Of a stretch of DNA of 64,000 nucleotides, positions 1 through 64,000 are shown piece after piece; the stretch's first letter is position 1, and each line of letters starts with the position of its first letter. The stretch spans positions 1 to 64,000 of the forward strand of contig NZ_LQQO01000008.1 in assembly GCF_001619955.1 (NCBI RefSeq), in the 5' to 3' direction. This DNA comes from Sphingomonas hankookensis (GTDB lineage Bacteria; Pseudomonadota; Alphaproteobacteria; Sphingomonadales; Sphingomonadaceae). The position numbers and the translations under genes were made by a program. Below the pieces are notes generated by a model. That model was not told the DNA's origin, made no database searches, and worked only from the letters and a program-made list of their open reading frames with translations.

Positions 1-1
1 C

Positions 2-499
2 CCCCAGACCCCCCAACAAACCCCACACCCTCACCCCCACCCGGTAGGGTTTGACGCGTACACACGAGGGCTGGCCATGCGGGTGGTCCTCGCCGTGATC
101 GAGGCAGGCTGTGCAGCGGTGATCGCCGCCAGCCGGAAGCCCGATAAGCCCCGCTGGCCGCGCACCATGCCGCCGCCGGTCGGGGTCAGCGACGACCAGT
201 GGGCGGGGTTCATTGCCCACCGCAAGGCGAAGCGCTCGGCGCTGACCGACCACGCCTACCGGCTGCTGACGAAGAAGCTCGACCAGCACGCCTCCGACGA
301 ATGGCCGCCCGGTCGGCTCGTCGACACGATGATCGAGCGAGGCTGGATCAGCTTCGAACCCGAATGGCTCACACGGCAGGAAAATCGATATGGCAGATCA
401 GGTTCAAACGGGCATCAGCCGCGGCGTGGCACTGGCAACGGGCTCCTCGATGCCGTCTTTGACGCCGAACGCGCGAGCCGTGCTGGCGCAGGCGTTTGA
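2..499 (+). CDS. Phage replication protein, C-terminal part (5' end outside window)
   Basis: The reading frame is open from the left edge of the window, so the gene almost certainly begins upstream; the ATG at 77 is internal. The visible part starts with a Pro/His/Gln-rich linker, then a compact C-terminal region with a W-x-x-F-x-x-H-R-x-x-K pattern (about 35 residues after the ATG) and an IERGW motif. This arrangement of a P/Q-rich linker before an ERGW-type helical end is typical of phage replication initiators or DUF1376-like replication-module proteins. The family assignment is by resemblance only. It overlaps the next gene by 110 bases, which is long, so one of the two boundaries may be wrong. 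Confidence 0.55.
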   Translation, partial: PQTPQQTPHPHPHPVGFDAYTRGLAMRVVLAVIEAGCAAVIAASRKPDKPRWPRTMPPPVGVSDDQWAGFIAHRKAKRSALTDHAYRLLTKKLDQHASDEWPPGRLVDTMIERGWISFEPEWLTRQENRYGRSGSNGHQPRRGTGNGLLDAVFDAERASRAGAGV

Positions 500-1034
500 C
501 CCGTCGGCGACGTTCAGTGACGCGGACATCGCGATCATCACACCGGTCGCGTCGGCGATCGCGGGTGCCGAACCAGCCGACGAGCGCACGATACGCCAGT
601 CGGTCGGGACGCTTGCCGCCGCCATGCCCGCCCAGGCGAGCGACGCGCAGGCCGGCAAGCTGAAGCTGAACGCCTATGTCACCATGCTTGAAGGCATCGA
701 CCAGCGCGCGCTGTCCTATGCTTGCCGGCGCTGCATGGTTGAACTCGACTGGATGCCGACCGTGAAGCAGATACTTGACCGTGCGGCCGAATGGGTCAGC
801 GAGGACGAGGCGATGATCCGCCGCGCCCGCGCCATCCTGCGCGTCGGGCGGCGCGAGATGGCCCCGCCCCCGCCGCTGACGGCCGATGGGATTCGCGCGC
901 TGCCGGACGAGTGGCGGCGGCTTGGCGTGACGGCCGGGTTCATCACGCAGGGCGATGTCGATGAGGCGCTGGGCGGTGGCGATGTGGCGGACGGCGATCG
1001 TTCCGTCTATGTTCCAGATGAGAAGGCAGCGTAG
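390..1034 (+). CDS. Phage replication-region protein, possible helicase-loader type
   Basis: A 214-residue protein with no clear named domain. The central part has a helical stretch with CRRCMVELDWMPTVKQ, which resembles replication-module proteins of temperate phages that act with an upstream initiator. The C-terminus is acidic. An AGGAAA Shine-Dalgarno sits 6 bases before the ATG at 390; a second in-frame ATG at 450 would shorten the overlap with the previous gene. Position between a replication protein and a NusG-like regulator suggests the end of the early operon. Function is inferred from context only; it may simply be a conserved hypothetical. Confidence 0.6.
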   Translation: MADQVQTGISRGVALATGSSMPSLTPNARAVLAQAFDPSATFSDADIAIITPVASAIAGAEPADERTIRQSVGTLAAAMPAQASDAQAGKLKLNAYVTMLEGIDQRALSYACRRCMVELDWMPTVKQILDRAAEWVSEDEAMIRRARAILRVGRREMAPPPPLTADGIRALPDEWRRLGVTAGFITQGDVDEALGGGDVADGDRSVYVPDEKAA

Positions 1035-1066
1035 AGATGCAGCGGGGGAGCGAAGGGCAAGGCGAC

Positions 1067-1618
1067 ATGGACGATCGGTGGTGCATCCTGCGGACGGGTG
1101 GCGCGCGCACGCTGCCGCTCGCGAGCGCTCTGGCGGCGGCGGGCTTCGAAGCATGGACACCGTCGGAGATGGTGAGGCGGCGGGTGTGTCGCTCCCGCAA
1201 GGCAACAGAGGCGCGACCGGCAGCGATCATGCCGACGTTCGTGTTCGTGCGTGCGCGGCACCTCGCCGACCTGCACCGCATCCTGCGCCTGCCGAGCAAC
1301 CCGTACCCGGCGTTCTCGCTGTTCCGCTACCTGGGCGATGTGGTGCGCGTGCGGGATAGCGAGATTGAGCGGTTGCGTGTTGTCGAGCGGCGCGCCCTGC
1401 CCCGTGCCCAGCGCCCGAGCTATCAGCCCGGCGCCGGCGTGCGTCTTTCGGAAGGGCCCTATGCGGGCATGTCGGGCGTCATCCAGTCGAGCAACGGCCG
1501 GCGCACGATGATCGCGTTCGGCGGGTGGATGACGATCGAAATAGAGACTTCCACCCTGCCGCCGGATGCGGTAGAACAAACGCAGCCCATCACGGGCGCC
1601 GCCGCTCTAGCGGCTTGA
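1067..1618 (+). CDS. NusG-like transcription elongation/antitermination protein of the phage
   Basis: A 183-residue protein (from ATG 1067) with the two-domain plan of NusG/RfaH. An N-terminal NGN-type region (about residues 4-110) begins WCILRT and carries MPTFVFVRA, matching the PGYVFVR position of NusG. A KOW-type segment follows at about 120-160 (GAGVRLSEGPYAGMSGVI). Family members bind the RNA polymerase clamp and make it processive or resistant to termination. The ATG at 1067 has an AAGG element just upstream and begins at the conserved domain; the ATG at 1037 would add ten unremarkable residues. Its place between the replication genes and the packaging/structural operon fits a late-gene antiterminator, which is inference. 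Confidence 0.8.
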   Translation: MDDRWCILRTGGARTLPLASALAAAGFEAWTPSEMVRRRVCRSRKATEARPAAIMPTFVFVRARHLADLHRILRLPSNPYPAFSLFRYLGDVVRVRDSEIERLRVVERRALPRAQRPSYQPGAGVRLSEGPYAGMSGVIQSSNGRRTMIAFGGWMTIEIETSTLPPDAVEQTQPITGAAALAA

Positions 1619-1669
1619 TGCGGGTCAGCGTCGGTCGCTCTTCGAAGTGGACCGCCTCCGCGCCACCAG

Positions 1670-1706
1670 CCGAAGCAATGCGCTTCGGCGGTTGTGCAAC
1701 GCATTG
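1670..1706 (+). promoter_or_regulatory. Two mutually exclusive RNA hairpins after the nusG-like gene
   Basis: Two 7-bp stems share bases and cannot form together. CCGAAGC (1670-1676) pairs with GCTTCGG (1682-1688) around a 5-base loop; CAATGCG (1676-1682) pairs with CGCATTG (1700-1706) around a 17-base loop that holds GTTG-TG-CAAC. No U-tract follows either. The layout is like an attenuator or an antiterminator loading site; role unproven. Confidence 0.4.
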
Positions 1707-1717
1707 GTACATACAGC

Positions 1718-2026
1718 ATGACAGCCCGCAAGCCATGGCACCACGGCGGCAAGAGCCGGCACGAGCGCGGCTACGGCAATGCGTGGGACAAGCTGCGCAA
1801 GCAGGTGCTGAACGAAGAGCCGATTTGTCGCGCCTGCCTCGATGAACGCGGCGTCGTGACAGCCGCGACGCAGGTCGACCACATCAAGGCGAAGGCGGAC
1901 GGCGGCACGGACGACCGGTCGAACCTCCGCCCCCTCTGCCGCCCCTGTCACGACCGCAAGAGCGCGGCCGACCGCGGGCACCGAACGCGGACCGCCATCG
2001 GAGCCGACGGGTGGCCGATCGAGTGA
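1718..2026 (+). CDS. HNH endonuclease of the packaging module
   Basis: A 102-residue protein with a complete HNH (His-Me finger) core: zinc-type Cys pairs C37/C40 and C74/C77, the catalytic VDHI (D54, H55), N69 and H78. The N-terminus is Lys/Arg/His rich. Small HNH proteins encoded just before terminase are a known part of HK97-type packaging machines and are needed with the terminase to cut cos DNA in those phages. The ATG at 1718 is preferred; an in-frame ATG at 1694 lies inside the preceding hairpin region and would add only eight residues. The spacing to the terminase small subunit (90 bases) holds a candidate cos region. Confidence 0.88.
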   Translation: MTARKPWHHGGKSRHERGYGNAWDKLRKQVLNEEPICRACLDERGVVTAATQVDHIKAKADGGTDDRSNLRPLCRPCHDRKSAADRGHRTRTAIGADGWPIE

Positions 2027-2045
2027 CCCCAGGGGGGGTATCGAA

Positions 2046-2091
2046 AAGTTCAGGGCCGATCGCGCCTAGGACCGATCCCGACCCCGAACTT
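2046..2091. other. Candidate cos / terminase-binding region
   Basis: The only real gap between the HNH gene and terminase. It contains AAGTTC (2046-2051) and its complement GAACTT (2086-2091) flanking an imperfect dyad (AGGG against CCCC), a CGATCG palindrome and a direct CCGATC repeat. Position next to HNH and terS is where HK97-type phages keep cos. No cohesive-end sequence is proven. Confidence 0.3.
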
Positions 2092-2116
2092 CATCGCTAA
2101 CACAGGATTTTCGATC

Positions 2117-2599
2117 ATGGCGCCCCGCAAGCCGCGCAAGCAGCGCATCGACAGCGTCGCCGGAGCGGTCGCGACCATGGCGAAGGACGGCGGTGTCATC
2201 CGTCCGCCGGCACACGTTCAGCTTGAGGAGCAGGATGAACCGTTCTGGCGATCGGTTATCGCCGAGTTCGCCCGGTCCGAATGGACCGATCACCAGCTCG
2301 AACTTGCCGCGATGCTGGCGCGCAAGATGTCGGACCTTGAGGCGTTGCAACGCCAGCTTCGTACCGAGGGGTTCACCACCATGAACGCATCCGGCTCGCC
2401 GATGAGCAACCCGCTCATCCAATCGGTTCGCATGTTCGACGCCTCCATCCTGTCGACCCGCCGCAGCCTGTCGCTTCACGCGCGCGCGAGCGCGGGCGAG
2501 CCGCGCGATGTTGCGAAGCGCCGCGCCGCCGCCAAGGGCATCGAGGCGGACAACGCGGGCGACGACGACGATCTGCTGGCGCGTCCGTCGCTACAGTGA
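2117..2599 (+). CDS. Terminase small subunit
   Basis: A 160-residue protein lying directly before the large terminase, overlapping it by four bases. It has a basic N-terminus (APRKPRKQR), an internal helical region with WTDHQLELAAMLARKMSDLE, the segment MNASGSPMSNPLIQS, and an acidic tail. The N-P-L and R-x-L-S-L-x-x-R-A pattern is typical of P27-like terminase small subunits, which recognise phage DNA, form a ring and load the large subunit on the packaging site. The family call rests on these motifs plus position. Confidence 0.82.
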   Translation: MAPRKPRKQRIDSVAGAVATMAKDGGVIRPPAHVQLEEQDEPFWRSVIAEFARSEWTDHQLELAAMLARKMSDLEALQRQLRTEGFTTMNASGSPMSNPLIQSVRMFDASILSTRRSLSLHARASAGEPRDVAKRRAAAKGIEADNAGDDDDLLARPSLQ

Positions 2600-4197
2600 G
2601 GCTCCGGCCGGTCGTCCGGCAGGCGATCAAAAGCGGCCCCGTCCCAAAGCTGCGCGACTGGCGGAGCCTGCCGACGTCGAAGCTCACCCGCGCCGAACGC
2701 AACATGAAGTTCTGCGAACGGTATCTCCGGGTGCCGGAGGGCGACTTGGTCGGACAACCGATCAAGCTCGCCGACTTTCAGGAAGCATTCTTCTACGCGG
2801 TCTACGACAACAAGGTGATGACGAAGCGCGCTATCCTGTCGATGGCGCGCAAGAACTCCAAGACTGGCACGATTGCGATGATCGTGCTGGTTCACCTTGT
2901 CGGACCGGAGGCGAAGCAGAACAGCCGCATCGCATCGGGTGCGCGGAGCCGGAAGCAGGCAGCGGAGGTCTACAACTACGCGTCGAAGATGGCGGCGCTG
3001 TCGCCCGATCTGCGCAACCGGGTCCGGCCGGTGCCGTCGGCAAAGAAGCTGGTCGGGCTGGCGATGAACGTCGAGTACGACGCGGTTTCCGCCGAAGGTT
3101 CGACCGCGCACGGCGGCTCGTACATCGTCGTCGTGCTGGACGAGGTCGGGCAGGTGAAGGGGCCGCAAGACGACTTCGTCGACGCGATGGTCACGTCGCA
3201 GGGCGCGTATTCCGACGGCCTGCTGTTCGTCATTTCGACGCAGGCACCGACCGACGCGGACATGATGTCGATCCTGCTCGATGACGCGGAGCGGGCCGGC
3301 GACATGGCGACGATCTGCCATCTGTACGCAGCCGCCCCGGATTGCGATCTACTGGACCCGAAGGCGCTGGCGGCGGCGAACCCCGCCCTGGGGCTGTTCC
3401 GGTCAAAGTCCGATGCCGAAGAACAGTTGCAGCAGGCCGCGCGGATGCCGTCGAAGGAAGCGACGGCGCGGGTGCTGATCCTGAACCAGCGGCAGAACAT
3501 GGTCGCAGCGCTGGTTGCGGCGTCCGTCTGGAAGCGCGGCAACGTCGAGCCGGCACCGTGGGACCATTCGGCGATTTACGGCGGTCTCGACCTTTCGGCG
3601 ACGACCGACCTTACCTCGCTGGTGCTGACGCAGCGACAGGGCGGCGTATTGATGGTCCGGGCGTGGTTCTGGATGCCCGAAGCGAACATCGCCATCGCAT
3701 CGAAGCGGGACCGGACGCCCTATGACGTGTGGGTCAAGAAGGGGCTGATTCGGACCACGCCCGGCAACGTGATCGACTATGCGTTCGTCGCGCGGGACGT
3801 GGGCGAGATTTGCGGCGACCTGCCGGTGCCGGTCAAACGGCTCGCGTTCGACCGCTGGCGGATGGATCGGCTCAAGGTCGAACTGGCGAAGATCGGCGTG
3901 GAGTTGCCGCTTGAGCCCTTCGGGCAGGGCTTCGTTTCCATGTCGCCTGCGATCGACGCTATCGAGGAAGACCTGCTGAAAGGCCAGGTTCACCACGGCG
4001 GCAATCCGCCGCTTGCGATGTGCGCGGCGAACGCGGTGGCGGTGCCGGACCCGGCCGGCAACCGGAAATTGGACAAGTCGAAATCGACCGGTCGCATTGA
4101 CGGCATGGTCGCGCTGACAATGGCAAGAGGGGTTGAGGCGATGTTCACTGACCCCGAAGTCAATGTCGACGACTGGATCGCGAGTATGCGCGGATGA
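2596..4197 (+). CDS. Terminase large subunit (ATPase/nuclease)
   Basis: A 533-residue packaging motor. The ATPase domain has a Walker A-like SMARKNSKTGT (residues 82-92) and a Walker B VVVLDEVGQ (178-186, acidic D182/E183). The C-terminal RNase H-like nuclease domain starts around YGGLDLSATTD (D332), with later acidic positions near the AFDRWRMD motif. This is the HK97/lambda-like TerL type that cuts concatemeric DNA and translocates it through the portal. The start is GTG at 2596, sharing bases with the terS stop, so translation is probably coupled. The stop overlaps the portal start by four bases. Confidence 0.95.
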   Translation: MRLRPVVRQAIKSGPVPKLRDWRSLPTSKLTRAERNMKFCERYLRVPEGDLVGQPIKLADFQEAFFYAVYDNKVMTKRAILSMARKNSKTGTIAMIVLVHLVGPEAKQNSRIASGARSRKQAAEVYNYASKMAALSPDLRNRVRPVPSAKKLVGLAMNVEYDAVSAEGSTAHGGSYIVVVLDEVGQVKGPQDDFVDAMVTSQGAYSDGLLFVISTQAPTDADMMSILLDDAERAGDMATICHLYAAAPDCDLLDPKALAAANPALGLFRSKSDAEEQLQQAARMPSKEATARVLILNQRQNMVAALVAASVWKRGNVEPAPWDHSAIYGGLDLSATTDLTSLVLTQRQGGVLMVRAWFWMPEANIAIASKRDRTPYDVWVKKGLIRTTPGNVIDYAFVARDVGEICGDLPVPVKRLAFDRWRMDRLKVELAKIGVELPLEPFGQGFVSMSPAIDAIEEDLLKGQVHHGGNPPLAMCAANAVAVPDPAGNRKLDKSKSTGRIDGMVALTMARGVEAMFTDPEVNVDDWIASMRG

Positions 4198-5483
4198 GGG
4201 GGTATCAGCTATCCCCGCGCGCCGCAGCGCTGGAACGCCAATGGGAAGCATCCCGGCTCGACCGCAAGGACATCGAAGGGCTCGACGAGTTCACGTCGGG
4301 CGTCAGCCGGTTCGATCGCGACAACCTCGTCACCAACCGTGTGACGACCGAGGCTTTCGAGGACGCACGGTTCCTGAACCGCAGTTCGGCGCTGGGGCTG
4401 TCGGCGACCTGGGCGTGCGTCAGCTTTTGGGCGGGCAACACCGCATCGCTGCCGCTTTACGTGCAGCGCCCCGGCCCCGGCGGCGTGGCGGTCAACGATT
4501 ACGAACACCCGCTGCACGAACTGTTGCACGACAGCCCGAATTACGACCAGTCGGCGTTCGACTTCTGGGAGTTCATGGCCGCTTCGATCGAACTGCATGG
4601 CAACGCCTATGCGGAAATGATCTTCGGCACGAACGGCCGGCTGGTCGCGCTTGAGCCTATCCTATGCCCGGACCGGGTGCAGGTGCGCCGCCTGCGCAAC
4701 CGCGACCTCGAATACCGCTGGACTGCCGACAACCGATCGCGCGTCGAAACGCAGCAGCGGGTGCTGCATATCCGGGGTTTCGGCGGGAACGCGCTGGGCG
4801 GGGTGTCACCTCTCGCCGTCTGCCGAGGCACATTTAGCGGCGCCGTATCGGTCGACCGCGCTGCGGCAGCGATGTTCGTCAACGGCGTTCAGTCGTCGGG
4901 TGTGCTGAGTACGGATAACGTGCTGAACGCGACGCAGCGCAAAGAACTTGAAGACCTGTTGATCGAGAAGTTCATGGGCGCCCGCAATGCCGGTCGCCCC
5001 ATGCTGCTCGACAACAAGCTGACATGGCAGCAGTTGAGCATCAATCCGGTAGACGCGGAGATGCTCGAAAGCCGCCGCTTCTCGGTTGAGGACATCTGCC
5101 GCGTGTTCGAGGTCGATCCGCATCTTGTCGGTCAGACGGTCGGCAACACCACGCTCGGCAGCAGCATTACCGAACAGACCAACAGCGTCATGAAGTTCAA
5201 GATGCGCAAGCGGTTGAAGCGGATCGAAGGCGCGCTGGGCAAGCAGTTGCTGTCCCGCGCCGATCGCCGCGCCGGAATCGCGATCCGGTTCAACGTCGAG
5301 GCCTTCCTGCGCGCCGATAGCGGCGGCCGGGCCGATTACTACCAGAAGATGCAGCCGTTCATGACGGTGAACGAGGTCCGCGCGCTCGAAGGGCTCCCCC
5401 CAGTCCCCGGCGGCGATGTGATCTACCGTCAGATGCAGGACGTGGCGCTCGGCGAGCAGCCCCCTTCCCCGGAGAAACAGTAA
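4194..5483 (+). CDS. Phage portal protein, HK97 family
   Basis: A 429-residue portal subunit. The family is recognised by the N-terminal segment ALGLSATWACVSFWAGNTASLPL, the ring-forming central region, the EDICRVFEVDPHLVG segment and the Gly/Asn/Thr-rich turn that follows near residue 320. Portals form a dodecamer at one capsid vertex, dock terminase, and connect the head to the tail. Length is normal for the family. It begins with a four-base ATGA overlap with terL, and its stop overlaps the protease start. The tail end is Pro-rich and divergent, as usual. Confidence 0.93.
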   Translation: MRGYQLSPRAAALERQWEASRLDRKDIEGLDEFTSGVSRFDRDNLVTNRVTTEAFEDARFLNRSSALGLSATWACVSFWAGNTASLPLYVQRPGPGGVAVNDYEHPLHELLHDSPNYDQSAFDFWEFMAASIELHGNAYAEMIFGTNGRLVALEPILCPDRVQVRRLRNRDLEYRWTADNRSRVETQQRVLHIRGFGGNALGGVSPLAVCRGTFSGAVSVDRAAAAMFVNGVQSSGVLSTDNVLNATQRKELEDLLIEKFMGARNAGRPMLLDNKLTWQQLSINPVDAEMLESRRFSVEDICRVFEVDPHLVGQTVGNTTLGSSITEQTNSVMKFKMRKRLKRIEGALGKQLLSRADRRAGIAIRFNVEAFLRADSGGRADYYQKMQPFMTVNEVRALEGLPPVPGGDVIYRQMQDVALGEQPPSPEKQ

Positions 5484-6103
5484 TGCTTGACCACCTCGAC
5501 GTTGCTCTGGACGCCAAGTCGATCGATGACGACGGCACCATCACGGGCATCGCTGTTGGTTATGGCGATGTCGATCACGGCGGCGACATCGTGGCGCGCG
5601 GATCGGTTCTGCTCGAAGGCCGCAAGTCGATCCCGATGTTGCTGCATCACGATCGGACCCGCCCCGTCGGCGTATGGACCGAGTTCGACGACAAGCCGGA
5701 CGGCCTGCACGTCAAGGGTCGCATGGGTACGTCGACTGCCGCCCGAGAAGCGCGCGACGACGTTCGCGCCGGGATCATCTCCGGGCTGTCGATGGGGTTC
5801 CGCACCCTGAAGCATCGGCTTGAGGGCAAGTCCCGACACCTGTTGCAGGTTGGGCTGCACGAAATTTCGCTGGTGACCGTGCCGATGAACAATCGGACGC
5901 GGGTGCTTAGCATCAAGGACATTCTGGGCGCTGGCGACATGCCGACGGTCCGGGACTTCGAGGGACTCCTGCGGGATGCCGGGTTCTCTCGAATGAAGGC
6001 GGCGGCCATTGCCGCCGCCGCAACGCCGCATCTTCGGGGGGAGCCCGAGGCGAAGGCGATCGACGCGCTGTCGTGCCTGCATGGCACGGTTTTCCGCGCC
6101 TAA
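5483..6103 (+). CDS. Prohead protease, HK97 family (U35-like)
   Basis: A 206-residue serine protease that matures the prohead by removing the capsid delta domain and itself. A catalytic His is visible in MLLHHD (H56) and a candidate nucleophile Ser in ISGLSMGF (S103), the usual order for this herpes-protease-fold family. The N-terminal part ITGIAVGYGDVDHGGDIV is also characteristic. The C-terminal 45 residues after LGAGDMP look like a cleavable tail. It starts where the portal stops and is followed after 27 bases by the capsid gene, the standard HK97 order. Confidence 0.92.
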   Translation: MLDHLDVALDAKSIDDDGTITGIAVGYGDVDHGGDIVARGSVLLEGRKSIPMLLHHDRTRPVGVWTEFDDKPDGLHVKGRMGTSTAAREARDDVRAGIISGLSMGFRTLKHRLEGKSRHLLQVGLHEISLVTVPMNNRTRVLSIKDILGAGDMPTVRDFEGLLRDAGFSRMKAAAIAAAATPHLRGEPEAKAIDALSCLHGTVFRA

Positions 6104-6130
6104 TCATCCTCTTTGCCGGAAGGGCAGAAC

Positions 6131-7330
6131 ATGACCGACAAGACCCCGGCCGAAATGGCCCTCGAACTGAAGACGCACTTCGACACCAAGATGAACGAGG
6201 TGAAGGGCATCGCCGAGAATGCGCTGGGCAAGGCCGAGCGGGGCGAAACCCTGACGACCAGCCAGAAGGAACTGGCGGATCAGGCACTCGCCGGACTGAC
6301 CGAAATCAAGTCCCGCCTGGACGACTTCGAACAGAAGATGGCGCGCACCGGAGGCGACGAAGAACAGGCGCTGTCCGTCGGGCAGCAGTTCGTCGGCAGC
6401 GACGAGTTCAAGGCGCTCGGCGGCAGCATGTCGAAGGGGCGCACCCTGACCGTCGAAATGAAGGCGATCACGTCGCTGTCGACGAATGCAGACGGTTCGG
6501 CCGGCGCGCTGACCCGCGCCGAGCGCGTTGCCGGTATGATGACGAACCTGCCGAACCGGCAGCTGCGCGTCCGCGACCTGATCGCGCCCGGCACCACGTC
6601 GGCGTCGTCGATCGAGTATCCGCAGGAGACGGGTTTCACCAACGCTGCCGGTATGACGGCGGAAGGCACGCTCAAGCCGGAATCGAGCCTGAAATACGGG
6701 CTCAAGAACGCCCCCGTTCGCAAGATCGCGCACTGGATGCGCGCATCGAACGAAATCCTCGCCGACGCGCCCGCGCTTCAGTCGATGATCGACGAACGCC
6801 TTCGCTACGGGCTGGCGTTCAAGGAAGATGGCCAGTTGCTCAACGGCGACGGCACCAACCAGAATCTGCTGGGCATCAACGCCGTGGCATCGGCCTATGT
6901 GAAGCCGACCGGCGCGGTCGTCGCGGGCGAAACCCCGATCGATCGCCTGCGGTTGGGCATGTTGCAGGTCACGCTGGCGGAATATCCGTCGACCGGCTTC
7001 GTGCTGAACCCGATCGACTGGACGAACATCGAGCTCGTGAAGGACGCGGCCGGCGGGTACATCCTCGCCAACCCGGCCGGCCTGACCGGCCCGACCCTGT
7101 GGGGCCTGCCGGTCGTCGAGACGCAGACGCAGGCGGTCGGCAAGTTCACGACCGGCGCGTGGCGGATGGCGGCGCAGATCTTCGACCGCCAACAGGCCGC
7201 TGTCACGGTGTCGTCGGAGGACCGCGACAACTTCGTGAACAACCTCGTCACGATCTTGGCGGAAGAGCGCCTGGCGCTGACGATCTACCGTCCGGAAGCC
7301 TTCGTGTTCGGCAACGTCAACCCGGGCTGA
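6131..7330 (+). CDS. Major capsid protein, HK97 gp5 fold
   Basis: A 399-residue capsid protein. The first 105 residues or so are charged and helical (coiled-coil delta/scaffold domain) and should be cut off by the adjacent protease. The mature part has the HK97-family markers: the RVRDLIAPGTTSASSIEYP region, MTAEGTLKPESSL (E-loop area), LINGDG-like LLNGDGTNQNLLG and a C-terminal VTVSSEDRDNFVNNLV. The ATG at 6131 has AGGG seven bases upstream; an earlier in-frame codon at 6113 is unlikely. A strong hairpin directly after the stop may reduce read-through into the accessory genes downstream. Confidence 0.95.
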   Translation: MTDKTPAEMALELKTHFDTKMNEVKGIAENALGKAERGETLTTSQKELADQALAGLTEIKSRLDDFEQKMARTGGDEEQALSVGQQFVGSDEFKALGGSMSKGRTLTVEMKAITSLSTNADGSAGALTRAERVAGMMTNLPNRQLRVRDLIAPGTTSASSIEYPQETGFTNAAGMTAEGTLKPESSLKYGLKNAPVRKIAHWMRASNEILADAPALQSMIDERLRYGLAFKEDGQLLNGDGTNQNLLGINAVASAYVKPTGAVVAGETPIDRLRLGMLQVTLAEYPSTGFVLNPIDWTNIELVKDAAGGYILANPAGLTGPTLWGLPVVETQTQAVGKFTTGAWRMAAQIFDRQQAAVTVSSEDRDNFVNNLVTILAEERLALTIYRPEAFVFGNVNPG

Positions 7331-7343
7331 CCGGCCGCATGAC

Positions 7344-7374
7344 GGGAGGGGCGGGCCGCGTGTCCGCCCCTTTC
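7344..7374 (+). terminator. Hairpin terminator after the capsid gene
   Basis: GGGGCGG (7348-7354) pairs with CCGCCCC (7364-7370) around a 9-base loop, followed by TTT. Extra A-U and G-U pairs can extend the base. It probably sets capsid expression above that of the downstream genes. Confidence 0.6.
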
Positions 7375-7414
7375 CCGAGGGGCGGCTTGCGCCCTTCCGG
7401 AAAGGAGAAGCCCG

Positions 7415-7633
7415 ATGAAGCACTATCGTTACGAGCGCGACCTTGAGGGCGCGCCCGCTGGCACTGTCCGTAAACTCAACGCAGCAGACGCCGAGCCGTT
7501 GGTGAAGAGTGGCGCCGTCGTCGAAACCGACGAGGACGTGACCGACGACGAACCGGACGTGAGCGCCACGAAGGCGTCCGTCACCGCCGAACCCAAGCCT
7601 GCTCGGACGCCACGCGCGCCGCGCAACGCCTGA
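7415..7633 (+). CDS. Small acidic phage protein of unknown function
   Basis: A 72-residue protein starting at ATG 7415 behind a good AAAGGAGA Shine-Dalgarno. The first 40 residues look folded (KHYRYERDLEGAPAGTVRKL); the rest is an acidic Asp/Glu stretch followed by a basic Pro/Ala/Arg tail, both low-complexity. Proteins of this size between the capsid and head-completion genes are sometimes head decoration or head-tail adaptors, but no family is recognised here. Confidence 0.65.
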   Translation: MKHYRYERDLEGAPAGTVRKLNAADAEPLVKSGAVVETDEDVTDDEPDVSATKASVTAEPKPARTPRAPRNA

Positions 7634-7657
7634 CCACGACAGCCGCGAGGACAACAC

Positions 7658-9316
7658 ATGGCACGCAAACCCGGCAGCCGCCCTCGCGGCTTCGTCACCG
7701 TGAATCCCAGCAAGGCGATCATTCCGGTTGGTCCCCCTGTCGGCCCCTACCCCGGCGCTGGCGGCACCCCGCTGTCGATCAGCGGCACCCCTGTCGCAGG
7801 CACGGTTGGCGCGGGCGGCACTTTCCTGCCGATTATCAGCGGCGGCACTGCGCCGTACACGCTATCGATCGCAAGCGGCACCCTTCCGCCCGGCCGCTCG
7901 ATCAGCGGACTGACCGTGACCGGATCGTACACGACCGCTGGCACCTATCCGTACACCCTGCGCGCGACCGACAGTAAGGGCGTGACGGCCGACCTCGCCG
8001 TAACGGTCGTCGTCGCCCCCGGTGCGGCTGCCAGCGTCACCGCGATCGGCACCGGTGGCCGAATGGCTACGAACGTGCAGCAGGTCTCCGCGACCAAGCT
8101 GCGCCTGCGCTCGCGCTCGCTGACCCGTGCCGCCGGTTCGCCCTACCAGACGTTCGCCTTTCCGCTTTGGTATATCGACGACGCTGGCGTGACGCAGGTC
8201 GTGCGCCTGCCGGACGGCCTGACCGCCAAGTGTCAGTTCGATGTTTATACCAGTGGCACGATCTCGAACGCGGCTGGCGACCGAACCGCTCCGGGCACGG
8301 TGAACGGGGCGTCGACCTTCACGGTAGCAAACGGAGCCACCGCCGCGGCGACCGGCGGGGCTATCCCCTACCTGTTCTGCCGCCTTGACCTGAGCGGTAT
8401 TCCGTTGGGCGCCGCTGTGCTGGCGATGCTGGAAATGGACGCGCTGGCAACTGGATGGTTCATGACCATGACGGACGCCACCAGCACCAGCACGTCGGGC
8501 GAGAACATCTATTACGGCGGCACGACCAGCATCGGCACCTTCGGGGCCATGGGGGCGAACGGTGGCTCCGCGCAGACACGCGCTCTTCGGCCGCTGGTCA
8601 TCATCGGCGAACCTACCAGCGGTGGGCTGGAACCTGCCGTTGCCCTGGGCGACAGCAACACGCTCGGCGCCCGCGGCCCCGGCCGCCCCGGGCAGGACGG
8701 CAGCAGCGCGCAGAGCGGCATGGCCGCGTTCGGTCTGTTTCAAGCGACCCAGCCCTACTCCGTGTTTGGCAAGAACGGTGATCGCGCATCGTGGTGGAAC
8801 AACGCCCCTGCCAACGATCTCCGCTTCCAAGCGCTGGCATGGTTCAAGAACGGGCGCGCGCTCATCAACTTCGGCACCAACGACCTCGGCGATGTAGCAA
8901 GCGCATCGGACACAACCGTCAGCACCGCGCTTATCGCGAACGTCCGCTCGCTGCGGGGCAAGGTCAAGACGGCAATGGGCGGCACGGCACGCATCGGTCA
9001 GGCCTTCATCCTGCCGCGCGTAAACGAGCAGGATGGGTTCCTCACCGCCGCCGCGCAGGGTGTCCGCACCGGCTACGCGAACACCGACGCAGCCCGGCCG
9101 GCCTATGATGCGGCGATCACTGCCGATGTCGGCGCCGCTGGAATGGCGCTGGACTTCACTTTCAATCCGCGTGCGCTGGTCAACGACCCAGCGGCAACCG
9201 ATAAGTGGAAGACGGACGGTGCCACCTCGCACTACCTTGAGGCGGACGGTACGCACGTCAACCAGTTGGGCGCGCAGACGGCATCGATCGCCTATCGCGA
9301 TGCGGTGTCGGCGTGA
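7658..9316 (+). CDS. SGNH/GDSL-type hydrolase with N-terminal Ig-like domain
   Basis: A 552-residue protein. Residues about 35-118 form a putative Ig domain (GTAPYTLSIASGTLPPG, then TTAGTYPYTLRATDS), a common surface or carbohydrate-binding module. A middle region (120-320) is uncharacterised. Residues 325-550 carry the SGNH hydrolase blocks: GDSN (S333), the Gly of GKNGD (G374), GTND (N408) and D-x-x-H in ADGTHVN (D530, H533). Such enzymes remove acyl groups, typically acetyl, from polysaccharides or lipids. No signal peptide is seen, so it is probably part of the virion. Its location between capsid and connector genes is unusual. Specificity is unknown. Confidence 0.85.
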   Translation: MARKPGSRPRGFVTVNPSKAIIPVGPPVGPYPGAGGTPLSISGTPVAGTVGAGGTFLPIISGGTAPYTLSIASGTLPPGRSISGLTVTGSYTTAGTYPYTLRATDSKGVTADLAVTVVVAPGAAASVTAIGTGGRMATNVQQVSATKLRLRSRSLTRAAGSPYQTFAFPLWYIDDAGVTQVVRLPDGLTAKCQFDVYTSGTISNAAGDRTAPGTVNGASTFTVANGATAAATGGAIPYLFCRLDLSGIPLGAAVLAMLEMDALATGWFMTMTDATSTSTSGENIYYGGTTSIGTFGAMGANGGSAQTRALRPLVIIGEPTSGGLEPAVALGDSNTLGARGPGRPGQDGSSAQSGMAAFGLFQATQPYSVFGKNGDRASWWNNAPANDLRFQALAWFKNGRALINFGTNDLGDVASASDTTVSTALIANVRSLRGKVKTAMGGTARIGQAFILPRVNEQDGFLTAAAQGVRTGYANTDAARPAYDAAITADVGAAGMALDFTFNPRALVNDPAATDKWKTDGATSHYLEADGTHVNQLGAQTASIAYRDAVSA

Positions 9317-10146
9317 TCGCCCTTCTCCTAGCCGCCCAAGCCGTGTTCCTGACGCCCGGTCAGACATGGCCCGCGCCAGTCCCGCCGACGATCGCGGCCC
9401 CCGGTGTGAATGGTGCGGCGCGGTTGCGTGTCGACGCTCCCGACGTGACGATCGGCCCGGTTGTGGTGCAGGACGCCTACCGTGCGGTCGAGACGGACGC
9501 GGGCGTCGATACCCCGCGCATTCGCATCCGCGGGCTGAAAGCGACGGGGCTGACCCGTGACGGCATCCGCCTGCGCGCCGCGCCCGGCGCGCTGATCGAG
9601 GACTTCGATCTGACCCATGCCGATGCGCCGTCGACCGGTGAGCATCTGCCGCAGGGCATCGCGATCACCGCCGGGACCGGCATTACGATCCGCAACGGCC
9701 GGGTCGCACGCTTCCGTATGCCGGTCGAACCGGGGAAGTACACAAACGGCGACGGCATTGCGACCGAAGGCGGGACCAGCGGCACGATCGCGAACACGCT
9801 GGCCGAGGACAACAGCGACGGCGGGTTCGACATCAAGGGCACATGGACGCTCGACCGCACCATCGCCCGCCGGAATGGCCGCGACTATCGGTTCTGGAAC
9901 ACCGTCACCGCCGGCACGATCACCGCGGAGGGATGGACCAGCGCTGCCGTGTGGATCGGCAAAGGCGCGCGGGTGCGGATCGATCATCTGATCGCCAGCA
10001 ACGACAATGCCGCGCCGCTGCTGATCGTCGCGGGCAGCACCGATGTCGTCATCACCCGCTGCACCCTGTCGCGCCCTACCGGTGCGCCTCTGGTGAAGTC
10101 GGAAGGGTCGGGGAATCGCGTCGTGCTCGGGGCCGGGTGCAAATGA
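9313..10146 (+). CDS. Right-handed beta-helix protein (pectate-lyase-like)
   Basis: A 277-residue protein starting at GTG 9313 with a four-base overlap with the hydrolase gene. It has the repeating pattern of parallel beta-helix coils: IRIRGLKATGLTRDGIRLR, ITIRNGRVARF, GTIANTLAEDNSDGGFDIKG, VVITRCTLSRP. The first 15 residues are hydrophobic (IALLLAAQAVFL) and could be a signal-like segment or the buried cap of the helix. This fold occurs in polysaccharide lyases/hydrolases and in inert virion surface proteins. No catalytic residues can be assigned. Coupling to the SGNH gene suggests the two act on the same surface glycan, which is inference. Confidence 0.75.
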   Translation: MIALLLAAQAVFLTPGQTWPAPVPPTIAAPGVNGAARLRVDAPDVTIGPVVVQDAYRAVETDAGVDTPRIRIRGLKATGLTRDGIRLRAAPGALIEDFDLTHADAPSTGEHLPQGIAITAGTGITIRNGRVARFRMPVEPGKYTNGDGIATEGGTSGTIANTLAEDNSDGGFDIKGTWTLDRTIARRNGRDYRFWNTVTAGTITAEGWTSAAVWIGKGARVRIDHLIASNDNAAPLLIVAGSTDVVITRCTLSRPTGAPLVKSEGSGNRVVLGAGCK

Positions 10147-10430
10147 CCGCGCTGACCCTTGACCTCGTCAAAGCGTTCTTGCGCTACGAGGCCGACAATA
10201 CCGACGAAGACGCGACGCTCGGCGTAGCGCTGCAGGCGGGCGTGGAATACGTTCAGGATTACACCGGTCGCGCGATTGCCGGTGAAGATCCCGAGACAAT
10301 CCCCGCCGGCCTGTTGCACGGCGTGCTGCTGTATGCTGGCGCATTCGATCAGGCACGCGGGAGTGGTGGCGACATCAACCTTGCCGCCGTGCAAGCCGTG
10401 TGCTTCCGCTTCCGGACGGTTCTGCTGTGA
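10143..10430 (+). CDS. Head-tail connector, HK97 gp6-like
   Basis: A 95-residue helical protein (TLDLVKAFLRYEADNTDEDATLGVALQAGVEYVQDYTGR) typical of gp6-like connector proteins, which form a ring below the portal. The pattern of a first helix, D-E-D-x-x-L, then A-x-E-x-x-x-x-Y-T-G-R is the family hallmark. It begins at ATG 10143 with a four-base overlap with the beta-helix gene and ends in a GTGA overlap with the next adaptor. The family normally follows the capsid gene directly; here two accessory genes and a small ORF separate them. Confidence 0.85.
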   Translation: MTALTLDLVKAFLRYEADNTDEDATLGVALQAGVEYVQDYTGRAIAGEDPETIPAGLLHGVLLYAGAFDQARGSGGDINLAAVQAVCFRFRTVLL

Positions 10431-10747
10431 ACCCGGCCGAACTGGACAAGCGCATCGTGATCGAGCGCCGGACCGTCACCACAGACGGGTATGGCGGCGA
10501 AGTCGAAACATGGGCGAAGCTATGCAGCCCGTTCGCGAAGGTTCTGTACGGCACCGGCGCTGAACGCCGGGTCGCAGCGCAGGAGTCGTCGGCACAGTCC
10601 GCGACGTTCCGTATCCGGGCGAATAGCGTGACGAACACCGTGACGCCGGCCGATCGAATCCAGTTCGATGGCTCGACATGGGATATTGGCGGTAACGTGC
10701 CGTATCGCCGTGAAGGTCGCGACATCACCGCGACGACGAGCGCGTGA
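10427..10747 (+). CDS. Head-tail adaptor (phage head closure, SPP1 gp16-like)
   Basis: A 106-residue head-closure protein: NPAELDKRIVIERRTVTTDGYGGEVETW is the usual N-terminal beta-rich signature, followed by G-A-E-R and a final strand WDIGGNVPYRREGRDITAT. Family members cap the connector and stop DNA leaking before the tail joins. The start is GTG at 10427, sharing bases with the previous stop. Its last 20 or so residues reappear at the end of the next gene, evidence of a local duplication. Confidence 0.85.
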   Translation: MNPAELDKRIVIERRTVTTDGYGGEVETWAKLCSPFAKVLYGTGAERRVAAQESSAQSATFRIRANSVTNTVTPADRIQFDGSTWDIGGNVPYRREGRDITATTSA

Positions 10748-11205
10748 TGTCGAGGCGGACGGTCAAGGTAGAGGGGCTGCGCGAGCTTGACCGAGCGCTC
10801 GGCGCGCTGCCGAAAGCTACCGCCCGGGCAGCGCTGCAACGGACGTTGAAGAAGGCGGCGCAGCCGGTGAAGGCGGCGATGAAGGCCAAGGCACCGAAAC
10901 TGACCCGGGCGCTAGAGGAATCGATCGTCGACGGCACCAAGCTGACCCGGCGGCAGGCGCGCATGGTCAAGAAGGACGGGAAGGCATTCGCGACCCGGCA
11001 TGTCGGCAGCGCCGATCCGTCCGCGATCCCGCAGGAATTCGGCACGTTCAAGGAGAATGCCCAGCCTTTCGCGCGTCCGGGATGGGCTGAGACGCAAGAC
11101 GCGGTGCTGGCGATCATCGGCCGCGATCTGGGTGTTTGGGATATCGTCAGCAGCGTGCCGTATGGGCGCGAGGGGCGGGATATCACGGCTACGCGGGCTG
11201 CGTGA
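10747..11205 (+). CDS. HK97 gp10-like tail-joining protein, copy A, with adaptor-like C-terminal graft
   Basis: A 152-residue member of the HK97 gp10 family: VKVEGLRELDRALGALP, then AAMKAKAPKLTRALEESI and FGTFKENAQPFARPGW. After AIIGRDLG the usual basic C-terminal helix is missing. In its place stands WDIVSSVPYGREGRDITATRAA-type sequence that closely matches the end of the upstream adaptor. The start is ATG 10747 (GTG 10744 is also possible). It directly precedes a second gp10-like gene. The protein probably works in head-tail or tail completion; the grafted end suggests tandem duplication followed by deletion. Confidence 0.82.
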   Translation: MSRRTVKVEGLRELDRALGALPKATARAALQRTLKKAAQPVKAAMKAKAPKLTRALEESIVDGTKLTRRQARMVKKDGKAFATRHVGSADPSAIPQEFGTFKENAQPFARPGWAETQDAVLAIIGRDLGVWDIVSSVPYGREGRDITATRAA

Positions 11206-11600
11206 TGGCGCGGATCGAAGGGTTCCGTGAAGCGTCGCGGCAGCTAGCCGGCATGAAGAAGGCCATGGCGGCGGGCGTTGGCCGACGGGCGTTGCAGATA
11301 CCGGCCACGATCCTAGCGGACGCCATGCGGGAGCGAGCGCCAGAACTGGAAGGCAACCTGAAGCGATCGATCGGCGTCGAGAAGGAGCGCGCCAAGAAGG
11401 GCCGCCCGCAGGTCGCGGCAAAGGCCGGCGATATCGCGTCGGTGCAGGTCGAGTTCGGCAACGGCCATCAGGCAGCCGAGCCGTTCGCGCGGCCGGCGGA
11501 GGAAGCCACCCGCACGGAACGGCTCGATAAGTTCGGTGCGGCGCTGAAGGACGAGGTCGATAAGACCGTGATCCGAGCGGCGAAGCGACGGAAGGTCTAG
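11205..11600 (+). CDS. HK97 gp10-like tail-joining protein, copy B
   Basis: A 131-residue gp10-family protein beginning MARIEGFREASRQLAGMKKAM, with the same layout as copy A: an RERAPELEGNLKRSI helix pair, FGNGHQAAEPFARPA, and here the normal basic C-terminal helix ending AAKRRKV. The start ATG 11205 shares a base with the stop of copy A. Having two diverged copies in a row is unusual; most phages of this type have one. Copy B looks like the canonical version. Confidence 0.85.
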   Translation: MARIEGFREASRQLAGMKKAMAAGVGRRALQIPATILADAMRERAPELEGNLKRSIGVEKERAKKGRPQVAAKAGDIASVQVEFGNGHQAAEPFARPAEEATRTERLDKFGAALKDEVDKTVIRAAKRRKV

Positions 11601-11602
11601 CG

Positions 11603-12022
11603 ATGGACATGCGGCAGGCGCTTCGTAAGCGGCAGATCGATGATCCTGCCGTGTCAGCTCTGGTCGGCAACCGCGTAACGTGGGTGACGCGCCCGCAGGC
11701 ATCCGCGCTGCCGGCGGTCACCATGCAGACGATCAACGACGAGCGTCCGCAGCACCTGAAGGGCTTTGACGACGCACGCGGCACTCGGGTGCAGATCGAT
11801 TGCTGGGCCAGGCACGTTGATGGTGTTGCCGATGGCTACGCGCAGACCGTTCGCCTCGCAGAAGCGGTGATTGCTGCCGTCATCAACCCGGCAACCATCG
11901 AAGGCATCCGGTTCGGGCGCGCAACGATCGAGGGGCAGCGCGATCTTAGCGAAGATAAACCGGGCGGCGGCACACTCTACCGTCAGTCCCTCGATATTCG
12001 ATTTTGGCACGAAGGAGCATAA
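11603..12022 (+). CDS. Tail completion protein, DUF3168 / gp17-like
   Basis: A 139-residue protein: MDMRQALRKRQIDDPAVSALVGNRVTW followed by VQIDCWARHVDGVADGYAQTVRLAEAV and a last strand LDIRFWHEG. This is the DUF3168 pattern (LRALLLADPAVAALVGDRI, then Q-x-D-x-W-A). Family proteins form the tail completion ring that joins the tail tube to the head connector. It sits between gp10-like genes and the tail tube gene, the normal order. Confidence 0.88.
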   Translation: MDMRQALRKRQIDDPAVSALVGNRVTWVTRPQASALPAVTMQTINDERPQHLKGFDDARGTRVQIDCWARHVDGVADGYAQTVRLAEAVIAAVINPATIEGIRFGRATIEGQRDLSEDKPGGGTLYRQSLDIRFWHEGA

Positions 12023-12024
12023 CG

Positions 12025-12465
12025 ATGGCCGAAACGCAGAAAGCCTCCATTGGCTGGGGCGGTGAGTTCTGGATGCATGATGGCACCGCGTTGAAGGAAC
12101 TGGTTCAGGTGGTCAGCTTCACGCTGCCGCAGGATGAGATCGACGACGTCGAGACGACCCATCTGAAGTCGCCCGATCGCCGGCGCGAGTTCATCGCCGG
12201 CATGCGTGACGGCGGCGAAATCAGTGTCGTGATGAATTACCGTCCGCTGTCCGACACCGACGAGCTCTGCCGTGACGCCATGGCCGAGGGCGACGTTCGC
12301 CCGATCCGCTTCGTCATTCCGCAGGGTGGTGTCGCTGCCGCGCAGGTTGACACGACTGGCTACGTTCGCGGCTATGATCGCGGCGAAGTGACCGCCGACG
12401 GCAAGATGGAAGCCACGCTGACGATCAAAATCAGCGGCGCCGAAACGCAGGTGGCTGCTGACTAA
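12025..12465 (+). CDS. Major tail tube protein
   Basis: A 146-residue beta-rich protein: a flexible start, then FWMHDGTALKELVQVVSFTLPQDEIDDVETTHLKSPDRRREFIAGM, the signature of siphophage tail tube subunits (the D-D-V-E-x-T-H motif in particular). It stacks as hexamers around the tape measure protein. ATG 12025 has AAGGAG eight bases upstream, one of the best ribosome sites in the operon, fitting a high-copy protein. The stop overlaps the next start by one base. Confidence 0.88.
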   Translation: MAETQKASIGWGGEFWMHDGTALKELVQVVSFTLPQDEIDDVETTHLKSPDRRREFIAGMRDGGEISVVMNYRPLSDTDELCRDAMAEGDVRPIRFVIPQGGVAAAQVDTTGYVRGYDRGEVTADGKMEATLTIKISGAETQVAAD

Positions 12466-12851
12466 TGGCAAACCGGGTGCGGGGCGAAGCCTCCTTCACG
12501 ACCGCTGACGGCCGCGAACTGACGCTGGTCGTCGACTTCAACGCGCTGGCGCATGCCGAGGACGCGGCAGACATGGGCGTCGGCCAGATCCTCGCCAGCA
12601 TGTCGAGCAAGCCGCGCATCCGTGTGATGCAGGCCATGACCTTCGGGGCGTTGCAGGCTCGGCACCCGGAAATCACCATGGCCGACGTCGGCGATATGCT
12701 CCTGTCGCCTGACGCCGGCCCGCTGACTGGTGCGCTGAACGCGGCGGTTGTCGCTGCCTTCCCACCGCCTGATGAGAGTGCGGAGGGAAAGGTACAGACG
12801 GAGGGTGGGACTGGGACGCCCTCCAAGAAGACTGGTCGCGCGAAGGCTTAG
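12465..12851 (+). CDS. Tail assembly chaperone, G-like (short product)
   Basis: A 128-residue protein of the type that coats the tape measure during tail assembly (GTA-gp10/TAC-like): VRGEASFTTADGRELTLVVDFNALAHAEDAADMGVGQIL, then a C-terminal Glu/Lys/Thr-rich tail. At residues 108-109 the coding sequence passes through the slippery heptamer G GGA AAG (12785-12791). Most ribosomes should finish here; a minority should shift to the -1 frame and make a longer fusion, as in phage lambda G/GT. Function follows from family, gene order (tail tube before, tape measure after) and the frameshift site. Confidence 0.87.
   Translation: MANRVRGEASFTTADGRELTLVVDFNALAHAEDAADMGVGQILASMSSKPRIRVMQAMTFGALQARHPEITMADVGDMLLSPDAGPLTGALNAAVVAAFPPPDESAEGKVQTEGGTGTPSKKTGRAKA
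12785..12791 (+). promoter_or_regulatory. Programmed -1 ribosomal frameshift site
   Basis: The heptamer GGGAAAG is read in the upstream frame as G GGA AAG, the exact X-XXY-YYZ form and the same sequence used in the lambda G/GT genes. The -1 frame has a TGA at 12773-12775, ten bases upstream, and then stays open to 13120. Confidence 0.85.
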
Positions 12852-13120
12852 ACCCGGATGCCTTCTGGCGGCAGACGCCTCGATCCTTCCGGAACGCATT
12901 GCGTGGGCGCGCGATCGGCCAGCAAGAGCGCATGATTACGCTGGCCCACCAGACCGCGATGTTCAGCCGGGAGAGGCGGTTGCGCCCGCTCAAACACTAT
13001 CTGAACCGACGCAACCCGGCAGCGGACAATGGCGCGGTACTGGCGATGTTCAAGCAGCTGGCCGAGCAGGGCAAGGCGACAATAACCCCGGTGCAGCGCC
13101 GGGTTCAGCACCGGGCTTAG
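12791..13120 (+). CDS. Tail assembly chaperone, T-like domain made by -1 frameshift
   Basis: After slippage on 12785-12791 the -1 frame encodes 109 residues, giving a fusion of 218 residues with the upstream protein. It reads WDWDALQEDW, then GLDPDAFWRQTPRSFRNALRG and MFSRERRLRPLKHYL. The D-x-x-F-W-x-x-T-P-x-x-x-x-x-x-L motif is typical of the second half of gene-transfer-agent and siphophage tail chaperones. There is no ATG or good ribosome site near its start (only an in-frame TTG at 12899), which supports expression by frameshift. The T-like half would recruit tail tube subunits to the tape measure complex. Confidence 0.82.
   Translation, partial: GTDGGWDWDALQEDWSREGLDPDAFWRQTPRSFRNALRGRAIGQQERMITLAHQTAMFSRERRLRPLKHYLNRRNPAADNGAVLAMFKQLAEQGKATITPVQRRVQHRA
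13087..13115. terminator. GC-rich inverted repeat at the end of the chaperone gene
   Basis: CCCGGTGC (13087-13094) pairs perfectly with GCACCGGG (13108-13115), loop 13 bases. It lies where the rightward tail gene and the leftward moron gene converge. There is no U-tract, so termination is uncertain. Confidence 0.35.
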
Positions 13121-13434
13121 TCCGGGGGTGTTGAGGCGTAGCCGGCTGTCACGCAGCGATCTTCGCGTGTGAAAAAGTTAGGAAGATTGTCCACGGCGTA
13201 TTCTAGCTTTGGGCCATTGAACTTGACGTAATACTGCTTCCAGCCTGTGTAAGCTCCAAAGCGGTTCTTTCCGTTGATCCACAGGCAGTAGACATCTTTG
13301 TCCGCCTGCTGTGCCGGCCACTTCCAGCGCGCCGACTTGCTGTCGAGTAACCCTGTTGAGATGTGCTTTTGGATCGCCGCTTTTTTGGCGGGGCTGATCG
13401 CGGCGACAGCCAAGAATATCGAAATAGCAAACAT
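13117..13434 (-). CDS. Exported small protein, likely prophage moron
   Basis: A 105-residue protein on the strand opposite to all surrounding tail genes. It has an N-terminal hydrophobic signal-type segment (FAISIFLAVAAIS), then STGLLDSKSARWKWP and VYCLWINGKNRFGAYTGWKQYYV. The pattern of a D-x-x-S-A-R-W/F motif followed by C-x-x-(V/I)-N-x-K-N-x-x-G-x-Y-x-G-(F/W) is known from small secreted bacterial proteins of unknown function. GGAG stands seven bases before its ATG. Base composition is visibly less GC-rich than its neighbours. Reverse orientation plus composition fit an inserted gene expressed from the lysogen; no function can be given. Confidence 0.72.
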   Translation of the reverse strand: MFAISIFLAVAAISPAKKAAIQKHISTGLLDSKSARWKWPAQQADKDVYCLWINGKNRFGAYTGWKQYYVKFNGPKLEYAVDNLPNFFTREDRCVTAGYASTPPD

Positions 13435-13485
13435 CGTGCGCTCCGATTCTAGCAGATGAAGCGCTCATTCTAGGAGGACGGTCCC

Positions 13486-15834
13486 ATGGCTGGAAGCGAA
13501 GTCGTCCTCGGCTATCTGAAGTACGTCTTAGGTTTCGATAGCGTCGCGTTCGAGAAGGGCGCAGGTGAGGCTGAGAAGCGCTTGAAGGCGACGGAGCGGC
13601 ACTTCAAGGCCGTTGGCGACCGCATGCAGAGCATCGGCGGCAAGCTGTCGGCGGGCATCACGGCGCCGGTTCTCGCCATCGGTACTGCGTTCGCAGCATC
13701 CGCCCGCGAGATGGCGGCGTCGGCTCCTGAATTGCAGGCGATGGCGCAACTCGCCAACACGTCCACCAGCCAGTTTCAGCGTCTGGCCTACGCAGCAAAA
13801 TCCGTTGGCGTTGAAAGCGACAAGCTGTCCGACATCTACAAGGACGTGAACGACAAAGTAGGCGACTTCATGGCCACCGGCGGTGGCGAGATGAAGGACT
13901 TCTTCGAGAAAATCGCCCCTAAAGTTGGCGTCACCGCTGCACAATTTAAGCGTCTATCTGGTCCAGACGCATTGCAACTATACGTGAGCAGCTTGGAGAA
14001 GGCCGGCGTAAGCCAAGCTGAAATGACGTTCTACATGGAGGCAATCGCGGACGACGCGACCCGCCTTCTTCCTTTGCTTCGCGACAATGGCAAGGCAATG
14101 GGCGACCTCGGCAAGAATGCTGCCGTTATATCGCCCGAGCAGTTAGAAAACATGAAGCGGTACACTGCCGCTCAGCAGCAGATGCAGGAATCTTTCCGTG
14201 CGCTGACAATCGCCGTCGTCGATAGTGGCTTGCTCGAAACCCTAACCAATCTTGCGACTAAGGTCGCAGAATGGACGAAGTGGGTCGCAAAGGCCCACCC
14301 GGAAGCATTTAAGTTGGCTGCGGCCATCGGTGGCGTATCCGCAGCAGTCGGGCCGGTAGTGTTCGGCGTCGGCAGCATGGTGAAAATGTTCTCGCCGCTA
14401 TTGGCCCGTTTGGCCCCTCTAATCGGGACAGCGGGCGCGGCAGCAACCGGGGCAGGCGGCACCGGTCTGGTCGGCATTGCCGGGGCACTTGGCCCCATTG
14501 CTATCGGCGCGATTGCGGTGGTGGCGGCTTACAAGAACTGGGACAAGATCGGGCCCTGGATCGACAATGTCGCCACGCGCATGCAGGACTGGGCGACCAA
14601 GACCGACGCCAATATCAAGCAGTTTACTGACGGCGTGAACGCGATGGACCGCCGTCTTGGCATTCCCTCGCAGCCCGAGTTTCTCGACAGCATTGAGCGG
14701 AACTTCACGGAGTCGGTCGCACGGATCGATGCGTGGCTGCTGGGGGTTCAGAAATGGGCGGCGGACTTTGATGCCGCATTCGTACGGATGGCGTCCAGCG
14801 CGGTCACATCCATGCAGCGGCTGTATACCGGTGTGAAGACGTGGCTCGGCGACAAGCTGAACGCGATCTGGGCCAGCGCGGCCGAGAAGATCCAGTGGAT
14901 CAACGACAAGTTCTTCGGTCTCTACGATGCGGTTGTCGGTCACAGCTATATTCCGGACATGGTCGACGAGATCGGGCAGCACATGCGCCGGCTCGATCAG
15001 GAGATGGTGGCGCCGGCGACCGGAGCGATCAGCAAGACCGATCAGGCTTTCCGCGCGCTGGCGGCGAGCCTCTCGCCAATCCTAGATCGGCTATATCCGG
15101 CCGAAGCACGTGAGAACCGATTGGCCGCGGATATCGAGACGGTCAACGCCGCTGTGAAGGCCGGCATCCTGCCTGCTCAGCAAGCGGCCGAGGCGATCAA
15201 GCGTCTGCGTGACGAGTATGCGCGCGAGCTAGGCGGCAAGCCTACCGCCGCTGACGTGATCGGAGAGCCGAACGACGAAGACCTGGGGTTGCCGGACGTT
15301 GGCGACATCGAAATCAAGGTCGGGGATATCGAAGAGGTGCTCGGCGGACTGGGCAAAGCCAACGACGATGCAGCCGCCTCGTTCGAAGACATGGCTCGTC
15401 GTGCGATGTACTCGCTGCAAAGTCTCGTCGGCGCCATCAAGGGCGGTGACTTCGTCGATATCCTGTCCTCGATCGCCGATGCGTTCTTCTCACTCGGCGG
15501 GGCAGGCCTGTTCGGCAAGTCCAACGGCAAGACCTTCGACTTTGGGGGTTTCCGTGCGGAAGGCGGGCCGGTGGGTGCGGGTCGGACGTACATGGTCGGC
15601 GAGCGGGGGCCAGAGTTGTTCACGGCGACCCGGTCGGGGTACATTCACCCTAACCCCAGCAATGACAACGGATCGGCGCAGTTCATGCGCGTGGCCATCG
15701 ATGTGAACGAGGGCCCGATGTTCCGTGCCACGATCCGCGACGAGGCGAACACGCAGGCGACCGCCGTCTCGATCGACAGCAAGCGGCGCGACATGAAGTC
15801 CTATCGCAACACCATGGGCCGGGGAACGCGATGA
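13486..15834 (+). CDS. Tail tape measure protein
   Basis: A 782-residue, mostly helical protein. The N-terminus (VAFEKGAGEAEKRLKATERHFKAVGDRMQSIGGKLSAGITAPV) is the classic tape-measure start; residues 260-350 hold Ala/Gly-rich membrane-like segments (LAAAIGGVSAAVGPVVFGVGSM and GIAGALGPIAIGAIAVV) expected for a protein that enters the host membrane. The C-terminus has GLFG and GGFRAEGGPVGAGRTYMVGE-GPELF, common in lambda-type tape measures. An AGGAGG site lies before ATG 13486. By the usual ratio of about 0.15 nm per residue the tail would be near 115-120 nm, an estimate only. The stretch 13,790-14,340 is less GC-rich than the rest. Confidence 0.93.
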   Translation: MAGSEVVLGYLKYVLGFDSVAFEKGAGEAEKRLKATERHFKAVGDRMQSIGGKLSAGITAPVLAIGTAFAASAREMAASAPELQAMAQLANTSTSQFQRLAYAAKSVGVESDKLSDIYKDVNDKVGDFMATGGGEMKDFFEKIAPKVGVTAAQFKRLSGPDALQLYVSSLEKAGVSQAEMTFYMEAIADDATRLLPLLRDNGKAMGDLGKNAAVISPEQLENMKRYTAAQQQMQESFRALTIAVVDSGLLETLTNLATKVAEWTKWVAKAHPEAFKLAAAIGGVSAAVGPVVFGVGSMVKMFSPLLARLAPLIGTAGAAATGAGGTGLVGIAGALGPIAIGAIAVVAAYKNWDKIGPWIDNVATRMQDWATKTDANIKQFTDGVNAMDRRLGIPSQPEFLDSIERNFTESVARIDAWLLGVQKWAADFDAAFVRMASSAVTSMQRLYTGVKTWLGDKLNAIWASAAEKIQWINDKFFGLYDAVVGHSYIPDMVDEIGQHMRRLDQEMVAPATGAISKTDQAFRALAASLSPILDRLYPAEARENRLAADIETVNAAVKAGILPAQQAAEAIKRLRDEYARELGGKPTAADVIGEPNDEDLGLPDVGDIEIKVGDIEEVLGGLGKANDDAAASFEDMARRAMYSLQSLVGAIKGGDFVDILSSIADAFFSLGGAGLFGKSNGKTFDFGGFRAEGGPVGAGRTYMVGERGPELFTATRSGYIHPNPSNDNGSAQFMRVAIDVNEGPMFRATIRDEANTQATAVSIDSKRRDMKSYRNTMGRGTR

Positions 15835-16421
15835 TCGACCTGACCGGCATCCGCATCGCCGGCGCGACGCCCCGCCTCCTGCAATGGGGCTCGGAACTGA
15901 CCCCAACGCTGGGCGGTGTGACGCAGCGACTTGACCGCCTCGGCAGCCGCCACGCAATTGACGTTCAGATGCCGCCCATGCGGGTGGAGGCGGATGGCCG
16001 ACGCTGGATCGCCCGGCTGCTGCTGGCAAAGCAGGAGGGCGGACGCATCGCCTTTCCGCAGGTCGATTTCGAGCCGGGGCCGTGTGGGCGTCCGACCGTC
16101 AGCGCGGCGACGGCATCGGGGCGCTTGATCCCGATCACGGGTGCTACCGCCTATTACACCGTGCGCGAGGGGCAATGGCTGTCCGTCACTCATGCCGGCC
16201 GGTCGTACCTCTACTGCGCCACGGCACAGGTCGTGCTGGACGGCAGCGGGGCGGGATCGGTGCCGGTCGACGTGCTGTTGCGCTCGCCGCTGTCGATTGG
16301 TGATGCGGTCGAACTGTCGAAGCCGGTCATCGAAGGCTGGCTGTCGGGTGACGGCTACGAATGGACGCTGGAGCGCAGCCGCACGGTGGGGCTGGGCTTT
16401 ACGATTGTGGAGAGGGCATGA
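15831..16421 (+). CDS. Minor tail protein, probable distal tail component
   Basis: A 196-residue beta-rich protein starting in an ATGA overlap with the tape measure gene. Residues include MPPMRVEADGRRWIARLLLAKQEGGRIAFPQVDF and the Gly-rich RPTVSAATASGRLIPITGA. Position right after the tape measure and before two more small genes and the J-like protein corresponds to the distal tail/tip slot of lambda-like phages. The sequence does not match a family I can name with certainty. Confidence 0.65.
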   Translation: MIDLTGIRIAGATPRLLQWGSELTPTLGGVTQRLDRLGSRHAIDVQMPPMRVEADGRRWIARLLLAKQEGGRIAFPQVDFEPGPCGRPTVSAATASGRLIPITGATAYYTVREGQWLSVTHAGRSYLYCATAQVVLDGSGAGSVPVDVLLRSPLSIGDAVELSKPVIEGWLSGDGYEWTLERSRTVGLGFTIVERA

Positions 16422-17023
16422 CCGCTCTGCACCCCGCGCTCGATGCCGCGCTGGCTGGCGATCGCGCGCTGATCTTCGCTGCGCTGCGGGTGGACTTCGA
16501 CGGCGATCCCGCTCTGCTACTGGACGGGTCGGGTACAGCGACCTTCATGGTCGACGGCGCGCCCGCAATATTCATCGGCGCGCACCCGGTCTGGGGTACT
16601 TGGGACGGGATCGACGACTATTCGGACGGTGCGGGCGATGAGGCTCCTAGCTTCAGCTTCTCGCTGCTGCCGCCGGCCGATGCCGATCCGGAGATGGTCG
16701 CGACCGACGACATGCAGGGCGTGCGGGTCCGTTTCTGGATAGGCGCGATCGATACCGACAGCGGCATCGTGATCGGCGAACCGCTGCTGCTGTTCGACGG
16801 TGAAATCGACGTGCCGACGCTGGTCATCCCGCAGGCGTCGCTGCGCGTCGATTTCGACTGTGTCGGCGGGATGGAGCGGTTCTTCGAGAATGAGGAAGGC
16901 GTGCGCCTGGCACCCGCTTTCCACAAGCGCGTCTGGCCCGGCGAGCTGGGCCTCGACTTCATCACTGGCGTTCCCGATCCGGTCTATTGGGGCCAGTCGA
17001 CACCAAGCGGGGTGCGCATATGA
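16418..17023 (+). CDS. Minor tail protein (tip complex)
   Basis: A 201-residue protein beginning MTALHPALDAALAGDRALIFAALRVDFDG at ATG 16418, overlapping the previous stop. It contains HPVWGTWDGIDDY and SFSFSLLPPADADPEMVA, then LLFDGEIDVPTLVIPQASLRVDFDCVGG, a beta-sandwich-like stretch seen in small tip proteins of alphaproteobacterial siphophages. It lies in the slot of lambda L/HK97 tip-completion genes. No catalytic motif. Function by position. Confidence 0.62.
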   Translation: MTALHPALDAALAGDRALIFAALRVDFDGDPALLLDGSGTATFMVDGAPAIFIGAHPVWGTWDGIDDYSDGAGDEAPSFSFSLLPPADADPEMVATDDMQGVRVRFWIGAIDTDSGIVIGEPLLLFDGEIDVPTLVIPQASLRVDFDCVGGMERFFENEEGVRLAPAFHKRVWPGELGLDFITGVPDPVYWGQSTPSGVRI

Positions 17024-17433
17024 AGATGCACCAGCGCCGCGATGTGACGCAGGCTACGATGGATCACTTCACGCCGAAGCCCTTTGACTGGTGCAAGGCC
17101 GCGACGTGCGTTCACATGGTACGCCGGCATGTCGCTGCGATGGGTCATTCGGTGCCGCCCATGCCGCGCTTCCGGTCGGCCCTTAGCGCCAAGGCCGCGC
17201 TGACCGAGCGGGGCTGGAGCAATCTGGCCGACATGATGGACGCGACCTTGCCCCGGATCATGCCGGCGCAGGTCATCATGGGCGATGTGGTCGAATTGCA
17301 GAGCGAAAGCGACGTTTTCGGCGCGCTGTGCATCGCACTCGGTGACGGCCGTGTAATGGGTTATTCCGAGGGAAACGATGGGCTTAGCGTAATGCAGCCC
17401 TTCGCCTCTCCAATCGCTGCGTGGAGAGCCTGA
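17020..17433 (+). CDS. NlpC/P60-related tail protein, DUF6950-like
   Basis: A 137-residue protein at the place where lambda-like phages encode K, an NlpC/P60 peptidase of the tail tip. FDWCKAATCVHMVRRHVAAMGH resembles the catalytic-Cys segment of this family, and PAQVIMGDVVEL resembles the G-D-V/L strand. The remaining parts (FGALCIALGDGRVMGYSEGNDGLSVM) match DUF6950-type proteins rather than active NlpC/P60, and the catalytic His cannot be placed. It may be an inactive structural relative. ATG 17020 overlaps the previous stop. Confidence 0.6.
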   Translation: MKMHQRRDVTQATMDHFTPKPFDWCKAATCVHMVRRHVAAMGHSVPPMPRFRSALSAKAALTERGWSNLADMMDATLPRIMPAQVIMGDVVELQSESDVFGALCIALGDGRVMGYSEGNDGLSVMQPFASPIAAWRA

Positions 17434-19721
17434 TGCGCGTGGCGAAGATCGCAGCCGTCGTCATCGCCGTGGCTGCGGCCATTCCTTCGGGTGGCACATC
17501 GCTGCTGGCGGCGGGCGTGGCAGCGGCGGGGGTGGCATCGGGCGCGGCTGCGGTGGCTGTGGCAAGCGCCATTGCGATCGGGTCGAATCTGGCGGTCGGG
17601 CTGCTGTCGCCACGTACCGGCGGCACGGGTGGCGGCACACAGACGGACTGGTCTGCCGATCCGCGCGCACCGATCCCGATCCGCTTCGGCCGCACTGGTG
17701 GCGCGGGGAACATCGTTTATCGCAAGGGCAGCGGCGAGGCGGACAAGAACCAGTACCAGACGCTGACGACTGTCTTAAGCGGTGCTGGCCCGATCGACGC
17801 GATCGAGGCGAGCTATGCCGACAAGAAACCGCTGACCTTTACGGGTGCGGCAGCCAACGCCCCTTTCTCTGGCTGGCTGTGGGAGGTGCGCCAGCTTGGC
17901 CTGTGCCCTGAACCGGCGGCACTGAATACCGGTGTCGGCAATAAGCCAGGCTGGACCGCCGATCACAAGCTATCCAGCCTCGCGGCGGTGCAGACGACCC
18001 TTCGCTATGACAGCAAGGGCAAGGGCACCTTCATGACCGAGCCGGGGATGCTCTGGGTCACGCGAGGCGTTCGCTGCTACGATCCGCGACTGGATAGCAC
18101 GTACCCTGGCGGTAGCGGCCCGCAACGATGGTTCGATCAGACGACTTGGGCGTTCAGCAAGAACCCTTATGTCGTCGGTCTGACTTGGGCGATCGGGTGG
18201 AAGGCGAACGGCGTCCGTGTGGCTGGCGTCGGCATTCATATCCGCAATATCGAGGTCTCGCGGTTCGTCGAAGGCGCGAACGTCGCCGATTTCAACGGGT
18301 GGACGTGCGGCGGCGAAGTCTCGACTGGCGACGACAAGTGGCAGGTGCTGAAATCGATCCTGCAAGCCGGCGGCGGCGAACCGATCAAGGATGGGGCGAC
18401 CCTGTCGTGCATGGTCAACGCCCCGCGCGTGCCAATCGCGACGATCGGGCGCGATGACATCGTCGGGGAGATCAGCGCGCCGAAGACACAGCCGCGCCGG
18501 GATAGGGTCAATGGCATCATCCCGACCTATCGCAGCGAGGCGCATTTCTGGGAGGTCGTGCCGGGCGAGGTTGTCCGTGACGCCGCGATGCTCGCCAAGG
18601 ATGGCGATGAGCGGACGAAGGAAATCGCCTACGGGCTGGTGCAGGTCGAAGGTAGCGACGACGTGCAGCAGACGGTCGAGCTTGCAGGCTATGACCTGGA
18701 GAATGCTCGCGAGGCTGGGCCGATCACGATGCCGCTGAAGCTGCGCTGGATCGGATTTCGCGCCGGTGACTGCGTGACGATCGACGCGGACGAGACAGGC
18801 CTGTCGGGCAAGCAGATGATCCTGCTGAAGCGCTCGCTTGACCCTGCAACGGGGATGGTGCCGATGACCATGAGGACGGAGGACCCGACGAAGCATGGTC
18901 GCGTGTTCGCCCGGACTGGTACGCTGCCGCCGGTGCCGTACGTCGATCGGCCGGACGTGCCGGGTGACTATTCTCTACCGCCTTCGAACCGCGCCGCCCA
19001 TTTGATCGTGCGGCAGTCGGTCGCGTATCCGGTCGACAGCGACGACACGACGATCACGATTGAGACGTTCGAAGCGACGATCGATGATGGCCGGGTGCTG
19101 ACGTTCCCAGCGCAGACGATCACCGGCCTGACTGCTGCTTCGGTCTATCTGGTGCTCTGGGATCTGGACAACTCGACGTTCGTCGCGGTGCCGGCGCCGG
19201 CGCTCAATGAGGTGGCATCGGATCGCTACGTCATCATTCGCGAGACGACCACGTCGAACGCCGATGGGACGTATCCGACCTACCCCACGGCTCCGGGCGG
19301 CGACAATGGCGGTGGCTATGGTGGCGGTGGATGCCCGATCGTGACCGCGCGCATTCTGCTGGCGAATACCGATCGCACCGGACCCGGCGACACGATCGAA
19401 GCGGGCAAGATAGAAGCCGGCATGTGGGTCTGGTCGCAGCGGGAAGCAGACCTGGGCACCGGCAAGTGGGGCGCGTATCTGGTCACCTTCACGCGGGTGT
19501 TCGACAGCCCGCTTTATGCTGTCGACGATCGCCCGCTCACCTCGCCGTCGCATCTGTGGTGGGATAATGGCTGGTCGCGGTCGGACGTGATCGGCAAGCC
19601 GGCCGGTAGCGGGCGTGTCGTGGCGCTGACGGTTGCCGATGCCGCGACCTACGTGCTGGTCGACGGTGCAGGACGTCGTCTCATCAGCCACAACAAGCAG
19701 GCGGAGGCGAACCAGGTATGA
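17433..19721 (+). CDS. Tail tip (J-like) protein with C-terminal Hint-like domain
   Basis: A 762-residue tail tip protein. An Ala/Gly-rich hydrophobic N-terminus (residues 5-60) leads into DPRAPIPIRFGRTGGAGNIVY, as in J-like central tail proteins that bind the host. The middle (200-520) is the phage tail-protein region. A Gly-rich linker (GGGYGGGG) at about 625-633 precedes a segment with Hint features: Cys634 at its first position (CPIVTARIL), IEAGKIEAGMWVWSQ, block-B-like TSPSH (T703, H707) followed by LWWDNGWS, and a terminal LISHN (H753, N754). Only eight residues follow. This suggests self-cleavage after assembly, an inference. ATG 17433 shares a base with the previous stop. Confidence 0.85.
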   Translation: MRVAKIAAVVIAVAAAIPSGGTSLLAAGVAAAGVASGAAAVAVASAIAIGSNLAVGLLSPRTGGTGGGTQTDWSADPRAPIPIRFGRTGGAGNIVYRKGSGEADKNQYQTLTTVLSGAGPIDAIEASYADKKPLTFTGAAANAPFSGWLWEVRQLGLCPEPAALNTGVGNKPGWTADHKLSSLAAVQTTLRYDSKGKGTFMTEPGMLWVTRGVRCYDPRLDSTYPGGSGPQRWFDQTTWAFSKNPYVVGLTWAIGWKANGVRVAGVGIHIRNIEVSRFVEGANVADFNGWTCGGEVSTGDDKWQVLKSILQAGGGEPIKDGATLSCMVNAPRVPIATIGRDDIVGEISAPKTQPRRDRVNGIIPTYRSEAHFWEVVPGEVVRDAAMLAKDGDERTKEIAYGLVQVEGSDDVQQTVELAGYDLENAREAGPITMPLKLRWIGFRAGDCVTIDADETGLSGKQMILLKRSLDPATGMVPMTMRTEDPTKHGRVFARTGTLPPVPYVDRPDVPGDYSLPPSNRAAHLIVRQSVAYPVDSDDTTITIETFEATIDDGRVLTFPAQTITGLTAASVYLVLWDLDNSTFVAVPAPALNEVASDRYVIIRETTTSNADGTYPTYPTAPGGDNGGGYGGGGCPIVTARILLANTDRTGPGDTIEAGKIEAGMWVWSQREADLGTGKWGAYLVTFTRVFDSPLYAVDDRPLTSPSHLWWDNGWSRSDVIGKPAGSGRVVALTVADAATYVLVDGAGRRLISHNKQAEANQV

Positions 19722-19834
19722 AGGAAACCACGGGAACTGACCGTTGATCTGACGCTGCCAGCCATCACGGCACTGGCCAGCTATTCGTTCGACAACTGGC
19801 TGCTGCGCCTTAACTGACCGAAATGGAGATTGCC

Positions 19835-19852
19835 ATGGGAACGCAGGCATGA
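19835..19852 (+). other. Five-codon micro-ORF coupled to the next gene
   Basis: GGAG precedes ATG 19835, which opens a five-codon frame (MGTQA) whose TGA overlaps the ATG of the next gene at 19849. The downstream ATG has no good site of its own, so reinitiation is plausible. The rest of 19722-19834 holds no convincing gene. Confidence 0.35.
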
Positions 19853-20247
19853 AGCCGGCGCGCGAAGATCTGCGTGCGTATCGCTGGGCGCCGATGGTCG
19901 AGCTATTCCCATTCGAGGGGCTGGACATGACCGGGGCCTCCTTCGCAATGGAGGTTCGCCTGTACCCCGATGCGCCGGGCGCTGCGCTTGTGGCGCTCAG
20001 CAATGCCGCGTCGAACGCGCAGGGCATTTCGCTGGACGTCGAATGGGACGGAGAACTGCCGACCAGCATCGTGCAAATCCGCATCAATGAGACGACCTTG
20101 GAAGGGCTTTTGCCATTCCCAGCCAATGGCACCGAGCCGGGCGACGAAATCAGTCTCGCCTACGACCTGCACATCACCATGCCTGACTTCGGCAAGCGAC
20201 GGTGGGTCGAAGGCGCTTTCATCATCGTACCAGGAGCGACCCACTAA
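19849..20247 (+). CDS. Tail-associated protein, possible baseplate/spike adaptor
   Basis: A 132-residue beta-rich protein between the J-like protein and the tail spike: EDLRAYRWAPMVELFPFEGLDMTGASFAMEVRLYPDAPGAALVAL. The MTGASFAMEVRLYPDAPG motif resembles the N-terminal domain of BppU-like or fibre-anchoring proteins found before receptor-binding genes. It ends directly at the spike start (TAATG overlap). Anchoring the spike to the tail tip is a reasonable inference from order; not shown by any specific motif. Confidence 0.65.
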   Translation: MKPAREDLRAYRWAPMVELFPFEGLDMTGASFAMEVRLYPDAPGAALVALSNAASNAQGISLDVEWDGELPTSIVQIRINETTLEGLLPFPANGTEPGDEISLAYDLHITMPDFGKRRWVEGAFIIVPGATH

Positions 20248-21920
20248 TGGCCGGACCCTTCCGCTTCGACGGCGCACGCGTCATCAAGATCGACGGCGCT
20301 GACACCCTTGCTCCTCTCGTTGCCCGTGCGCGCCGCGCGGAAAGCGGGGCTGTCGCAGCAGCCACGCTGGCGAGCGGGGAGGCCGATCGGGCCGATCTGG
20401 CTGCGTCGGGCGCCGTTGCGGCGTCCAATCTGTTCCCAACGGTCGCTGCCGGCCTCGCCGCGACCGCGGAAGGCGGGTTCTTCACGGTCGTCGGTGACGG
20501 GGCGTCGACCTACGCCATCCTGTATCGCGAGGTATCTGGCGCTGCGATCGAGCAGGCGCGCTATGCCAGCAAGGCGGCGTATGAAGGGCCGGGCGGGGCG
20601 GGGCTGATTGGGTATCGGGGTCGTACCGTTCAACAGAAGTTGGACGACACCATCTCGGTGCGGGACGGGCGATTCGCTGGGGGCGCAAAAGGCGACGCTG
20701 TCACCGACGATACCGAGGCTTTGGCAGCTGCTTTCGCTTTCGCTATGCAGACGGGCGCTAGGGTCTACTTCCCGCGCGGAATCTATCAGACCAATCCGAT
20801 TACACTCGACGTGCCATCCGGTTTGCCTTTGCACATTTTTGGCGATGGCAAGGATATTTCGGTGATCCGTAAGCGCGCGAACAGTGATGAGCCTGCGTTG
20901 ACCATCACAACAGACGAGGTGGACAATTATACGGTGCTAGAGGATTTGCGCATCGATAACGGTTTTCGTGACACGGTCGGTGTAGGCATCCGCTTCGTCA
21001 ATACCGCCCGGATGTCGTTGAACCGAGTGAATGTGCGCGGGTTTGGTCTAGGGCTCGATAATGTCGGCGGCCTGATTTGGCTGGCTAACGATGTCACGCT
21101 GCGCGGTAACGCTAGGGGCTTCCGTACGCGCGCAAGCGATGCCAGTATATATTCGAACTTGATCAAATTCACTGGTGGTGAAATTCGCGGTAGCGCACTC
21201 GCCGTTGATATCGACCAAGCAAATGGCGTGGTGTTCGACACCGTGGACTTCGAGTCCAACGGTACGCCGGCTGATTGGACAAGCGGTGTTGTGAAGCTTG
21301 GCGCCGCCATGGCGCAGGAAGTCGGCGATGCTATCGTTACCTTCAACAATTGCTGGTTTGAAGGCAACAAAGGAACGGCCGTCTTTGGGTCTGCTGCTAA
21401 TACAGAAATTGCTATGAATGGATGTGTCTTTCTCGCGAACGAACGCTCCGTCAATATAACCGGGCTAGCGAGTGTGTTGCTTATGGGTGTGCGGGCGCCA
21501 GAACAGAACGTCATGTTCCGTATTCAAGCGGCGCGCAGCGTGATCGTCGGCGGCTCTATTGGTAGTATTGAGGACACCTCGACGCATCGGGCATACGATA
21601 CGGTAACGGCGACCGGCGACTTCACTGGCACCAGGACTAGTTTCCGTCTCAGTCATTCGGTGTCGGTGCCAACCGCGAACGATTGTATCTTCGCGCGCGA
21701 CGTTGACCTGCTCCCGGGCGGCGACACCGACGCGTCTAGCATCTATAAATACGGGACGAAGCCGTTCTCAATTCGCTTCGCCGGCGGTCCGATGATTTCA
21801 GCATCCGATGGAAAGCTTGGGTTCAGCGGGAAAGCGCCCATTCCCGTTGCGTTTCTTCACCCGGCCGCGTCTGTGGCAGACGTTGTCGCTCATCTGAAGG
21901 CTCTTGGTCTCGCTGGATGA
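20247..21920 (+). CDS. Tail spike with pectate-lyase-like beta-helix
   Basis: A 557-residue protein. The N-terminal 110 residues are Ala-rich and helical (virion-binding part). GAKGDAVTDDTEAL (146-159) and GARVYFPRGIYQTN are the signature start of the phage Pectate_lyase_3 beta-helix, followed by repeated N-x-x-V coils to about residue 500. A short C-terminal segment (FSGKAPIPVAFLHPAASVADVVAHLKALGLAG-type) is the small trimer tip common in alphaproteobacterial tail spikes. It likely binds or degrades a capsule or O-polysaccharide. The central coding sequence is less GC-rich than the structural operon, fitting exchange of the receptor-specific part. Its 3' end overlaps the antisense glycosyltransferase by 98 bases. 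Confidence 0.85.
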   Translation: MAGPFRFDGARVIKIDGADTLAPLVARARRAESGAVAAATLASGEADRADLAASGAVAASNLFPTVAAGLAATAEGGFFTVVGDGASTYAILYREVSGAAIEQARYASKAAYEGPGGAGLIGYRGRTVQQKLDDTISVRDGRFAGGAKGDAVTDDTEALAAAFAFAMQTGARVYFPRGIYQTNPITLDVPSGLPLHIFGDGKDISVIRKRANSDEPALTITTDEVDNYTVLEDLRIDNGFRDTVGVGIRFVNTARMSLNRVNVRGFGLGLDNVGGLIWLANDVTLRGNARGFRTRASDASIYSNLIKFTGGEIRGSALAVDIDQANGVVFDTVDFESNGTPADWTSGVVKLGAAMAQEVGDAIVTFNNCWFEGNKGTAVFGSAANTEIAMNGCVFLANERSVNITGLASVLLMGVRAPEQNVMFRIQAARSVIVGGSIGSIEDTSTHRAYDTVTATGDFTGTRTSFRLSHSVSVPTANDCIFARDVDLLPGGDTDASSIYKYGTKPFSIRFAGGPMISASDGKLGFSGKAPIPVAFLHPAASVADVVAHLKALGLAG

Positions 21921-22842
21921 CGCGCCAGAATGCGTAGGCGGCGTCGTCCCAATCTTTTGGCAACGCCGCCAGTTGTGTCGACCAATCAGGTGTCCAGCCA
22001 TCATCAAGGCGACTTTTCAGATGGCGCAATGCCACCACAAGAGCTTCCGGACAAAGCGGATCGAAATAGATGCCCGCTGCACCGCATAGCTCGCGGGCGT
22101 AGGGGCGGTCGGCTGCTACAATCGGCATGCCGATAGTCATCGCCTCTACGAGCGGCAAACCGTAGCTTTCTGTAAACGATGGAAAAACCAACGCATCTGC
22201 CGCCGAGTACATCGCCGCGACATCTCCAGAAGGTCGCTCGCCATCGAGCGTTGTTGCGATGTCTTCGACAAGGCCATGCGATCCCGCCAGTTGCATAGCA
22301 GAAGTGAGAATTGCGTGGTTTTTGTGCGGATAAGGCGCAGCTGGGTAGCAGAGGCGTAGCTTTCCGCCTCGCCATTCTCGGCGCGTCGTGCCGTCGACGC
22401 ATGCGGTCGGTTGCCGAGCTATCGATATCTTCCCGCGGGTCGTAGGGTAATGCTCTTCGATGGCTGCCCGCATGTGTTCGGTCTGCACGATTAAAGCATC
22501 GGCGAACCTGATATTGCGCTTGAAAAGGTAGCGGGAGACAAGGTTCTTGATCTGCTGGGGGCGGCTTGGCGTTTCCGAATTTGGGATGAGATGCGCGTTC
22601 TGCACGAACACGACCTGCTTACCAGAATAGCGTAGAGGGATATCCCCCAACACCAGTAGGGTGCCTGTGCGGGCGTCCTGTCTAAGACAGGATAGGAGCC
22701 GAAGAAGCGGACGGGGAATGGCCGAATGTTGAGTTCGCGTGATCTCGATATCACCGGCGATCCGCTGCAATGCTGGTAGCAGATGTTCTGCTAATCGCCG
22801 TGCGCCGAGGCCGAGCACGTTAGAAGCATCCACCTGAAGCAT
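21823..22842 (-). CDS. Glycosyltransferase, GT4-like (probable lysogenic conversion gene)
   Basis: A 339-residue GT-B glycosyltransferase on the opposite strand to the phage genes. The acceptor half begins MLQVDASNVLGLGARRL; the donor half has YPHKNH (171-176) and ADALVFPSFTESYGLPLVEAMTIGMPIVA-type sequence with the E-x-x-x-x-x-x-x-E motif E225-E233, typical of GT4 enzymes using a nucleotide-sugar donor. It is less GC-rich than its surroundings. Its C-terminal tail overlaps the end of the tail spike gene. In temperate phages such genes alter O-antigen or capsule and block superinfection; that role is inferred. Confidence 0.85.
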   Translation of the reverse strand: MLQVDASNVLGLGARRLAEHLLPALQRIAGDIEITRTQHSAIPRPLLRLLSCLRQDARTGTLLVLGDIPLRYSGKQVVFVQNAHLIPNSETPSRPQQIKNLVSRYLFKRNIRFADALIVQTEHMRAAIEEHYPTTRGKISIARQPTACVDGTTRREWRGGKLRLCYPAAPYPHKNHAILTSAMQLAGSHGLVEDIATTLDGERPSGDVAAMYSAADALVFPSFTESYGLPLVEAMTIGMPIVAADRPYARELCGAAGIYFDPLCPEALVVALRHLKSRLDDGWTPDWSTQLAALPKDWDDAAYAFWRVIQRDQEPSDERQRLPQTRPGEETQREWALSR

Positions 22843-22938
22843 TCCCCGATTCTGCGCCGCAAAGCCTTACGTCGCAAGGGGTGAGACACGCCGCTGCGCC
22901 CCGGTAGCGAACAATTGTCAATCGAAAGGACTGGTGCC

Positions 22939-22980
22939 ATGACCACGCTCAACCGCGCGCGCGGGAGCGCGTCCGCATGA
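22939..22980 (+). other. 13-codon micro-ORF leading into the lysis cassette
   Basis: AAAGGA stands eight bases before ATG 22939, opening a 13-codon frame (MTTLNRARGSASA). Its TGA overlaps the ATG at 22977 of the next gene, which lacks its own ribosome site. It looks like a coupled leader. Confidence 0.4.
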
Positions 22981-23522
22981 CCCTGCTCGCCCAGGCGAAA
23001 AGCTACGCTGCTAAAGCCGTTGCAAGCGGCCCAGCGACCGTCGCGCCGCCCAGCTTCGATGGACAAGGCTGGTTGGTCGTCGTCAATTTGGCGATGATGA
23101 CCGCCGCCTTCGTGCTGGCGCTGATGATGACCGTCGATCTGGTGCGGCACATATGGCGGCGGCGGCGCTGCGACCGGCCGAGCCATCCGGTGACGGTATG
23201 GCGCGGTATGGTGCTGTGCTTCGCGACCGGGATCGGGCTGCGCAGCGGCGGCGCGGCGGTCGTGCTGTGGGGGTGGAACCCCTTGCGGCCCGATGACACG
23301 GGCGCGCTGCTGTTGTTGCAGCGGATGATCGATCCGGTCGCGGTCGCGTTCGGCCTGACCGGGCTGGCCATCGCTTATCTGTCAGCGCCGGGCGTCGTGT
23401 ACCAGCTACGCCGCAAGCCCCACCCGCTCGATTTCTGGACGAAGCTGCCGCTGCTGTGGCGGCCCGCGGCGATCGTCGGCCTGTCGGTGGCGGCGGCCAT
23501 CGGCGTGGTGGCGACGCGATGA
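22977..23522 (+). CDS. Four-helix membrane protein, holin candidate or holin partner
   Basis: A 181-residue protein with four predicted membrane helices (about residues 31-55, 79-99, 121-140 and 163-181), with basic loops (WRRRRCDRP). It heads a block of two membrane proteins, an amidase and spanins, so a lysis role is likely. It is larger than most holins, and the second protein is an equally good candidate. Translation is probably coupled to the micro-ORF at 22939 and to the next gene (ATGA overlap). Confidence 0.65.
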   Translation: MTLLAQAKSYAAKAVASGPATVAPPSFDGQGWLVVVNLAMMTAAFVLALMMTVDLVRHIWRRRRCDRPSHPVTVWRGMVLCFATGIGLRSGGAAVVLWGWNPLRPDDTGALLLLQRMIDPVAVAFGLTGLAIAYLSAPGVVYQLRRKPHPLDFWTKLPLLWRPAAIVGLSVAAAIGVVATR

Positions 23523-23926
23523 TCGGGCGGCTGTTGGCGACGGCGGGGGCCGTGGTGCCGGTCGCGACGGTCGCGGCAATGGACAAGGGGGCGACGGTGC
23601 AGGCTTCGGTCCCAACCATCTGGCATTTCCTGGGCTACCCGTTCGAAGCGGGAAGCATGATCGCGGCGCTGTGCGCCTGCATCGCCGTCCGCTTCTACGT
23701 CGTCCAGACGGAGCGGAAAGCACATCGCTGGACCGTCGACGTGCCGGTGTCGGTGCTGTCGCTGCTGTTTACCGCCGGGTTGGTCATTTCGCAGCGGCCG
23801 GAGCCGTTGTGGGCGCTTATGACCGGCACCGGGATCGGCGCGCTGGGGGCCGGCATCATCTCGATCGCGCTGACGTGGGTGCAGCGCGCCACCGGCCCGT
23901 TCGCGCCCGACGCGAAGCCGGATTGA
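23519..23926 (+). CDS. Membrane protein, holin candidate
   Basis: A 135-residue protein with four hydrophobic stretches (about 5-21, 46-62, 75-92, 98-120) and a short charged C-terminus (GPFAPDAKPD). Start ATG 23519 overlaps the previous stop by four bases. It stands immediately before the endolysin, the usual place of a holin. Size is within the normal range for holins. No family signature is recognised, so the call rests on topology and order. Confidence 0.65.
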   Translation: MIGRLLATAGAVVPVATVAAMDKGATVQASVPTIWHFLGYPFEAGSMIAALCACIAVRFYVVQTERKAHRWTVDVPVSVLSLLFTAGLVISQRPEPLWALMTGTGIGALGAGIISIALTWVQRATGPFAPDAKPD

Positions 23927-23970
23927 TCCTCGCCGCCGGGTAGGCGGCATCTTCGAAAGGCAAGGTCAAA

Positions 23971-24435
23971 ATGACGACGGCAACCCCGGCGTGGCGCGCA
24001 GCCGCGTCCGCGCCGATCGCGCGCGCGATCACTTCGATCGCGGTCCATTGCACCGCGACCCGCGAGGGTCAGCCCTTCCACGTCGCGGACGTGCGGGCAT
24101 GGCACAAGGCGCAAGGGTGGAGCGACATCGGCTATCACTTCCTCGTTGCGCTGGATGGCTCAATCGAGATCGGCCGCGCCAAGGCACTGGTCGGCGCGCA
24201 CGTCGCAGGCCACAACGCGAACAGCGTCGGCATCGTCTATGTCGGCGGCGTTGCTGCGGACGGTAAGACGCCCAAGGACACCCGCACGACAGCACAGAAG
24301 GCGGCAATGGTCGACCTGCTGCGGACACTAAAGCAGACCCATCCCGGCGCGGTCATCAAGGGCCATCGGGACTATCCCAAGGTAGCGAAGGCCTGCCCGA
24401 GCTTCGACGCCAAAGGCGAGTACGCGCGGCTATGA
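23971..24435 (+). CDS. Endolysin: zinc N-acetylmuramoyl-L-alanine amidase
   Basis: A 154-residue amidase_2/T7-lysozyme-type enzyme that cuts the bond between MurNAc and L-Ala. Zinc ligands are visible: H26 (AVHCTAT), H132 (GHRDYP) and C142 (KACPSFD); Y55 in GYHFLVALDGSIEIGR is the usual catalytic Tyr. No signal peptide, so release needs a holin, matching the two membrane proteins before it. AAAGG-type site upstream of ATG 23971. The length matches T7 lysozyme (151). Confidence 0.93.
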   Translation: MTTATPAWRAAASAPIARAITSIAVHCTATREGQPFHVADVRAWHKAQGWSDIGYHFLVALDGSIEIGRAKALVGAHVAGHNANSVGIVYVGGVAADGKTPKDTRTTAQKAAMVDLLRTLKQTHPGAVIKGHRDYPKVAKACPSFDAKGEYARL

Positions 24436-24833
24436 CCGCGCTCCGCCCCTACCTCGCTATCGTCGGCGCCGTCGTGGCGGTGGCGTTGCTCGCCGCCGCC
24501 TACATCGCCGGCAGGCGCGACGGACGTGCTATCGCCGACGGTAAGCAGGCAGCGGTCGAGAAGGCGGTGAAGGCCGAGCGCGACAAGCGCGAAGCTCTCG
24601 TTGCCGCGTCCGAGGCGGCCGGCGCTGCCAAGGAAACCGACCGCCAAGAGAAGGTCCGGGAGATCTACCGTGAAACGAACACCATCACCGAACGCCCTGT
24701 GTATCGCAATCTGTGCGTCGATGCTGACGGGGTGCGGCTCGTCGAGCGCGCTACGGCCATCGCCAACGGCAACGATCCCGGCGCATCTCCTGTCACGCCC
24801 GGCGACCCTGCCCCAGCCGCGCCGCAGCGCTGA
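24432..24833 (+). CDS. Rz-like inner-membrane spanin
   Basis: A 133-residue protein with one N-terminal membrane anchor (YLAIVGAVVAVALLAAAYIAG) followed by a charged helical periplasmic region (AIADGKQAAVEKAVKAERDKREALVAASEAAGAAKETDRQEKVREIY), the plan of i-spanins. It overlaps the amidase stop by four bases. The second spanin gene lies inside it in the +1 frame. Together they should fuse inner and outer membranes at the end of lysis. Confidence 0.82.
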   Translation: MTALRPYLAIVGAVVAVALLAAAYIAGRRDGRAIADGKQAAVEKAVKAERDKREALVAASEAAGAAKETDRQEKVREIYRETNTITERPVYRNLCVDADGVRLVERATAIANGNDPGASPVTPGDPAPAAPQR

Positions 24834-24978
24834 CGGCGGGCAGGACGGCGCGGCCGCGCTAGGGTCGCAGCTGGACGTGCTGGACGTGGCAGGAGGTATT
24901 CGCGCCCAGCTTGTTCGACTGCAATGCGCCGTGCTTGCAGCTGCCGGCCAGCCGTTGCGGGCGGACTGCCCGCATTAG
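24670..24978 (+). CDS. Rz1-like outer-membrane spanin lipoprotein (nested in Rz)
   Basis: A 102-residue lipoprotein starting at GTG 24670, in the +1 frame of the Rz-like gene and extending 145 bases beyond it. The start has GGGAG seven bases upstream. MKRTPSPNALCIAICASMLTGC is a type II signal peptide with lipobox L-T-G-C (Cys22). The mature part is 81 residues with Pro/Ser stretches and a C-terminal helix (LGSQLDVLDVAGGIRAQLVRLQ). Nested Rz/Rz1 genes in this frame relation are known from lambda. The start codon and lipobox make the call solid although short ORFs of this type are easily missed. Confidence 0.82.
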   Translation: MKRTPSPNALCIAICASMLTGCGSSSALRPSPTATIPAHLLSRPATLPQPRRSADGGQDGAAALGSQLDVLDVAGGIRAQLVRLQCAVLAAAGQPLRADCPH

Positions 24979-24980
24979 CG

Positions 24981-25163
24981 TCAGTGTTCGAGTGCCAGCG
25001 CCGCGCTAACTGCCATCTCGCGGAACTTGCCCTGCCAAGTCGGGCCGGCCTCGCTCCACGGCGTTGGGGTCTCGAACTCGCCCATTCGGCTGTCCCACAG
25101 CTTTTCAGCCAGAAACTCGATGAGCGCGTCCCGATCGTTCGCAGTGCAGAGGCGGCAGGCCAT
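24981..25163 (-). CDS. Small hypothetical protein, reverse strand
   Basis: A 60-residue ORF opposite to the lysis genes: MACRLCTANDRDALIEFLAEKLWDSRMGEFETPTPW and WQGKFREMAVSAALALEH. The residue use is protein-like (balanced, with aromatic residues), but there is no strong ribosome site before the ATG and no family is recognised. It may be an accessory gene expressed with the adjacent reverse-strand regulator region. Confidence 0.4.
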   Translation of the reverse strand: MACRLCTANDRDALIEFLAEKLWDSRMGEFETPTPWSEAGPTWQGKFREMAVSAALALEH

Positions 25164-25206
25164 ATCGAATCATTGCCTTCGTGTTCTCGTTGCGTTCCAT
25201 ACGAGC

Positions 25207-25473
25207 ATGCGCAGGCATGAACGAGTCATCATCGAACTGGCAGTTGCCGTTCTACGCGCCGGCGTTGCGGAGAGCGACAAGCGACGCGTCGACACGCCAG
25301 CGGTGCGGCTGGCGTTGCGCTGCCTCCTACCGTACTGCCGGGAGCGCTGGCCGCTCGTATCCTATTGGGAGGGCGGGGCCGGCGGTCACGAGATCGGCAG
25401 GGCGCAGACCGTGACCGCCGCATTCAACGGCATCGTCCGCCAGTTGCGGCAGTCCGGCGCATGGCGGGAATGA
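25207..25473 (+). CDS. Small phage protein of unknown function
   Basis: An 88-residue ORF: VRLALRCLLPYCRERWPLVSYWEGGAGGHEIGRAQTVTAAFNGIVRQLRQSG. The C-L-x-P-Y-C-x-x-R-W-P pattern and the final N-G-I-x-R-Q-L helix look like a conserved family of phage-end proteins, but no function is known to me. The ATG at 25207 is chosen because the conserved-looking part begins there; an open frame extends upstream to 25027. It converges with the reverse-strand gene pair that ends at 25483. Confidence 0.5.
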   Translation: MRRHERVIIELAVAVLRAGVAESDKRRVDTPAVRLALRCLLPYCRERWPLVSYWEGGAGGHEIGRAQTVTAAFNGIVRQLRQSGAWRE

Positions 25474-25482
25474 GTGCCTACC

Positions 25483-25575
25483 TCAAAACAGGCGAGCCAC
25501 TCCGGCGACCAAACCCGCGAGCATCATCGCGGCAACGATGGTAGCCTCGACATGCAACCGGCTGTGCAGCCTCAT
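25483..25575 (-). CDS. 30-residue single-pass membrane microprotein
   Basis: The ATG overlaps the stop of the HTH gene as ATGA, so it should be translated by coupling. The product is a short basic start (MRLHSRLH) followed by one hydrophobic helix (ATIVAAMMLAGLVAGVA) and ends RLF. It is too short for a family call. The tight overlap with a regulator and a clean membrane helix argue against chance. Confidence 0.45.
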   Translation of the reverse strand: MRLHSRLHVEATIVAAMMLAGLVAGVARLF

Positions 25576-25820
25576 TGATCGCCGCCGGCTGGCGCCCATG
25601 GGTCTCTCGCCCCCAACCGACGCTCGTCCACCTGGAAGTGCTGGGCCAGCACCAGCCGGTCCGTCTCGTCCAGCCACTCCGGCGTGCCCCGGTGTACGAA
25701 CTGCTGCAGGTAGGCGACGTTGCGGCCGATCAGCCGCGACAGGGCGGACAGGCTCTCGCCCCGTTCGGCGGCCAGAGCGACCAGTGTAGCACGGACCTCG
25801 GCGGGCGTTGCGGTGGTCAA
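25572..25820 (-). CDS. Short HTH regulator resembling the DNA-binding half of an S24/LexA-type repressor
   Basis: An 82-residue protein with an XRE-like helix-turn-helix: SLSALSRLIGRNVAYLQQFVHRGTPEWLDETDRLVLAQHF. This closely resembles the N-terminal domain of alphaproteobacterial S24-family (CI/LexA-like) repressors, but the self-cleaving peptidase domain is absent. The start is TTG 25820, supported by GGGGAGG seven bases upstream; an ATG nearby is out of frame. It could be a stand-alone regulator or a repressor cut short by rearrangement. It is the last gene before the attachment site. Confidence 0.75.
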   Translation of the reverse strand: MTTATPAEVRATLVALAAERGESLSALSRLIGRNVAYLQQFVHRGTPEWLDETDRLVLAQHFQVDERRLGARDPWAPAGGDQ

Positions 25821-26053
25821 GCATGAGCCTCCCCGTGCGCGCCGACCCTGACCATTCCCTGCCCTCTCCGGCCGCTTTCCATGGCCTCAATCGTTGCCCA
25901 TTGGCGAGCCTTTGTCGAGCGTTGCAGACGCCGATTCGCGCGCAGCTTTCGACGCCAGCCGCCATTTTGACAAATCCAGTGCCCTTGAGGGGCGGCAACG
26001 GCGGGTAGAAGCGTGAACATGTGCACACGCGCATTGAAAACGCACGATTTACG

Positions 26054-26103
26054 CTCGACTGTTAATCGAGCGGCCGTAGGTTCGAATCCTACTCAGGGAG
26101 CCA
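26054..26103 (+). repeat. tRNA-Asn 3' fragment: right attachment site (attR) of the prophage
   Basis: The anticodon arm CTCGA-CTGTTAA-TCGAG (26054-26070, anticodon GTT), the T arm (GTAGG 26076-26080 / CCTAC 26088-26092 with loop TTCGAAT), acceptor strand TCAGGGA (26093-26099) and G-CCA (26100-26103) are intact. The 5' half is missing: no matching TCCCTGA or D arm lies upstream. This is the expected remnant when a phage inserts into a tRNA gene; the complete tRNA-Asn should be at the other prophage end. Confidence 0.85.
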
Positions 26104-26109
26104 GCGACA

Positions 26110-26143
26110 CCCCCGGAAATTGTTGGATTTTCCCTTCCGGGGG
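26110..26143. terminator. Hairpin terminator after the attachment site
   Basis: CCCCCGGAA (26110-26118) pairs perfectly with TTCCGGGGG (26135-26143). It probably was the terminator of the tRNA-Asn gene and may also serve the reverse-strand gene ending at 26153. Confidence 0.6.
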
Positions 26144-26152
26144 CGGGCCCGT

Positions 26153-26569
26153 TTACGGCCGTCGCGGCATCGCGCTGCTTTGCGGGCGACAGCCGAATGC
26201 CTGGAACATATCGGCCAGATCGTCCCGTCGCGGGGTAGCGCGCAACAGCTCGCCTTCGATCACCGCACAGCGCCGGTCATTATCCCGCGCCATCGTTCGC
26301 GCCGCGAAGAACAGCTGCCCGGCGAACAGCACCGTCATCGCCGCCGTCCCGAAAAACGCGCCGCGCGCCACCTGTCGCACCACCGCGCTATGCGCCCGGT
26401 GCGAACGCTCCAGCGTCAGGATGACCAGAAAGGCGCAGACGCCGCAGCGGGCGAGCGCGACGGCATCGGCATAGCGGATCAGCGGCGCGCTGAACCACGC
26501 CAGCGCGAGCAACCCGATGCCATAGCCCCAATAGATGCGTCCGATATCGTCGTTCGTGCTATCGGCCAT
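26153..26569 (-). CDS. Small membrane protein of unknown function
   Basis: A 138-residue protein with three predicted membrane helices (about 12-30, 37-52, 71-90) and a charged C-terminal tail. ATG 26569 is chosen because the 40 residues that a longer frame would add look non-coding. It is the first host gene outside the prophage, converging on the attachment site. No family is recognised. Confidence 0.6.
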   Translation of the reverse strand: MADSTNDDIGRIYWGYGIGLLALAWFSAPLIRYADAVALARCGVCAFLVILTLERSHRAHSAVVRQVARGAFFGTAAMTVLFAGQLFFAARTMARDNDRRCAVIEGELLRATPRRDDLADMFQAFGCRPQSSAMPRRP

Positions 26570-26822
26570 TCCTGCCCCCGCATCGCGTCCCGAAGGCAGC
26601 GTATCGACAACCACCCGCGAACGCGACCCCAGCCCGGCCTCGTCTTGTGGCGGCGGCAGCCCGCCCTGTATGCAATGCGAACAGGTCATCGTTCAGCCGC
26701 CGCTAATCTCAACTCGTGCACGGTCCGTCGGTCCGTCCCACGGACCCGAACCGGCGACCGTTCGTTGAAATGGCAGGAAGACACGCCATCGGTCGGGAAC
26801 CATGGCGGCATTGGAGAAACTG

Positions 26823-27434
26823 ATGTTGCTGCACCCTATGTCCCGTGCCCGCCTTCGCGCGATCGGCGCCACCTTGGTCGGGGCGCTCGCGCTCGCGGCC
26901 TGCGCCACGCCTACCCCCTATCAGCCCGCGTCGGGTTCGGGCTTCTATCGCAATGGCTATAGCGACCAGCAGATCGAGCCGAACCGCTACCAGGTCAGCT
27001 TTTCGGGCAACAGCCTGACGTCGCGCGAGACGGTCGAGCGGTATCTGCTGTACCGCGCCGCGCAGCTGACGCTGGAGCGCGGCTATGACTATTTCATCAT
27101 GGCCGATCGCGACACCAATCTGCGTAGCCGGACCTATTCGACGCCGGGTGTCGGTGGCTTCGGCGGATGGGGTGCGGGCTTTGGCTGGGGCGGCTGGGGC
27201 CCGGCATGGCGCTATCGCAGTCCGGCGTTCGGCTGGCGTACCTGGGACCCGTTCTGGGGCGATCCGTTCTTCGACCGCTCGGTCGATATCCGCACCGTCG
27301 ACAAGTATGAGGCGATGGCGGAAATCGTGCTGGGTCGCGGTCCGAAGCCCGCCAACAATGTCCGCGCCTTCGACGCCCGCGCGGTGTTGCAGAGCCTGGG
27401 GCCGAGCGTGATGGAGCCGGAACCGCGCCGGTAA
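26823..27434 (+). CDS. Outer-membrane lipoprotein, CC0125/CC1285-like
   Basis: A 203-residue lipoprotein. Signal peptide MSRARLRAIGATLVGALALAAC with the lipobox L-A-A-C (Cys27). YQVSFSGNSLTSRETVERYLLYRAAQLTLERGYDYFIMADRDTN is the hallmark of this alphaproteobacterial lipoprotein family, followed by a Gly/Trp-rich segment and a C-terminal YEAMAEIVLGRGP. ATG 26823 has GGAG six bases upstream; the ATG at 26802 is less likely. A strong terminator follows. Function of the family is unknown; the location is the cell envelope. Confidence 0.8.
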   Translation: MLLHPMSRARLRAIGATLVGALALAACATPTPYQPASGSGFYRNGYSDQQIEPNRYQVSFSGNSLTSRETVERYLLYRAAQLTLERGYDYFIMADRDTNLRSRTYSTPGVGGFGGWGAGFGWGGWGPAWRYRSPAFGWRTWDPFWGDPFFDRSVDIRTVDKYEAMAEIVLGRGPKPANNVRAFDARAVLQSLGPSVMEPEPRR

Positions 27435-27457
27435 CGTAAGCTACCGGCTGAATGCGG

Positions 27458-27495
27458 AAAGGCCGCCGTTCCTGATGGGGAGCGGCGGCCTTTTT
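27458..27495 (+). terminator. Rho-independent terminator
   Basis: AAAGGCCGCC (27458-27467) pairs with GGCGGCCTTT (27484-27493), followed by a run of five T in total (27491-27495). It ends the lipoprotein transcript. Confidence 0.9.
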
Positions 27496-27570
27496 CGTTG
27501 TGCCCGTATCATGTCGCTCCAACTCAAGCTGGGGACAGTTGCGATACTAGCGGCGCCACCAGCCGTCATC

Positions 27571-27655
27571 GTCACCCCGGACTTGATCCGGGGTCCCGCT
27601 TCTTTGCCGGCGTGGAAGAAAAAGAAGCGGGACCCCGGGTCAAGCCCGGGGTGAC
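27571..27655. repeat. Paired REP-like repeat (GTCACCCCGG type)
   Basis: Two 35-base arms in inverted orientation (27571-27605 and 27621-27655) that differ at two positions, starting GTCACCCCGG and ending CGCTTCTTT. Further copies are at 32812-32900 (pair) and 63595-63630 (single). Confidence 0.85.
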
Positions 27656-27708
27656 CGGGGGGAGCGTTGGGTCACCAACAGACGACCGGGACTTCGCCTA
27701 GCTGACAA

Positions 27709-27790
27709 ACGTATCCCCGCGCAGGCGGGGATCCAGAGCCGCAAGCGCCATCGCCCGTAACCCTGGATCCCCGCCTGCGCGGGGATACGT
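27709..27790. repeat. Perfect 28-base inverted repeat (ACGTATCCCCGC type)
   Basis: Arms 27709-27736 and 27763-27790 match perfectly across 28 bases with a 26-base loop. Each arm contains its own small dyad (ATCCCCGC / GCGGGGAT). It sits 22 bases beyond the secA stop and may act as its terminator. Confidence 0.85.
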
Positions 27791-27811
27791 CTTTCGCGGT
27801 CGAGGTAGTGG

Positions 27812-30559
<2,748 letters not shown>

Positions 30560-30648
30560 GGGCGAATTTCCTTGAAACTACGGGAAGCGCGCCGCGATGC
30601 GTTCGCCGGCTGCGCTGGAATAAGGGGTCGGACGGGCGCGGGTGCGCG

Positions 30649-30963
30649 CTATTCGTGGGTGCGCAGCGTGCGTGCGCGGACCGCGACATGGGGCGCGGGC
30701 GTCAGGAACAGCGGATGCGGATCGCGTACCAACGGCTGTAGCGGACGGGCGGTCGCGGCCGATCCGGCCTCCACCACGGCGACCGCGATCTGCCCGGCAA
30801 CGGCCTGCGCCTGTGCGACCTGCCGCGCATTCGCGACTCCCACGCCGGGCAGCAGGCCGGTCAGGCCCGTCAGCAGCGCGGAGAGGAACAGCAGCAAACG
30901 CAAGCGATACGTCCAGACGGTTTGGTTTCGCGACAGGATGCCGGCCGCAGTCGCGCGAGACAT
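30649..30963 (-). CDS. Small exported protein of unknown function
   Basis: A 104-residue protein with a signal-type N-terminus (RLRLLLFLSALLTGLTGLLPGVGVANA) and a Pro/Leu-rich mature part without a known domain. It lies 89 bases before secA on the same strand. The signal peptide makes it more likely real than an antisense shadow; function unknown. Confidence 0.5.
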   Translation of the reverse strand: MSRATAAGILSRNQTVWTYRLRLLLFLSALLTGLTGLLPGVGVANARQVAQAQAVAGQIAVAVVEAGSAATARPLQPLVRDPHPLFLTPAPHVAVRARTLRTHE

Positions 30964-30999
30964 AGGGAATGGGTGGCCCGGCGTCCAGACGCGGTCGAT

Positions 31000-31368
31000 C
31001 TACTTGTCGGAAGAGCGGCCCGGCAATTTCCACCGCATCTCACGCTGCCAAACGCCCGCTACGGCCTTTCCATCCGCGTCACGCGCCGGCTTGAATCGCA
31101 ACCGCGTCACCAGTCCGCGACAGGTCGCCTGATCCAACGAAGCGCCGGCCGACTCGAGGATACGGCACCCTTCAACCCTTCCCCGCCGGTCGACATCGAT
31201 CGCGAACTTCACGACACCTTCTTCGCCCCGCCGAAGCGCCACCTCCGGATAATCGTCGCCGGTCAACCATGTGGCGGCACCGATCCTTTCGGGTGGTGTC
31301 TGTGCGCAAACCCCGCCACCCCAACAAAGCGTTGCAACCGCCGCGCCCATGCGTAGGAACCGTCGCAT
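31000..31368 (-). CDS. Periplasmic TonB C-terminal domain protein
   Basis: A 122-residue protein with a signal peptide (RRFLRMGAAVATLCWGGGVCAQ) and then only a TonB C-terminal domain: EGVVKFAIDVDRRGRVEGCRILESAGASLDQATCRGLVTRLRFKPARD. It lacks the membrane anchor and Pro-rich spacer of an energy transducer, so it cannot itself couple to ExbBD. ATG 31368 (GGGGG six bases upstream) is preferred over GTG 31374. It is divergent from argJ with a 50-base gap. Confidence 0.75.
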   Translation of the reverse strand: MRRFLRMGAAVATLCWGGGVCAQTPPERIGAATWLTGDDYPEVALRRGEEGVVKFAIDVDRRGRVEGCRILESAGASLDQATCRGLVTRLRFKPARDADGKAVAGVWQREMRWKLPGRSSDK

Positions 31369-31418
31369 TGCCACCCCCTGCCCCGAACCCGGCGCAGGCT
31401 AGACCGGACCCTGCGACC

Positions 31419-32645
31419 ATGTCGACTGCCACATCCCCGCTCGCCACGCCGTTTCCCGCGCTGCCGCCGATCGGAGGCGTGACGCTGCGCGTCGCGCGGG
31501 CGCGGTACAAGAATTGGGACCGGTGCGACCTGACCTTCGTGACGCTGGCCGAGGGGACGGCGGTCGCCGGCGTACTGACCAACAGCAAATGCCCCTCGCC
31601 CGAGGTGGAATGGTGCCGTCGCGCGCTGGTGCTGGGCCGGGCGCGGGCGCTGGTGGTCAATGCCGGCAACTCCAACGCCTTTACCGGCGACCGGGGCCGT
31701 GCCGCGGTCGAAGCGATCGCGGCGCGCACCGCGCAGGCGATGGCATGCCAGCCGTCCGACGTGTTCGTCGCCTCGACCGGCGTGATCGGCGTGCCGCTGC
31801 CGATCGACAAGGCAGAAGCGGGCCTCGACGCCGCGTTCGTCGCCGAATCCTGTGGCTGGGAAGCGGTGGCCGAGACGATCGGCACGACCGACACCTTTAC
31901 CAAGGGTGCGTTCACCACCGCCAGGATCGGCGACCGGACGGTCAAGCTGTCGGGCGTGATCAAGGGGTCGGGCATGATCGCGCCGGACATGGCGACGATG
32001 CTCGGCTTCATCTTCACCGATGCGGCGGTCGATCCGGCGTTCCTGCAAAGCGCGCTGGAGGCGGCCAACCGCCAGACCTTTTCGTGCATCACGGTCGATG
32101 GCGATACCTCGACCAGCGACACCGTGTTGGCCTTTGCCACCGGGGCGGCGGGGAATGCGCCGATCGCGTCGTTCGATGATGACGGGGCCGATGCGTTCGC
32201 GGCGGCGCTGCATGACCTGTGCCGGCAACTGGCGCATCTGGTGGTACGCGACGGCGAAGGCGCGACCAAGTTCATCGCCATTACCGTCGAAGGGGCCGAG
32301 AGCGACGGCAGCGCGCACCGCATCGCGATGAGCATCGCCAATTCGCCCTTGGTGAAGACTGCCATCGCGGGCGAAGATGCGAATTGGGGCCGTGTCGTCA
32401 TGGCGGTCGGCAAGGCGGGCGAACCGGCCGAGCGTGACAAGCTGTCGATCCGGTTCGGCACGACGCAGGTCGCCGAAGGCGGGCTGGCGGTAGCCGGTTA
32501 CGACGAAGCGCCGGTAGCGGCGCATCTGAAGGGTCAGGAGGTCGAGATCGGCGTCGACCTGCATCTGGGTGAAGGCCGCGCGACGGTGTGGACCTGCGAC
32601 CTGACGCACGGCTATATTTCGATCAACGCCGATTATCGGAGCTGA
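31419..32645 (+). CDS. argJ: Bifunctional ornithine acetyltransferase / N-acetylglutamate synthase
   Basis: A 408-residue ArgJ. It transfers acetyl from N-acetylornithine to glutamate, closing the acetyl cycle of arginine synthesis. The proenzyme self-cleavage region KGSGMIAPDMATMLGF holds the Ala-Thr bond whose Thr becomes the nucleophile. Other markers are NAGNSNAFTGDRG and STGVIGVPLPIDK near the start and GEDANWGRV near the end. ATG 31419 is the first codon compatible with family length. It stands alone, divergent from the TonB-domain gene. Confidence 0.96.
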   Translation: MSTATSPLATPFPALPPIGGVTLRVARARYKNWDRCDLTFVTLAEGTAVAGVLTNSKCPSPEVEWCRRALVLGRARALVVNAGNSNAFTGDRGRAAVEAIAARTAQAMACQPSDVFVASTGVIGVPLPIDKAEAGLDAAFVAESCGWEAVAETIGTTDTFTKGAFTTARIGDRTVKLSGVIKGSGMIAPDMATMLGFIFTDAAVDPAFLQSALEAANRQTFSCITVDGDTSTSDTVLAFATGAAGNAPIASFDDDGADAFAAALHDLCRQLAHLVVRDGEGATKFIAITVEGAESDGSAHRIAMSIANSPLVKTAIAGEDANWGRVVMAVGKAGEPAERDKLSIRFGTTQVAEGGLAVAGYDEAPVAAHLKGQEVEIGVDLHLGEGRATVWTCDLTHGYISINADYRS

Positions 32646-32687
32646 GGGGCGACGGAAGGCCGCTTTCGTCCCGTTGAACCTCGCGTC

Positions 32688-32764
32688 ATCCCGGCGGAGG
32701 CCGGGATCTGTGGCGGATAGCGCGGGACAGGAGTCAGTCGATGCCTCAGCCTCCGCTGGGGCGA
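32688..32764. repeat. REP-like palindrome pair (ATCCCGGC type)
   Basis: ATCCCGGC-GGAG-GCCGGGAT (32688-32707) is a perfect small dyad; CTCAGCCTCCGCTGGGGCGA (32744-32763) looks like a diverged inverted partner. It lies in the argJ-trxA convergent gap. Confidence 0.6.
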
Positions 32765-32811
32765 CGGTTGTGGCAGGGATGCCTGGGGATGTTGACGCCC
32801 CGCACATAACC

Positions 32812-32900
32812 GTCACCCCGGACTTGATCCGGGGTCACGCTTCTTCTCACGGCTCAGTCGAGGAAGAAGAAGCGGGAACCCGGGTCAAGCCCGGGGCGAC
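32812..32900. repeat. Paired REP-like repeat (GTCACCCCGG type)
   Basis: Second copy of the pair at 27571-27655: one arm begins GTCACCCCGGACTTGATCC, the inverted arm ends CCCGGGGCGAC at 32900. Some bases differ from the first copy. With 32688-32764 it fills the whole 301-base gap between argJ and trxA, which has no gene. Confidence 0.8.
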
Positions 32901-32946
32901 GATAGGTATTCCGGTCAGCGGCGGCGATGGTCCGCCGCCGGCGGCA

Positions 32947-33270
32947 TCAGCCCAGTTCACCCTCGAGCCACGCCTTCAGCTGGCTCTTCGGCCGCGCGCC
33001 GAGCAGGTCGGCGACCGGCTGGCCGTTCTTGAACAGCTTCAGCAGCGGGATCGACTGGACGCCCATCGACCCGGCGGTGTCGGGGTTGGCCATGATGTCG
33101 ACCTTGGCGATCGTCACCTTGTCGCCCAGTTCGTCGGCGATTTCTTCCAGCGCCGGAGCGATCATCTTGCACGGGCCGCACCAGTCCGCCCAGAAATCGA
33201 CCAGCACCGGCTTGTCGGATTGCAGCACGTCGGCGGAAAAGCTGGCGTCGGTAACGGTCTTGGTCGGCAT
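32947..33270 (-). CDS. trxA: Thioredoxin
   Basis: A 107-residue cytoplasmic thioredoxin with the active site WCGPC (in VDFWADWCGPCKMIAP) and the cis-Pro loop VQSIPLLKLFK. It reduces disulfides in enzymes such as ribonucleotide reductase. AAGGAG lies eight bases before ATG 33270. It is the last gene of the leftward divL-to-trxA operon, 47 bases after addA. The size matches E. coli TrxA (109). Confidence 0.96.
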   Translation of the reverse strand: MPTKTVTDASFSADVLQSDKPVLVDFWADWCGPCKMIAPALEEIADELGDKVTIAKVDIMANPDTAGSMGVQSIPLLKLFKNGQPVADLLGARPKSQLKAWLEGELG

Positions 33271-33317
33271 GATAATCTCCTTCTTGCGCCAGTATCTATG
33301 ATCGGGGGGCCGGCACC

Positions 33318-36300
33318 TCAAGCTGTGCGGGGCAAGCTTTGTTCCCCCGCCCCCAAGCCGGGCTTGTGCGCGTCGAGCAGTTCGCCGGGCAGGACGAACA
33401 GGCGCGGACCGGCGGTGTAGAGCAACGCCGCCTCTACCGCGTGGTCGGGAAAGATGACGCGCAGTGCGGCGGCATAGGCCGCCATCTGCCGCAGGTGATA
33501 GACCGGAATGTCCTCGACCGTGTCGGGCACGCGGCGGCCGGTCTTGAAGTCGACCACGCGCACCGTGTCGCTGCCGACGCACAGCCGGTCGACCGTGCCG
33601 GCGACGACCTGCGTGCCAACGACCGCTGCGATCGGCGCTTCGGCCAGCGCGTCGGGGCCGAACAAGTCGGCAAAGGCCGGATCGTCGAGCACCGCCATCG
33701 CGTCGCGCGTCACCCGGCGACGGAGGGCGGCATCCTCGACGCCCGCCGCGCCGGCCAGCCAGCGTCCGGCGGCATTGGCGCGCTCGTGGCGTGGCAGTTC
33801 GGGAAGGCGTTCGAACAGCTGGTGGAGCAGCCTGCCCCGCTCCGCTGCCGCGCGCATCGTCGCGGTGGGCGGCGGATCGGACACCTCGTCCTCGCCCACT
33901 GCCGACGGGGCGAGCGGGCGCGGCGGGCGGGCCTCGGCGGGGGCCGGCGCGCGGAGCCAGGCGGGCGCCGATGCGGCGGCGGCCGGTGCGGTTGCCGACC
34001 GTGCCCTGACGGCGATCGGGGGTTGCGGCGTCAGGCCGGTGAACAGCCGGTCACCGTCCTCGCTCCCCGGCACCCCAAGCGCATCGAAAGCGGCGGCGGC
34101 GGCGCTGTACCAGCTGAGCGCCGGCGGAATGCCCTTGCACTTCGGTGATGGCGCGCCGGCGATGACCAGCCGCTCCTCGGCACGGGTCGCCGCGACGTAG
34201 AAGAGCCGCCAATGCTCCTCCAACTCGCGGCGGTCGCTGGCGGCAAAGGCGCCGTCGACCGGGGTGCCCGCCTCGCTGCCACGCGGGCGGAACAGCGGGA
34301 AGGCTGCGCCGTCATGGCTTTCGGGTGCCCATTGGACGACCCCGCGCCGGCTGTTCTCCGGATCGATCGCGGCATCGGCCAGCAGCACCAGCGGCGCCTG
34401 CAACCCCTTCGACCCGTGCGCGGTCATCACCCGCACCGCGCCGCCCGAGCCGCCGGCGTCGCGCTTGATCTCCACCTCGCCCCGGTCGAACCATTCGACG
34501 AAACGTTGCAGCGACGATGTGGCGACGCTTTCGAACGACAAAGCGGCGTTGAGCAGCTCGTCGATCGGGTCGCGCGCCTCCTCCCCCAGCCGCGCGATCA
34601 GCTTGCGGCGGCCGTCCATCTCGCCCGACAACAGTTCCTCAAGGAAGCGATAGGGCGTCGCGAAATCGGCACGGCGCAGGATGCGCGACAGCGGTTCGAC
34701 CACCTCGCTGTTCGTCCGGCGCAGATGCCGCCACAGGCTTCCGCTCTCGCGCAGTGCCCCTGCGAGCAGTTGCTCCTGCGTCCAGCCGATCAGCGGGGAT
34801 ACGAGCAGGCAGGCAAGGCTCAAATCGTCATCGGGTTGCAGCGCGAAGCGGATCGCGGCGAGCAAATCCTTGACCGCCAGCGGCGCATCGAGCCGCAGCC
34901 GGTCGACGCCCGCCACCGGCACCCCCTCCGCATAGAGCCGCGCGACGATCAGCGAGGCGAGGTCGCCGCGCCGCTTGACCAGCACCATGATGTCGCCGGG
35001 CTGAAGCATCCGCCCCTTGGATTCCAGCGGCAGCGTGCCGATCCAGCCGGCGATTTCGCGCGCGATCTTCGTCGCGATGACGCGGGTGACGTCGTCGATC
35101 CAGCCTTCCTCGGCATCGTCGGGCGTCTCGACCACGGTCGGTGCCCAGAGGGTGACGGTGCCGGGGCCGGGCACCTCGCTGTCATGGGTGTCGGGCGCGT
35201 CGATGCCCATGCCGGGGTCGGGCAAGGCGGCGATGGCGGCGTCGACGAATTCCAGCACCGGGCGCGTCGTGCGGAAGCTGTGGGTCAGCGACAACGTATC
35301 CAGCTCGCGCGCATCGCCGCGATAATCGTCGGGCAGTGCGGCACGGCGTTCGAAATCGACATGCGCCGCGCGGAAATAGATCGGGTCGGTGCCCTGGAAA
35401 CCGAAGATCGCCTGCTTGTAGTCACCGACGACGAACAGCGTCCGCATCCCCGCCGTCCGCACCGCATCGCCGCTGAAGAATTCCTCGACCAGCGAACGGA
35501 CGATCGCCCATTGCTGGGGATTGGTGTCCTGCGCCTCGTCGATCAGGACATGTTCGGTGGTCTGGTCGAGCTTGAAGCGGACCCAGTCGCCGATGCCCGG
35601 TTGCGCCAGCAGGTTCAGCGTCTCGCGGATCAGATCGTCGAAATCGACCGCGCCCGCCCGACGCTTGGCACGGACATAGGCGTCGGCATAAGCACGCCCC
35701 GCCTCCAGCGCGTCGGCCAGCGCATCGGCATAGCCCATGCGTGCGGCTTCCTCGATCAGCTCACCGGCACGGCCGCCGACCGCATAGGCCAGTTCGTCAT
35801 AATCGGGTTCGGCGGCGACCAGTTTGGCCGACGCCTTGCGCAGCGTGTCCTCGGCCGTGAAGAAGATCTTGCGGATGTCGCGGACCCGCGCGGCGCGCTC
35901 GACCGGGCTGGCAGCCAGCCAGTCCATGATCGCGCCATGCGTCTTCTTGCCCGTCGCCGTGCCCCAGGCGAGGTTGGCGGCGGCCAGCCGTTCCAAGGCG
36001 TCGCAGTCGAATTCGTCGTCGCTGCACGCTTCCGCCAGCATTTCGTCGATCGGCATCGACGGCAGGTCCAGCGCACGGCGCAGGAACGGCTGAATGCCGC
36101 TCGGCAGTTCAGTCATCGCCTGCGGCCGCTTGGCACATTCGCGCAGGAAATTCTCGGCCGCGCCCTCGCCCATGCGCAGTGACATGGCGGCAATGGCATC
36201 GCCGATACGGCTCGACCCGGTGCGCTGTTCCTCGACCAGCAGTTCGGCCAGCGCCTCACGCGCCATGCCCGCTTCCTCGCGCGCCTCGAGCGGGCGGAAG

Positions 36301-36746
36301 CCGGGGACCAGCCCCGCCTCGACCGGGAAGCCGGCGAGCAGGCTCTGGCAGAATCCGTGGATCGTCTGGATACGCACGCCGCCGCCCGGCGCGTCGAGGA
36401 CGCGGGCGAACAGGGTGCGGGCGCGGGCGAGCAGCGCCGGGTCGTTCACGTCCTCACCCAACGCAAACAGATCGGCCTTCAACTCGGCGGTCGGCAGGCG
36501 GACCCAGCGCGCCAATCGGCTGGCGACGCGTTCGGCCATTTCCGCCGCGCCCGCCTTGGTAAAGGTCAGGCACAGGATCGCGGCGGGATCGACCCCGCGC
36601 AGCAGCAGGCGAAACACCCGCGCCGACAGCACGTGCGTCTTGCCGGTGCCGGCCGACGCCGACAGCCAGACATGGCGATGCGGGTCGCTGGCCGCCGCCT
36701 GGTCGTTCTTCAACCGCTGGAGCGCGCGGACCTCACTCACGGCCAT
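33318..36746 (-). CDS. addA: Double-strand break repair helicase/nuclease AddA
   Basis: A 1142-residue UvrD-like helicase with a C-terminal nuclease. Walker A is SASAGTGKTHVL near residue 30; LIDEAQDTNPQQW is motif II; DYKQAIFGFQGTDP and MTAHGSKGLQAPLV are motifs III and V/VI. The C-terminus carries the PD-(D/E)xK nuclease segment VGTQVVAGTVDRLCVGSDTVRVVDFKTGRR. With AddB it resects DNA ends for RecA, replacing RecBCD. Its start overlaps the end of addB by 14 bases, so the two are translationally coupled. Confidence 0.95.
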   Translation of the reverse strand: MAVSEVRALQRLKNDQAAASDPHRHVWLSASAGTGKTHVLSARVFRLLLRGVDPAAILCLTFTKAGAAEMAERVASRLARWVRLPTAELKADLFALGEDVNDPALLARARTLFARVLDAPGGGVRIQTIHGFCQSLLAGFPVEAGLVPGFRPLEAREEAGMAREALAELLVEEQRTGSSRIGDAIAAMSLRMGEGAAENFLRECAKRPQAMTELPSGIQPFLRRALDLPSMPIDEMLAEACSDDEFDCDALERLAAANLAWGTATGKKTHGAIMDWLAASPVERAARVRDIRKIFFTAEDTLRKASAKLVAAEPDYDELAYAVGGRAGELIEEAARMGYADALADALEAGRAYADAYVRAKRRAGAVDFDDLIRETLNLLAQPGIGDWVRFKLDQTTEHVLIDEAQDTNPQQWAIVRSLVEEFFSGDAVRTAGMRTLFVVGDYKQAIFGFQGTDPIYFRAAHVDFERRAALPDDYRGDARELDTLSLTHSFRTTRPVLEFVDAAIAALPDPGMGIDAPDTHDSEVPGPGTVTLWAPTVVETPDDAEEGWIDDVTRVIATKIAREIAGWIGTLPLESKGRMLQPGDIMVLVKRRGDLASLIVARLYAEGVPVAGVDRLRLDAPLAVKDLLAAIRFALQPDDDLSLACLLVSPLIGWTQEQLLAGALRESGSLWRHLRRTNSEVVEPLSRILRRADFATPYRFLEELLSGEMDGRRKLIARLGEEARDPIDELLNAALSFESVATSSLQRFVEWFDRGEVEIKRDAGGSGGAVRVMTAHGSKGLQAPLVLLADAAIDPENSRRGVVQWAPESHDGAAFPLFRPRGSEAGTPVDGAFAASDRRELEEHWRLFYVAATRAEERLVIAGAPSPKCKGIPPALSWYSAAAAAFDALGVPGSEDGDRLFTGLTPQPPIAVRARSATAPAAAASAPAWLRAPAPAEARPPRPLAPSAVGEDEVSDPPPTATMRAAAERGRLLHQLFERLPELPRHERANAAGRWLAGAAGVEDAALRRRVTRDAMAVLDDPAFADLFGPDALAEAPIAAVVGTQVVAGTVDRLCVGSDTVRVVDFKTGRRVPDTVEDIPVYHLRQMAAYAAALRVIFPDHAVEAALLYTAGPRLFVLPGELLDAHKPGLGAGEQSLPRTA

Positions 36747-39702
36747 ACCATTCGTCGCGGCGCATCAGCTGGTCGTAATCGGCATAGATGGCATATTCGG
36801 GCACCAGCTTGGCGGTAAAGGCTTCGTCGCCGGTCAGGAAGCGGGCGACCGCATCCTCGAAATGACGCAGCGCGGTGGCGACGAATTCCGCCGTAGCAAT
36901 CTTGCCGCCGGTGCCGTTGGCGTTGACCGGGGTGGTGAACTTGCCGAAGCTGTCCTTGTCCTTGATCAGCGACCAATATTCGAACGCGCTTGCCGTGCCG
37001 CGCACCCCGGCGAAGCAGCCGCGTTCGGCCATCAAGCCCAGCAGCCCCAGTTGCAGACTGTAGCCGGCGGCCACCGCCTTGCCGCTCGGCGCCTTGCCGG
37101 TCTTATAGTCGATGATCGCGAGACTGCCGTCGGCGGCGCGATCGATCCGGTCGGCCTTGCCCGACAGTTCGACCCCGGCGATGGCGAGCTTGCCGTCGCA
37201 TTCGACCGCCGCCACGTCGCGCCCCTCGGCCAGCTTCTGGTGCGTCAGCGACGCGACCCAGTCGATCGCCTCGCGCAGGCGCGGCACCCACAATGCCCGC
37301 AGCAGCGGATGGGTGCGCGGATCGTCGGACAGCGCCTGCAACCGGCGGCGCAGCTTCGCCGGGTCCAGCCCGTCCTCGCGCGCCCAGCGTTCGAGCACGC
37401 CGTGCACCGCCGTTCCCCGCCATGCGGCGGTCGCATCGGCATCGACCGCGTCCATCGGCGACAGGCGCAGCATCCGCCGCGCATAGAAGGCGTAAGGGTC
37501 GGCCTTCATGCGGTCGACCTCGGTCACCGAGATGCGGCGCGGGCGCTGTGCTACCGGCGGGCGCGGTGCGGGGCGCGCTGCGGCAGCAAAGGATGCGGGC
37601 CGGTCGATCGCCCGCGCCCAGTCGCGCAAATGCCCTGCACGCTCCAGATTGTCGTCCAGCGCCTGCAACCGCAGCCACAGCCGTGACGCGATGGTCGGCG
37701 CGGTCGCGTCGCGCGCCGCGCGGGTGAGCACCACGTCGGGCGCGCCCATCGCCCCGGCAAAATCATGCGCGGCAAGGCCGATACGGCGTTCGAGACCGGG
37801 CAGGCCCAGATCGGCGCGAATGCGCGGGGCAAGCCACGGATCGGGTGACGGCAGCGCCGGCCACACCCCTTCGTTCAGGCCGCCGAGGATCATCAGGTCG
37901 GCGGTCTGCAACCGCGCTTCGAGCAGGCCGAGAATGGCGAGGCGCGGATGCGCGCCCTGCGGCGGACGCACCGCCACTTCGTCCAGCAAGGTGCGCAGGA
38001 GCGCGGGCAGCACACGGGGATCGACCAAGGGCGGGCCGATCGCCGCCTGTTCCTCCAGCGCGGCGATCAGTTCGGCAGCGGCGCGGCCTTCGGGCCGACT
38101 CCACGCCGCGTCGCCCGCCAGCGTGGTCGCCGTCTCGCGCAGCACCCCCAGCAGGCGGACGAGCGGCTGCGGCCCGGATGCGAAGATGTCGGCGAGCGGC
38201 GTCAGCAGCGGACAGGCGATTTCCCAGAAGCCCGCCGCCGCCGCGCGGATCGCGGCATCGCGCGGCTCGCCCTCGCGCAGATGACGTTCGATCCCTGCCA
38301 AGCCCGGCGCCGGACGCGGGCCGCGCAACGCCCGGTCGAGCCGGCGCACACCATCGAGCCACAGCACCCGCTGTTCGGCGTCCCCGCTCTTCACCAACGG
38401 ATGTTTCAGCAGCGACAGCAACGCGACCGGCGCGAACGCCTGCGCCGCCGCCTCGACCAACGCCAGCAGCAACGTACCGGGCGCGAGCAGCGACAGCGGC
38501 TGCCCGGCGGAATCGTCGACACTGACACCCCAGCGCGCCATGTGCGCCGCCACCCGTCGCGCGAGCATCCGGTCGGGAGTCACCAGCGCGGCGGTGCGGC
38601 CGGGCGTCTCCAACGCCTCGCGCAGCGCGACGGCGATCGCCTGCGCTTCCTCGGCCGGGGTCGCCAGTTCGACCATCCGCACACCGGACAGGCGCCGGTC
38701 GGCGGCGGGCACGTCGATCCAGTGGTGCGTCCGCTCGGCGGGACTGAGCGCGGTGGCAATGGCGCGGCTGCGCGTCGGGGTCGCGTCATGCTCGCTCGCC
38801 GCCTGCCAGCGGACGAATTCGTGGCGGTTGACGCCCATCCGGTCGAGCAGCAGCTTCAAATGATATTGTGGGTGCGTCTCGATCGACCGCTTGCGCCGGC
38901 CGGTGACGGGATCGGGCGCATGGGGGCCGAGCGACGCCCATTCGTCATCGTCCATCGCCAGGTCGAGGCCGGGCAGCACGACCATCCCGCGCGGCAGGCC
39001 GGCGACGCAGCGCTGGATGCGGGCGATCGCCGGCGCGTTGGTGGCGATGCCCGCCGCGCAGACGAACCCCTTGGGCGGATCGACCGCCCAGCGCGCGCAC
39101 AGCCGCCCGAGCAGCCGGGTCCGCCGGTCGGCCAGATCGATCCGCCCCAGCGCCGCCAGTTCGCCGGGCCAGCGGTCGAGCACGATGCGGAACAGGTCGA
39201 GCGAGCGTTCCCAATGCGCCGACAATGTTTCGTCGAGGTCGAGGGTGCGCAGCCGTGCCGGATCGACCTCCTCGACCAGCAGCTGGTCGAGGGTCGCGGC
39301 AAGGTCACCGGCCAGTCGCACCGCCTCCGCCGCATCGACCGGACGCCCGGCGCGCTGGCGCTCCTCGGTCACCAGCCGGGCGAGGATCATCCGTCGGGCG
39401 AGCGGATCGATCGCGGGCGGGATCGGTTCCTGGTCGGCCGGATCGGCAAAGCTGCCGACGCCTTCGTCCAGTTCGGGGTCGCCGATCGCGACGAGGCGGG
39501 GGAGCAGCAACCCGCCGCCGCTGGCGCGCACGAACGCTTCCTGCACCGTCCGCTTGGCGCGGTTGGTCGGCACCAGAACCATGCCCTGCGCCAGCGCCAG
39601 CCGGTCGCCGCCGAACCGGCGGATCAGCCCGACCGCCAGCGCATCGGCAAATGCCCGATGGATCGGGATGGTATAGAGGCTGAGGCGCCGCCCCTCAGCC
39701 AT
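36733..39702 (-). CDS. addB: Double-strand break repair protein AddB
   Basis: A 989-residue AddB subunit of the alphaproteobacterial type. It has an N-terminal inactive helicase-like part (AQGMVLVPTNRAKRTVQEAF) and a C-terminal PD-(D/E)xK nuclease: VECDGKLAIAGVELSGKADRIDRAADGSLAIIDYKTGKAPS. RMKADPYAFYARRMLRLSPMD is the family signature before the nuclease domain. The Fe-S cysteine set of Bacillus AddB is not evident, as usual in this group. The start overlaps the end of murU by eight bases. Confidence 0.94.
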   Translation of the reverse strand: MAEGRRLSLYTIPIHRAFADALAVGLIRRFGGDRLALAQGMVLVPTNRAKRTVQEAFVRASGGGLLLPRLVAIGDPELDEGVGSFADPADQEPIPPAIDPLARRMILARLVTEERQRAGRPVDAAEAVRLAGDLAATLDQLLVEEVDPARLRTLDLDETLSAHWERSLDLFRIVLDRWPGELAALGRIDLADRRTRLLGRLCARWAVDPPKGFVCAAGIATNAPAIARIQRCVAGLPRGMVVLPGLDLAMDDDEWASLGPHAPDPVTGRRKRSIETHPQYHLKLLLDRMGVNRHEFVRWQAASEHDATPTRSRAIATALSPAERTHHWIDVPAADRRLSGVRMVELATPAEEAQAIAVALREALETPGRTAALVTPDRMLARRVAAHMARWGVSVDDSAGQPLSLLAPGTLLLALVEAAAQAFAPVALLSLLKHPLVKSGDAEQRVLWLDGVRRLDRALRGPRPAPGLAGIERHLREGEPRDAAIRAAAAGFWEIACPLLTPLADIFASGPQPLVRLLGVLRETATTLAGDAAWSRPEGRAAAELIAALEEQAAIGPPLVDPRVLPALLRTLLDEVAVRPPQGAHPRLAILGLLEARLQTADLMILGGLNEGVWPALPSPDPWLAPRIRADLGLPGLERRIGLAAHDFAGAMGAPDVVLTRAARDATAPTIASRLWLRLQALDDNLERAGHLRDWARAIDRPASFAAAARPAPRPPVAQRPRRISVTEVDRMKADPYAFYARRMLRLSPMDAVDADATAAWRGTAVHGVLERWAREDGLDPAKLRRRLQALSDDPRTHPLLRALWVPRLREAIDWVASLTHQKLAEGRDVAAVECDGKLAIAGVELSGKADRIDRAADGSLAIIDYKTGKAPSGKAVAAGYSLQLGLLGLMAERGCFAGVRGTASAFEYWSLIKDKDSFGKFTTPVNANGTGGKIATAEFVATALRHFEDAVARFLTGDEAFTAKLVPEYAIYADYDQLMRRDEWYGRE

Positions 39703-40450
39703 CGGCGAGGACCGCCTCCGTCATCGCGATCGCGCCCGGCGTGCCGACATCGAACCACAGCCCCTGGTGCACCACGCCATAGGCGCGCCCGGCTTCGATC
39801 GCGCGGTTCCAGAACAAGTTGGTAGAAAACGCGCCTTCCGGCCAGTCGGCGATGACGCGCGGCGACAGGATCTGGACGCCGGTGAACACGAACGGCGCAA
39901 GCCGGCCGGGCTTGCGACGGCCGGTGATGCGGCCCATCGCGTCGATGTGGAAATCGCCCTGCCCGCGATGGCCGTGCGCCAGCGCCTGCGGCACCAGCAG
40001 CAGCAGCGCGTCCATCCGGTCGTCGTCCCACAAATTGCTGAGCAGCCGGATCGAGTCGACCGGGCCGTCGACCCACAGATTGTCCGAATTGACGCAGACG
40101 AACGGCTGGTCGCCGATCAGCTCGCGCGCCTGTACCAGCCCGCCGCCGGTCTCCAGCAGCTTCGCGCGTTCGTCGGACACCGCGACGTCGATGCCCTTCA
40201 CACGGTGCTTGAGATGCGCTTCCATCGCATCGGCCAGGTAATGGACATTGACCACCGCGCGCTTGACCCCCGCCCCGCGCAACCGGTCGAACACGTGATC
40301 GATCAGCGGCTTGCCGGCGACCTCGACCAGCGGCTTGGGCCGCATCGCGGTCAGCGGGCGCATCCGCTTGCCCAGCCCCGCCGCCATCACCATCGCGGTT
40401 TCGGGCACCGTCGCTTGCGGATGGGGACGGATCGAACGGAGCGTGGTCAT
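39695..40450 (-). CDS. murU: N-acetylmuramate alpha-1-phosphate uridylyltransferase
   Basis: A 251-residue nucleotidyltransferase. AMVMAAGLGKRMRPLTAMRPKPLVEV is the nucleotide-binding signature; VVNVHYLADAMEAHL and NSDNLWVDG (metal-site Asp) follow, and WFDVGTPGAI closes the family pattern. It makes UDP-MurNAc from MurNAc-1-phosphate in the fosfomycin-insensitive recycling route, directly after the kinase AmgK, whose gene overlaps it by four bases. Related sugar-1-phosphate transferases look similar, but the amgK partner decides the call. Confidence 0.9.
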   Translation of the reverse strand: MTTLRSIRPHPQATVPETAMVMAAGLGKRMRPLTAMRPKPLVEVAGKPLIDHVFDRLRGAGVKRAVVNVHYLADAMEAHLKHRVKGIDVAVSDERAKLLETGGGLVQARELIGDQPFVCVNSDNLWVDGPVDSIRLLSNLWDDDRMDALLLLVPQALAHGHRGQGDFHIDAMGRITGRRKPGRLAPFVFTGVQILSPRVIADWPEGAFSTNLFWNRAIEAGRAYGVVHQGLWFDVGTPGAIAMTEAVLADG

Positions 40451-41418
40451 GCGAGTTCCTGCGGATCGCCGCGCTTGGGCGACGGGATGTTGAGATCGAA
40501 CCAGCGCGCGACCCCGGCCAGCGCCGGATGGGTCAGGTCACGCTCCAGATAGCGCCACACGCGCGGACACAGCGCGCCATAGCGCGGCTTGCCGTCGCGC
40601 CGCCACAGCCGGGTGAAGATGCCGAGGATCTTCGCGTTCCGCTGCGCGCCGAACAGATGATAGGCGGCGTCGAACCCGTCGCCCACGCCGGTCGACTCCC
40701 GATAGCGGGCGAGCATCGACGCCTCGACCACCGCCGGCACATCGCGCCGCGCATCCTGCAACAGCGACACGAGGTCGTACGCCGGATGCCCGGCCAGCGC
40801 GTCCTGGAAATCGAGCAGCCCCAGCCGCGCATCGTCGAGCAGCATCAGATTTTCGGCGTGATAGTCGCGCAGCACGGTGACGACCGGCATGTCGGGCAGC
40901 GCGTCGAACGCCGCATTCCATGCCGCTACATAACCTTCGGTATCGACGGTGAGGCCCAGCGCGTCGCAATACCATTCGATCAGCAGGTTCGCCTCGCGCA
41001 GGATGAACGCGCGGTCGTAGGGAGGGACCGGGGCCGGCTCATGGCGTTGCAGGCGGAGCAGCTGGTCGACGGCGGCGGCATATAGCCGGCCTTCGCTTTC
41101 GGGTGCGGCGTCGACCGTCTCGCGCATCCGCATGTCGCCGAAATCCTCCAGCAGCATGAAGCCGGCAGCAGCATCGTCGGCCAGGATCGCGGGCGCGGCA
41201 AAGCCCCGTTCGCCCAGCCATGCCGCCATATGGGCGAACTTGCGCGTATCCTCGGGCGGCGGCGCGTCCATCAGCACCGCGCTGCGCCCCGCCTCGATCA
41301 CGCGGTAGTAGCGGCGGAACGAGGCATCGACCGCCAAGGGCAATATCTGCGCTTCGCCCCAGCCGGCGTCAGTGAGGAACGGGACAGCCGCATCGCGCGG
41401 GTTCAGATCAGCGGCCAT
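40447..41418 (-). CDS. amgK: N-acetylmuramate/N-acetylglucosamine kinase AmgK
   Basis: A 323-residue kinase of the aminoglycoside phosphotransferase fold. The catalytic loop is LRDYHAENLML (D-x-H-x-x-N) and the metal site LLDFQDALAGHPAYDLVSLLQDAR. It phosphorylates MurNAc at the anomeric position for MurU. ATG 41418 is the first codon in the family part; the longer frame to 41535 is a shadow of tsaE. It overlaps tsaE by 16 bases and murU by four. Confidence 0.92.
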   Translation of the reverse strand: MAADLNPRDAAVPFLTDAGWGEAQILPLAVDASFRRYYRVIEAGRSAVLMDAPPPEDTRKFAHMAAWLGERGFAAPAILADDAAAGFMLLEDFGDMRMRETVDAAPESEGRLYAAAVDQLLRLQRHEPAPVPPYDRAFILREANLLIEWYCDALGLTVDTEGYVAAWNAAFDALPDMPVVTVLRDYHAENLMLLDDARLGLLDFQDALAGHPAYDLVSLLQDARRDVPAVVEASMLARYRESTGVGDGFDAAYHLFGAQRNAKILGIFTRLWRRDGKPRYGALCPRVWRYLERDLTHPALAGVARWFDLNIPSPKRGDPQELA

Positions 41419-41843
41419 CGGCTTTCCCAAGCGTCCGGCACGCGCGCTGTCAAGCGCCGCCCGCCCGCTTCGTCGAACGCGAGGGTCAGCCAAAGGGCAT
41501 CCGGCCAAGGATCGTCGCCCAGCCGTTCGGGCCATTCGACGAGCAGCAGCGCATCGTCCGCCTCGTCCAGTCCCAGTTCGAGCGCCTCGTCCGGTTCCTC
41601 GATCCGGTACAGATCGACGTGCAGGACGCTCAGGCGCACCTCCGGCGGATCATAGGGCTGGACGATCGCGAAGCTCGGCGAGGGCGCCTCCCCCGCCAGC
41701 CCCAGTGCCGCCAACACCCCGCGCGCGATACTCGTCTTGCCTGCGCCGAGCGGCCCCGACAGCGCGATCACGTCACCCGGCTGCACCACCGCCGCCAGCT
41801 TCGCCCCGAGCGCATGCGCCGCCGCTTCGTCCGGCAGATGCAT
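41403..41843 (-). CDS. tsaE: tRNA threonylcarbamoyladenosine biosynthesis ATPase TsaE
   Basis: A 146-residue P-loop ATPase: GDVIALSGPLGAGKTSIARG is Walker A, and PSPSFAIVQPYDP and HVDLYRIEEPDEALELGLDE complete the family pattern. It works with TsaB/TsaD to make t6A37 in tRNA. ATG 41843 shares a base with the stop of divL; GTG 41846 is an alternative. Position after divL and before amgK appears to be a conserved alphaproteobacterial order, from memory. Confidence 0.94.
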   Translation of the reverse strand: MHLPDEAAAHALGAKLAAVVQPGDVIALSGPLGAGKTSIARGVLAALGLAGEAPSPSFAIVQPYDPPEVRLSVLHVDLYRIEEPDEALELGLDEADDALLLVEWPERLGDDPWPDALWLTLAFDEAGGRRLTARVPDAWESRWPLI

Positions 41844-44194
41844 CACGGCTCGCGCGGCAGGTCGATGGTGACCAGCGTGCCGACGCCCTTTTCGGACACC
41901 AGCTCGATCGTCCCGCCATGCGCCTCGACCGCCTGTCGGGCGAGCGGCAGGTCGAGGCTGAGCGCGCGTTCCCCGACCCGCGTCGCGCCGGCCTGGGCAA
42001 AGCGGTCGAACGCGCGCGCCACCGCGTCCTTGGACATGCCGGGACCGTCGTCCGACACCACGATCCGCGCCCGCTGCGCATCGCCGTCGACATGCAGCAG
42101 CACGCGCCCGCCCTGCCGCAACCCGCCGATGGCATGGTCGAGCAGATGGCCCACCGCCTGCCGCAACCGCCGCGCATCGCCCAGCATCACCCCGGCGGTC
42201 GGTGCGATCTCCACCGCCAGTTCGACGCCACGCGCCGTCGCCGCCGCCCGCGCCGCATCGGCAGCCTCGGTCGCGATCATCTTCAACGGCACCGTAGCGC
42301 GTGCGACCGGCGTGGTTTCGTTGGCGGTCAGGTCGAGCGTGTCGTCGATCAACCCGCCCAGCCGCTCGACCGATTCGAGGATCGCGTCGGTATAACGCGC
42401 GCCGTCCTGCGTCAGCTTGCCGGCATAGCCCGCCTGCAACATCTCGGCGAACCCCTTGATCGAGGTCAGCGGCGTGCGCAGTTCGTAGCTCATCGACGCG
42501 ACGAACGCGGTCTTCACCCGGTCCGCCGCCTCCAGCGCCTCGTTGCGGTCGCGCAGCGCCTGTTCCATCCGCCGGCTGTCGGAGATGTCGAGCATGGTCA
42601 GCAGCGCGTTGCCATCGGGCAGCGGCACCGCGCCAAACTCATAATGCCGCCCATCGGCCATGGCGAAGCGGCCCGAACGCTGCATCCGCTGCTGCGTGGC
42701 GAAGCGGACCAGTTCGGGGATCAGCGCCGCCTTGCCGGGACTGGCGAGGCTGTCGGCGACCCGCTCAGCCAGCGCATCGACCCGCGGGTGGGAATCGAGG
42801 AACGCGTCGTCCAGCCCCCAGACCTGCCGGAACTTCGCGTTCCAGATCTGCAACCGCCCATCCGCCGCGAACACGCCCAGCGCCTCGAACAGATTGTCGA
42901 ACGTCGCGGTGCGCACCCGCAGCAGCGTGTCGCGGGCGCTGGCGAGCTGCACCTGTTCGGTGCGATCCTCGAAGATCAGAAGTAACCCGCCTTCGGGCAG
43001 CGGTTGCGCCACGACGCGCAGATGGGTGCCGCCGGGCAGATGCCATTGTTCCTCGATCGCGCCCTCGGCCGCGCGGAACCAGTCGCGCCGCTCCGCCTTC
43101 CACCCCGGAAAGTCCCGGACTTCGGGAAGCCGCTTGGCCTCGCGCATCCGGTCGAGCACCCGGTCGAATTCGGGCCGGTCGGCCAGCCATTCGGGCTTCA
43201 TCGCAAAGGTGCGGCCGAACGGCTGGTTGTAGAAGACGAGCGTACGATCCGGCGCGAATTGCGCCACGCCCGCCGACAGCCGGTCGAGCATCGCCCGCTG
43301 CGCCTCGCGGCTGCGCTTCAGCTTGCCGCGCGCTTCCTCGATCTCGTGCACGTCGATTGCGAAGCCGCCGGTCCCACCGTCGCGCAGCGGCATGTCGTGG
43401 ACGCGCAGCATCCGCCGTTCGCCATTGATCGTCGCCGGCATCGCCGCGACCTGCGGCTGTCCGGTATCGCGCGCGATCGCCGCGCTGGCCAGCGGCCCGC
43501 CCATGCCGACGCCCTCGACCAGTTCGACCTGGCGCGCGATCACCTCTGCGGCATCGGCGGCATCGACCGCGCGGACATAGGCGGTGTTGACCATGGCCAG
43601 GCGCAGGCTGTCGTCGCGATACCACATCGGCATCGGTGCCGCCTCGATCAGGCTGGAGAGCGCTTCGAACGCCGCGCGATATTCCTCGGCCTCGGCGCCC
43701 AGCGTCGCGATCTCGTCATGGAATTCGGTCGCGTCGAAGAACCAGACCAGCACCCCGCCCGGCGTATTGAGGGCCGCCGGCGCCCGCTCGCCAATCGCGA
43801 ACAACGACCGCGCCGAACCGGTCGCGCGCACGACGGTGCGGAACGGCTTGCCCCCGCGCAGTGCCGCGGTAATCGCATCGACCAGCCGGTCGGCACTGCC
43901 CGGCTCCAGCCCGCTATCGGCATTGCCCAGATCGGCCAGCGACGCCGGCATGTCGCTGCGCCCCAGCCGGTCGGCCAGCGGCTGGTCGAGCAGCAATCGC
44001 CCATCGGCCCGCACCACCATCGCCAGCGCCGGCGATGCGGACAGGGTGGCGTTCAGCGACGCGAACGACGCCGCATCCGCCGCCGCCCGCCGCCGTGCGG
44101 ACAGGCCGGCATGCAGCATCCACGCGCTTGCCCCCACCAGCAGCGCCAGCACGACACCGGACAGGATGGCGGCCATCAGGCTGAGCGTAATCAA
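41843..44194 (-). CDS. divL: DivL-like cell-cycle kinase homologue with Tyr at the phospho-acceptor site
   Basis: A 783-residue protein: one N-terminal membrane helix (ITLSLMAAILSGVVLALLVGASAWML), several PAS-like regions (about 50-130, 175-290, 300-410, 425-540), a HisKA-like helix and an ATPase domain (SDDGPGM G1 box). In the H-box the normal His is replaced by Tyr570 (VASMSYELRTPL), the distinctive trait of Caulobacter DivL (769 residues, also Tyr), which controls CckA and hence CtrA. The start is TTG 44194 with GAGG seven bases upstream; ATG 44176 has no site. It heads the seven-gene operon ending in trxA. Confidence 0.85.
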   Translation of the reverse strand: MITLSLMAAILSGVVLALLVGASAWMLHAGLSARRRAAADAASFASLNATLSASPALAMVVRADGRLLLDQPLADRLGRSDMPASLADLGNADSGLEPGSADRLVDAITAALRGGKPFRTVVRATGSARSLFAIGERAPAALNTPGGVLVWFFDATEFHDEIATLGAEAEEYRAAFEALSSLIEAAPMPMWYRDDSLRLAMVNTAYVRAVDAADAAEVIARQVELVEGVGMGGPLASAAIARDTGQPQVAAMPATINGERRMLRVHDMPLRDGGTGGFAIDVHEIEEARGKLKRSREAQRAMLDRLSAGVAQFAPDRTLVFYNQPFGRTFAMKPEWLADRPEFDRVLDRMREAKRLPEVRDFPGWKAERRDWFRAAEGAIEEQWHLPGGTHLRVVAQPLPEGGLLLIFEDRTEQVQLASARDTLLRVRTATFDNLFEALGVFAADGRLQIWNAKFRQVWGLDDAFLDSHPRVDALAERVADSLASPGKAALIPELVRFATQQRMQRSGRFAMADGRHYEFGAVPLPDGNALLTMLDISDSRRMEQALRDRNEALEAADRVKTAFVASMSYELRTPLTSIKGFAEMLQAGYAGKLTQDGARYTDAILESVERLGGLIDDTLDLTANETTPVARATVPLKMIATEAADAARAAATARGVELAVEIAPTAGVMLGDARRLRQAVGHLLDHAIGGLRQGGRVLLHVDGDAQRARIVVSDDGPGMSKDAVARAFDRFAQAGATRVGERALSLDLPLARQAVEAHGGTIELVSEKGVGTLVTIDLPREP

Positions 44195-44267
44195 GCAAGC
44201 GCCTCGCGGGCAGACGAAGGAACGGCGGACATGGGCACGCCCCCTGCCTAGTCGTTAGCGCCCGCAT

Positions 44268-44295
44268 AAAAAAGGGGCGACACCGCATGGTGCCG
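44268..44295 (-). terminator. Terminator-like hairpin after the first TonB receptor
   Basis: Reverse strand: CACC-ATGC-GGTG core with a short extension, then CGCCCC and six T. The sequence is nearly identical to the terminator at 47540-47570, but the outer CCCC/GGGG pairing is lost, so it should be weaker. Confidence 0.5.
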
Positions 44296-44332
44296 GCCAG
44301 AATCGTTCAACCGAAACCTCGGTCGCGTCCGA

Positions 44333-47332
44333 TCACATGCGCATCGTCGCGCCGGCATACAGGAACCGGCCGACGCCGGAGATCGGGTAGTTCAGCGAAC
44401 CCCAGATCGGCGTCTGTTCGAACAGGTTGTTGACGCCGCCATAGAAGCGGAACCGGTCGTTCACCCGCACTTCGGCACGAATGTCGTGTTGGAACATTTC
44501 CGGCCAGAAGAAGAACTTCGGATCGGACAGGTCCGGATTGTTGGCCAGTTCCTCGACGCTGAAGCGACGGGTCTTGCTGAAATAGACCAGCCCGTAGTTC
44601 AGCGACAGCGCGTCAAGGGTCCAGGTGATGTTGCCCGACCCGCGCCACCGCGGATTATACTGTTCCAGCGTGTTGTCATCGACGTCCGCGCCCACCGTCG
44701 GCACGAACGAGATATGGTCGAGATAGCCCGCATTCACGTTGAAGTCGAAGCGGCCCAGCTTGCCCGGCTGTACGGTATAGTTGACCGCGAAATCCGCACC
44801 CGACGTACGGAACGCGGCGACGTTGGCCGGTCCGACGTTGAAGCCGATGCGCCGCTGCGGATCGTTGCCGTCGCCCAGCACATAGCCGGTGGTGGTCGAC
44901 CGGAAGACGTTGGCGCAGAACTGGTTGTTGATCGTCGGCTGATCGACACACAGTTGCGCCAGCTGGGTCGGGCTGGGCGTGTTGATCGCGTCGCGGATGC
45001 GGATGTCGTACCAGTCGGCGGTGATCGTCAGGCCGGGGATGAAGCGCGGCTGCAGCGCGACGCCCGCGGTCCACGTCGTCGCGATTTCCGCCGCCAGGTT
45101 GCGGTTGCCACCGACGGTGCCGCGCCGCGAGGTGGTCGCCGACGGCACCCGCGACGGGGTGAAGGTCGCGATCTGCTGCGGAGTCAGCCCCAGCCCGGCC
45201 AACAGCGTGCGGCAATTCGCCTCGCGATACTGGGTCCCCTGATTGCGGTTCGCCAGATCGCACGGATCGGTCACGAAGCCGAACGTGCCCGTCGTCGGCA
45301 GGAACAATTCGCCGATATTGGGCGCGCGGACCGCCTGCGAATAGGAGCCGCGGAAGCGGATGTCGCGGATCGGCGCATAGATGCCGTCGAACTTCCACGT
45401 GCGGGTCGACCCCACCGTCGAATAGTCCGACACGCGGGCGGCGGCGCCGAACGACAGCAGGTCGGCGAACCGCATGTTGGCGAGCAGCGGCACGTTCACT
45501 TCGCCGAACACTTCCTTGACGTCGAAGCTGCCGGCGCTGGGCGGCAGCGCGGCGGAATCGCGAAACTCGCCCCGGACGCTGAACGGATCGGGGTCCGACC
45601 GGCTGCGCTCACGCCGATATTCCGCACCGAATGCAAAGCCGATCGGACCGCCGGGCAGTTCGAAGACGGCACGGCTGTCGCCCGAGATCGATCCCGACAC
45701 GACATGCTGGTCGACCAGCGCGCGGCCGACATTGCTCGCCAGTACGAAATCGAGCGCGGCCTGCGACGCGACGCCGTTCCCCAGCAGGTTGAGCGGCCGG
45801 CACGGGCTGCCCGCCCCCGGGGTGAAGGTGGTCGCCGCCGGGCTGAGCGCCGACGGATCGAGCGTCGAGCGGCAGACGATCGATCCGTCCGGCGCGCGCA
45901 CCGCATCGATCGCCGCATAATAACGGTCGCCGATCGGGTTCGACGTCTGCGACGACCGCGCGCTGGTGCGGCCATAGACGTACGAGATTTCGTAGCGCGT
46001 GTTCTCGGCGATCTCGCCGTCGAAGCCGACGACCCCGCGCCACGTATCGCGCCGCACCCGCTCGCCGCGAATGCCGAAGTCGAAATTGTCGCGCGAGATG
46101 AAGGCACCGTTGGGCGCCGCATTCGCGCCGAACCGATCGTTCAGGAACGCATTGTCGGGCATCAGATAGGTGTAGAAGTCAAAGCTCGGCTGCCCGACCG
46201 AATAGGCGCGGGTCCGGACGAACTTGCCCTCTGCGAAGAAGCGGACCTTGTCCGAAAATTCGAAGCTGGTCAGCAGGTTGGCGGCATGGCGTTCGATCGC
46301 CGGATACAGGTCGCCGAAATATCCCGCGGTCGGCGTGTTCGACGTGCCGCCGATCGCACGGCCGCTGCCGCCGGGCAGGAAGGTGCCGCCGTCATAGGGA
46401 AGGCCGCTGCCGGTGAAGTCGGGAATGCCGTCGAGGTTCAGGTCGACCGCGCCGTCGGGCGCGCTGTCCGCCCAGGTCAGGTTGGTGTAGAGTATGCGAT
46501 CCGGAATGTTGGGATCGTCGAACGGAATGCCGTTCGCGCCCGGGCGGAAATCGTTGATGTTCTGCCACAATTCCTGGAAATGGTCGGGATCGCCGGAAAA
46601 TGGCCGTGCAAAGCTGCTCAGCCGTTCGGTGTTGCTGTATTCATAGGCGGCCGTGACGTTGCCGCGTCCACCGGCGAAGTTCTTGCCGGCGACGATCGAT
46701 GCCAGCTGGTTGCCGGCGTCGCCATCGTCCGAGATGCCGGCCTGCAATCGAGCGGTCACGCCTTCGAAATCGCGACGCAGCACGAAATTGACGACGCCCG
46801 ACACGCCGTCGGCGCCATAGACCGCCGACGCGCCGCCGGTCAGCACGTCGACCTGCTGGATCAGGTCCTGCGGGATCGAGTTGATGTCGACCGCGGCGGT
46901 ATTGGGGACGCCCGCCACGTGGCGACGGCCATTGACCAGCACCAGCGTCCGGTTCGTCCCCAGATTGCGCAGGTTCAGGAAATTGGCGCCGGTGCCGGCC
47001 AGCGGCGTCGGGCTGCCCCCGCCCGACCGCGCACCGCCGACCGATGCGCTGAGCGCGGGATTGCGGATCAGCACGTCGGTGATGTTGTTCAGACCGGTCG
47101 CCTCGATCGCGGCGGCGGTGACCGACACGATCGGGCTGGCAACCTCCAGCTCGGGCCGCACGATGCGCGAACCGGTCACGACGATCTCCTCGGCGGGATC
47201 GGTCGTTGCCTGTTCGTCGCCGACGGTCGCCGGCGCATCCTGCGCCGAAGCGGATGCCGCCGCCAGAACGGCAGCCATGGCGAGGACGCTGCGTGCGGCG
47301 TTCAGCCGCCAGCGCGATATCGGTTGCTTCAT
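44333..47332 (-). CDS. TonB-dependent receptor (first of tandem pair)
   Basis: A 999-residue outer-membrane receptor. Signal peptide (NAARSVLAMAAVLAAASASAQ), TonB box EEIVVTGSRI, a plug domain with ATGLNNITDVLIRNPALSASVGG and VDVLTGGASAVYGADGVSGVVNFVL, and a beta-barrel ending RFLYAGATMRM with the terminal aromatic/Met pattern needed for insertion. This plug sequence belongs to the large sphingomonad/Caulobacter receptor group; the substrate cannot be read from sequence. A near-parallel paralogue lies directly upstream, so a duplication is likely. GGGGG precedes the ATG at 47332. Confidence 0.93.
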   Translation of the reverse strand: MKQPISRWRLNAARSVLAMAAVLAAASASAQDAPATVGDEQATTDPAEEIVVTGSRIVRPELEVASPIVSVTAAAIEATGLNNITDVLIRNPALSASVGGARSGGGSPTPLAGTGANFLNLRNLGTNRTLVLVNGRRHVAGVPNTAAVDINSIPQDLIQQVDVLTGGASAVYGADGVSGVVNFVLRRDFEGVTARLQAGISDDGDAGNQLASIVAGKNFAGGRGNVTAAYEYSNTERLSSFARPFSGDPDHFQELWQNINDFRPGANGIPFDDPNIPDRILYTNLTWADSAPDGAVDLNLDGIPDFTGSGLPYDGGTFLPGGSGRAIGGTSNTPTAGYFGDLYPAIERHAANLLTSFEFSDKVRFFAEGKFVRTRAYSVGQPSFDFYTYLMPDNAFLNDRFGANAAPNGAFISRDNFDFGIRGERVRRDTWRGVVGFDGEIAENTRYEISYVYGRTSARSSQTSNPIGDRYYAAIDAVRAPDGSIVCRSTLDPSALSPAATTFTPGAGSPCRPLNLLGNGVASQAALDFVLASNVGRALVDQHVVSGSISGDSRAVFELPGGPIGFAFGAEYRRERSRSDPDPFSVRGEFRDSAALPPSAGSFDVKEVFGEVNVPLLANMRFADLLSFGAAARVSDYSTVGSTRTWKFDGIYAPIRDIRFRGSYSQAVRAPNIGELFLPTTGTFGFVTDPCDLANRNQGTQYREANCRTLLAGLGLTPQQIATFTPSRVPSATTSRRGTVGGNRNLAAEIATTWTAGVALQPRFIPGLTITADWYDIRIRDAINTPSPTQLAQLCVDQPTINNQFCANVFRSTTTGYVLGDGNDPQRRIGFNVGPANVAAFRTSGADFAVNYTVQPGKLGRFDFNVNAGYLDHISFVPTVGADVDDNTLEQYNPRWRGSGNITWTLDALSLNYGLVYFSKTRRFSVEELANNPDLSDPKFFFWPEMFQHDIRAEVRVNDRFRFYGGVNNLFEQTPIWGSLNYPISGVGRFLYAGATMRM

Positions 47333-47447
47333 CGGTCGATCCCCCTTTTCAGTTTAGTATACCATATTAGGGCATGCGACCGGCGCGCAGTTCGCCCGGT
47401 CCTTTCGTCGCAACGGTACGAAACGGGTCATTTAGCGGGGCAGCGTT

Positions 47448-47460
47448 GTTGCCATGCAAC
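47448..47460. promoter_or_regulatory. Inverted repeat GTTGC-CAT-GCAAC upstream of first receptor
   Basis: A 5-3-5 dyad 115 bases before the receptor start. A related dyad (GTTGC-N6-GCAAC) stands 104 bases before the second receptor. The rest of 47333-47612 holds the promoter area and the terminator of the second receptor; no gene. Confidence 0.3.
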
Positions 47461-47539
47461 ACCCCGCCACATACCAGCAACAATTCGGAGCCGCTCCGGG
47501 CGGAAGCCGCGTTTCCCGGACCTCACCACGACCGGCACG

Positions 47540-47570
47540 AAAAAGGGGCGACACCGCATGGTGCCGCCCC
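47540..47570 (-). terminator. Rho-independent terminator of the second TonB receptor
   Basis: On the reverse strand GGGGCG-G-CACC, loop ATGC, GGTG-T-CGCCCC (one mismatch) is followed by five T (plus-strand A run 47540-47544). It lies 43 bases beyond the receptor stop. Confidence 0.85.
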
Positions 47571-47612
47571 TCTATCGCTTCCCGGCGACGGATCGCCGCC
47601 CGGGGCGTGCGC

Positions 47613-50600
47613 TTACATCTTTATGCGAGCGCCCGCGAACATGTAGCGGCCGATGACCTGCTGGATATAGGTCGTGTCGGCAATGTCCGCCTTCTGACCG
47701 AACACGTTGTTCACGCCACCGAAGAACTGGAAGCGGTCGGTCGCATCGACGCTGACATAAATATCGTGCTGCCACATCGCCTTGATGTACTTGTACTCGG
47801 GCGCAACGACGTCCGGGTTGTTCTCGTTCGTCAGATTGGCGTAGCGCAGCGTCTTGTCCATGAAGTTGACACCGTAGTTGACGGTGACATTCTCCAGCGA
47901 CCAGGTCAGATCGGCATTCGCGCTGTACTTCGGCGCACGATACCCCGCTTCCTGGCGACGGTTGGTGACCGGGGCTCCCGGCGTGCCGATGAACTCCAGC
48001 TTGTCCAGATAGTTGCCGATCAGACGCAGGTTGAAACGGCCCGCCGAACCCGCATCGAAGGCGTAGTTGACGTTGACGTCCAGACCGGCGGTGCTGAAGC
48101 GCGCGACATTCTGCGGTGCGACGACGAAGCTGGTGATGTTGCCAACGGCCGCCGTGTTGCTGGCGACGTTGGTACGCGTGATCGACCGGCAGAAGACGTT
48201 GTCCAGCGTGGCCTGATCGACGCACAGCCGCGCGACTTCGTTGGCCGCGACCGTGTTGATCGCACCGCGCAGGTTGATGTCGTACCAGTCGGCACGCAAC
48301 GACAGGCCCGGGATGAAGCGCGGCTGCAGCACAGCGCCCGCGGTCCAGGTCGTCGCTTCTTCCTCACGCAGCTGGCTGTTACCGCCCGAGAAGCCCGAGA
48401 TGTTGGTCGAGCGCGCATCGACGTAATTGGCCGGATCGGCAACGCCCAGACCGCTCAGCAGCGTGCGGCAGTTCGCCGCGCGGGTCGCCGTGCCGTTCTG
48501 CAACTCGGCCCGATCGCACGGGTCGGTGATGAAGGCAAAGGTCTGCGACTGACCCGCGAACAGCTCGCCGATATTCGGGGCGCGCACCGCCTTCGAATAG
48601 GTGCCGTTGAACACGATGTCGCGGACCGGCGCGTAGGTGCCGTTGACCTTCCACGTCGTCGTGCCGCCGATGGTCGAATAATCGGAGAAGCGGATCGCCG
48701 CGCCGACGCTCAGGCGATAGGCGAACGGCAGGTCCTTCAGGATCGGCGCATCGAGTTCGGCAAAGCCTTCCTTCACGTCGAACTGACCCTCTTCGCGACC
48801 CAGCGAGTTCGTGAAGGTCAGCCCCTGTGCCGCGATGGCATCGGGCACGAACCGGCTCTCTTCCTTCCGATACTCGGCACCCAGCGCGAAGTTGACCGGA
48901 CCGCCGGGCAGCTTGAAGAACTGACCGAAATCGCCCGAGATCGATCCCGACACGACATGCTGGCGCAGGCGCGAACGGTCGGTGGTGGTCGCACGCACGA
49001 AATCGAGCGCCGCCTGGCTCGGCGCACCATCGCCGAACAGGTTGAGCGGCACGCACTCACCCGGCCGGAACGTCGTCGGGTTCACCACGGTGCGGCTGGC
49101 ATAGGGCTGGTTCGGCGTCCAGTTCGGCTGCAGGTTCACCCGGCAGGTGATCTGCCCGTTCGACGGATCGCGCACCGCGTCCAGCGCCGCATAGAAGCGG
49201 TCGTTATAGGTGTTGTTGACATAGCGGTTGGCGATGTCCGACTGCCCGAAGACATAGGACAGTTCGTAGCTGCCATGGTCGTTGATCTGGCCCTTCGCAC
49301 CGACGACGGCGCGATAGGTTTCGCGGGTGATCGTCTCACCGCGCTGACCGATGTCGAAATTGTCACGGGTAATCAGCACGCCGCCATTGCCCAGATTGGG
49401 CAGGCCGGCCGGCAGATACGGATTGCCGTCCTCCGCCAACAGATAATAGTCAAACGACGGCTGACCGACGGTGAACGACTTGTTGCGGGCGTATTTACCC
49501 TCGGCGAACAGCGTCAGCGCCGGCGACACGTCGAAATGCGTGATCGCGTTCACAACATGGCGGTCGATGCGCGGCAGCAGGTCGTTGAGATAATCGGCGG
49601 TCTTGGTGCCGGTGCCGCCCTGCGAGAAACCGGGACGCAACACGGTGCCCAGCTGGAATGGAACCAGCTGTCCCGCGCCATTGACGATATAGTCCGGCTG
49701 ACCGTCGAAATCGACGTCGATGCCACCCTCGCGCGCGGTGTCGTTGTAGCGGACGTCGCGGGTCGGGATATTGTCGGGGATGCCGTTGCTGGCACCGCCG
49801 GTATAGCCCGGCCGGAACTCCGGATCGTTCGGGTTGCGCTGGAAGCTGACCAGCCCGTTCCCGCGCAGGCGCGCGCGGTCTCGCGATTCCAGACGGCTTT
49901 CCGAACCATATTCATAGGCAAGCGCGACGTTGCCGCGGCCGTCGGCGAAATTCTTGCCGACGGTGACGGCCAGCAGGCGCTTGCCCGCATCGCCATATTC
50001 GGAAATGCCGGCCTGAGCGCGGGCGGTGATGCCCTCGAAGTTGCGCTTCAGGACGAAGTTGACCACGCCGGTCACCGCGTCGGCACCGTACACCGCCGAC
50101 ACGCCGCCGGTCAGAACGTCGAACCGCTCGACCAGATCGCTCGGGATCGTACCGATATCGATCGCCTGCGACCCCGGAACCGACGCGACCTGGCGACGGC
50201 CGTCGATCAGCACCAGCGTGCGATCGGTGCCAAGGTTGCGCAGGTTCAGCACGTTGAGGCCCGACGCGCCGATGCCGACGCCGCTGCCCGCGGTATCGGC
50301 CGAGGTCGTCGACCCCTGCAGCGCGGGGACCTGCGCGATGATGTCGGTCAGGTTGGTGCTGCCGGCCTGCTGGATCGCGGCGGCGCTGACGGAGACGACC
50401 GGGCTGGGCGATTCGAAGTCCGGGCGACGGATGCGCGTACCGGTGACGACGATTTCGTCGCCGTTGCTGGCGTCTTCGGCGGTCTGCGCGGCGGGGTCTG
50501 CCGGGATCGGAATGTTATCGCTGTTGCCGGGCGCGGCAGTCTGCGCGGTGGCGGCCGCCGATGCCATCAGCGCGGCGACGACAACGGCACTGCGGGCGAC

Positions 50601-50633
50601 ACCGGCACGCAAACGCGACGTTGACTGGTTCAT
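47613..50633 (-). CDS. TonB-dependent receptor (second of tandem pair)
   Basis: A 1006-residue outer-membrane receptor with a signal peptide (RSAVVVAALMASAAATAQ), TonB box DEIVVTGTRIRR, plug segment AGSTNLTDIIAQVPALQGS and FDVLTGGVSAVYGADAVTGVVNFVLKR, and a barrel ending RYMFAGARIKM. Order of motifs and many barrel strands match the neighbouring receptor, so the two are paralogues. The Asp/Gln-rich stretch between signal peptide and TonB box is longer here. Substrate unknown. AAGGGG precedes the ATG. Confidence 0.93.
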   Translation of the reverse strand: MNQSTSRLRAGVARSAVVVAALMASAAATAQTAAPGNSDNIPIPADPAAQTAEDASNGDEIVVTGTRIRRPDFESPSPVVSVSAAAIQQAGSTNLTDIIAQVPALQGSTTSADTAGSGVGIGASGLNVLNLRNLGTDRTLVLIDGRRQVASVPGSQAIDIGTIPSDLVERFDVLTGGVSAVYGADAVTGVVNFVLKRNFEGITARAQAGISEYGDAGKRLLAVTVGKNFADGRGNVALAYEYGSESRLESRDRARLRGNGLVSFQRNPNDPEFRPGYTGGASNGIPDNIPTRDVRYNDTAREGGIDVDFDGQPDYIVNGAGQLVPFQLGTVLRPGFSQGGTGTKTADYLNDLLPRIDRHVVNAITHFDVSPALTLFAEGKYARNKSFTVGQPSFDYYLLAEDGNPYLPAGLPNLGNGGVLITRDNFDIGQRGETITRETYRAVVGAKGQINDHGSYELSYVFGQSDIANRYVNNTYNDRFYAALDAVRDPSNGQITCRVNLQPNWTPNQPYASRTVVNPTTFRPGECVPLNLFGDGAPSQAALDFVRATTTDRSRLRQHVVSGSISGDFGQFFKLPGGPVNFALGAEYRKEESRFVPDAIAAQGLTFTNSLGREEGQFDVKEGFAELDAPILKDLPFAYRLSVGAAIRFSDYSTIGGTTTWKVNGTYAPVRDIVFNGTYSKAVRAPNIGELFAGQSQTFAFITDPCDRAELQNGTATRAANCRTLLSGLGVADPANYVDARSTNISGFSGGNSQLREEEATTWTAGAVLQPRFIPGLSLRADWYDINLRGAINTVAANEVARLCVDQATLDNVFCRSITRTNVASNTAAVGNITSFVVAPQNVARFSTAGLDVNVNYAFDAGSAGRFNLRLIGNYLDKLEFIGTPGAPVTNRRQEAGYRAPKYSANADLTWSLENVTVNYGVNFMDKTLRYANLTNENNPDVVAPEYKYIKAMWQHDIYVSVDATDRFQFFGGVNNVFGQKADIADTTYIQQVIGRYMFAGARIKM

Positions 50634-50736
50634 GAAACAGACCCCTTACTCATACAGTTATATGCATTCCTACGATACGCAGTCGGTTTCATTTGCAACG
50701 TATTGAATGATTGCCGGGGTGGTTTCGGCGCAGAGC

Positions 50737-50752
50737 GTTGCAAACGTGCAAC
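50737..50752. promoter_or_regulatory. Inverted repeat GTTGCA-AACG-TGCAAC upstream of second receptor
   Basis: A perfect 6-4-6 dyad, 104 bases before the receptor start and just beyond the ahcY terminator. It resembles LacI-type operators in size. Its likeness to the dyad at 47448-47460 suggests a shared regulator; unproven. Confidence 0.3.
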
Positions 50753-50785
50753 AAAAGGGGCGGGCACCCGGTGGATGCCCGCCCC
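50753..50785 (-). terminator. Rho-independent terminator of ahcY
   Basis: On the reverse strand a perfect 10-bp stem (plus-strand GGGGCGGGCA 50757-50766 and TGCCCGCCCC 50776-50785) is followed by TTTTG. Confidence 0.9.
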
Positions 50786-50810
50786 CTGTGGCGTCGGATC
50801 GCGTGGGCGA

Positions 50811-52220
50811 TCAGTAGCGATAATGGTCCGGCTTGAACGGCCCTTCGACCGGCACGCCGATGTACGACGCCTGCTTCTCGGTCAGCTTGCTGAGCTTCAC
50901 GCCCAGCTTTTCGAGATGCAGCGCCGCGACCTTTTCGTCGAGGTGCTTGGGCAGAACGTACACTTCGTTCTTGTAGTTCTCGCCCTTGGTCCACAGCTCG
51001 ATCTGCGCCAGAACCTGGTTGGTGAAGGACGACGACATCACGAACGACGGGTGGCCCGTGGCGCAGCCGAGGTTCACGAGGCGGCCCTTCGCCAGCACGA
51101 TGATCTGCTTGCCATCGGGGAACTTCACCAGGTCGGTGCCCGGCTTCACTTCGTCCCATTCATAGTTCGACAGGGCGGCGATCTGGATCTCGCTGTCGAA
51201 GTGGCCGATGTTGCAGACGATGCTCATCGGCTTCATCTTCGCCATATGCTCGGCGGTGATGACGTCGGCATTGCCGGTCGCGGTGCAGAAGATGTCGGCG
51301 CGTTCGACGGCCTCGTCCATCGTCACGACCTCGAACCCTTCCATCGCCGCCTGCAGCGCGCAGATCGGATCGATCTCGGTGACCATGACACGCGCGCCGC
51401 CGTTGCGGAGCGACTGGGCGCTGCCCTTGCCGACGTCACCGAAGCCCGCGACGCACGCGACCTTGCCGGCCAGCATCACGTCGGTCGCGCGACGGATCGC
51501 GTCGACCAGCGATTCCTTGCAGCCATAGAGGTTGTCGAACTTCGACTTGGTGACCGAGTCGTTCACGTTGATCGCCGGGAAGGGCAGCTCACCCTTCTTC
51601 GCGATTTCGTACAGGCGGTGGACGCCGGTCGTCGTCTCTTCGGACACGCCCTTCAGGTTCTTGACGGTTTCGGTCAGATAGCCCGGACGCTTGGCGATGA
51701 ACGCCTTCAGCGCGCGCTGGAACTCGACTTCTTCCTCATTCTCCGGCTCGCCCAGCGTCGCGCCGGCTTCGAGCTTCGCGCCCCACAGCGCGAACATCGT
51801 CGCGTCGCCACCATCGTCGAGGATGATGTTGGCGGTCTGGTCGCCCCAGTTGAAGATGTCGCCGACATAGTCCCAATAGTCCGCCAGGCTCTCGCCCTTC
51901 ACCGCGAACACCGGAATGCCCTTGGCCGCGATCGCGGCAGCGGCATGGTCCTGCGTAGAGAAGATGTTGCAGGTCGCCCAGCGGACGTCGGCGCCGAGCG
52001 CCACCAGCGTCTCGATCAGCACCGCGGTCTGGATCGTCATGTGCAGCGAACCGGTGATGCGCGCGCCTTTCAGCGGCTGCGACGCACCGAACTCGTCGCG
52101 CAGCGCCATCAGGCCCGGCATTTCGGTTTCGGCGATCTCGATTTCCTTGCGACCGAAATCGGCGAGGCTGATGTCGCGAATGACGTAATCGGTCTGCTTG
52201 TCGGCAATGGCGGTAGCCAT
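50811..52220 (-). CDS. ahcY: Adenosylhomocysteinase (S-adenosylhomocysteine hydrolase)
   Basis: A 469-residue NAD-dependent enzyme that splits S-adenosylhomocysteine into adenosine and homocysteine in the activated methyl cycle. Signatures: [23 protein letters not shown] (substrate domain), [19 protein letters not shown], the Rossmann loop [14 protein letters not shown], and the C-terminal KPDHYRY tail with the NAD-contacting Lys-x-x-x-Tyr. The length fits the bacterial form with an insertion. The gene is single, with its own terminator and a dyad operator candidate 80 bases upstream. Confidence 0.97.
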
Positions 52221-52302
52221 GGGATGCTCCTGCGTGGGGCCATGGGCGCACCCATGGCGGATGGTCCGCCTCTACCGGCGGCCCCGCCGAAACGCAAATC
52301 CT

Positions 52303-52322
52303 ATATAAAGATTCCTTTATAT
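52303..52322. promoter_or_regulatory. Palindromic operator candidate (SahR-like) before ahcY
   Basis: ATATAAAG-ATTC-CTTTATAT is a perfect 8-4-8 dyad, 83 bases upstream of the ahcY start and AT-rich in a GC-rich region. Its form resembles operators of the ArsR-family SAH-responsive regulator SahR that controls ahcY in many Proteobacteria; the exact Sphingomonadales motif was not checked. Confidence 0.5.
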
Positions 52323-52329
52323 GCCGTGG

Positions 52330-52893
52330 TCAGGCGGTTCCCGCACCCAGCGCCAGCAACCGCGGATCGATGCCCGCCCGTTCGAACCCGCCGCGCCAGC
52401 GCGTCGCGGTCGGCACGTCGAACAGCAGCGCCCCGTCGCCGGCGACGTTCATCCAGCCATGGCGCGACAATTCGCTCTCCAGCTGTCCGGCTTCCCAGCC
52501 GGCATAGCCCAGCGCGATCAGGTAGCGCGACGGCCCGCTGCCCGCCGCAATGGCGCGCAGCACGTCGATCGACCCGGACAGCGCCCATTTGCCGGCCACG
52601 TCGATCGTGTCCTGCCCGCTCCAGCTGTCGTCGTGCAGCACGAAGCCGCGCCGCGTTTCGACCGGCCCGCCGAGGTGGATCGGCGCATCGGGCGCCTCGC
52701 CCGGTTCGATGTCGAGCTGCTTCAACAGCGCATGCAGCCCCAGGCCGTCGATCGTATCGCCGATCCCGACCCCCATCGCGCCCTCTTCGTCATGGGTGCA
52801 CATCGCGATCACCGCATGGTCGAACCGGCGATCGCCGATCCCCGGCATGGCAAGCAAAATCTCTCCGGCAAGGAATCGCGTCTGGTCCATCAT
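52330..52893 (-). CDS. YqgE/AlgH family protein
   Basis: A 187-residue protein with the family pattern: TRFLAGEILLAMPGIGDRRFDHAVIAMCTHDEEGAMGVGIG, then IHLGGPVETRRGFVLHDD and a conserved GYAGWEAGQLESEL near the end. Members are cytoplasmic, of uncertain role (AlgH was first linked to alginate regulation). Two adjacent ATGs (52893 and 52890) could start it. It diverges from the peroxiredoxin gene; its stop lies seven bases beyond the ahcY operator candidate. Confidence 0.92.
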   Translation of the reverse strand: MMDQTRFLAGEILLAMPGIGDRRFDHAVIAMCTHDEEGAMGVGIGDTIDGLGLHALLKQLDIEPGEAPDAPIHLGGPVETRRGFVLHDDSWSGQDTIDVAGKWALSGSIDVLRAIAAGSGPSRYLIALGYAGWEAGQLESELSRHGWMNVAGDGALLFDVPTATRWRGGFERAGIDPRLLALGAGTA

Positions 52894-53006
52894 GCCGCCG
52901 ACGCTAATCCCGCCCGCGACCGAGCGCCATGGTTGAAAAGGACCATGAGCGCACCCAAGCTGCATGGCGGCGCGCATCGTGCGCCGGACCCGAAGCGGAG
53001 AGATTC

Positions 53007-53489
53007 ATGACGATCAAGGTCGGCGACCGCCTGCCCCACGCCACCCTTACCAAGGTCACGCCCGACGGCCCGGACCAGGTATCGACCGATGATTTCTTCG
53101 CCGGGCGTCGCGTCGCGCTGTTCTCGGTCCCCGGCGCCTTCACTCCGACCTGCTCGGCCAGGCACCTGCCCGGCTTCGTCGAACAGGCGCAGGCATTCCG
53201 TGACAAGGGCGTGGACGAAATCGCCTGCACCGCGGTCAACGACGCCTTCGTCCTGTCGGCCTGGGCCAAGGCCGGCGATGCGGGTGACAAGGTAACGATG
53301 CTGGCCGACGGCAATGCCGATTTCGCGAAGGCGATCGGGCTGACCATGGACGGCTCGGCCTATGGCATGGGCACCCGCTCGCAACGCTATGCGATGCTGG
53401 TGAACGACGGCGTGGTCGAGGCGCTGCATGTCGAGGCACCCGGCGAGTTCAAGGTCAGTTCCGCCGAAAACCTGCTGGCATCGCTCTAA
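53007..53489 (+). CDS. Peroxiredoxin, Prx5 type
   Basis: A 160-residue thiol peroxidase. The peroxidatic Cys is in VPGAFTPTCSARHLPGF, the Prx5 motif P-x-x-x-T-x-x-C. It removes hydrogen peroxide and organic peroxides, usually with glutaredoxin or thioredoxin as reductant. ATG 53007 follows a GGAG-type site; the open frame further upstream is not conserved sequence. Divergent from yqgE. Confidence 0.94.
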   Translation: MTIKVGDRLPHATLTKVTPDGPDQVSTDDFFAGRRVALFSVPGAFTPTCSARHLPGFVEQAQAFRDKGVDEIACTAVNDAFVLSAWAKAGDAGDKVTMLADGNADFAKAIGLTMDGSAYGMGTRSQRYAMLVNDGVVEALHVEAPGEFKVSSAENLLASL

Positions 53490-53517
53490 CGCTGTTCGCG
53501 CAGACTCGCACGCACAC

Positions 53518-53598
53518 GTCACCCCAGCGAAGGCTGGGGTCTTACGGTGACAGCACGCAGCAGGAGCCGCGCGAGGCCCCAGCCTTCGCTGGTGCGAC
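53518..53598. repeat. Paired REP-like repeat (CCCCAGCGAAGGCTGGGG type)
   Basis: First arm from 53518 (GTCACCCCAGCGAAGGCTGG), inverted arm ending CTTCGCTGGTGCGAC at 53598. A related pair is at 55612-55692. Confidence 0.8.
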
Positions 53599-53635
53599 GT
53601 CGTGGGACAAGGGGCCATTTCCCGCCGGTTGTAAC

Positions 53636-53660
53636 GGAACCGGCGGCGACCGTTCGAGTT
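53636..53660 (+). promoter_or_regulatory. EcfG-type general stress promoter candidate
   Basis: GGAAC (53636-53640), 16 bases, then AGTT (53657-53660), close to the alphaproteobacterial sigma-EcfG consensus GGAAC-N16/17-CGTT. It is 44 bases upstream of a stress-type protein gene. Confidence 0.45.
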
Positions 53661-53703
53661 AGTCGGTAGTTACGCAGCCATATCGATCAGGAAAGGGAAC
53701 GTC

Positions 53704-54042
53704 ATGACCGACACGACGACCACGACCAACGCCGCGAAGGATGTCGCCAACGACATCGCGAACGACGTCGCCGAAACCTCGGGCACGCTCGCCGAAAAGG
53801 CATCGGCGACCTACGCCTCGGCCAAGGACAGCGTCAGCGACGCCGCTGCCAAGTCGCGCGATGCCGTCAGCAGCGCCGCCAAGTCGACCGCCGAAACCGT
53901 GAAGGCACATCCCGGCGCGACCGCCGCGATCGTCGCCGGTGCCGCCGCCGCGATTGCCGGCGCCGCGTTCGGTGCGTCCAAGCTGATGGAAAAGAAGCGC
54001 GAGGCCGACGCCACGCCGAAGGTCCCGCCCTCGGCGACCTGA
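53704..54042 (+). CDS. Small stress-type (LEA/CsbD-like) protein with membrane segment
   Basis: A 112-residue Ala/Ser/Lys/Asp-rich amphipathic protein (VANDIANDVAETSGTLAEKASATYASAKDSVSDAAAKSRDAV) ending in one hydrophobic segment (ATAAIVAGAAAAIAGAAFGA) and a basic tail. The 11-residue helical repeat style resembles LEA/YtxH-like stress proteins. AAAGGGAA lies before ATG 53704. The upstream EcfG-like promoter fits a stress role. Function is not known. Confidence 0.72.
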   Translation: MTDTTTTTNAAKDVANDIANDVAETSGTLAEKASATYASAKDSVSDAAAKSRDAVSSAAKSTAETVKAHPGATAAIVAGAAAAIAGAAFGASKLMEKKREADATPKVPPSAT

Positions 54043-54050
54043 GGCCGCTG

Positions 54051-54079
54051 CCCCCGGCGCGTTACGCGCGCGCCGGGGG
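54051..54079 (+). terminator. GC-rich hairpin terminator
   Basis: CCCCCGGCGCG (54051-54061) pairs perfectly with CGCGCCGGGGG (54069-54079), loop 7, followed by CTTGCGTT. It ends the stress-protein transcript before amn. Confidence 0.7.
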
Positions 54080-54115
54080 CTTGCGTTGCGCCGCGCGCCG
54101 CCTTAGCCACGGTCG

Positions 54116-55567
54116 ATGACGCAGGCTTCCCAGATCGTCGCCGAACTCGATCGGCTCTACACCGCCTCGGTCGCGCGCCTCCGCGCCGCGCTGGACCGCT
54201 ACCTCACCGACGGCACGCCCCCGCCCTCTTCCGCCAGGGTCGACGGGTCGTTCGCCTATCCCGAAATCCGCCTGACCTATCGCGGCAGCAGCGAACGGCC
54301 GACGCCGTCGCGCGCCTATGGCCGGCTGACGACGCCCGGCGAATATCGCATCAGCGTGACCAAGCCGGCGATGTTCGCCGCCTATCTGACCGAGCAGCTC
54401 GACCTGCTGATCGAAAACCACGACGTGACGGTCGAGGCGGTTGCGGGGCGGCAGGAAATTCCCTTCCCCTATGTCCTCGACGCGGGGCACGCACTCAGCC
54501 TCGACGCGGTATCGGCGACCGAACTCGCCCGCTATTTCCCTGCGACCGAGCTGGCGCATATCGGTGACGAGATCGCCGATGGCCTCTGGGCGTCGCAGGA
54601 TGCGCATCGCCCGCTGGCGTTGTTCGACGGCCTGCGCACCGACTTCTCGCTCGCACGCCTGCGCCATTACACCGGCACGCCGCCCGAGCACATCCAGCAG
54701 TACGTGCTGTTCACCAACTATCACCGCTATGTCGACGAATTCGTCCGCTGGGCCGGCGAGCAGCTGAAGCCCGCCGCCGATGGCACGCCCAGCCGCTATA
54801 CCGCGCTGTCCGGCGCGGGCGGCGTGCTGGCGACCGCCGGCGACGATGCGGAACGCATGGTCAGCGACAGCGCATGGCGGCGGCACCAGATGCCGGCCTA
54901 TCACCTCGTTGCGCCCGACGGCACCGGGATCACGCTGGTCAATATCGGCGTCGGCCCGTCCAACGCGAAGACGATCTGCGACCATTTGGCGGTCATGCGG
55001 CCGGAGGCATGGCTGATGATCGGCCATTGCGGCGGCCTGCGTCCCAGCCAGCGGATCGGCGACTATGTCCTCGCCCACGCCTATCTGCGCGACGACCATG
55101 TCCTCGACGACGTGCTGCCGCCCGAAATTCCCGTCCCGGCGATCGCCGAGGTGCAGGTCGCGATGGCGCGCGCGGCGGAGATCGTGTCGGGCCAGTCGGG
55201 CGATGAGTTGAAGAAGCGCCTGCGCACCGGCACCATCGTCACCACCGACGACCGCAACTGGGAATTGCGCTTCAGCCGCTCGGCGCTGCGCTTCTCGCTC
55301 AGCCGCGCGGTCGGGATCGACATGGAATCGGCGACCATCGCCGCGCAGGGCTACCGCTTCCGCGTCCCCTACGGCACGCTGCTGTGCGTTTCGGACAAGC
55401 CGCTCCACGGCGAACTGAAACTGCCCGGACAGGCCAACCGTTTCTACGAACGCGCGATCAACGAACATATGCGCATCGGCATCGAGGCCTGCGAGCAGCT
55501 GCGACTGGAGGGCGCCCGGCTGCACAGCCGCAAGCTGCGCGCATTCAACGAACCGCCGTTCCGGTAA
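54116..55567 (+). CDS. amn: AMP nucleosidase
   Basis: A 483-residue enzyme that cuts AMP to adenine and ribose-5-phosphate, used in purine salvage and nucleotide balance. The N-terminal regulatory part (RYLTDGTPPPSSARVDGSFAYPEIRLTY) and the phosphorylase-fold C-terminus with IGVGPSNAKTICDHLAVMRPEAWLMIGHCGGLR and VGIDMESATIAAQGYRFRVPYGTLLCVSDKPLHGE are typical. The length matches E. coli Amn (484). Confidence 0.95.
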   Translation: MTQASQIVAELDRLYTASVARLRAALDRYLTDGTPPPSSARVDGSFAYPEIRLTYRGSSERPTPSRAYGRLTTPGEYRISVTKPAMFAAYLTEQLDLLIENHDVTVEAVAGRQEIPFPYVLDAGHALSLDAVSATELARYFPATELAHIGDEIADGLWASQDAHRPLALFDGLRTDFSLARLRHYTGTPPEHIQQYVLFTNYHRYVDEFVRWAGEQLKPAADGTPSRYTALSGAGGVLATAGDDAERMVSDSAWRRHQMPAYHLVAPDGTGITLVNIGVGPSNAKTICDHLAVMRPEAWLMIGHCGGLRPSQRIGDYVLAHAYLRDDHVLDDVLPPEIPVPAIAEVQVAMARAAEIVSGQSGDELKKRLRTGTIVTTDDRNWELRFSRSALRFSLSRAVGIDMESATIAAQGYRFRVPYGTLLCVSDKPLHGELKLPGQANRFYERAINEHMRIGIEACEQLRLEGARLHSRKLRAFNEPPFR

Positions 55568-55611
55568 CGGGCGCGCTTCGCCCCCAACGAGTAATCTGCC
55601 GACCGGCAAAC

Positions 55612-55692
55612 GTCGCCCCAGCGAAGGCTGGGGCCTCTCGCGGCTCCTGCCGGGTGCTGTCGGCGAGAGATCCCAGCCTGCGCGGGGATGAC
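55612..55692. repeat. Paired REP-like repeat (CCCCAGCGAAGGCTGGGG type)
   Basis: First arm GTCGCCCCAGCGAAGGCTGG from 55612; the inverted partner (GATCCCAGCCTGCGCGGGGA area) ends at 55692 and is diverged, with a part like the 27709 repeat. It lies between amn and the convergent flippase gene. Confidence 0.75.
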
Positions 55693-55743
55693 GCATGTCG
55701 CGGCAGGACCCGCTCTCGATCTGGGGCGACGACCGCCCGCCCG

Positions 55744-57327
55744 CTACACCTTGTACCGGTCGGTCGGGATGGTCGCCTCGCTCGCCGCCGCGCTCTTGTG
55801 GAACAGCGCCTTGTCCTCCGGCCGGAACGCCCAGCGCCACAGGATCGCGAAATAGGTCGCGAGGATCACGGGTATGCCGAACAGCATCTCGGCCCATTCG
55901 AACCGCTTGGGCAGCTGCATGATCGCCGATCCGATCAGCGCCGCGGCCAGCACCGCCCATAGCAAGGCGGGGCGGAAATCGCGCACGCTATGGCCGAGCA
56001 GCTTCGACAGCAGCCCCGACTTGATGACCGATCCCAGCGCGACCGAGATGCACAAGGCCATCGCCGGCCCCACCGCCGCATAATTTTGCGGCAGGCCGAA
56101 CGATCGCATCAGGAATACCAACGCGAAGCTCAGCACGACCTGGAACGTCAGCAGCCCGATCGAGATCATCAGGTTGCGATGCCGCGCGATATAGACCAAT
56201 GCCGCTTCCGACACCGCGCCTTTCGCTGCCAGCACCTCCGCGATCAGCAGGAACGACAGTGCCCCCGCGCCACTCACGAACTCGCGCCCGACCACGCCCA
56301 TCACGCCGGACGCCGGGATGCTCCCGGCCAGCGCCAGCGCCGCCTGCGCGGTGATGATCCAGAAACCGACCTGCCGCACCTGCCGCGCGACTGCGCTCTT
56401 GTCGTCCGCCGCCAGGCTCTGGGTGATGACCGGGCCCAGCACGGGGTCGAAACTGGTCTTCAGCTTCTGCGGCAGCGACGCGACCTGCTGCGCCATATAG
56501 TAGATGCCGACAATCGCCGGCCCGAAAAGCAGCCCCAGAATGAAGCGATCGACGTTGCGCGTGCCCCATTCGATCGCATCGGCCCCGGCCAGCGGCATGT
56601 TGCGCTTCACCAGCGCCAGCATCGGCCGCAGATGCGGCGACCAGCCATAGGGCAGGCCATAGCTGCGGATGAACGGCACGATCGACGCGACCAGCGCCGC
56701 CGCCATCGACAGGACGTAGCTCATGATCAGCCCGTCGCGCGTCGAATAATAGCTGAGCGCCCAAGCCGCGATCGAGATCGTCCACGGCTCCACCACCGCG
56801 CGCGCCGTCACCGCCGCCTTGACGTTCAACCGATAGGCAAGCGCCGCCAAGCTGACGTCCGACCAGGCGATGGCGAACACGATCAGCGGCAGCAGGCGCT
56901 CGAACCCGATCACCTCGCTGTTCGGATACATCACCTGCGGGAATACGAACAGCACGGCGCTGGCCGCGACGGACATGATGAACGCGACCGCCAGTGCGTC
57001 CCACACGACATGGGCATGCGGCCGGTCGGTCGACGACAGCGCCTGCGCCAGCCCCCGCTTCAACCCCAGCGTGGCGACCAGCGCCGCCAGTTCGACCACC
57101 AGCACCGCCAGCGCGAACCGCCCGACGATTTCCGGGCCATAGATGCGTCCGGCGATGAACAGGAACGGCAGGCGCGCGACGAGCCGCAGGACGAAACCGA
57201 ACACGTTCGTCCGCCCGCCCTTGGCCAGGGCGGCGATGTCGTCGGCGGGTTGGGTCGGCGCGTCGGTCACGCGACGCGCGAAGGATCGATCATCGCGGCC
57301 TCTTACGCCAGGGCGTCCGCTCCCCAT
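55744..57327 (-). CDS. Wzx/MOP-type polysaccharide flippase
   Basis: A 527-residue membrane protein with 12-14 hydrophobic helices. It begins (after a divergent start) GGRTNVFGFVLRLVARLPFLFIAGRIYGPEIVGRFALAVLVVELA, the first two helices of the MOP/PST flippase family; a conserved internal repeat has NMPLAGADAIEWGTRNVDRFILGLLFGPAIVGIYYMA. It should move lipid-linked oligosaccharide across the inner membrane. The start could be ATG 57327 or GTG 57270; the latter gives a more natural N-terminus. No other polysaccharide genes flank it. Confidence 0.82.
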   Translation of the reverse strand: MGSGRPGVRGRDDRSFARRVTDAPTQPADDIAALAKGGRTNVFGFVLRLVARLPFLFIAGRIYGPEIVGRFALAVLVVELAALVATLGLKRGLAQALSSTDRPHAHVVWDALAVAFIMSVAASAVLFVFPQVMYPNSEVIGFERLLPLIVFAIAWSDVSLAALAYRLNVKAAVTARAVVEPWTISIAAWALSYYSTRDGLIMSYVLSMAAALVASIVPFIRSYGLPYGWSPHLRPMLALVKRNMPLAGADAIEWGTRNVDRFILGLLFGPAIVGIYYMAQQVASLPQKLKTSFDPVLGPVITQSLAADDKSAVARQVRQVGFWIITAQAALALAGSIPASGVMGVVGREFVSGAGALSFLLIAEVLAAKGAVSEAALVYIARHRNLMISIGLLTFQVVLSFALVFLMRSFGLPQNYAAVGPAMALCISVALGSVIKSGLLSKLLGHSVRDFRPALLWAVLAAALIGSAIMQLPKRFEWAEMLFGIPVILATYFAILWRWAFRPEDKALFHKSAAASEATIPTDRYKV

Positions 57328-57428
57328 AGCCCCCGTATGCGCTTTGCCCGCGGGGTGCGGCTTGCGGGCAACGGTCGGAACGATCGGACGCCCCGGCCTT
57401 TGGACTACCGCAACGATGGAGACGATCG

Positions 57429-57809
57429 ATGAAGCCAGCCGCGACGATCCTCGGCCTCACCCTGCTGGCGGCCTGTTCGCAACAGCCCGCCCCCGGCAAC
57501 GGCGCGCAACCTCACGACGCCATGGCGCATGACGCGATGGCGCCAGGGGCGACGGACTCCGCAGCGACACGCGGCTACAAGCAATCGATGGCCGCCATGA
57601 TGACCAAGGCCCCGCCCTATACCGGCGACGCCGATGTCGATTTCATGCAGCAGATGCGCGTTCACCACGCGGCGGCGGTGGCGATGGCCCGCACCGAACT
57701 GGCGCATGGCAAGGACCCTGAGGCCCGCACGCTGGCGCAGGCGGTGATCGACACGCAGCAGGAGGAGATCGAGCAGATCGACCGGTGGTTGGAGGCGAAG
57801 GGTCGATAA
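57429..57809 (+). CDS. DUF305 lipoprotein
   Basis: A 126-residue exported protein with a lipoprotein signal (ATILGLTLLAAC, Cys16) and a DUF305 domain: DVDFMQQMRVHHAAAVAMARTELAHGKDPEARTLAQAVIDTQQEEIEQIDRWL. The conserved Met/His residues (F-x-x-x-M-x-x-H-H, then Q-x-x-E-I) are metal-binding in related proteins such as CopM, so a copper-binding envelope role is possible. A His/Met-rich linker lies between lipobox and domain. Confidence 0.9.
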   Translation: MKPAATILGLTLLAACSQQPAPGNGAQPHDAMAHDAMAPGATDSAATRGYKQSMAAMMTKAPPYTGDADVDFMQQMRVHHAAAVAMARTELAHGKDPEARTLAQAVIDTQQEEIEQIDRWLEAKGR

Positions 57810-57911
57810 CCGGACTGGCCTTCGCAATCGCCGGCGGTTGCGACACGACGGCGTAGCGCGCATCCTGCCCTGCGTCGGGCAGTCTATGCCAGTATCGGGA
57901 AGGAACACGGC

Positions 57912-58685
57912 ATGTCGATCGCCGCATCGCTGGCGCTGCTGATCGCGGCGACCGGGTCGCCATGGGGCGAGGCGACGGGTTCCTTTCGCATCACCCCGGT
58001 CGATGCCGCCACCGTGCGGATCAGCGGGCTGATCCGTCCGGGGGATGCCGCTGCGCTCGAACGGCATCTGACGGACAAAGTGCAACGAGTCGTCATCAAT
58101 TCGGCGGGCGGCGAAGCGGAAACCGCGCTGGCGATGGCCGGAATGGTCGAGGCGCGCCGTCTGAGCATCGTCGTCGACGGCGTCTGCGCATCGTCGTGCG
58201 CCAATTATCTGTTCGCCGCCGCCGCGCACCGAACCATATTACCCGGGGCGCTCGTGCTGTGGCACGGTGCGCCCGACGCGGCGTCGCGAAGCGACATGCA
58301 TGCGCAGCTACGCACGGCGATGACCGGCGCCGGCGCGACGCCGGACGAGGTGGCGGCGACGATCGCGCGCGAAGATGCCCGACTGAACGGATGGATCGCT
58401 GCGCAGGATGCGCTGTACGCCAGACACGGCCTGTCGCCGTCGGTGCTATACCGCCTCAACGATCCAGCGCTTGGACAGCCGGTTCCCCGGCATGTACCGG
58501 ACGCGGCGGGAGCGACCGACATGCTGCACCTGTCGAACGCCGCACTGCATTGCGCGGGCTTCGTTACCACCGCCGCTTCCGGTGCCACGCCGGTAGACGT
58601 CGCGGCACGCAAAATCGGCATGACAGGCGTGCGTATCGTCGCCCTGCCCGGTCTCGAGCGGCTACTGTGCCAGCCACGCCGATAG
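57912..58685 (+). CDS. Exported ClpP/crotonase-fold protein (COG3904-like)
   Basis: A 257-residue protein with a signal-like N-terminus (SIAASLALLIAATGSPW) and a ClpP-like core: QRVVINSAGGEAETALAMAGMVEARRLSIVVDGVCASSCANYLFAAAAHRTI. The nucleophile-position Ser is in the CASSCANYLF motif. Related periplasmic proteins (COG3904) are putative serine proteases; a full catalytic triad cannot be assigned here. GGAA precedes ATG 57912. It is followed by the MITE-like element. Confidence 0.75.
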   Translation: MSIAASLALLIAATGSPWGEATGSFRITPVDAATVRISGLIRPGDAAALERHLTDKVQRVVINSAGGEAETALAMAGMVEARRLSIVVDGVCASSCANYLFAAAAHRTILPGALVLWHGAPDAASRSDMHAQLRTAMTGAGATPDEVAATIAREDARLNGWIAAQDALYARHGLSPSVLYRLNDPALGQPVPRHVPDAAGATDMLHLSNAALHCAGFVTTAASGATPVDVAARKIGMTGVRIVALPGLERLLCQPRR

Positions 58686-58698
58686 GGCGAACCCGGCG

Positions 58699-58890
58699 CT
58701 AGAGCGGTTTCCGACCAGATTGGATCGTCGGCACGGAGGGGATTTCGGTTTGGGGCAAGGCGCGAGGAGGGAGCGATGCAGTCGCATCGTAACCGACGAG
58801 CAACGCGGCCCCGGCGGGAAATCACCCCGCCGCGAAGCGGGCGCCCGCACGGCGATGACGATGGCTCAATCTGGTCGGAAACCGCTCTAG
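58699..58890. mobile_element. 192-bp MITE-like element with perfect 24-base terminal repeats
   Basis: Terminal inverted repeats 58699-58722 and 58867-58890 match perfectly over 24 bases, beginning CTAGAGCGGTTTCCGACCAG. The interior is non-coding with small GC-rich dyads. Both ends are CTAG; the right CTAG contains the TAG stop of polA. No transposase is inside, so it would need one in trans. Confidence 0.75.
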
Positions 58891-61646
58891 TGCGCCGCGC
58901 CCCAGCTCTTGCCCGTCCCGATCTCCACGCCCAGCGGCACCGACAGCTGCACCACCGGTTCCGCCGCCGTCTCCATCACCTGCCGGATCACCAGCGTCGC
59001 CGCCTCGACCAGCCCCTCGGGCAGTTCGAACACCAGTTCGTCGTGCACCTGCAACAGCATCCGCACTTCGGTGAGGCCGGCCTCGGCCAGCGCAGGCCCC
59101 ATCCGCGCCATCGCCCGCTTGATGATGTCGGCGCTCGTCCCCTGGATCGGCGCGTTGATCGCGGCGCGTTCGGCGCCCTGCCGCTCATGCTGCACCTTCG
59201 ACTGGATGCGCGGGAAATGCGTCTTGCGCCCGAACAAGGTCGTGGTGAAGCCGGTCGTGCGCACGCTCTGCGTCGTCTCGGCGATATAGCGGTTGATGCC
59301 GGGGAAGCGGTCGAAATAGCGATCGATCATCGCCTGCGCCTCGTCCGCGCTCACGTCCAGCCGCCCGGCCAGCCCCCAGCGGCTGATGCCGTAGAGGATC
59401 GCGAAGTTGATCGTCTTGGCCCGCCCGCGCGTGTCGCGGTTGACCTCGCCGAACAGCTCCTGCGCGGTGATGCTGTGGATGTCGTCGCCGCGTTCGAACG
59501 CCTCGCGCAGCTGCGGTACGTCGGCGATATGCGCCGCCAGCCGCAGCTCGATCTGCGAATAGTCGGCCGCCAGGATGACATTGCCCGGCTCGGCCACGAA
59601 CGCATCGCGGATCTGCCGGCCGACCTCGGTGCGGATCGGGATGTTCTGCAGATTGGGATCGGTCGACGACAGCCGTCCCGTCTGCGCACCGGTCAGGCTG
59701 TACGACGTATGCACCCGCCCGGTCGCCGGGTTGATCTGCGCCTGCAACGCATCGGTATAGGTGCTTTTCAGCTTGGACAGTTGCCGCCAGTCGAGCACCT
59801 TCGCCGCGATCGCCGCGCCGGGCGAATCCTTGTCGGCGGCGATCCGTTCCAGTTCGTTGACGTCGGTGGAATAGACCCCTGACTTGCCCTTGCGCCCGCC
59901 CTTGATGCCCAGCGTCACGAACAGCACGTCGCCCAACTGCTTCGGTGACCCGATGGTGAACTTCGTCCCCGCCAGCTCGTGGATTTCGGTTTCCAGTGCC
60001 GCAATGCGGGCGGAGAAATCCTCCGACAGCTTGGCCAGCACGCCGGCATCGACCTTGATCCCGGCCTGCTCCATGTCGGCGATCACCCGCACCAGCGGCC
60101 GGTCGACCATCTCGTACACCCGCGTCGCCGACTCATAAGGCAGCCGCGGCTTGAACCGCCGCCACAGCCGGAGCGTCACATCGGCATCCTCGGCGGCATA
60201 GCGGGTGGCGGTCTTCAGGTCGATCTCGCCAAAGCCGATCTGCTTCTTCCCCGTCCCCACCACGTCCTTGTACGCGATGCAGCTATGCTGGAGATGCGTC
60301 GCGGCCAGTTCGTCCATGCCATGCCCGTGCAACCCGGCGTCGAGCGCAAAGCTCATGACGATCGTGTCGTCATAGGGCGCGACGGTCAGCCCGGCGCGCG
60401 CCAGCACGATCATGTCGTACTTCAGGTTATGGCCGATTTTCAGGACGCTCTCGTCCTCGAACAACGGCTTCAACGTCGCCAGCACCGCCTCGCGCGACAG
60501 CTGTTCCGGCTTCTCCGCGAACATGTCGGTCCCGCCGTGGCCGATCGGAATATAGCAGGCGAGGTTCGGGTGCAGCGCCATGCTCACGCCGACCAGCTCT
60601 GCCCGCGTCGCGTCCAGACCCGTCGTCTCGGTATCGATCGCCACCCAGCCCTGATGCCGCGCGACCTGCACCCAGCGGTCGAGCGCCTCCTGCGTCACCA
60701 CCGTCTCGTATGCGTCATGATCGCAGGCCGGCTCGTCGTCCTGCGCCACCGGCGCGGCGGGCGTCTCAACCGGCGTATCGGCAACCTGGCCGAGCTTGGT
60801 CAGCAACGTGCGGAACCCGTGATGTTCGAGGAACGCGCGCAGCGGCGCCTCCGGAATCCCCTGCAATTCCAGCGCGTCGAGCGGTTCGGGCAGCCCGCCA
60901 TCGCATTTCAGCGTCACCAGCACCTTCGACAGCCGCGCATTGTCGGCATGGTCGATCAGGTTGTCGCGCAGCTTGCCCTTCTTCATCTCGGGCGCCGCGG
61001 CGAGGACGGCTTCAAGGTCGCCATGCTCGTTGATGAGCTTGGCGGCGGTCTTCGGCCCGACCCCCGGCACGCCCGGCACATTGTCGACGCTGTCGCCCAT
61101 CAGCGCCAGCACGTCGCCCAATTTGTTCGGGGTCACGCCGAACTTCTCGACCACATGGTCCGGCCCCAGCGTCCGGTTGTTCATCGTGTCGAGCATGTCG
61201 ACCGACGGGTCGGTCATCAGCTGCATCAGATCCTTGTCGGAACTGACGATGGTCACCGCCCAGCCCTGCGCCAGCGCCGCCTGCGTATAACAGGCGATGA
61301 TGTCGTCGGCCTCCAGCCCCTCTTCCTCAATGCACGGCAGGCTGAACGCCCGCGTCGCATCGCGGATCATCGGGAACTGGGGCACCAGGTCCTCGGGCGG
61401 CGGCGGCCGATGCGCTTTATACTGATCGTACAGGTCGTTGCGGAACGTCTTCGACGATTTGTCAAGGATGACCGCCATGTGCGTCGGCCCATCCGCCTTG
61501 TGCAGCGCATCGGCCAGCTTCCACAGCATGGTGGTATAGCCATAGACCGCCCCCACCGGCTCGCCATGCTGGTTGGTCAGCGGCGGCAGCCGGTGATAGG
61601 CGCGAAAGATATAGCCGGAGCCGTCGACGAGATAGAGATGGGGCAT
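58887..61646 (-). CDS. polA: DNA polymerase I
   Basis: A 919-residue enzyme with three domains: 5'-3' exonuclease (VDGSGYIFRAYHRLPPLTNQHGEPVGAVYGYTTML near the start), 3'-5' proofreading exonuclease (VAIDTETTGLDATRAELVGVS, D-x-E intact) and polymerase (AADYSQIELRLAAHIADVPQL motif A; QVHDELVFELPE motif C). The C-terminus ends GKSWGAAH, the usual PolA end. The TAG stop is formed by the terminal CTAG of the adjacent MITE-like element. Confidence 0.97.
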   Translation of the reverse strand: MPHLYLVDGSGYIFRAYHRLPPLTNQHGEPVGAVYGYTTMLWKLADALHKADGPTHMAVILDKSSKTFRNDLYDQYKAHRPPPPEDLVPQFPMIRDATRAFSLPCIEEEGLEADDIIACYTQAALAQGWAVTIVSSDKDLMQLMTDPSVDMLDTMNNRTLGPDHVVEKFGVTPNKLGDVLALMGDSVDNVPGVPGVGPKTAAKLINEHGDLEAVLAAAPEMKKGKLRDNLIDHADNARLSKVLVTLKCDGGLPEPLDALELQGIPEAPLRAFLEHHGFRTLLTKLGQVADTPVETPAAPVAQDDEPACDHDAYETVVTQEALDRWVQVARHQGWVAIDTETTGLDATRAELVGVSMALHPNLACYIPIGHGGTDMFAEKPEQLSREAVLATLKPLFEDESVLKIGHNLKYDMIVLARAGLTVAPYDDTIVMSFALDAGLHGHGMDELAATHLQHSCIAYKDVVGTGKKQIGFGEIDLKTATRYAAEDADVTLRLWRRFKPRLPYESATRVYEMVDRPLVRVIADMEQAGIKVDAGVLAKLSEDFSARIAALETEIHELAGTKFTIGSPKQLGDVLFVTLGIKGGRKGKSGVYSTDVNELERIAADKDSPGAAIAAKVLDWRQLSKLKSTYTDALQAQINPATGRVHTSYSLTGAQTGRLSSTDPNLQNIPIRTEVGRQIRDAFVAEPGNVILAADYSQIELRLAAHIADVPQLREAFERGDDIHSITAQELFGEVNRDTRGRAKTINFAILYGISRWGLAGRLDVSADEAQAMIDRYFDRFPGINRYIAETTQSVRTTGFTTTLFGRKTHFPRIQSKVQHERQGAERAAINAPIQGTSADIIKRAMARMGPALAEAGLTEVRMLLQVHDELVFELPEGLVEAATLVIRQVMETAAEPVVQLSVPLGVEIGTGKSWGAAH

Positions 61647-61691
61647 GGGCGGGAGATAGCAGCGCGGGCGGGGCTGCGCGAGGGGGCGATC

Positions 61692-61720
61692 TTGACTTCG
61701 TTGCCCGGTCGGTGTGCAAT
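61692..61720 (+). promoter_or_regulatory. Possible sigma-70 promoter for chrA
   Basis: TTGACT (61692-61697), 17 bases, then TGCAAT (61715-61720). The -35 is good, the -10 weak (4 of 6). It faces the chromate transporter, 94 bases upstream of its ATG, and away from polA. Confidence 0.35.
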
Positions 61721-61813
61721 TCCGCCTACGGGCAATGCGGACGCCCGTTCAGACGCCTGCGTCCAAGTTCCGCTCCACCGGCCGCGTTCGCGCGGCCTTG
61801 GGAGCGTTCGTTC

Positions 61814-62992
61814 ATGGAAATTGCCGCACCGTCCCGTCCGCCGTCGATCGGCTTGATACCACTATTCTGCAAATTCCTGCGCTTCGGCTGTCTCGCCTTT
61901 GGCGGCCCGGTCGCGCAGATCGCGATGTTGCGGCAGGCGCTGGTCGAGGAAGAACGCTGGATCGACAAGGGCCGGTTCAATCGGCTGCTCGCCGTGCTGC
62001 AAATCCTGCCCGGGCCCGAAGCCCACGAACTCTGCGTCCATTTCGGCGTGCTGGCGCGCGGGCGGATCGGCGGGCTGCTCGCCGGCCTCGGTTTCATGCT
62101 GCCCGGCTTCTGCCTGATGCTGCTGGTCGGCTGGCTGTACGTCACCGTCGTGCAGGGCAGCGTGGCGCTCGGAGGCCTGCTGCTCGGCATCCAGGTCGCG
62201 ATCCTCGCCGTCATCCTGCGTGCCGTCATGCGGATCGGTCAGCATGTCGTGGAGGATCGGCTGCTGGCGCTGATCGCGCTGGCGGCGGTCGCCGCGACGC
62301 TGGGCCGGGTGCCGTTCTGGATCCCGTTGCTGGCTGGCGGCGCCGTCTATGCAATGAAGCACCGCCCGCCGCTTGCGCTCGCGATCGGACTTGCCGGCAT
62401 CGCCGCCGCCGTTGCCAGCCTCTCCATCGCCCCGCCCACCCCTGCCGCAGCGTCGGTCCAGCCGCTCACGGTCGTCGCGCTCTTCATCGCCGGGTTGAAA
62501 GGTGGCCTGCTGACCTTTGGCGGGGCCTATACCGCCATCCCCTATGTCCGTGCCGATACGGTCGGCCGTGGCTGGATCGGCGATGCGGCGTTCCTAGACG
62601 GGGTCGCCTTCGCCAATGTCATTCCCGCGCCGCTGGTCATCTTCGCGACCTTCGTCGGCTTCGTTGCGGGCGGCCTGGCCGGTGCGCTGGCGATCACGCT
62701 CGGCATGTTTCTCCCTGCCTTCGCCTTTTCGCTGATCTTCTTCGAACGGCTCGAGCGCGTCGTCGACGCCCCCTCGCTGCGCCATGCGCTGACCGGCGTG
62801 GCGGCGGCGGTTGTTGGAATCATCGCCGCGACCTTCGTGCAACTGGCGCTGGTGACCGGCGGGCGGGTCGATCCGCCGGTCGGCGCGGCGCTGTTCGCCG
62901 CAGCGCTGGCAATGGCGTGGCGATTGAAGGGAGGCTGGGTGACGCCGACGATCGTCGCGGTCGGCGCGACGGTCGGATGGCTGTTCCTGTGA
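61814..62992 (+). CDS. chrA: Chromate transporter ChrA
   Basis: A 392-residue inner-membrane protein with two tandem chromate-transport halves, each starting with F-G-G-P/A: KFLRFGCLAFGGPVAQIAML (about residue 18) and GLKGGLLTFGGAYTAIPYV (about 225). LQILPGPEAHEL is the conserved loop of the first half. It exports chromate, perhaps also sulfate-like anions. ATG 61814 is chosen by family start; the longer open frame is not conserved. Divergent from polA. Confidence 0.92.
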   Translation: MEIAAPSRPPSIGLIPLFCKFLRFGCLAFGGPVAQIAMLRQALVEEERWIDKGRFNRLLAVLQILPGPEAHELCVHFGVLARGRIGGLLAGLGFMLPGFCLMLLVGWLYVTVVQGSVALGGLLLGIQVAILAVILRAVMRIGQHVVEDRLLALIALAAVAATLGRVPFWIPLLAGGAVYAMKHRPPLALAIGLAGIAAAVASLSIAPPTPAAASVQPLTVVALFIAGLKGGLLTFGGAYTAIPYVRADTVGRGWIGDAAFLDGVAFANVIPAPLVIFATFVGFVAGGLAGALAITLGMFLPAFAFSLIFFERLERVVDAPSLRHALTGVAAAVVGIIAATFVQLALVTGGRVDPPVGAALFAAALAMAWRLKGGWVTPTIVAVGATVGWLFL

Positions 62993-63048
62993 CCGCCGCT
63001 TGACCGCCGCCGCGTTCGCGCGATGATGGCGGCAGGGGGGACACGAAC

Positions 63049-63543
63049 ATGCCGAACTGGACTCTACCGCTCGCCGCCGCGCTGATCGTCGCGACGCCGG
63101 CCGCCGCCAAGGAACTGAAGGTCGGACAGCCTGCGCCGCCGATCGAACTGACGCTGGCCGACGGGACGAAGACCACCATCGCCGAGCATCGCGGCGAGGT
63201 CATCCTCGTCAATTTCTGGGCGACCTGGTGCGTGCCGTGCCGCGTCGAGCTGCCGCTGCTCGACGGCTATTACCGTCAGGTCAAGAAACATGGCGCCCGA
63301 GTCTTCGCGGTCACCACCGAAGGGTCGGTGCCGATCTACAAGATGAAGGCGCTGTTCGCCGCGCTGGCGATCACCCCGGCCAAGGCGATCAAGGGCATCA
63401 CCCATGCCCGGCCCGCCGTCCCGACCAACTACATCATCGATCGCCGCGGGATCGTCCGCTACGCCAAGGCCGGCGCGATGGATCTGGACGACCTCAATCG
63501 CGAACTGATCCCGTTGCTGCGGGAGCCGGTGCCGGACGCCTGA
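63049..63543 (+). CDS. TlpA-like exported thioredoxin
   Basis: A 164-residue protein with a signal peptide (LPLAAALIVATPAAAK) and a TlpA/ResA-type thioredoxin domain: VGQPAPPIELTLADGTKTTIAEHRGEVILVNFWATWCVPCRVELPLLDGYY. The C-x-x-C is WCVPC; PTNYIIDRRGIVRY holds the cis-Pro. It acts in the periplasm, reducing disulfides or as a cytochrome-maturation type factor. A good GGGGG site lies before ATG 63049. Confidence 0.92.
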   Translation: MPNWTLPLAAALIVATPAAAKELKVGQPAPPIELTLADGTKTTIAEHRGEVILVNFWATWCVPCRVELPLLDGYYRQVKKHGARVFAVTTEGSVPIYKMKALFAALAITPAKAIKGITHARPAVPTNYIIDRRGIVRYAKAGAMDLDDLNRELIPLLREPVPDA

Positions 63544-63594
63544 GGGGCGGTGGGTGTCGAGGCCCGCCGCTTAAGGCGATAGCTCACCCCGATC

Positions 63595-63630
63595 GTCACC
63601 CCGGGCTTGACCCGGGGTCCCGCTTCTTCT
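63595..63630. repeat. Single REP-like repeat (GTCACCCCGG type)
   Basis: One arm, matching the arms at 27571-27605 and 32812 onwards; no inverted partner follows. It lies in the gap after the TlpA-like gene. Confidence 0.75.
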
Positions 63631-63666
63631 CGAGAGCGCCGCAACCGCCCGTCGCCGAACGACAAA

Positions 63667-63692
63667 CCGCCCCGGAATCGCTTCCGGGGCGG
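63667..63692. terminator. Strong hairpin terminator between tlpA-like gene and typA
   Basis: CCGCCCCGGAA (63667-63677) pairs perfectly with TTCCGGGGCGG (63682-63692) around the tetraloop TCGC, then CTTTCGTTT. It can serve the rightward gene and, less well, the leftward typA. Confidence 0.8.
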
Positions 63693-63785
63693 CTTTCGTT
63701 TCCGGTGGCCCGACGTGGCAAAGCCACGTCGTCGGTCCTTGCCTTCCGCAAGGCCGGCCGGGCGAGCCTTGAGGCTCGGCCGAGC

Positions 63786-64000
63786 TTACGCTGCGGCCTT
63801 GGCCCGGCTCGCCTTCTTCCGCTCGTGCGGGTCCAGGTGCCGCTTGCGCAGACGGATGTTCTTCGGCGTCACCTCGACCATCTCGTCATCGTCGATATAG
63901 GCGATCGCCTGTTCCAGCGTCATCTTCTTCGGCGGGGTCAGGCGGATCGCGTCGTCCTTGCCGCCCGATGCGCGGAAGTTCGTCAGCTGCTTCGCCTTCA
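63786..64000 (-). CDS. typA: Translational GTPase TypA/BipA, C-terminal end
   Basis: Only the last 71 codons are in the window; the gene continues to the right. The reverse strand reads [20 protein letters not shown], then [38 protein letters not shown], the very conserved C-terminal domain of the ribosome-associated GTPase TypA/BipA. The TAA stop is at 63788-63786. Confidence 0.93.

Follow-up and report, generated by a model that had tools for sequence, protein, structure and literature searches.

The window analyzed here is the whole 64,000-nucleotide stretch of Sphingomonas hankookensis DNA taken from contig NZ_LQQO01000008.1 (positions 1 to 64,000), and the features that concern this study are compiled in Table 1. 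An ORF located after the tape measure and distal tail protein genes matches PHROG 5616 (tail fiber) over residues 11-486 with an E-value of 5.6e-74, as well as PHROG 31 (central tail fiber J; E 2.1e-15). Based upon this gene position and these PHROG matches, the ORF is identified, on sequence grounds, as the J-like tail-tip protein of a prophage. Genes for terminase, portal, head protease, tail terminator and amidase surround the tail genes of the locus.

Table 1. Coordinates of the tail genes and of the parts of the tail-tip protein in the window
Feature	Coordinates	Strand	Basis or remarks
Tape measure protein, PHROG 2854	13486..15834	+	E 2.1e-74
Distal tail protein, PHROG 1302	15831..16421	+	E 5.9e-19
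Tail protein, PHROG 2048	16361..17023	+	E 4.2e-17
Upstream tail gene, DUF6950 (PF22262)	16987..17433	+	E 1.5e-19
J-like tail-tip protein ORF	17433..19721	+	762 aa; ATG start; coordinates include the stop; matches to PHROG 5616 and PHROG 31
J-like core, residues 73-495	17649..18917	+	Common to Hint-free homologues; tblastn against phages and search of 396 genomes
Beta-strand domain preceding the linker, residues about 523-606	18999..19250	+	AlphaFold model of residues 500-762; conserved module
Gly-rich linker, residues 621-633 (N-extein side)	19293..19331	+	pLDDT <50 at residues 618-632
Hint domain, Cys634 to Asn754, 121 aa	19332..19694	+	Alignment, PDB profile search, AlphaFold and structure matches
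Cys634, predicted N-S acyl shift nucleophile	19332..19334	+	Starting Cys in 62/62 distinct Hint rows
Block-B motif S704-P-S-H707	19542..19553	+	[T/S]xxH in the expected stretch in 59/59 rows; His does not vary in the alignment
His753-Asn754, predicted Asn cyclisation site	19689..19694	+	HN in 60/62 rows
C-peptide KQAEANQV, eight residues, 755-762 (C-extein)	19695..19718	+	Compared with Hint-free tails

The initial annotation had read a Hedgehog/intein (Hint) fold into the last part of this protein from a handful of motifs, and these were placed correctly: Cys634, T703-S-P-S-H707, LWWDNGW from residue 708 and H753-N754 are all found, with exactly eight residues after Asn754. By itself, the 762-residue protein has no Pfam or NCBIfam match at E ≤ 1, and a single-sequence phmmer search of the PDB gave no match. 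A scan of viral contigs recovered the phage's own record together with four relatives that are 70-91% identical over the Hint domain. These four keep the Cys, TSPSH, LWWDxGW and HN motifs, the Asn of LWWDNGW being the only motif residue that varies. Two remoter relatives from genomes of the same family show 32 and 36% identity; one matches Pfam Hint_2 (7.1e-05) and the other Intein_splicing (0.0016), both below the curated cut-offs, and a wider scan gave 34 loci. When the ORF was aligned with 28 of these relatives, the columns without variation were Cys1, one Glu, one Gly, the block-B His, one Trp, one Thr and the Ser-His-Asn at the end. Searched with the profile of this 29-sequence alignment, the PDB yields 18 sequences at E ≤ 1 (the best at 9.9e-06), all of which are intein or intein-like chains as judged by molecule name or entry title. 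Intein_splicing, PT-HINT, Vint, Hom_end_hint and Hint_2 are each matched by one to six of the 29 family members scanned.

The Hint domain was modelled with AlphaFold from the alignment (mean pLDDT 92.5, pTM 0.85), and Foldseek placed BUBL1 BIL2 and DnaB inteins at the top ranks for this model. VIA-align, in which rows within 1 Z count as tied, gave Z scores of 15.3 for an Ssp DnaB mini-intein variant, 14.8 for Tetrahymena BUBL1 BIL2, 13.8 for a Clostridium thermocellum BIL and 12.5 for Hedgehog (1at0). A second AlphaFold model, of residues 500-762 (pLDDT 74.4, pTM 0.52), served for domain borders alone. The fold suspected at the outset was thus borne out by both the profile search and the AlphaFold/Foldseek checks, in that intein and BIL chains are matched and a Hint fold is modelled. 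Judged from profile and model, residues 634-754 of the tail-tip protein form a Hint (intein/Hedgehog) domain. A chance motif was rejected, as profile, fold and conservation all speak against it, and a toxin-type Hint was rejected because only eight residues trail the domain.

The presumed catalytic residues C634, H707 and N754 are conserved in the homologues, both in the 29-sequence alignment and across 62 distinct Hint rows derived from 110 ORFs found at E 1e-10. The starting Cys is present in 62/62 of these rows and HN in 60/62; one of the two rows scored as lacking HN has its domain cut by a contig end (L041), and the other was mis-located by the script, Cys and HN both being present in it (L037). 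When L041, L044 (a copy of L070) and L033 (a near-copy of L031) are set aside, 59 rows remain, and [T/S]xxH occurs in 59/59. It takes the form SPSH in 8/59, the sub-clade of the tail-tip ORF among them. The block-B motif TSPSH is present as first annotated, but its Thr/Ser position had been misassigned, since the residue aligned there is S704 (S704-P-S-H707) and not T703. By dN/dS, which lay between 0.07 and 0.27 in eight pairs (in three of them the C-peptide was compared as well), the Hint-coding sequence is under purifying selection.

The sub-clade of the tail-tip ORF sits on a long branch of the Hint tree (1.26), and the block-F residue ahead of Thr-Tyr, which is His in 40/50 parsed sequences, is Ala738 in the ORF. 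The block-B Ser and Ala738 could slow or uncouple a step in this copy, and because of them full activity of this copy is less sure than that of the family. Deviation of the sub-clade at blocks B and F would also suit an inactive domain without autocatalysis, whose fold serves to cap the structure, to help trimerisation or to contact a receptor. We regard this as very unlikely, given that Cys1, the block-B His and His-Asn are kept across a diverse family although a structural role does not require them, and given the low dN/dS.

A total of 57 C-peptides were tabulated, omitting L037 and L038, the latter an internal domain with 142 residues after it. Asn is followed by one of I, K, Y, L, V, A, M and F, never by Cys, Ser or Thr (0/57), so that the +1 residue that marks a canonical class 1 intein is absent. 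Lys occurs at +1 or +2 in 57/57, the C-peptide is 4-14 residues long (commonest eight), and GGG is found among the 20 residues preceding Cys1 in 52/59 rows. By its residue marks, the C-terminal His-Asn and the lack of a nucleophile after Asn, the domain is A-type-BIL-like, a likeness known here from sequence. It shares with A-type BIL domains the Hint fold, Cys1, the terminal His-Asn, the absence of Cys/Ser/Thr after Asn and the placement in a variable region, whereas the hosts of A-type BILs are, in the excerpted literature, non-conserved bacterial proteins and an FhaB adhesin, and those found here are phage tail proteins with Gly-ended, Hint-free homologues. Mini-inteins (Ssp/Npu DnaB) are among the best structural matches and likewise lie between parts that are joined in some homologues, but the phage-tail domain differs from them in having no +1 nucleophile, a variable C-terminal end and a C-extein of only 4-14 residues. 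Tetrahymena BUBL BIL2 (6y75, 6tmm) is alike in fold and is matched by the profile (E 4.6e-04), but it belongs to a ciliate protein rather than a phage tail protein. The Hedgehog autoprocessing domain is alike in fold and, by analogy, in Cys1 thioester chemistry; it differs in that the tail-tip domain has no sterol-recognition region, keeps its terminal Asn and is followed by only eight residues.

By analogy with A-type BIL domains, as described in excerpts of PMC4031507, PMC7765530 and PMC7664689, Cys634 would attack the Gly633-Cys634 bond with the aid of His707 to form a thioester, and Asn754 would cyclise with the aid of His753, thereby freeing the eight-residue C-peptide. The thioester would then be hydrolysed, or it would be attacked by the amino group of Lys755 with the C-peptide rejoined. 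The mature tail tip would end in a flexible Gly-rich stretch, either bare or carrying the C-peptide, as do many Hint-free homologues. According to the available text of PMC4031507, cleavage products prevail when a +1 nucleophile is lacking, and religation is possible through attack of a freed amino group on the thioester; the accessible part of PMC7765530 states that A-type BILs do not ligate. The dN/dS of the C-peptide ranged from 0.69 to 4.67 and was undefined in one of five pairs, values that come from 7-8 codons and are too short to lean on. Such weak constraint suggests that rejoining is not vital, and the fact that Asn and a C-peptide persist suggests that the C-terminal step is important. 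The first residues past HN (KRA, KLA) are similar in some J-type and PHROG 376-type carriers. Residues just after HN may therefore travel with the Hint domain, each flank being a short, low-complexity stretch.

Transfer of a thioester to an amine has been proposed for ciliate BUBL proteins. By an equivalent route, the Gly-rich C-terminus of the tail tip would move from Cys634 to an amine on a virion protein or host surface, cross-linking the tail tip. The modelled fold is nearest, within ties, to BUBL1 BIL2, Gly directly precedes Cys1 in the tail-tip ORF and its near relatives, and the absent +1 nucleophile points the same way. So does one relative in which the domain is joined to a lambda gpI-like protein (PHROG 32, E 1.8e-54), a family with a ubiquitin-like domain according to an excerpt of PMC1779556. 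Across the 59 rows, however, the residue preceding Cys1 is Gly in only 13 and Tyr in 18 (Arg 7, Phe 7, others in the remainder), and the terminal Asn and C-peptide are kept even though transfer alone would have no need of them. We consider a thioester donor of this kind highly improbable.

The domain is not confined to this one tail tip: it recurs in dozens of phage loci and in at least four tail-protein families. The hosts of the 59 rows are PHROG 376 proteins (22), J-like proteins (20), GTA-like tips (12), one lambda gpI-like protein, one protein whose type is unknown and three without an assignment, such that 55/59 labelled hosts are members of tail-protein families. Proteins were labelled GTA-like when they resembled L017, in which Phage-tail_3 and Rcc01698_C domains are present. 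Seven labels were set by hand, two as PHROG 376 (L030, L073) and five as J-like (L016, L052, L015, L037 and L029, the weakest). Hint matches were found in 6/396 genomes of the order, of which one (G495) has in-frame stops and was dropped, as was a locus of G263 (L012) that looked like a chance frame. A class-wide search gave, besides the source genome, 12 loci in 10/385 genomes; by eye, their Hint matches are of other build and were not used, and two of the 12 have no clear reading frame. The named bacterial carriers are all Sphingomonas or Sphingomonadaceae (5/5).

The Hint tree of 59 rows requires 14 host-label changes versus a least possible number of 5, a count made on an unsettled bootstrap and with the seven hand-set labels. 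Because of this excess, the Hint domain has probably been passed between tail-gene types more than once. At L003, the C-terminal part (residues 507-762) is 73% identical and the first 500 residues are 41% identical, and the corresponding values at L005 are 70% (residues 520-762) and 39%. On a single 75-kb phage contig (L097), two genes of the tail module bear the domain: the gpI-like gene, and an ORF overlapping the last part of a long ORF that occupies the position of J.

Homologues that lack the domain were compared with those that carry it. The J-like core was detected at E 1e-10 in 38/396 genomes of the order. Among the 30 J-core loci listed, three have the Hint domain, the locus of the tail-tip ORF included; 14 of the remaining 27 Hint-free loci are complete, and in 7/14 there is a GGG in the last 20 residues with the stop a few residues on. 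A search with the domain preceding the linker returned 20 rows that represent eight distinct genes with Hint and seven without. Two of the seven end in GYGGGG-RYQQQVAQ and GSGGGG-RYQQNVQLQ, to be set beside GYGGGG-[Hint]-KQAEANQV in the tail-tip ORF, and two further ones end in GGGG plus 8-10 residues. Two others come from a single genome and have Gly-rich ends that lack GGG, and the last has a tail of about 20 residues past the Gly run.

For the PHROG 376 family, 83 ORF rows were obtained with a split gene as the query, so that the counts are no survey of PHROG 376 at large: 20 are split with Hint (18 distinct), 62 are split without it and one is a single ORF. BPP-1 Bbp13, a PHROG 376 member, is one ORF. 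Contig ends truncate three of the 62 Hint-free split rows, and in one of these, L140, a Hint domain can be seen to begin. Among the N-halves of the 59 complete Hint-free rows there are 48 distinct ends, and GGG is present in the last 20 residues of 37/48. In the same loci, the control value was 7/428 among other plus-frame ORFs of at least 200 residues, which are mechanical ORFs unchecked as genes. Fusion with the downstream ORF by frameshifting was considered for the split genes and rejected, because split loci of this build also occur without Hint and because, in the five Hint-bearing split loci checked, the stop codon is overlapped by a downstream-frame ATG.

In these sequence comparisons, the Hint domain sits between two parts that are joined in many, though not all, homologues, which is an intein-like placement; Hint-free ends of the same build exist, and the post-domain flank is too short to prove an identical insertion site. 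As many Hint-free homologues end in a Gly-rich stretch plus about eight residues, the domain is no simple C-terminal add-on. Its location near the C-terminus stands as first annotated, but it is not the mere appendage that had been supposed, as it lies between the Gly-rich stretch and the C-peptide.

The existence of close homologues both with and without the domain, its patchy occurrence in the order and its movement among tail-gene types would also be expected of a selfish cassette, that is, a mobile mini-intein-like element whose excision at a tolerant, variable Gly-rich end is harmless and brings the phage no benefit. BIL domains are described as sitting in variable protein regions in the available portions of PMC7765530 and PMC5874633. 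We hold such a cassette to be possible but doubtful, for 121 residues are presumably too small for a homing endonuclease, the labelled hosts fall overwhelmingly in tail-protein families, and a single phage contig bears the domain in two tail-module genes.

The reading we favor, and think reasonably likely, is that residues 634-754 constitute a catalytically competent, intein-like Hint domain, nearest to the A-type BILs, that excises itself post-translationally from the tail-tip protein. This reading is based upon the fold, the kept residues, purifying selection and the homologues with and without the domain, from which we infer the chemistry, its timing and its use. Cleavage might serve as an assembly timer or maturation switch, as the initial annotation proposed. 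Against self-excision stand the long branch, block-B Ser and Ala738 of the sub-clade, the GGG-type end in only half of the complete Hint-free J homologues and the 3/7 Hint-free genes that deviate from the common ending; the scarcely constrained C-peptide argues against religation being essential. Recurrence at like places in several unrelated phage tail proteins suggests that these tails edit their own ends. A bolder extension, which we deem unlikely, is that several phage lineages put one intein-like domain behind Gly-rich ends (J-like tip, GTA-like tip, split PHROG 376 and lambda gpI-like proteins), and that a thioester formed during assembly trims, splices or covalently joins tail parts, giving a self-edited and perhaps cross-linked tail tip.

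Hint domains and inteins are already known from phage enzymes and one minor head protein, as far as the consulted excerpts describe them. These include the terminase and ribonucleotide reductase of phiCbK (PMC3556154), the terminase of Rak2-like phages (PMC5259590), a phage helicase (PMC6132909) and a phage minor head protein with an intein/Hint insertion (PMC7468147), all of them non-tail proteins, whereas the domain studied here resides in tail proteins. The excerpt of PMC5526547 mentions a staphylophage protein, of a kind not given there, with a Hint domain within an insertion, and the survey in PMC7468147, in its excerpted part, lists 0 inteins among 36 tail fibre/collar/protein entries. 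Phage proteins already named Hint exist in the viral structure library. Among the open-literature matches listed, taken as titles and abstract openings, there was no account of a Hint domain in a tail protein. What is new, as read from the sequences, is an A-type-BIL-like element in a recurrent tail-protein setting, with homologues that end as though the element were absent.

Proteins that edit themselves are known among enzymes, Hedgehog proteins and bacterial adhesins. If the self-removal proposed here is true, its recurrence on structural tail proteins would give self-editing a new location and perhaps a new function. Comparison of the paired ends, with and without the domain, would allow a test of whether it benefits the phage. 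A natural domain that forms a thioester after a Gly-rich end and lacks a +1 nucleophile could also be useful as a ligation tool.

All 57 of the C-peptides tabulated, the residues that follow the terminal His-Asn of the Hint domain, carry Lys at +1 or +2 after the Asn; coordinates of the corresponding site in the window are listed in the table with those of the genes discussed below. A Lys so placed is also seen in some other bacterial Hint proteins, in the motifs HNWK, HNSK and HNRK.

Features discussed, with coordinates in the window or in the contig named
Feature	Location	Strand	Remarks
Lys-position site	window 19695-19700		residues 755-756
Glycosyltransferase-like gene	window 21823-22842	-	PHROG 2170, E 1.2e-10
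Second J-like protein, window's genome, another contig	G000:C16:74517-75818	-	open frame of 1489 residues
Hint-bearing lambda gpI-like protein	L097 4104-5426		
Hint-bearing ORF	L097 7901-10054		717 residues

The PHROG 376 tail gene, one of several hosts of the domain, was split into two ORFs in 82 of 83 ORF rows of a search whose query was itself a split gene, whereas Bbp13 of BPP-1 is a single ORF. The N-terminal half ends in FCCH-like, Pro-rich and Gly-rich parts, the second ORF forms the C-terminal half, and the split gene occurs both with and without a Hint domain (e.g. L035, L040, L042, L066 and L067).

Two Hint-bearing genes lie in the tail module of a single 75-kb phage contig (L097), the 717-residue ORF coming after a long ORF that occupies the place of J. 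The domain was also found in a 570-residue protein of unassigned type at loci L031-L033 (one 200-kb contig), and at locus L038 it is internal: the ORF is longer there and runs on for 142 residues past the His-Asn.

The Hint search of the window's own genome found no Hint domain at the second J-like protein. Within the window, the glycosyltransferase-like gene is situated between the tail and lysis genes on the opposite strand, and is possibly a lysogenic conversion gene.
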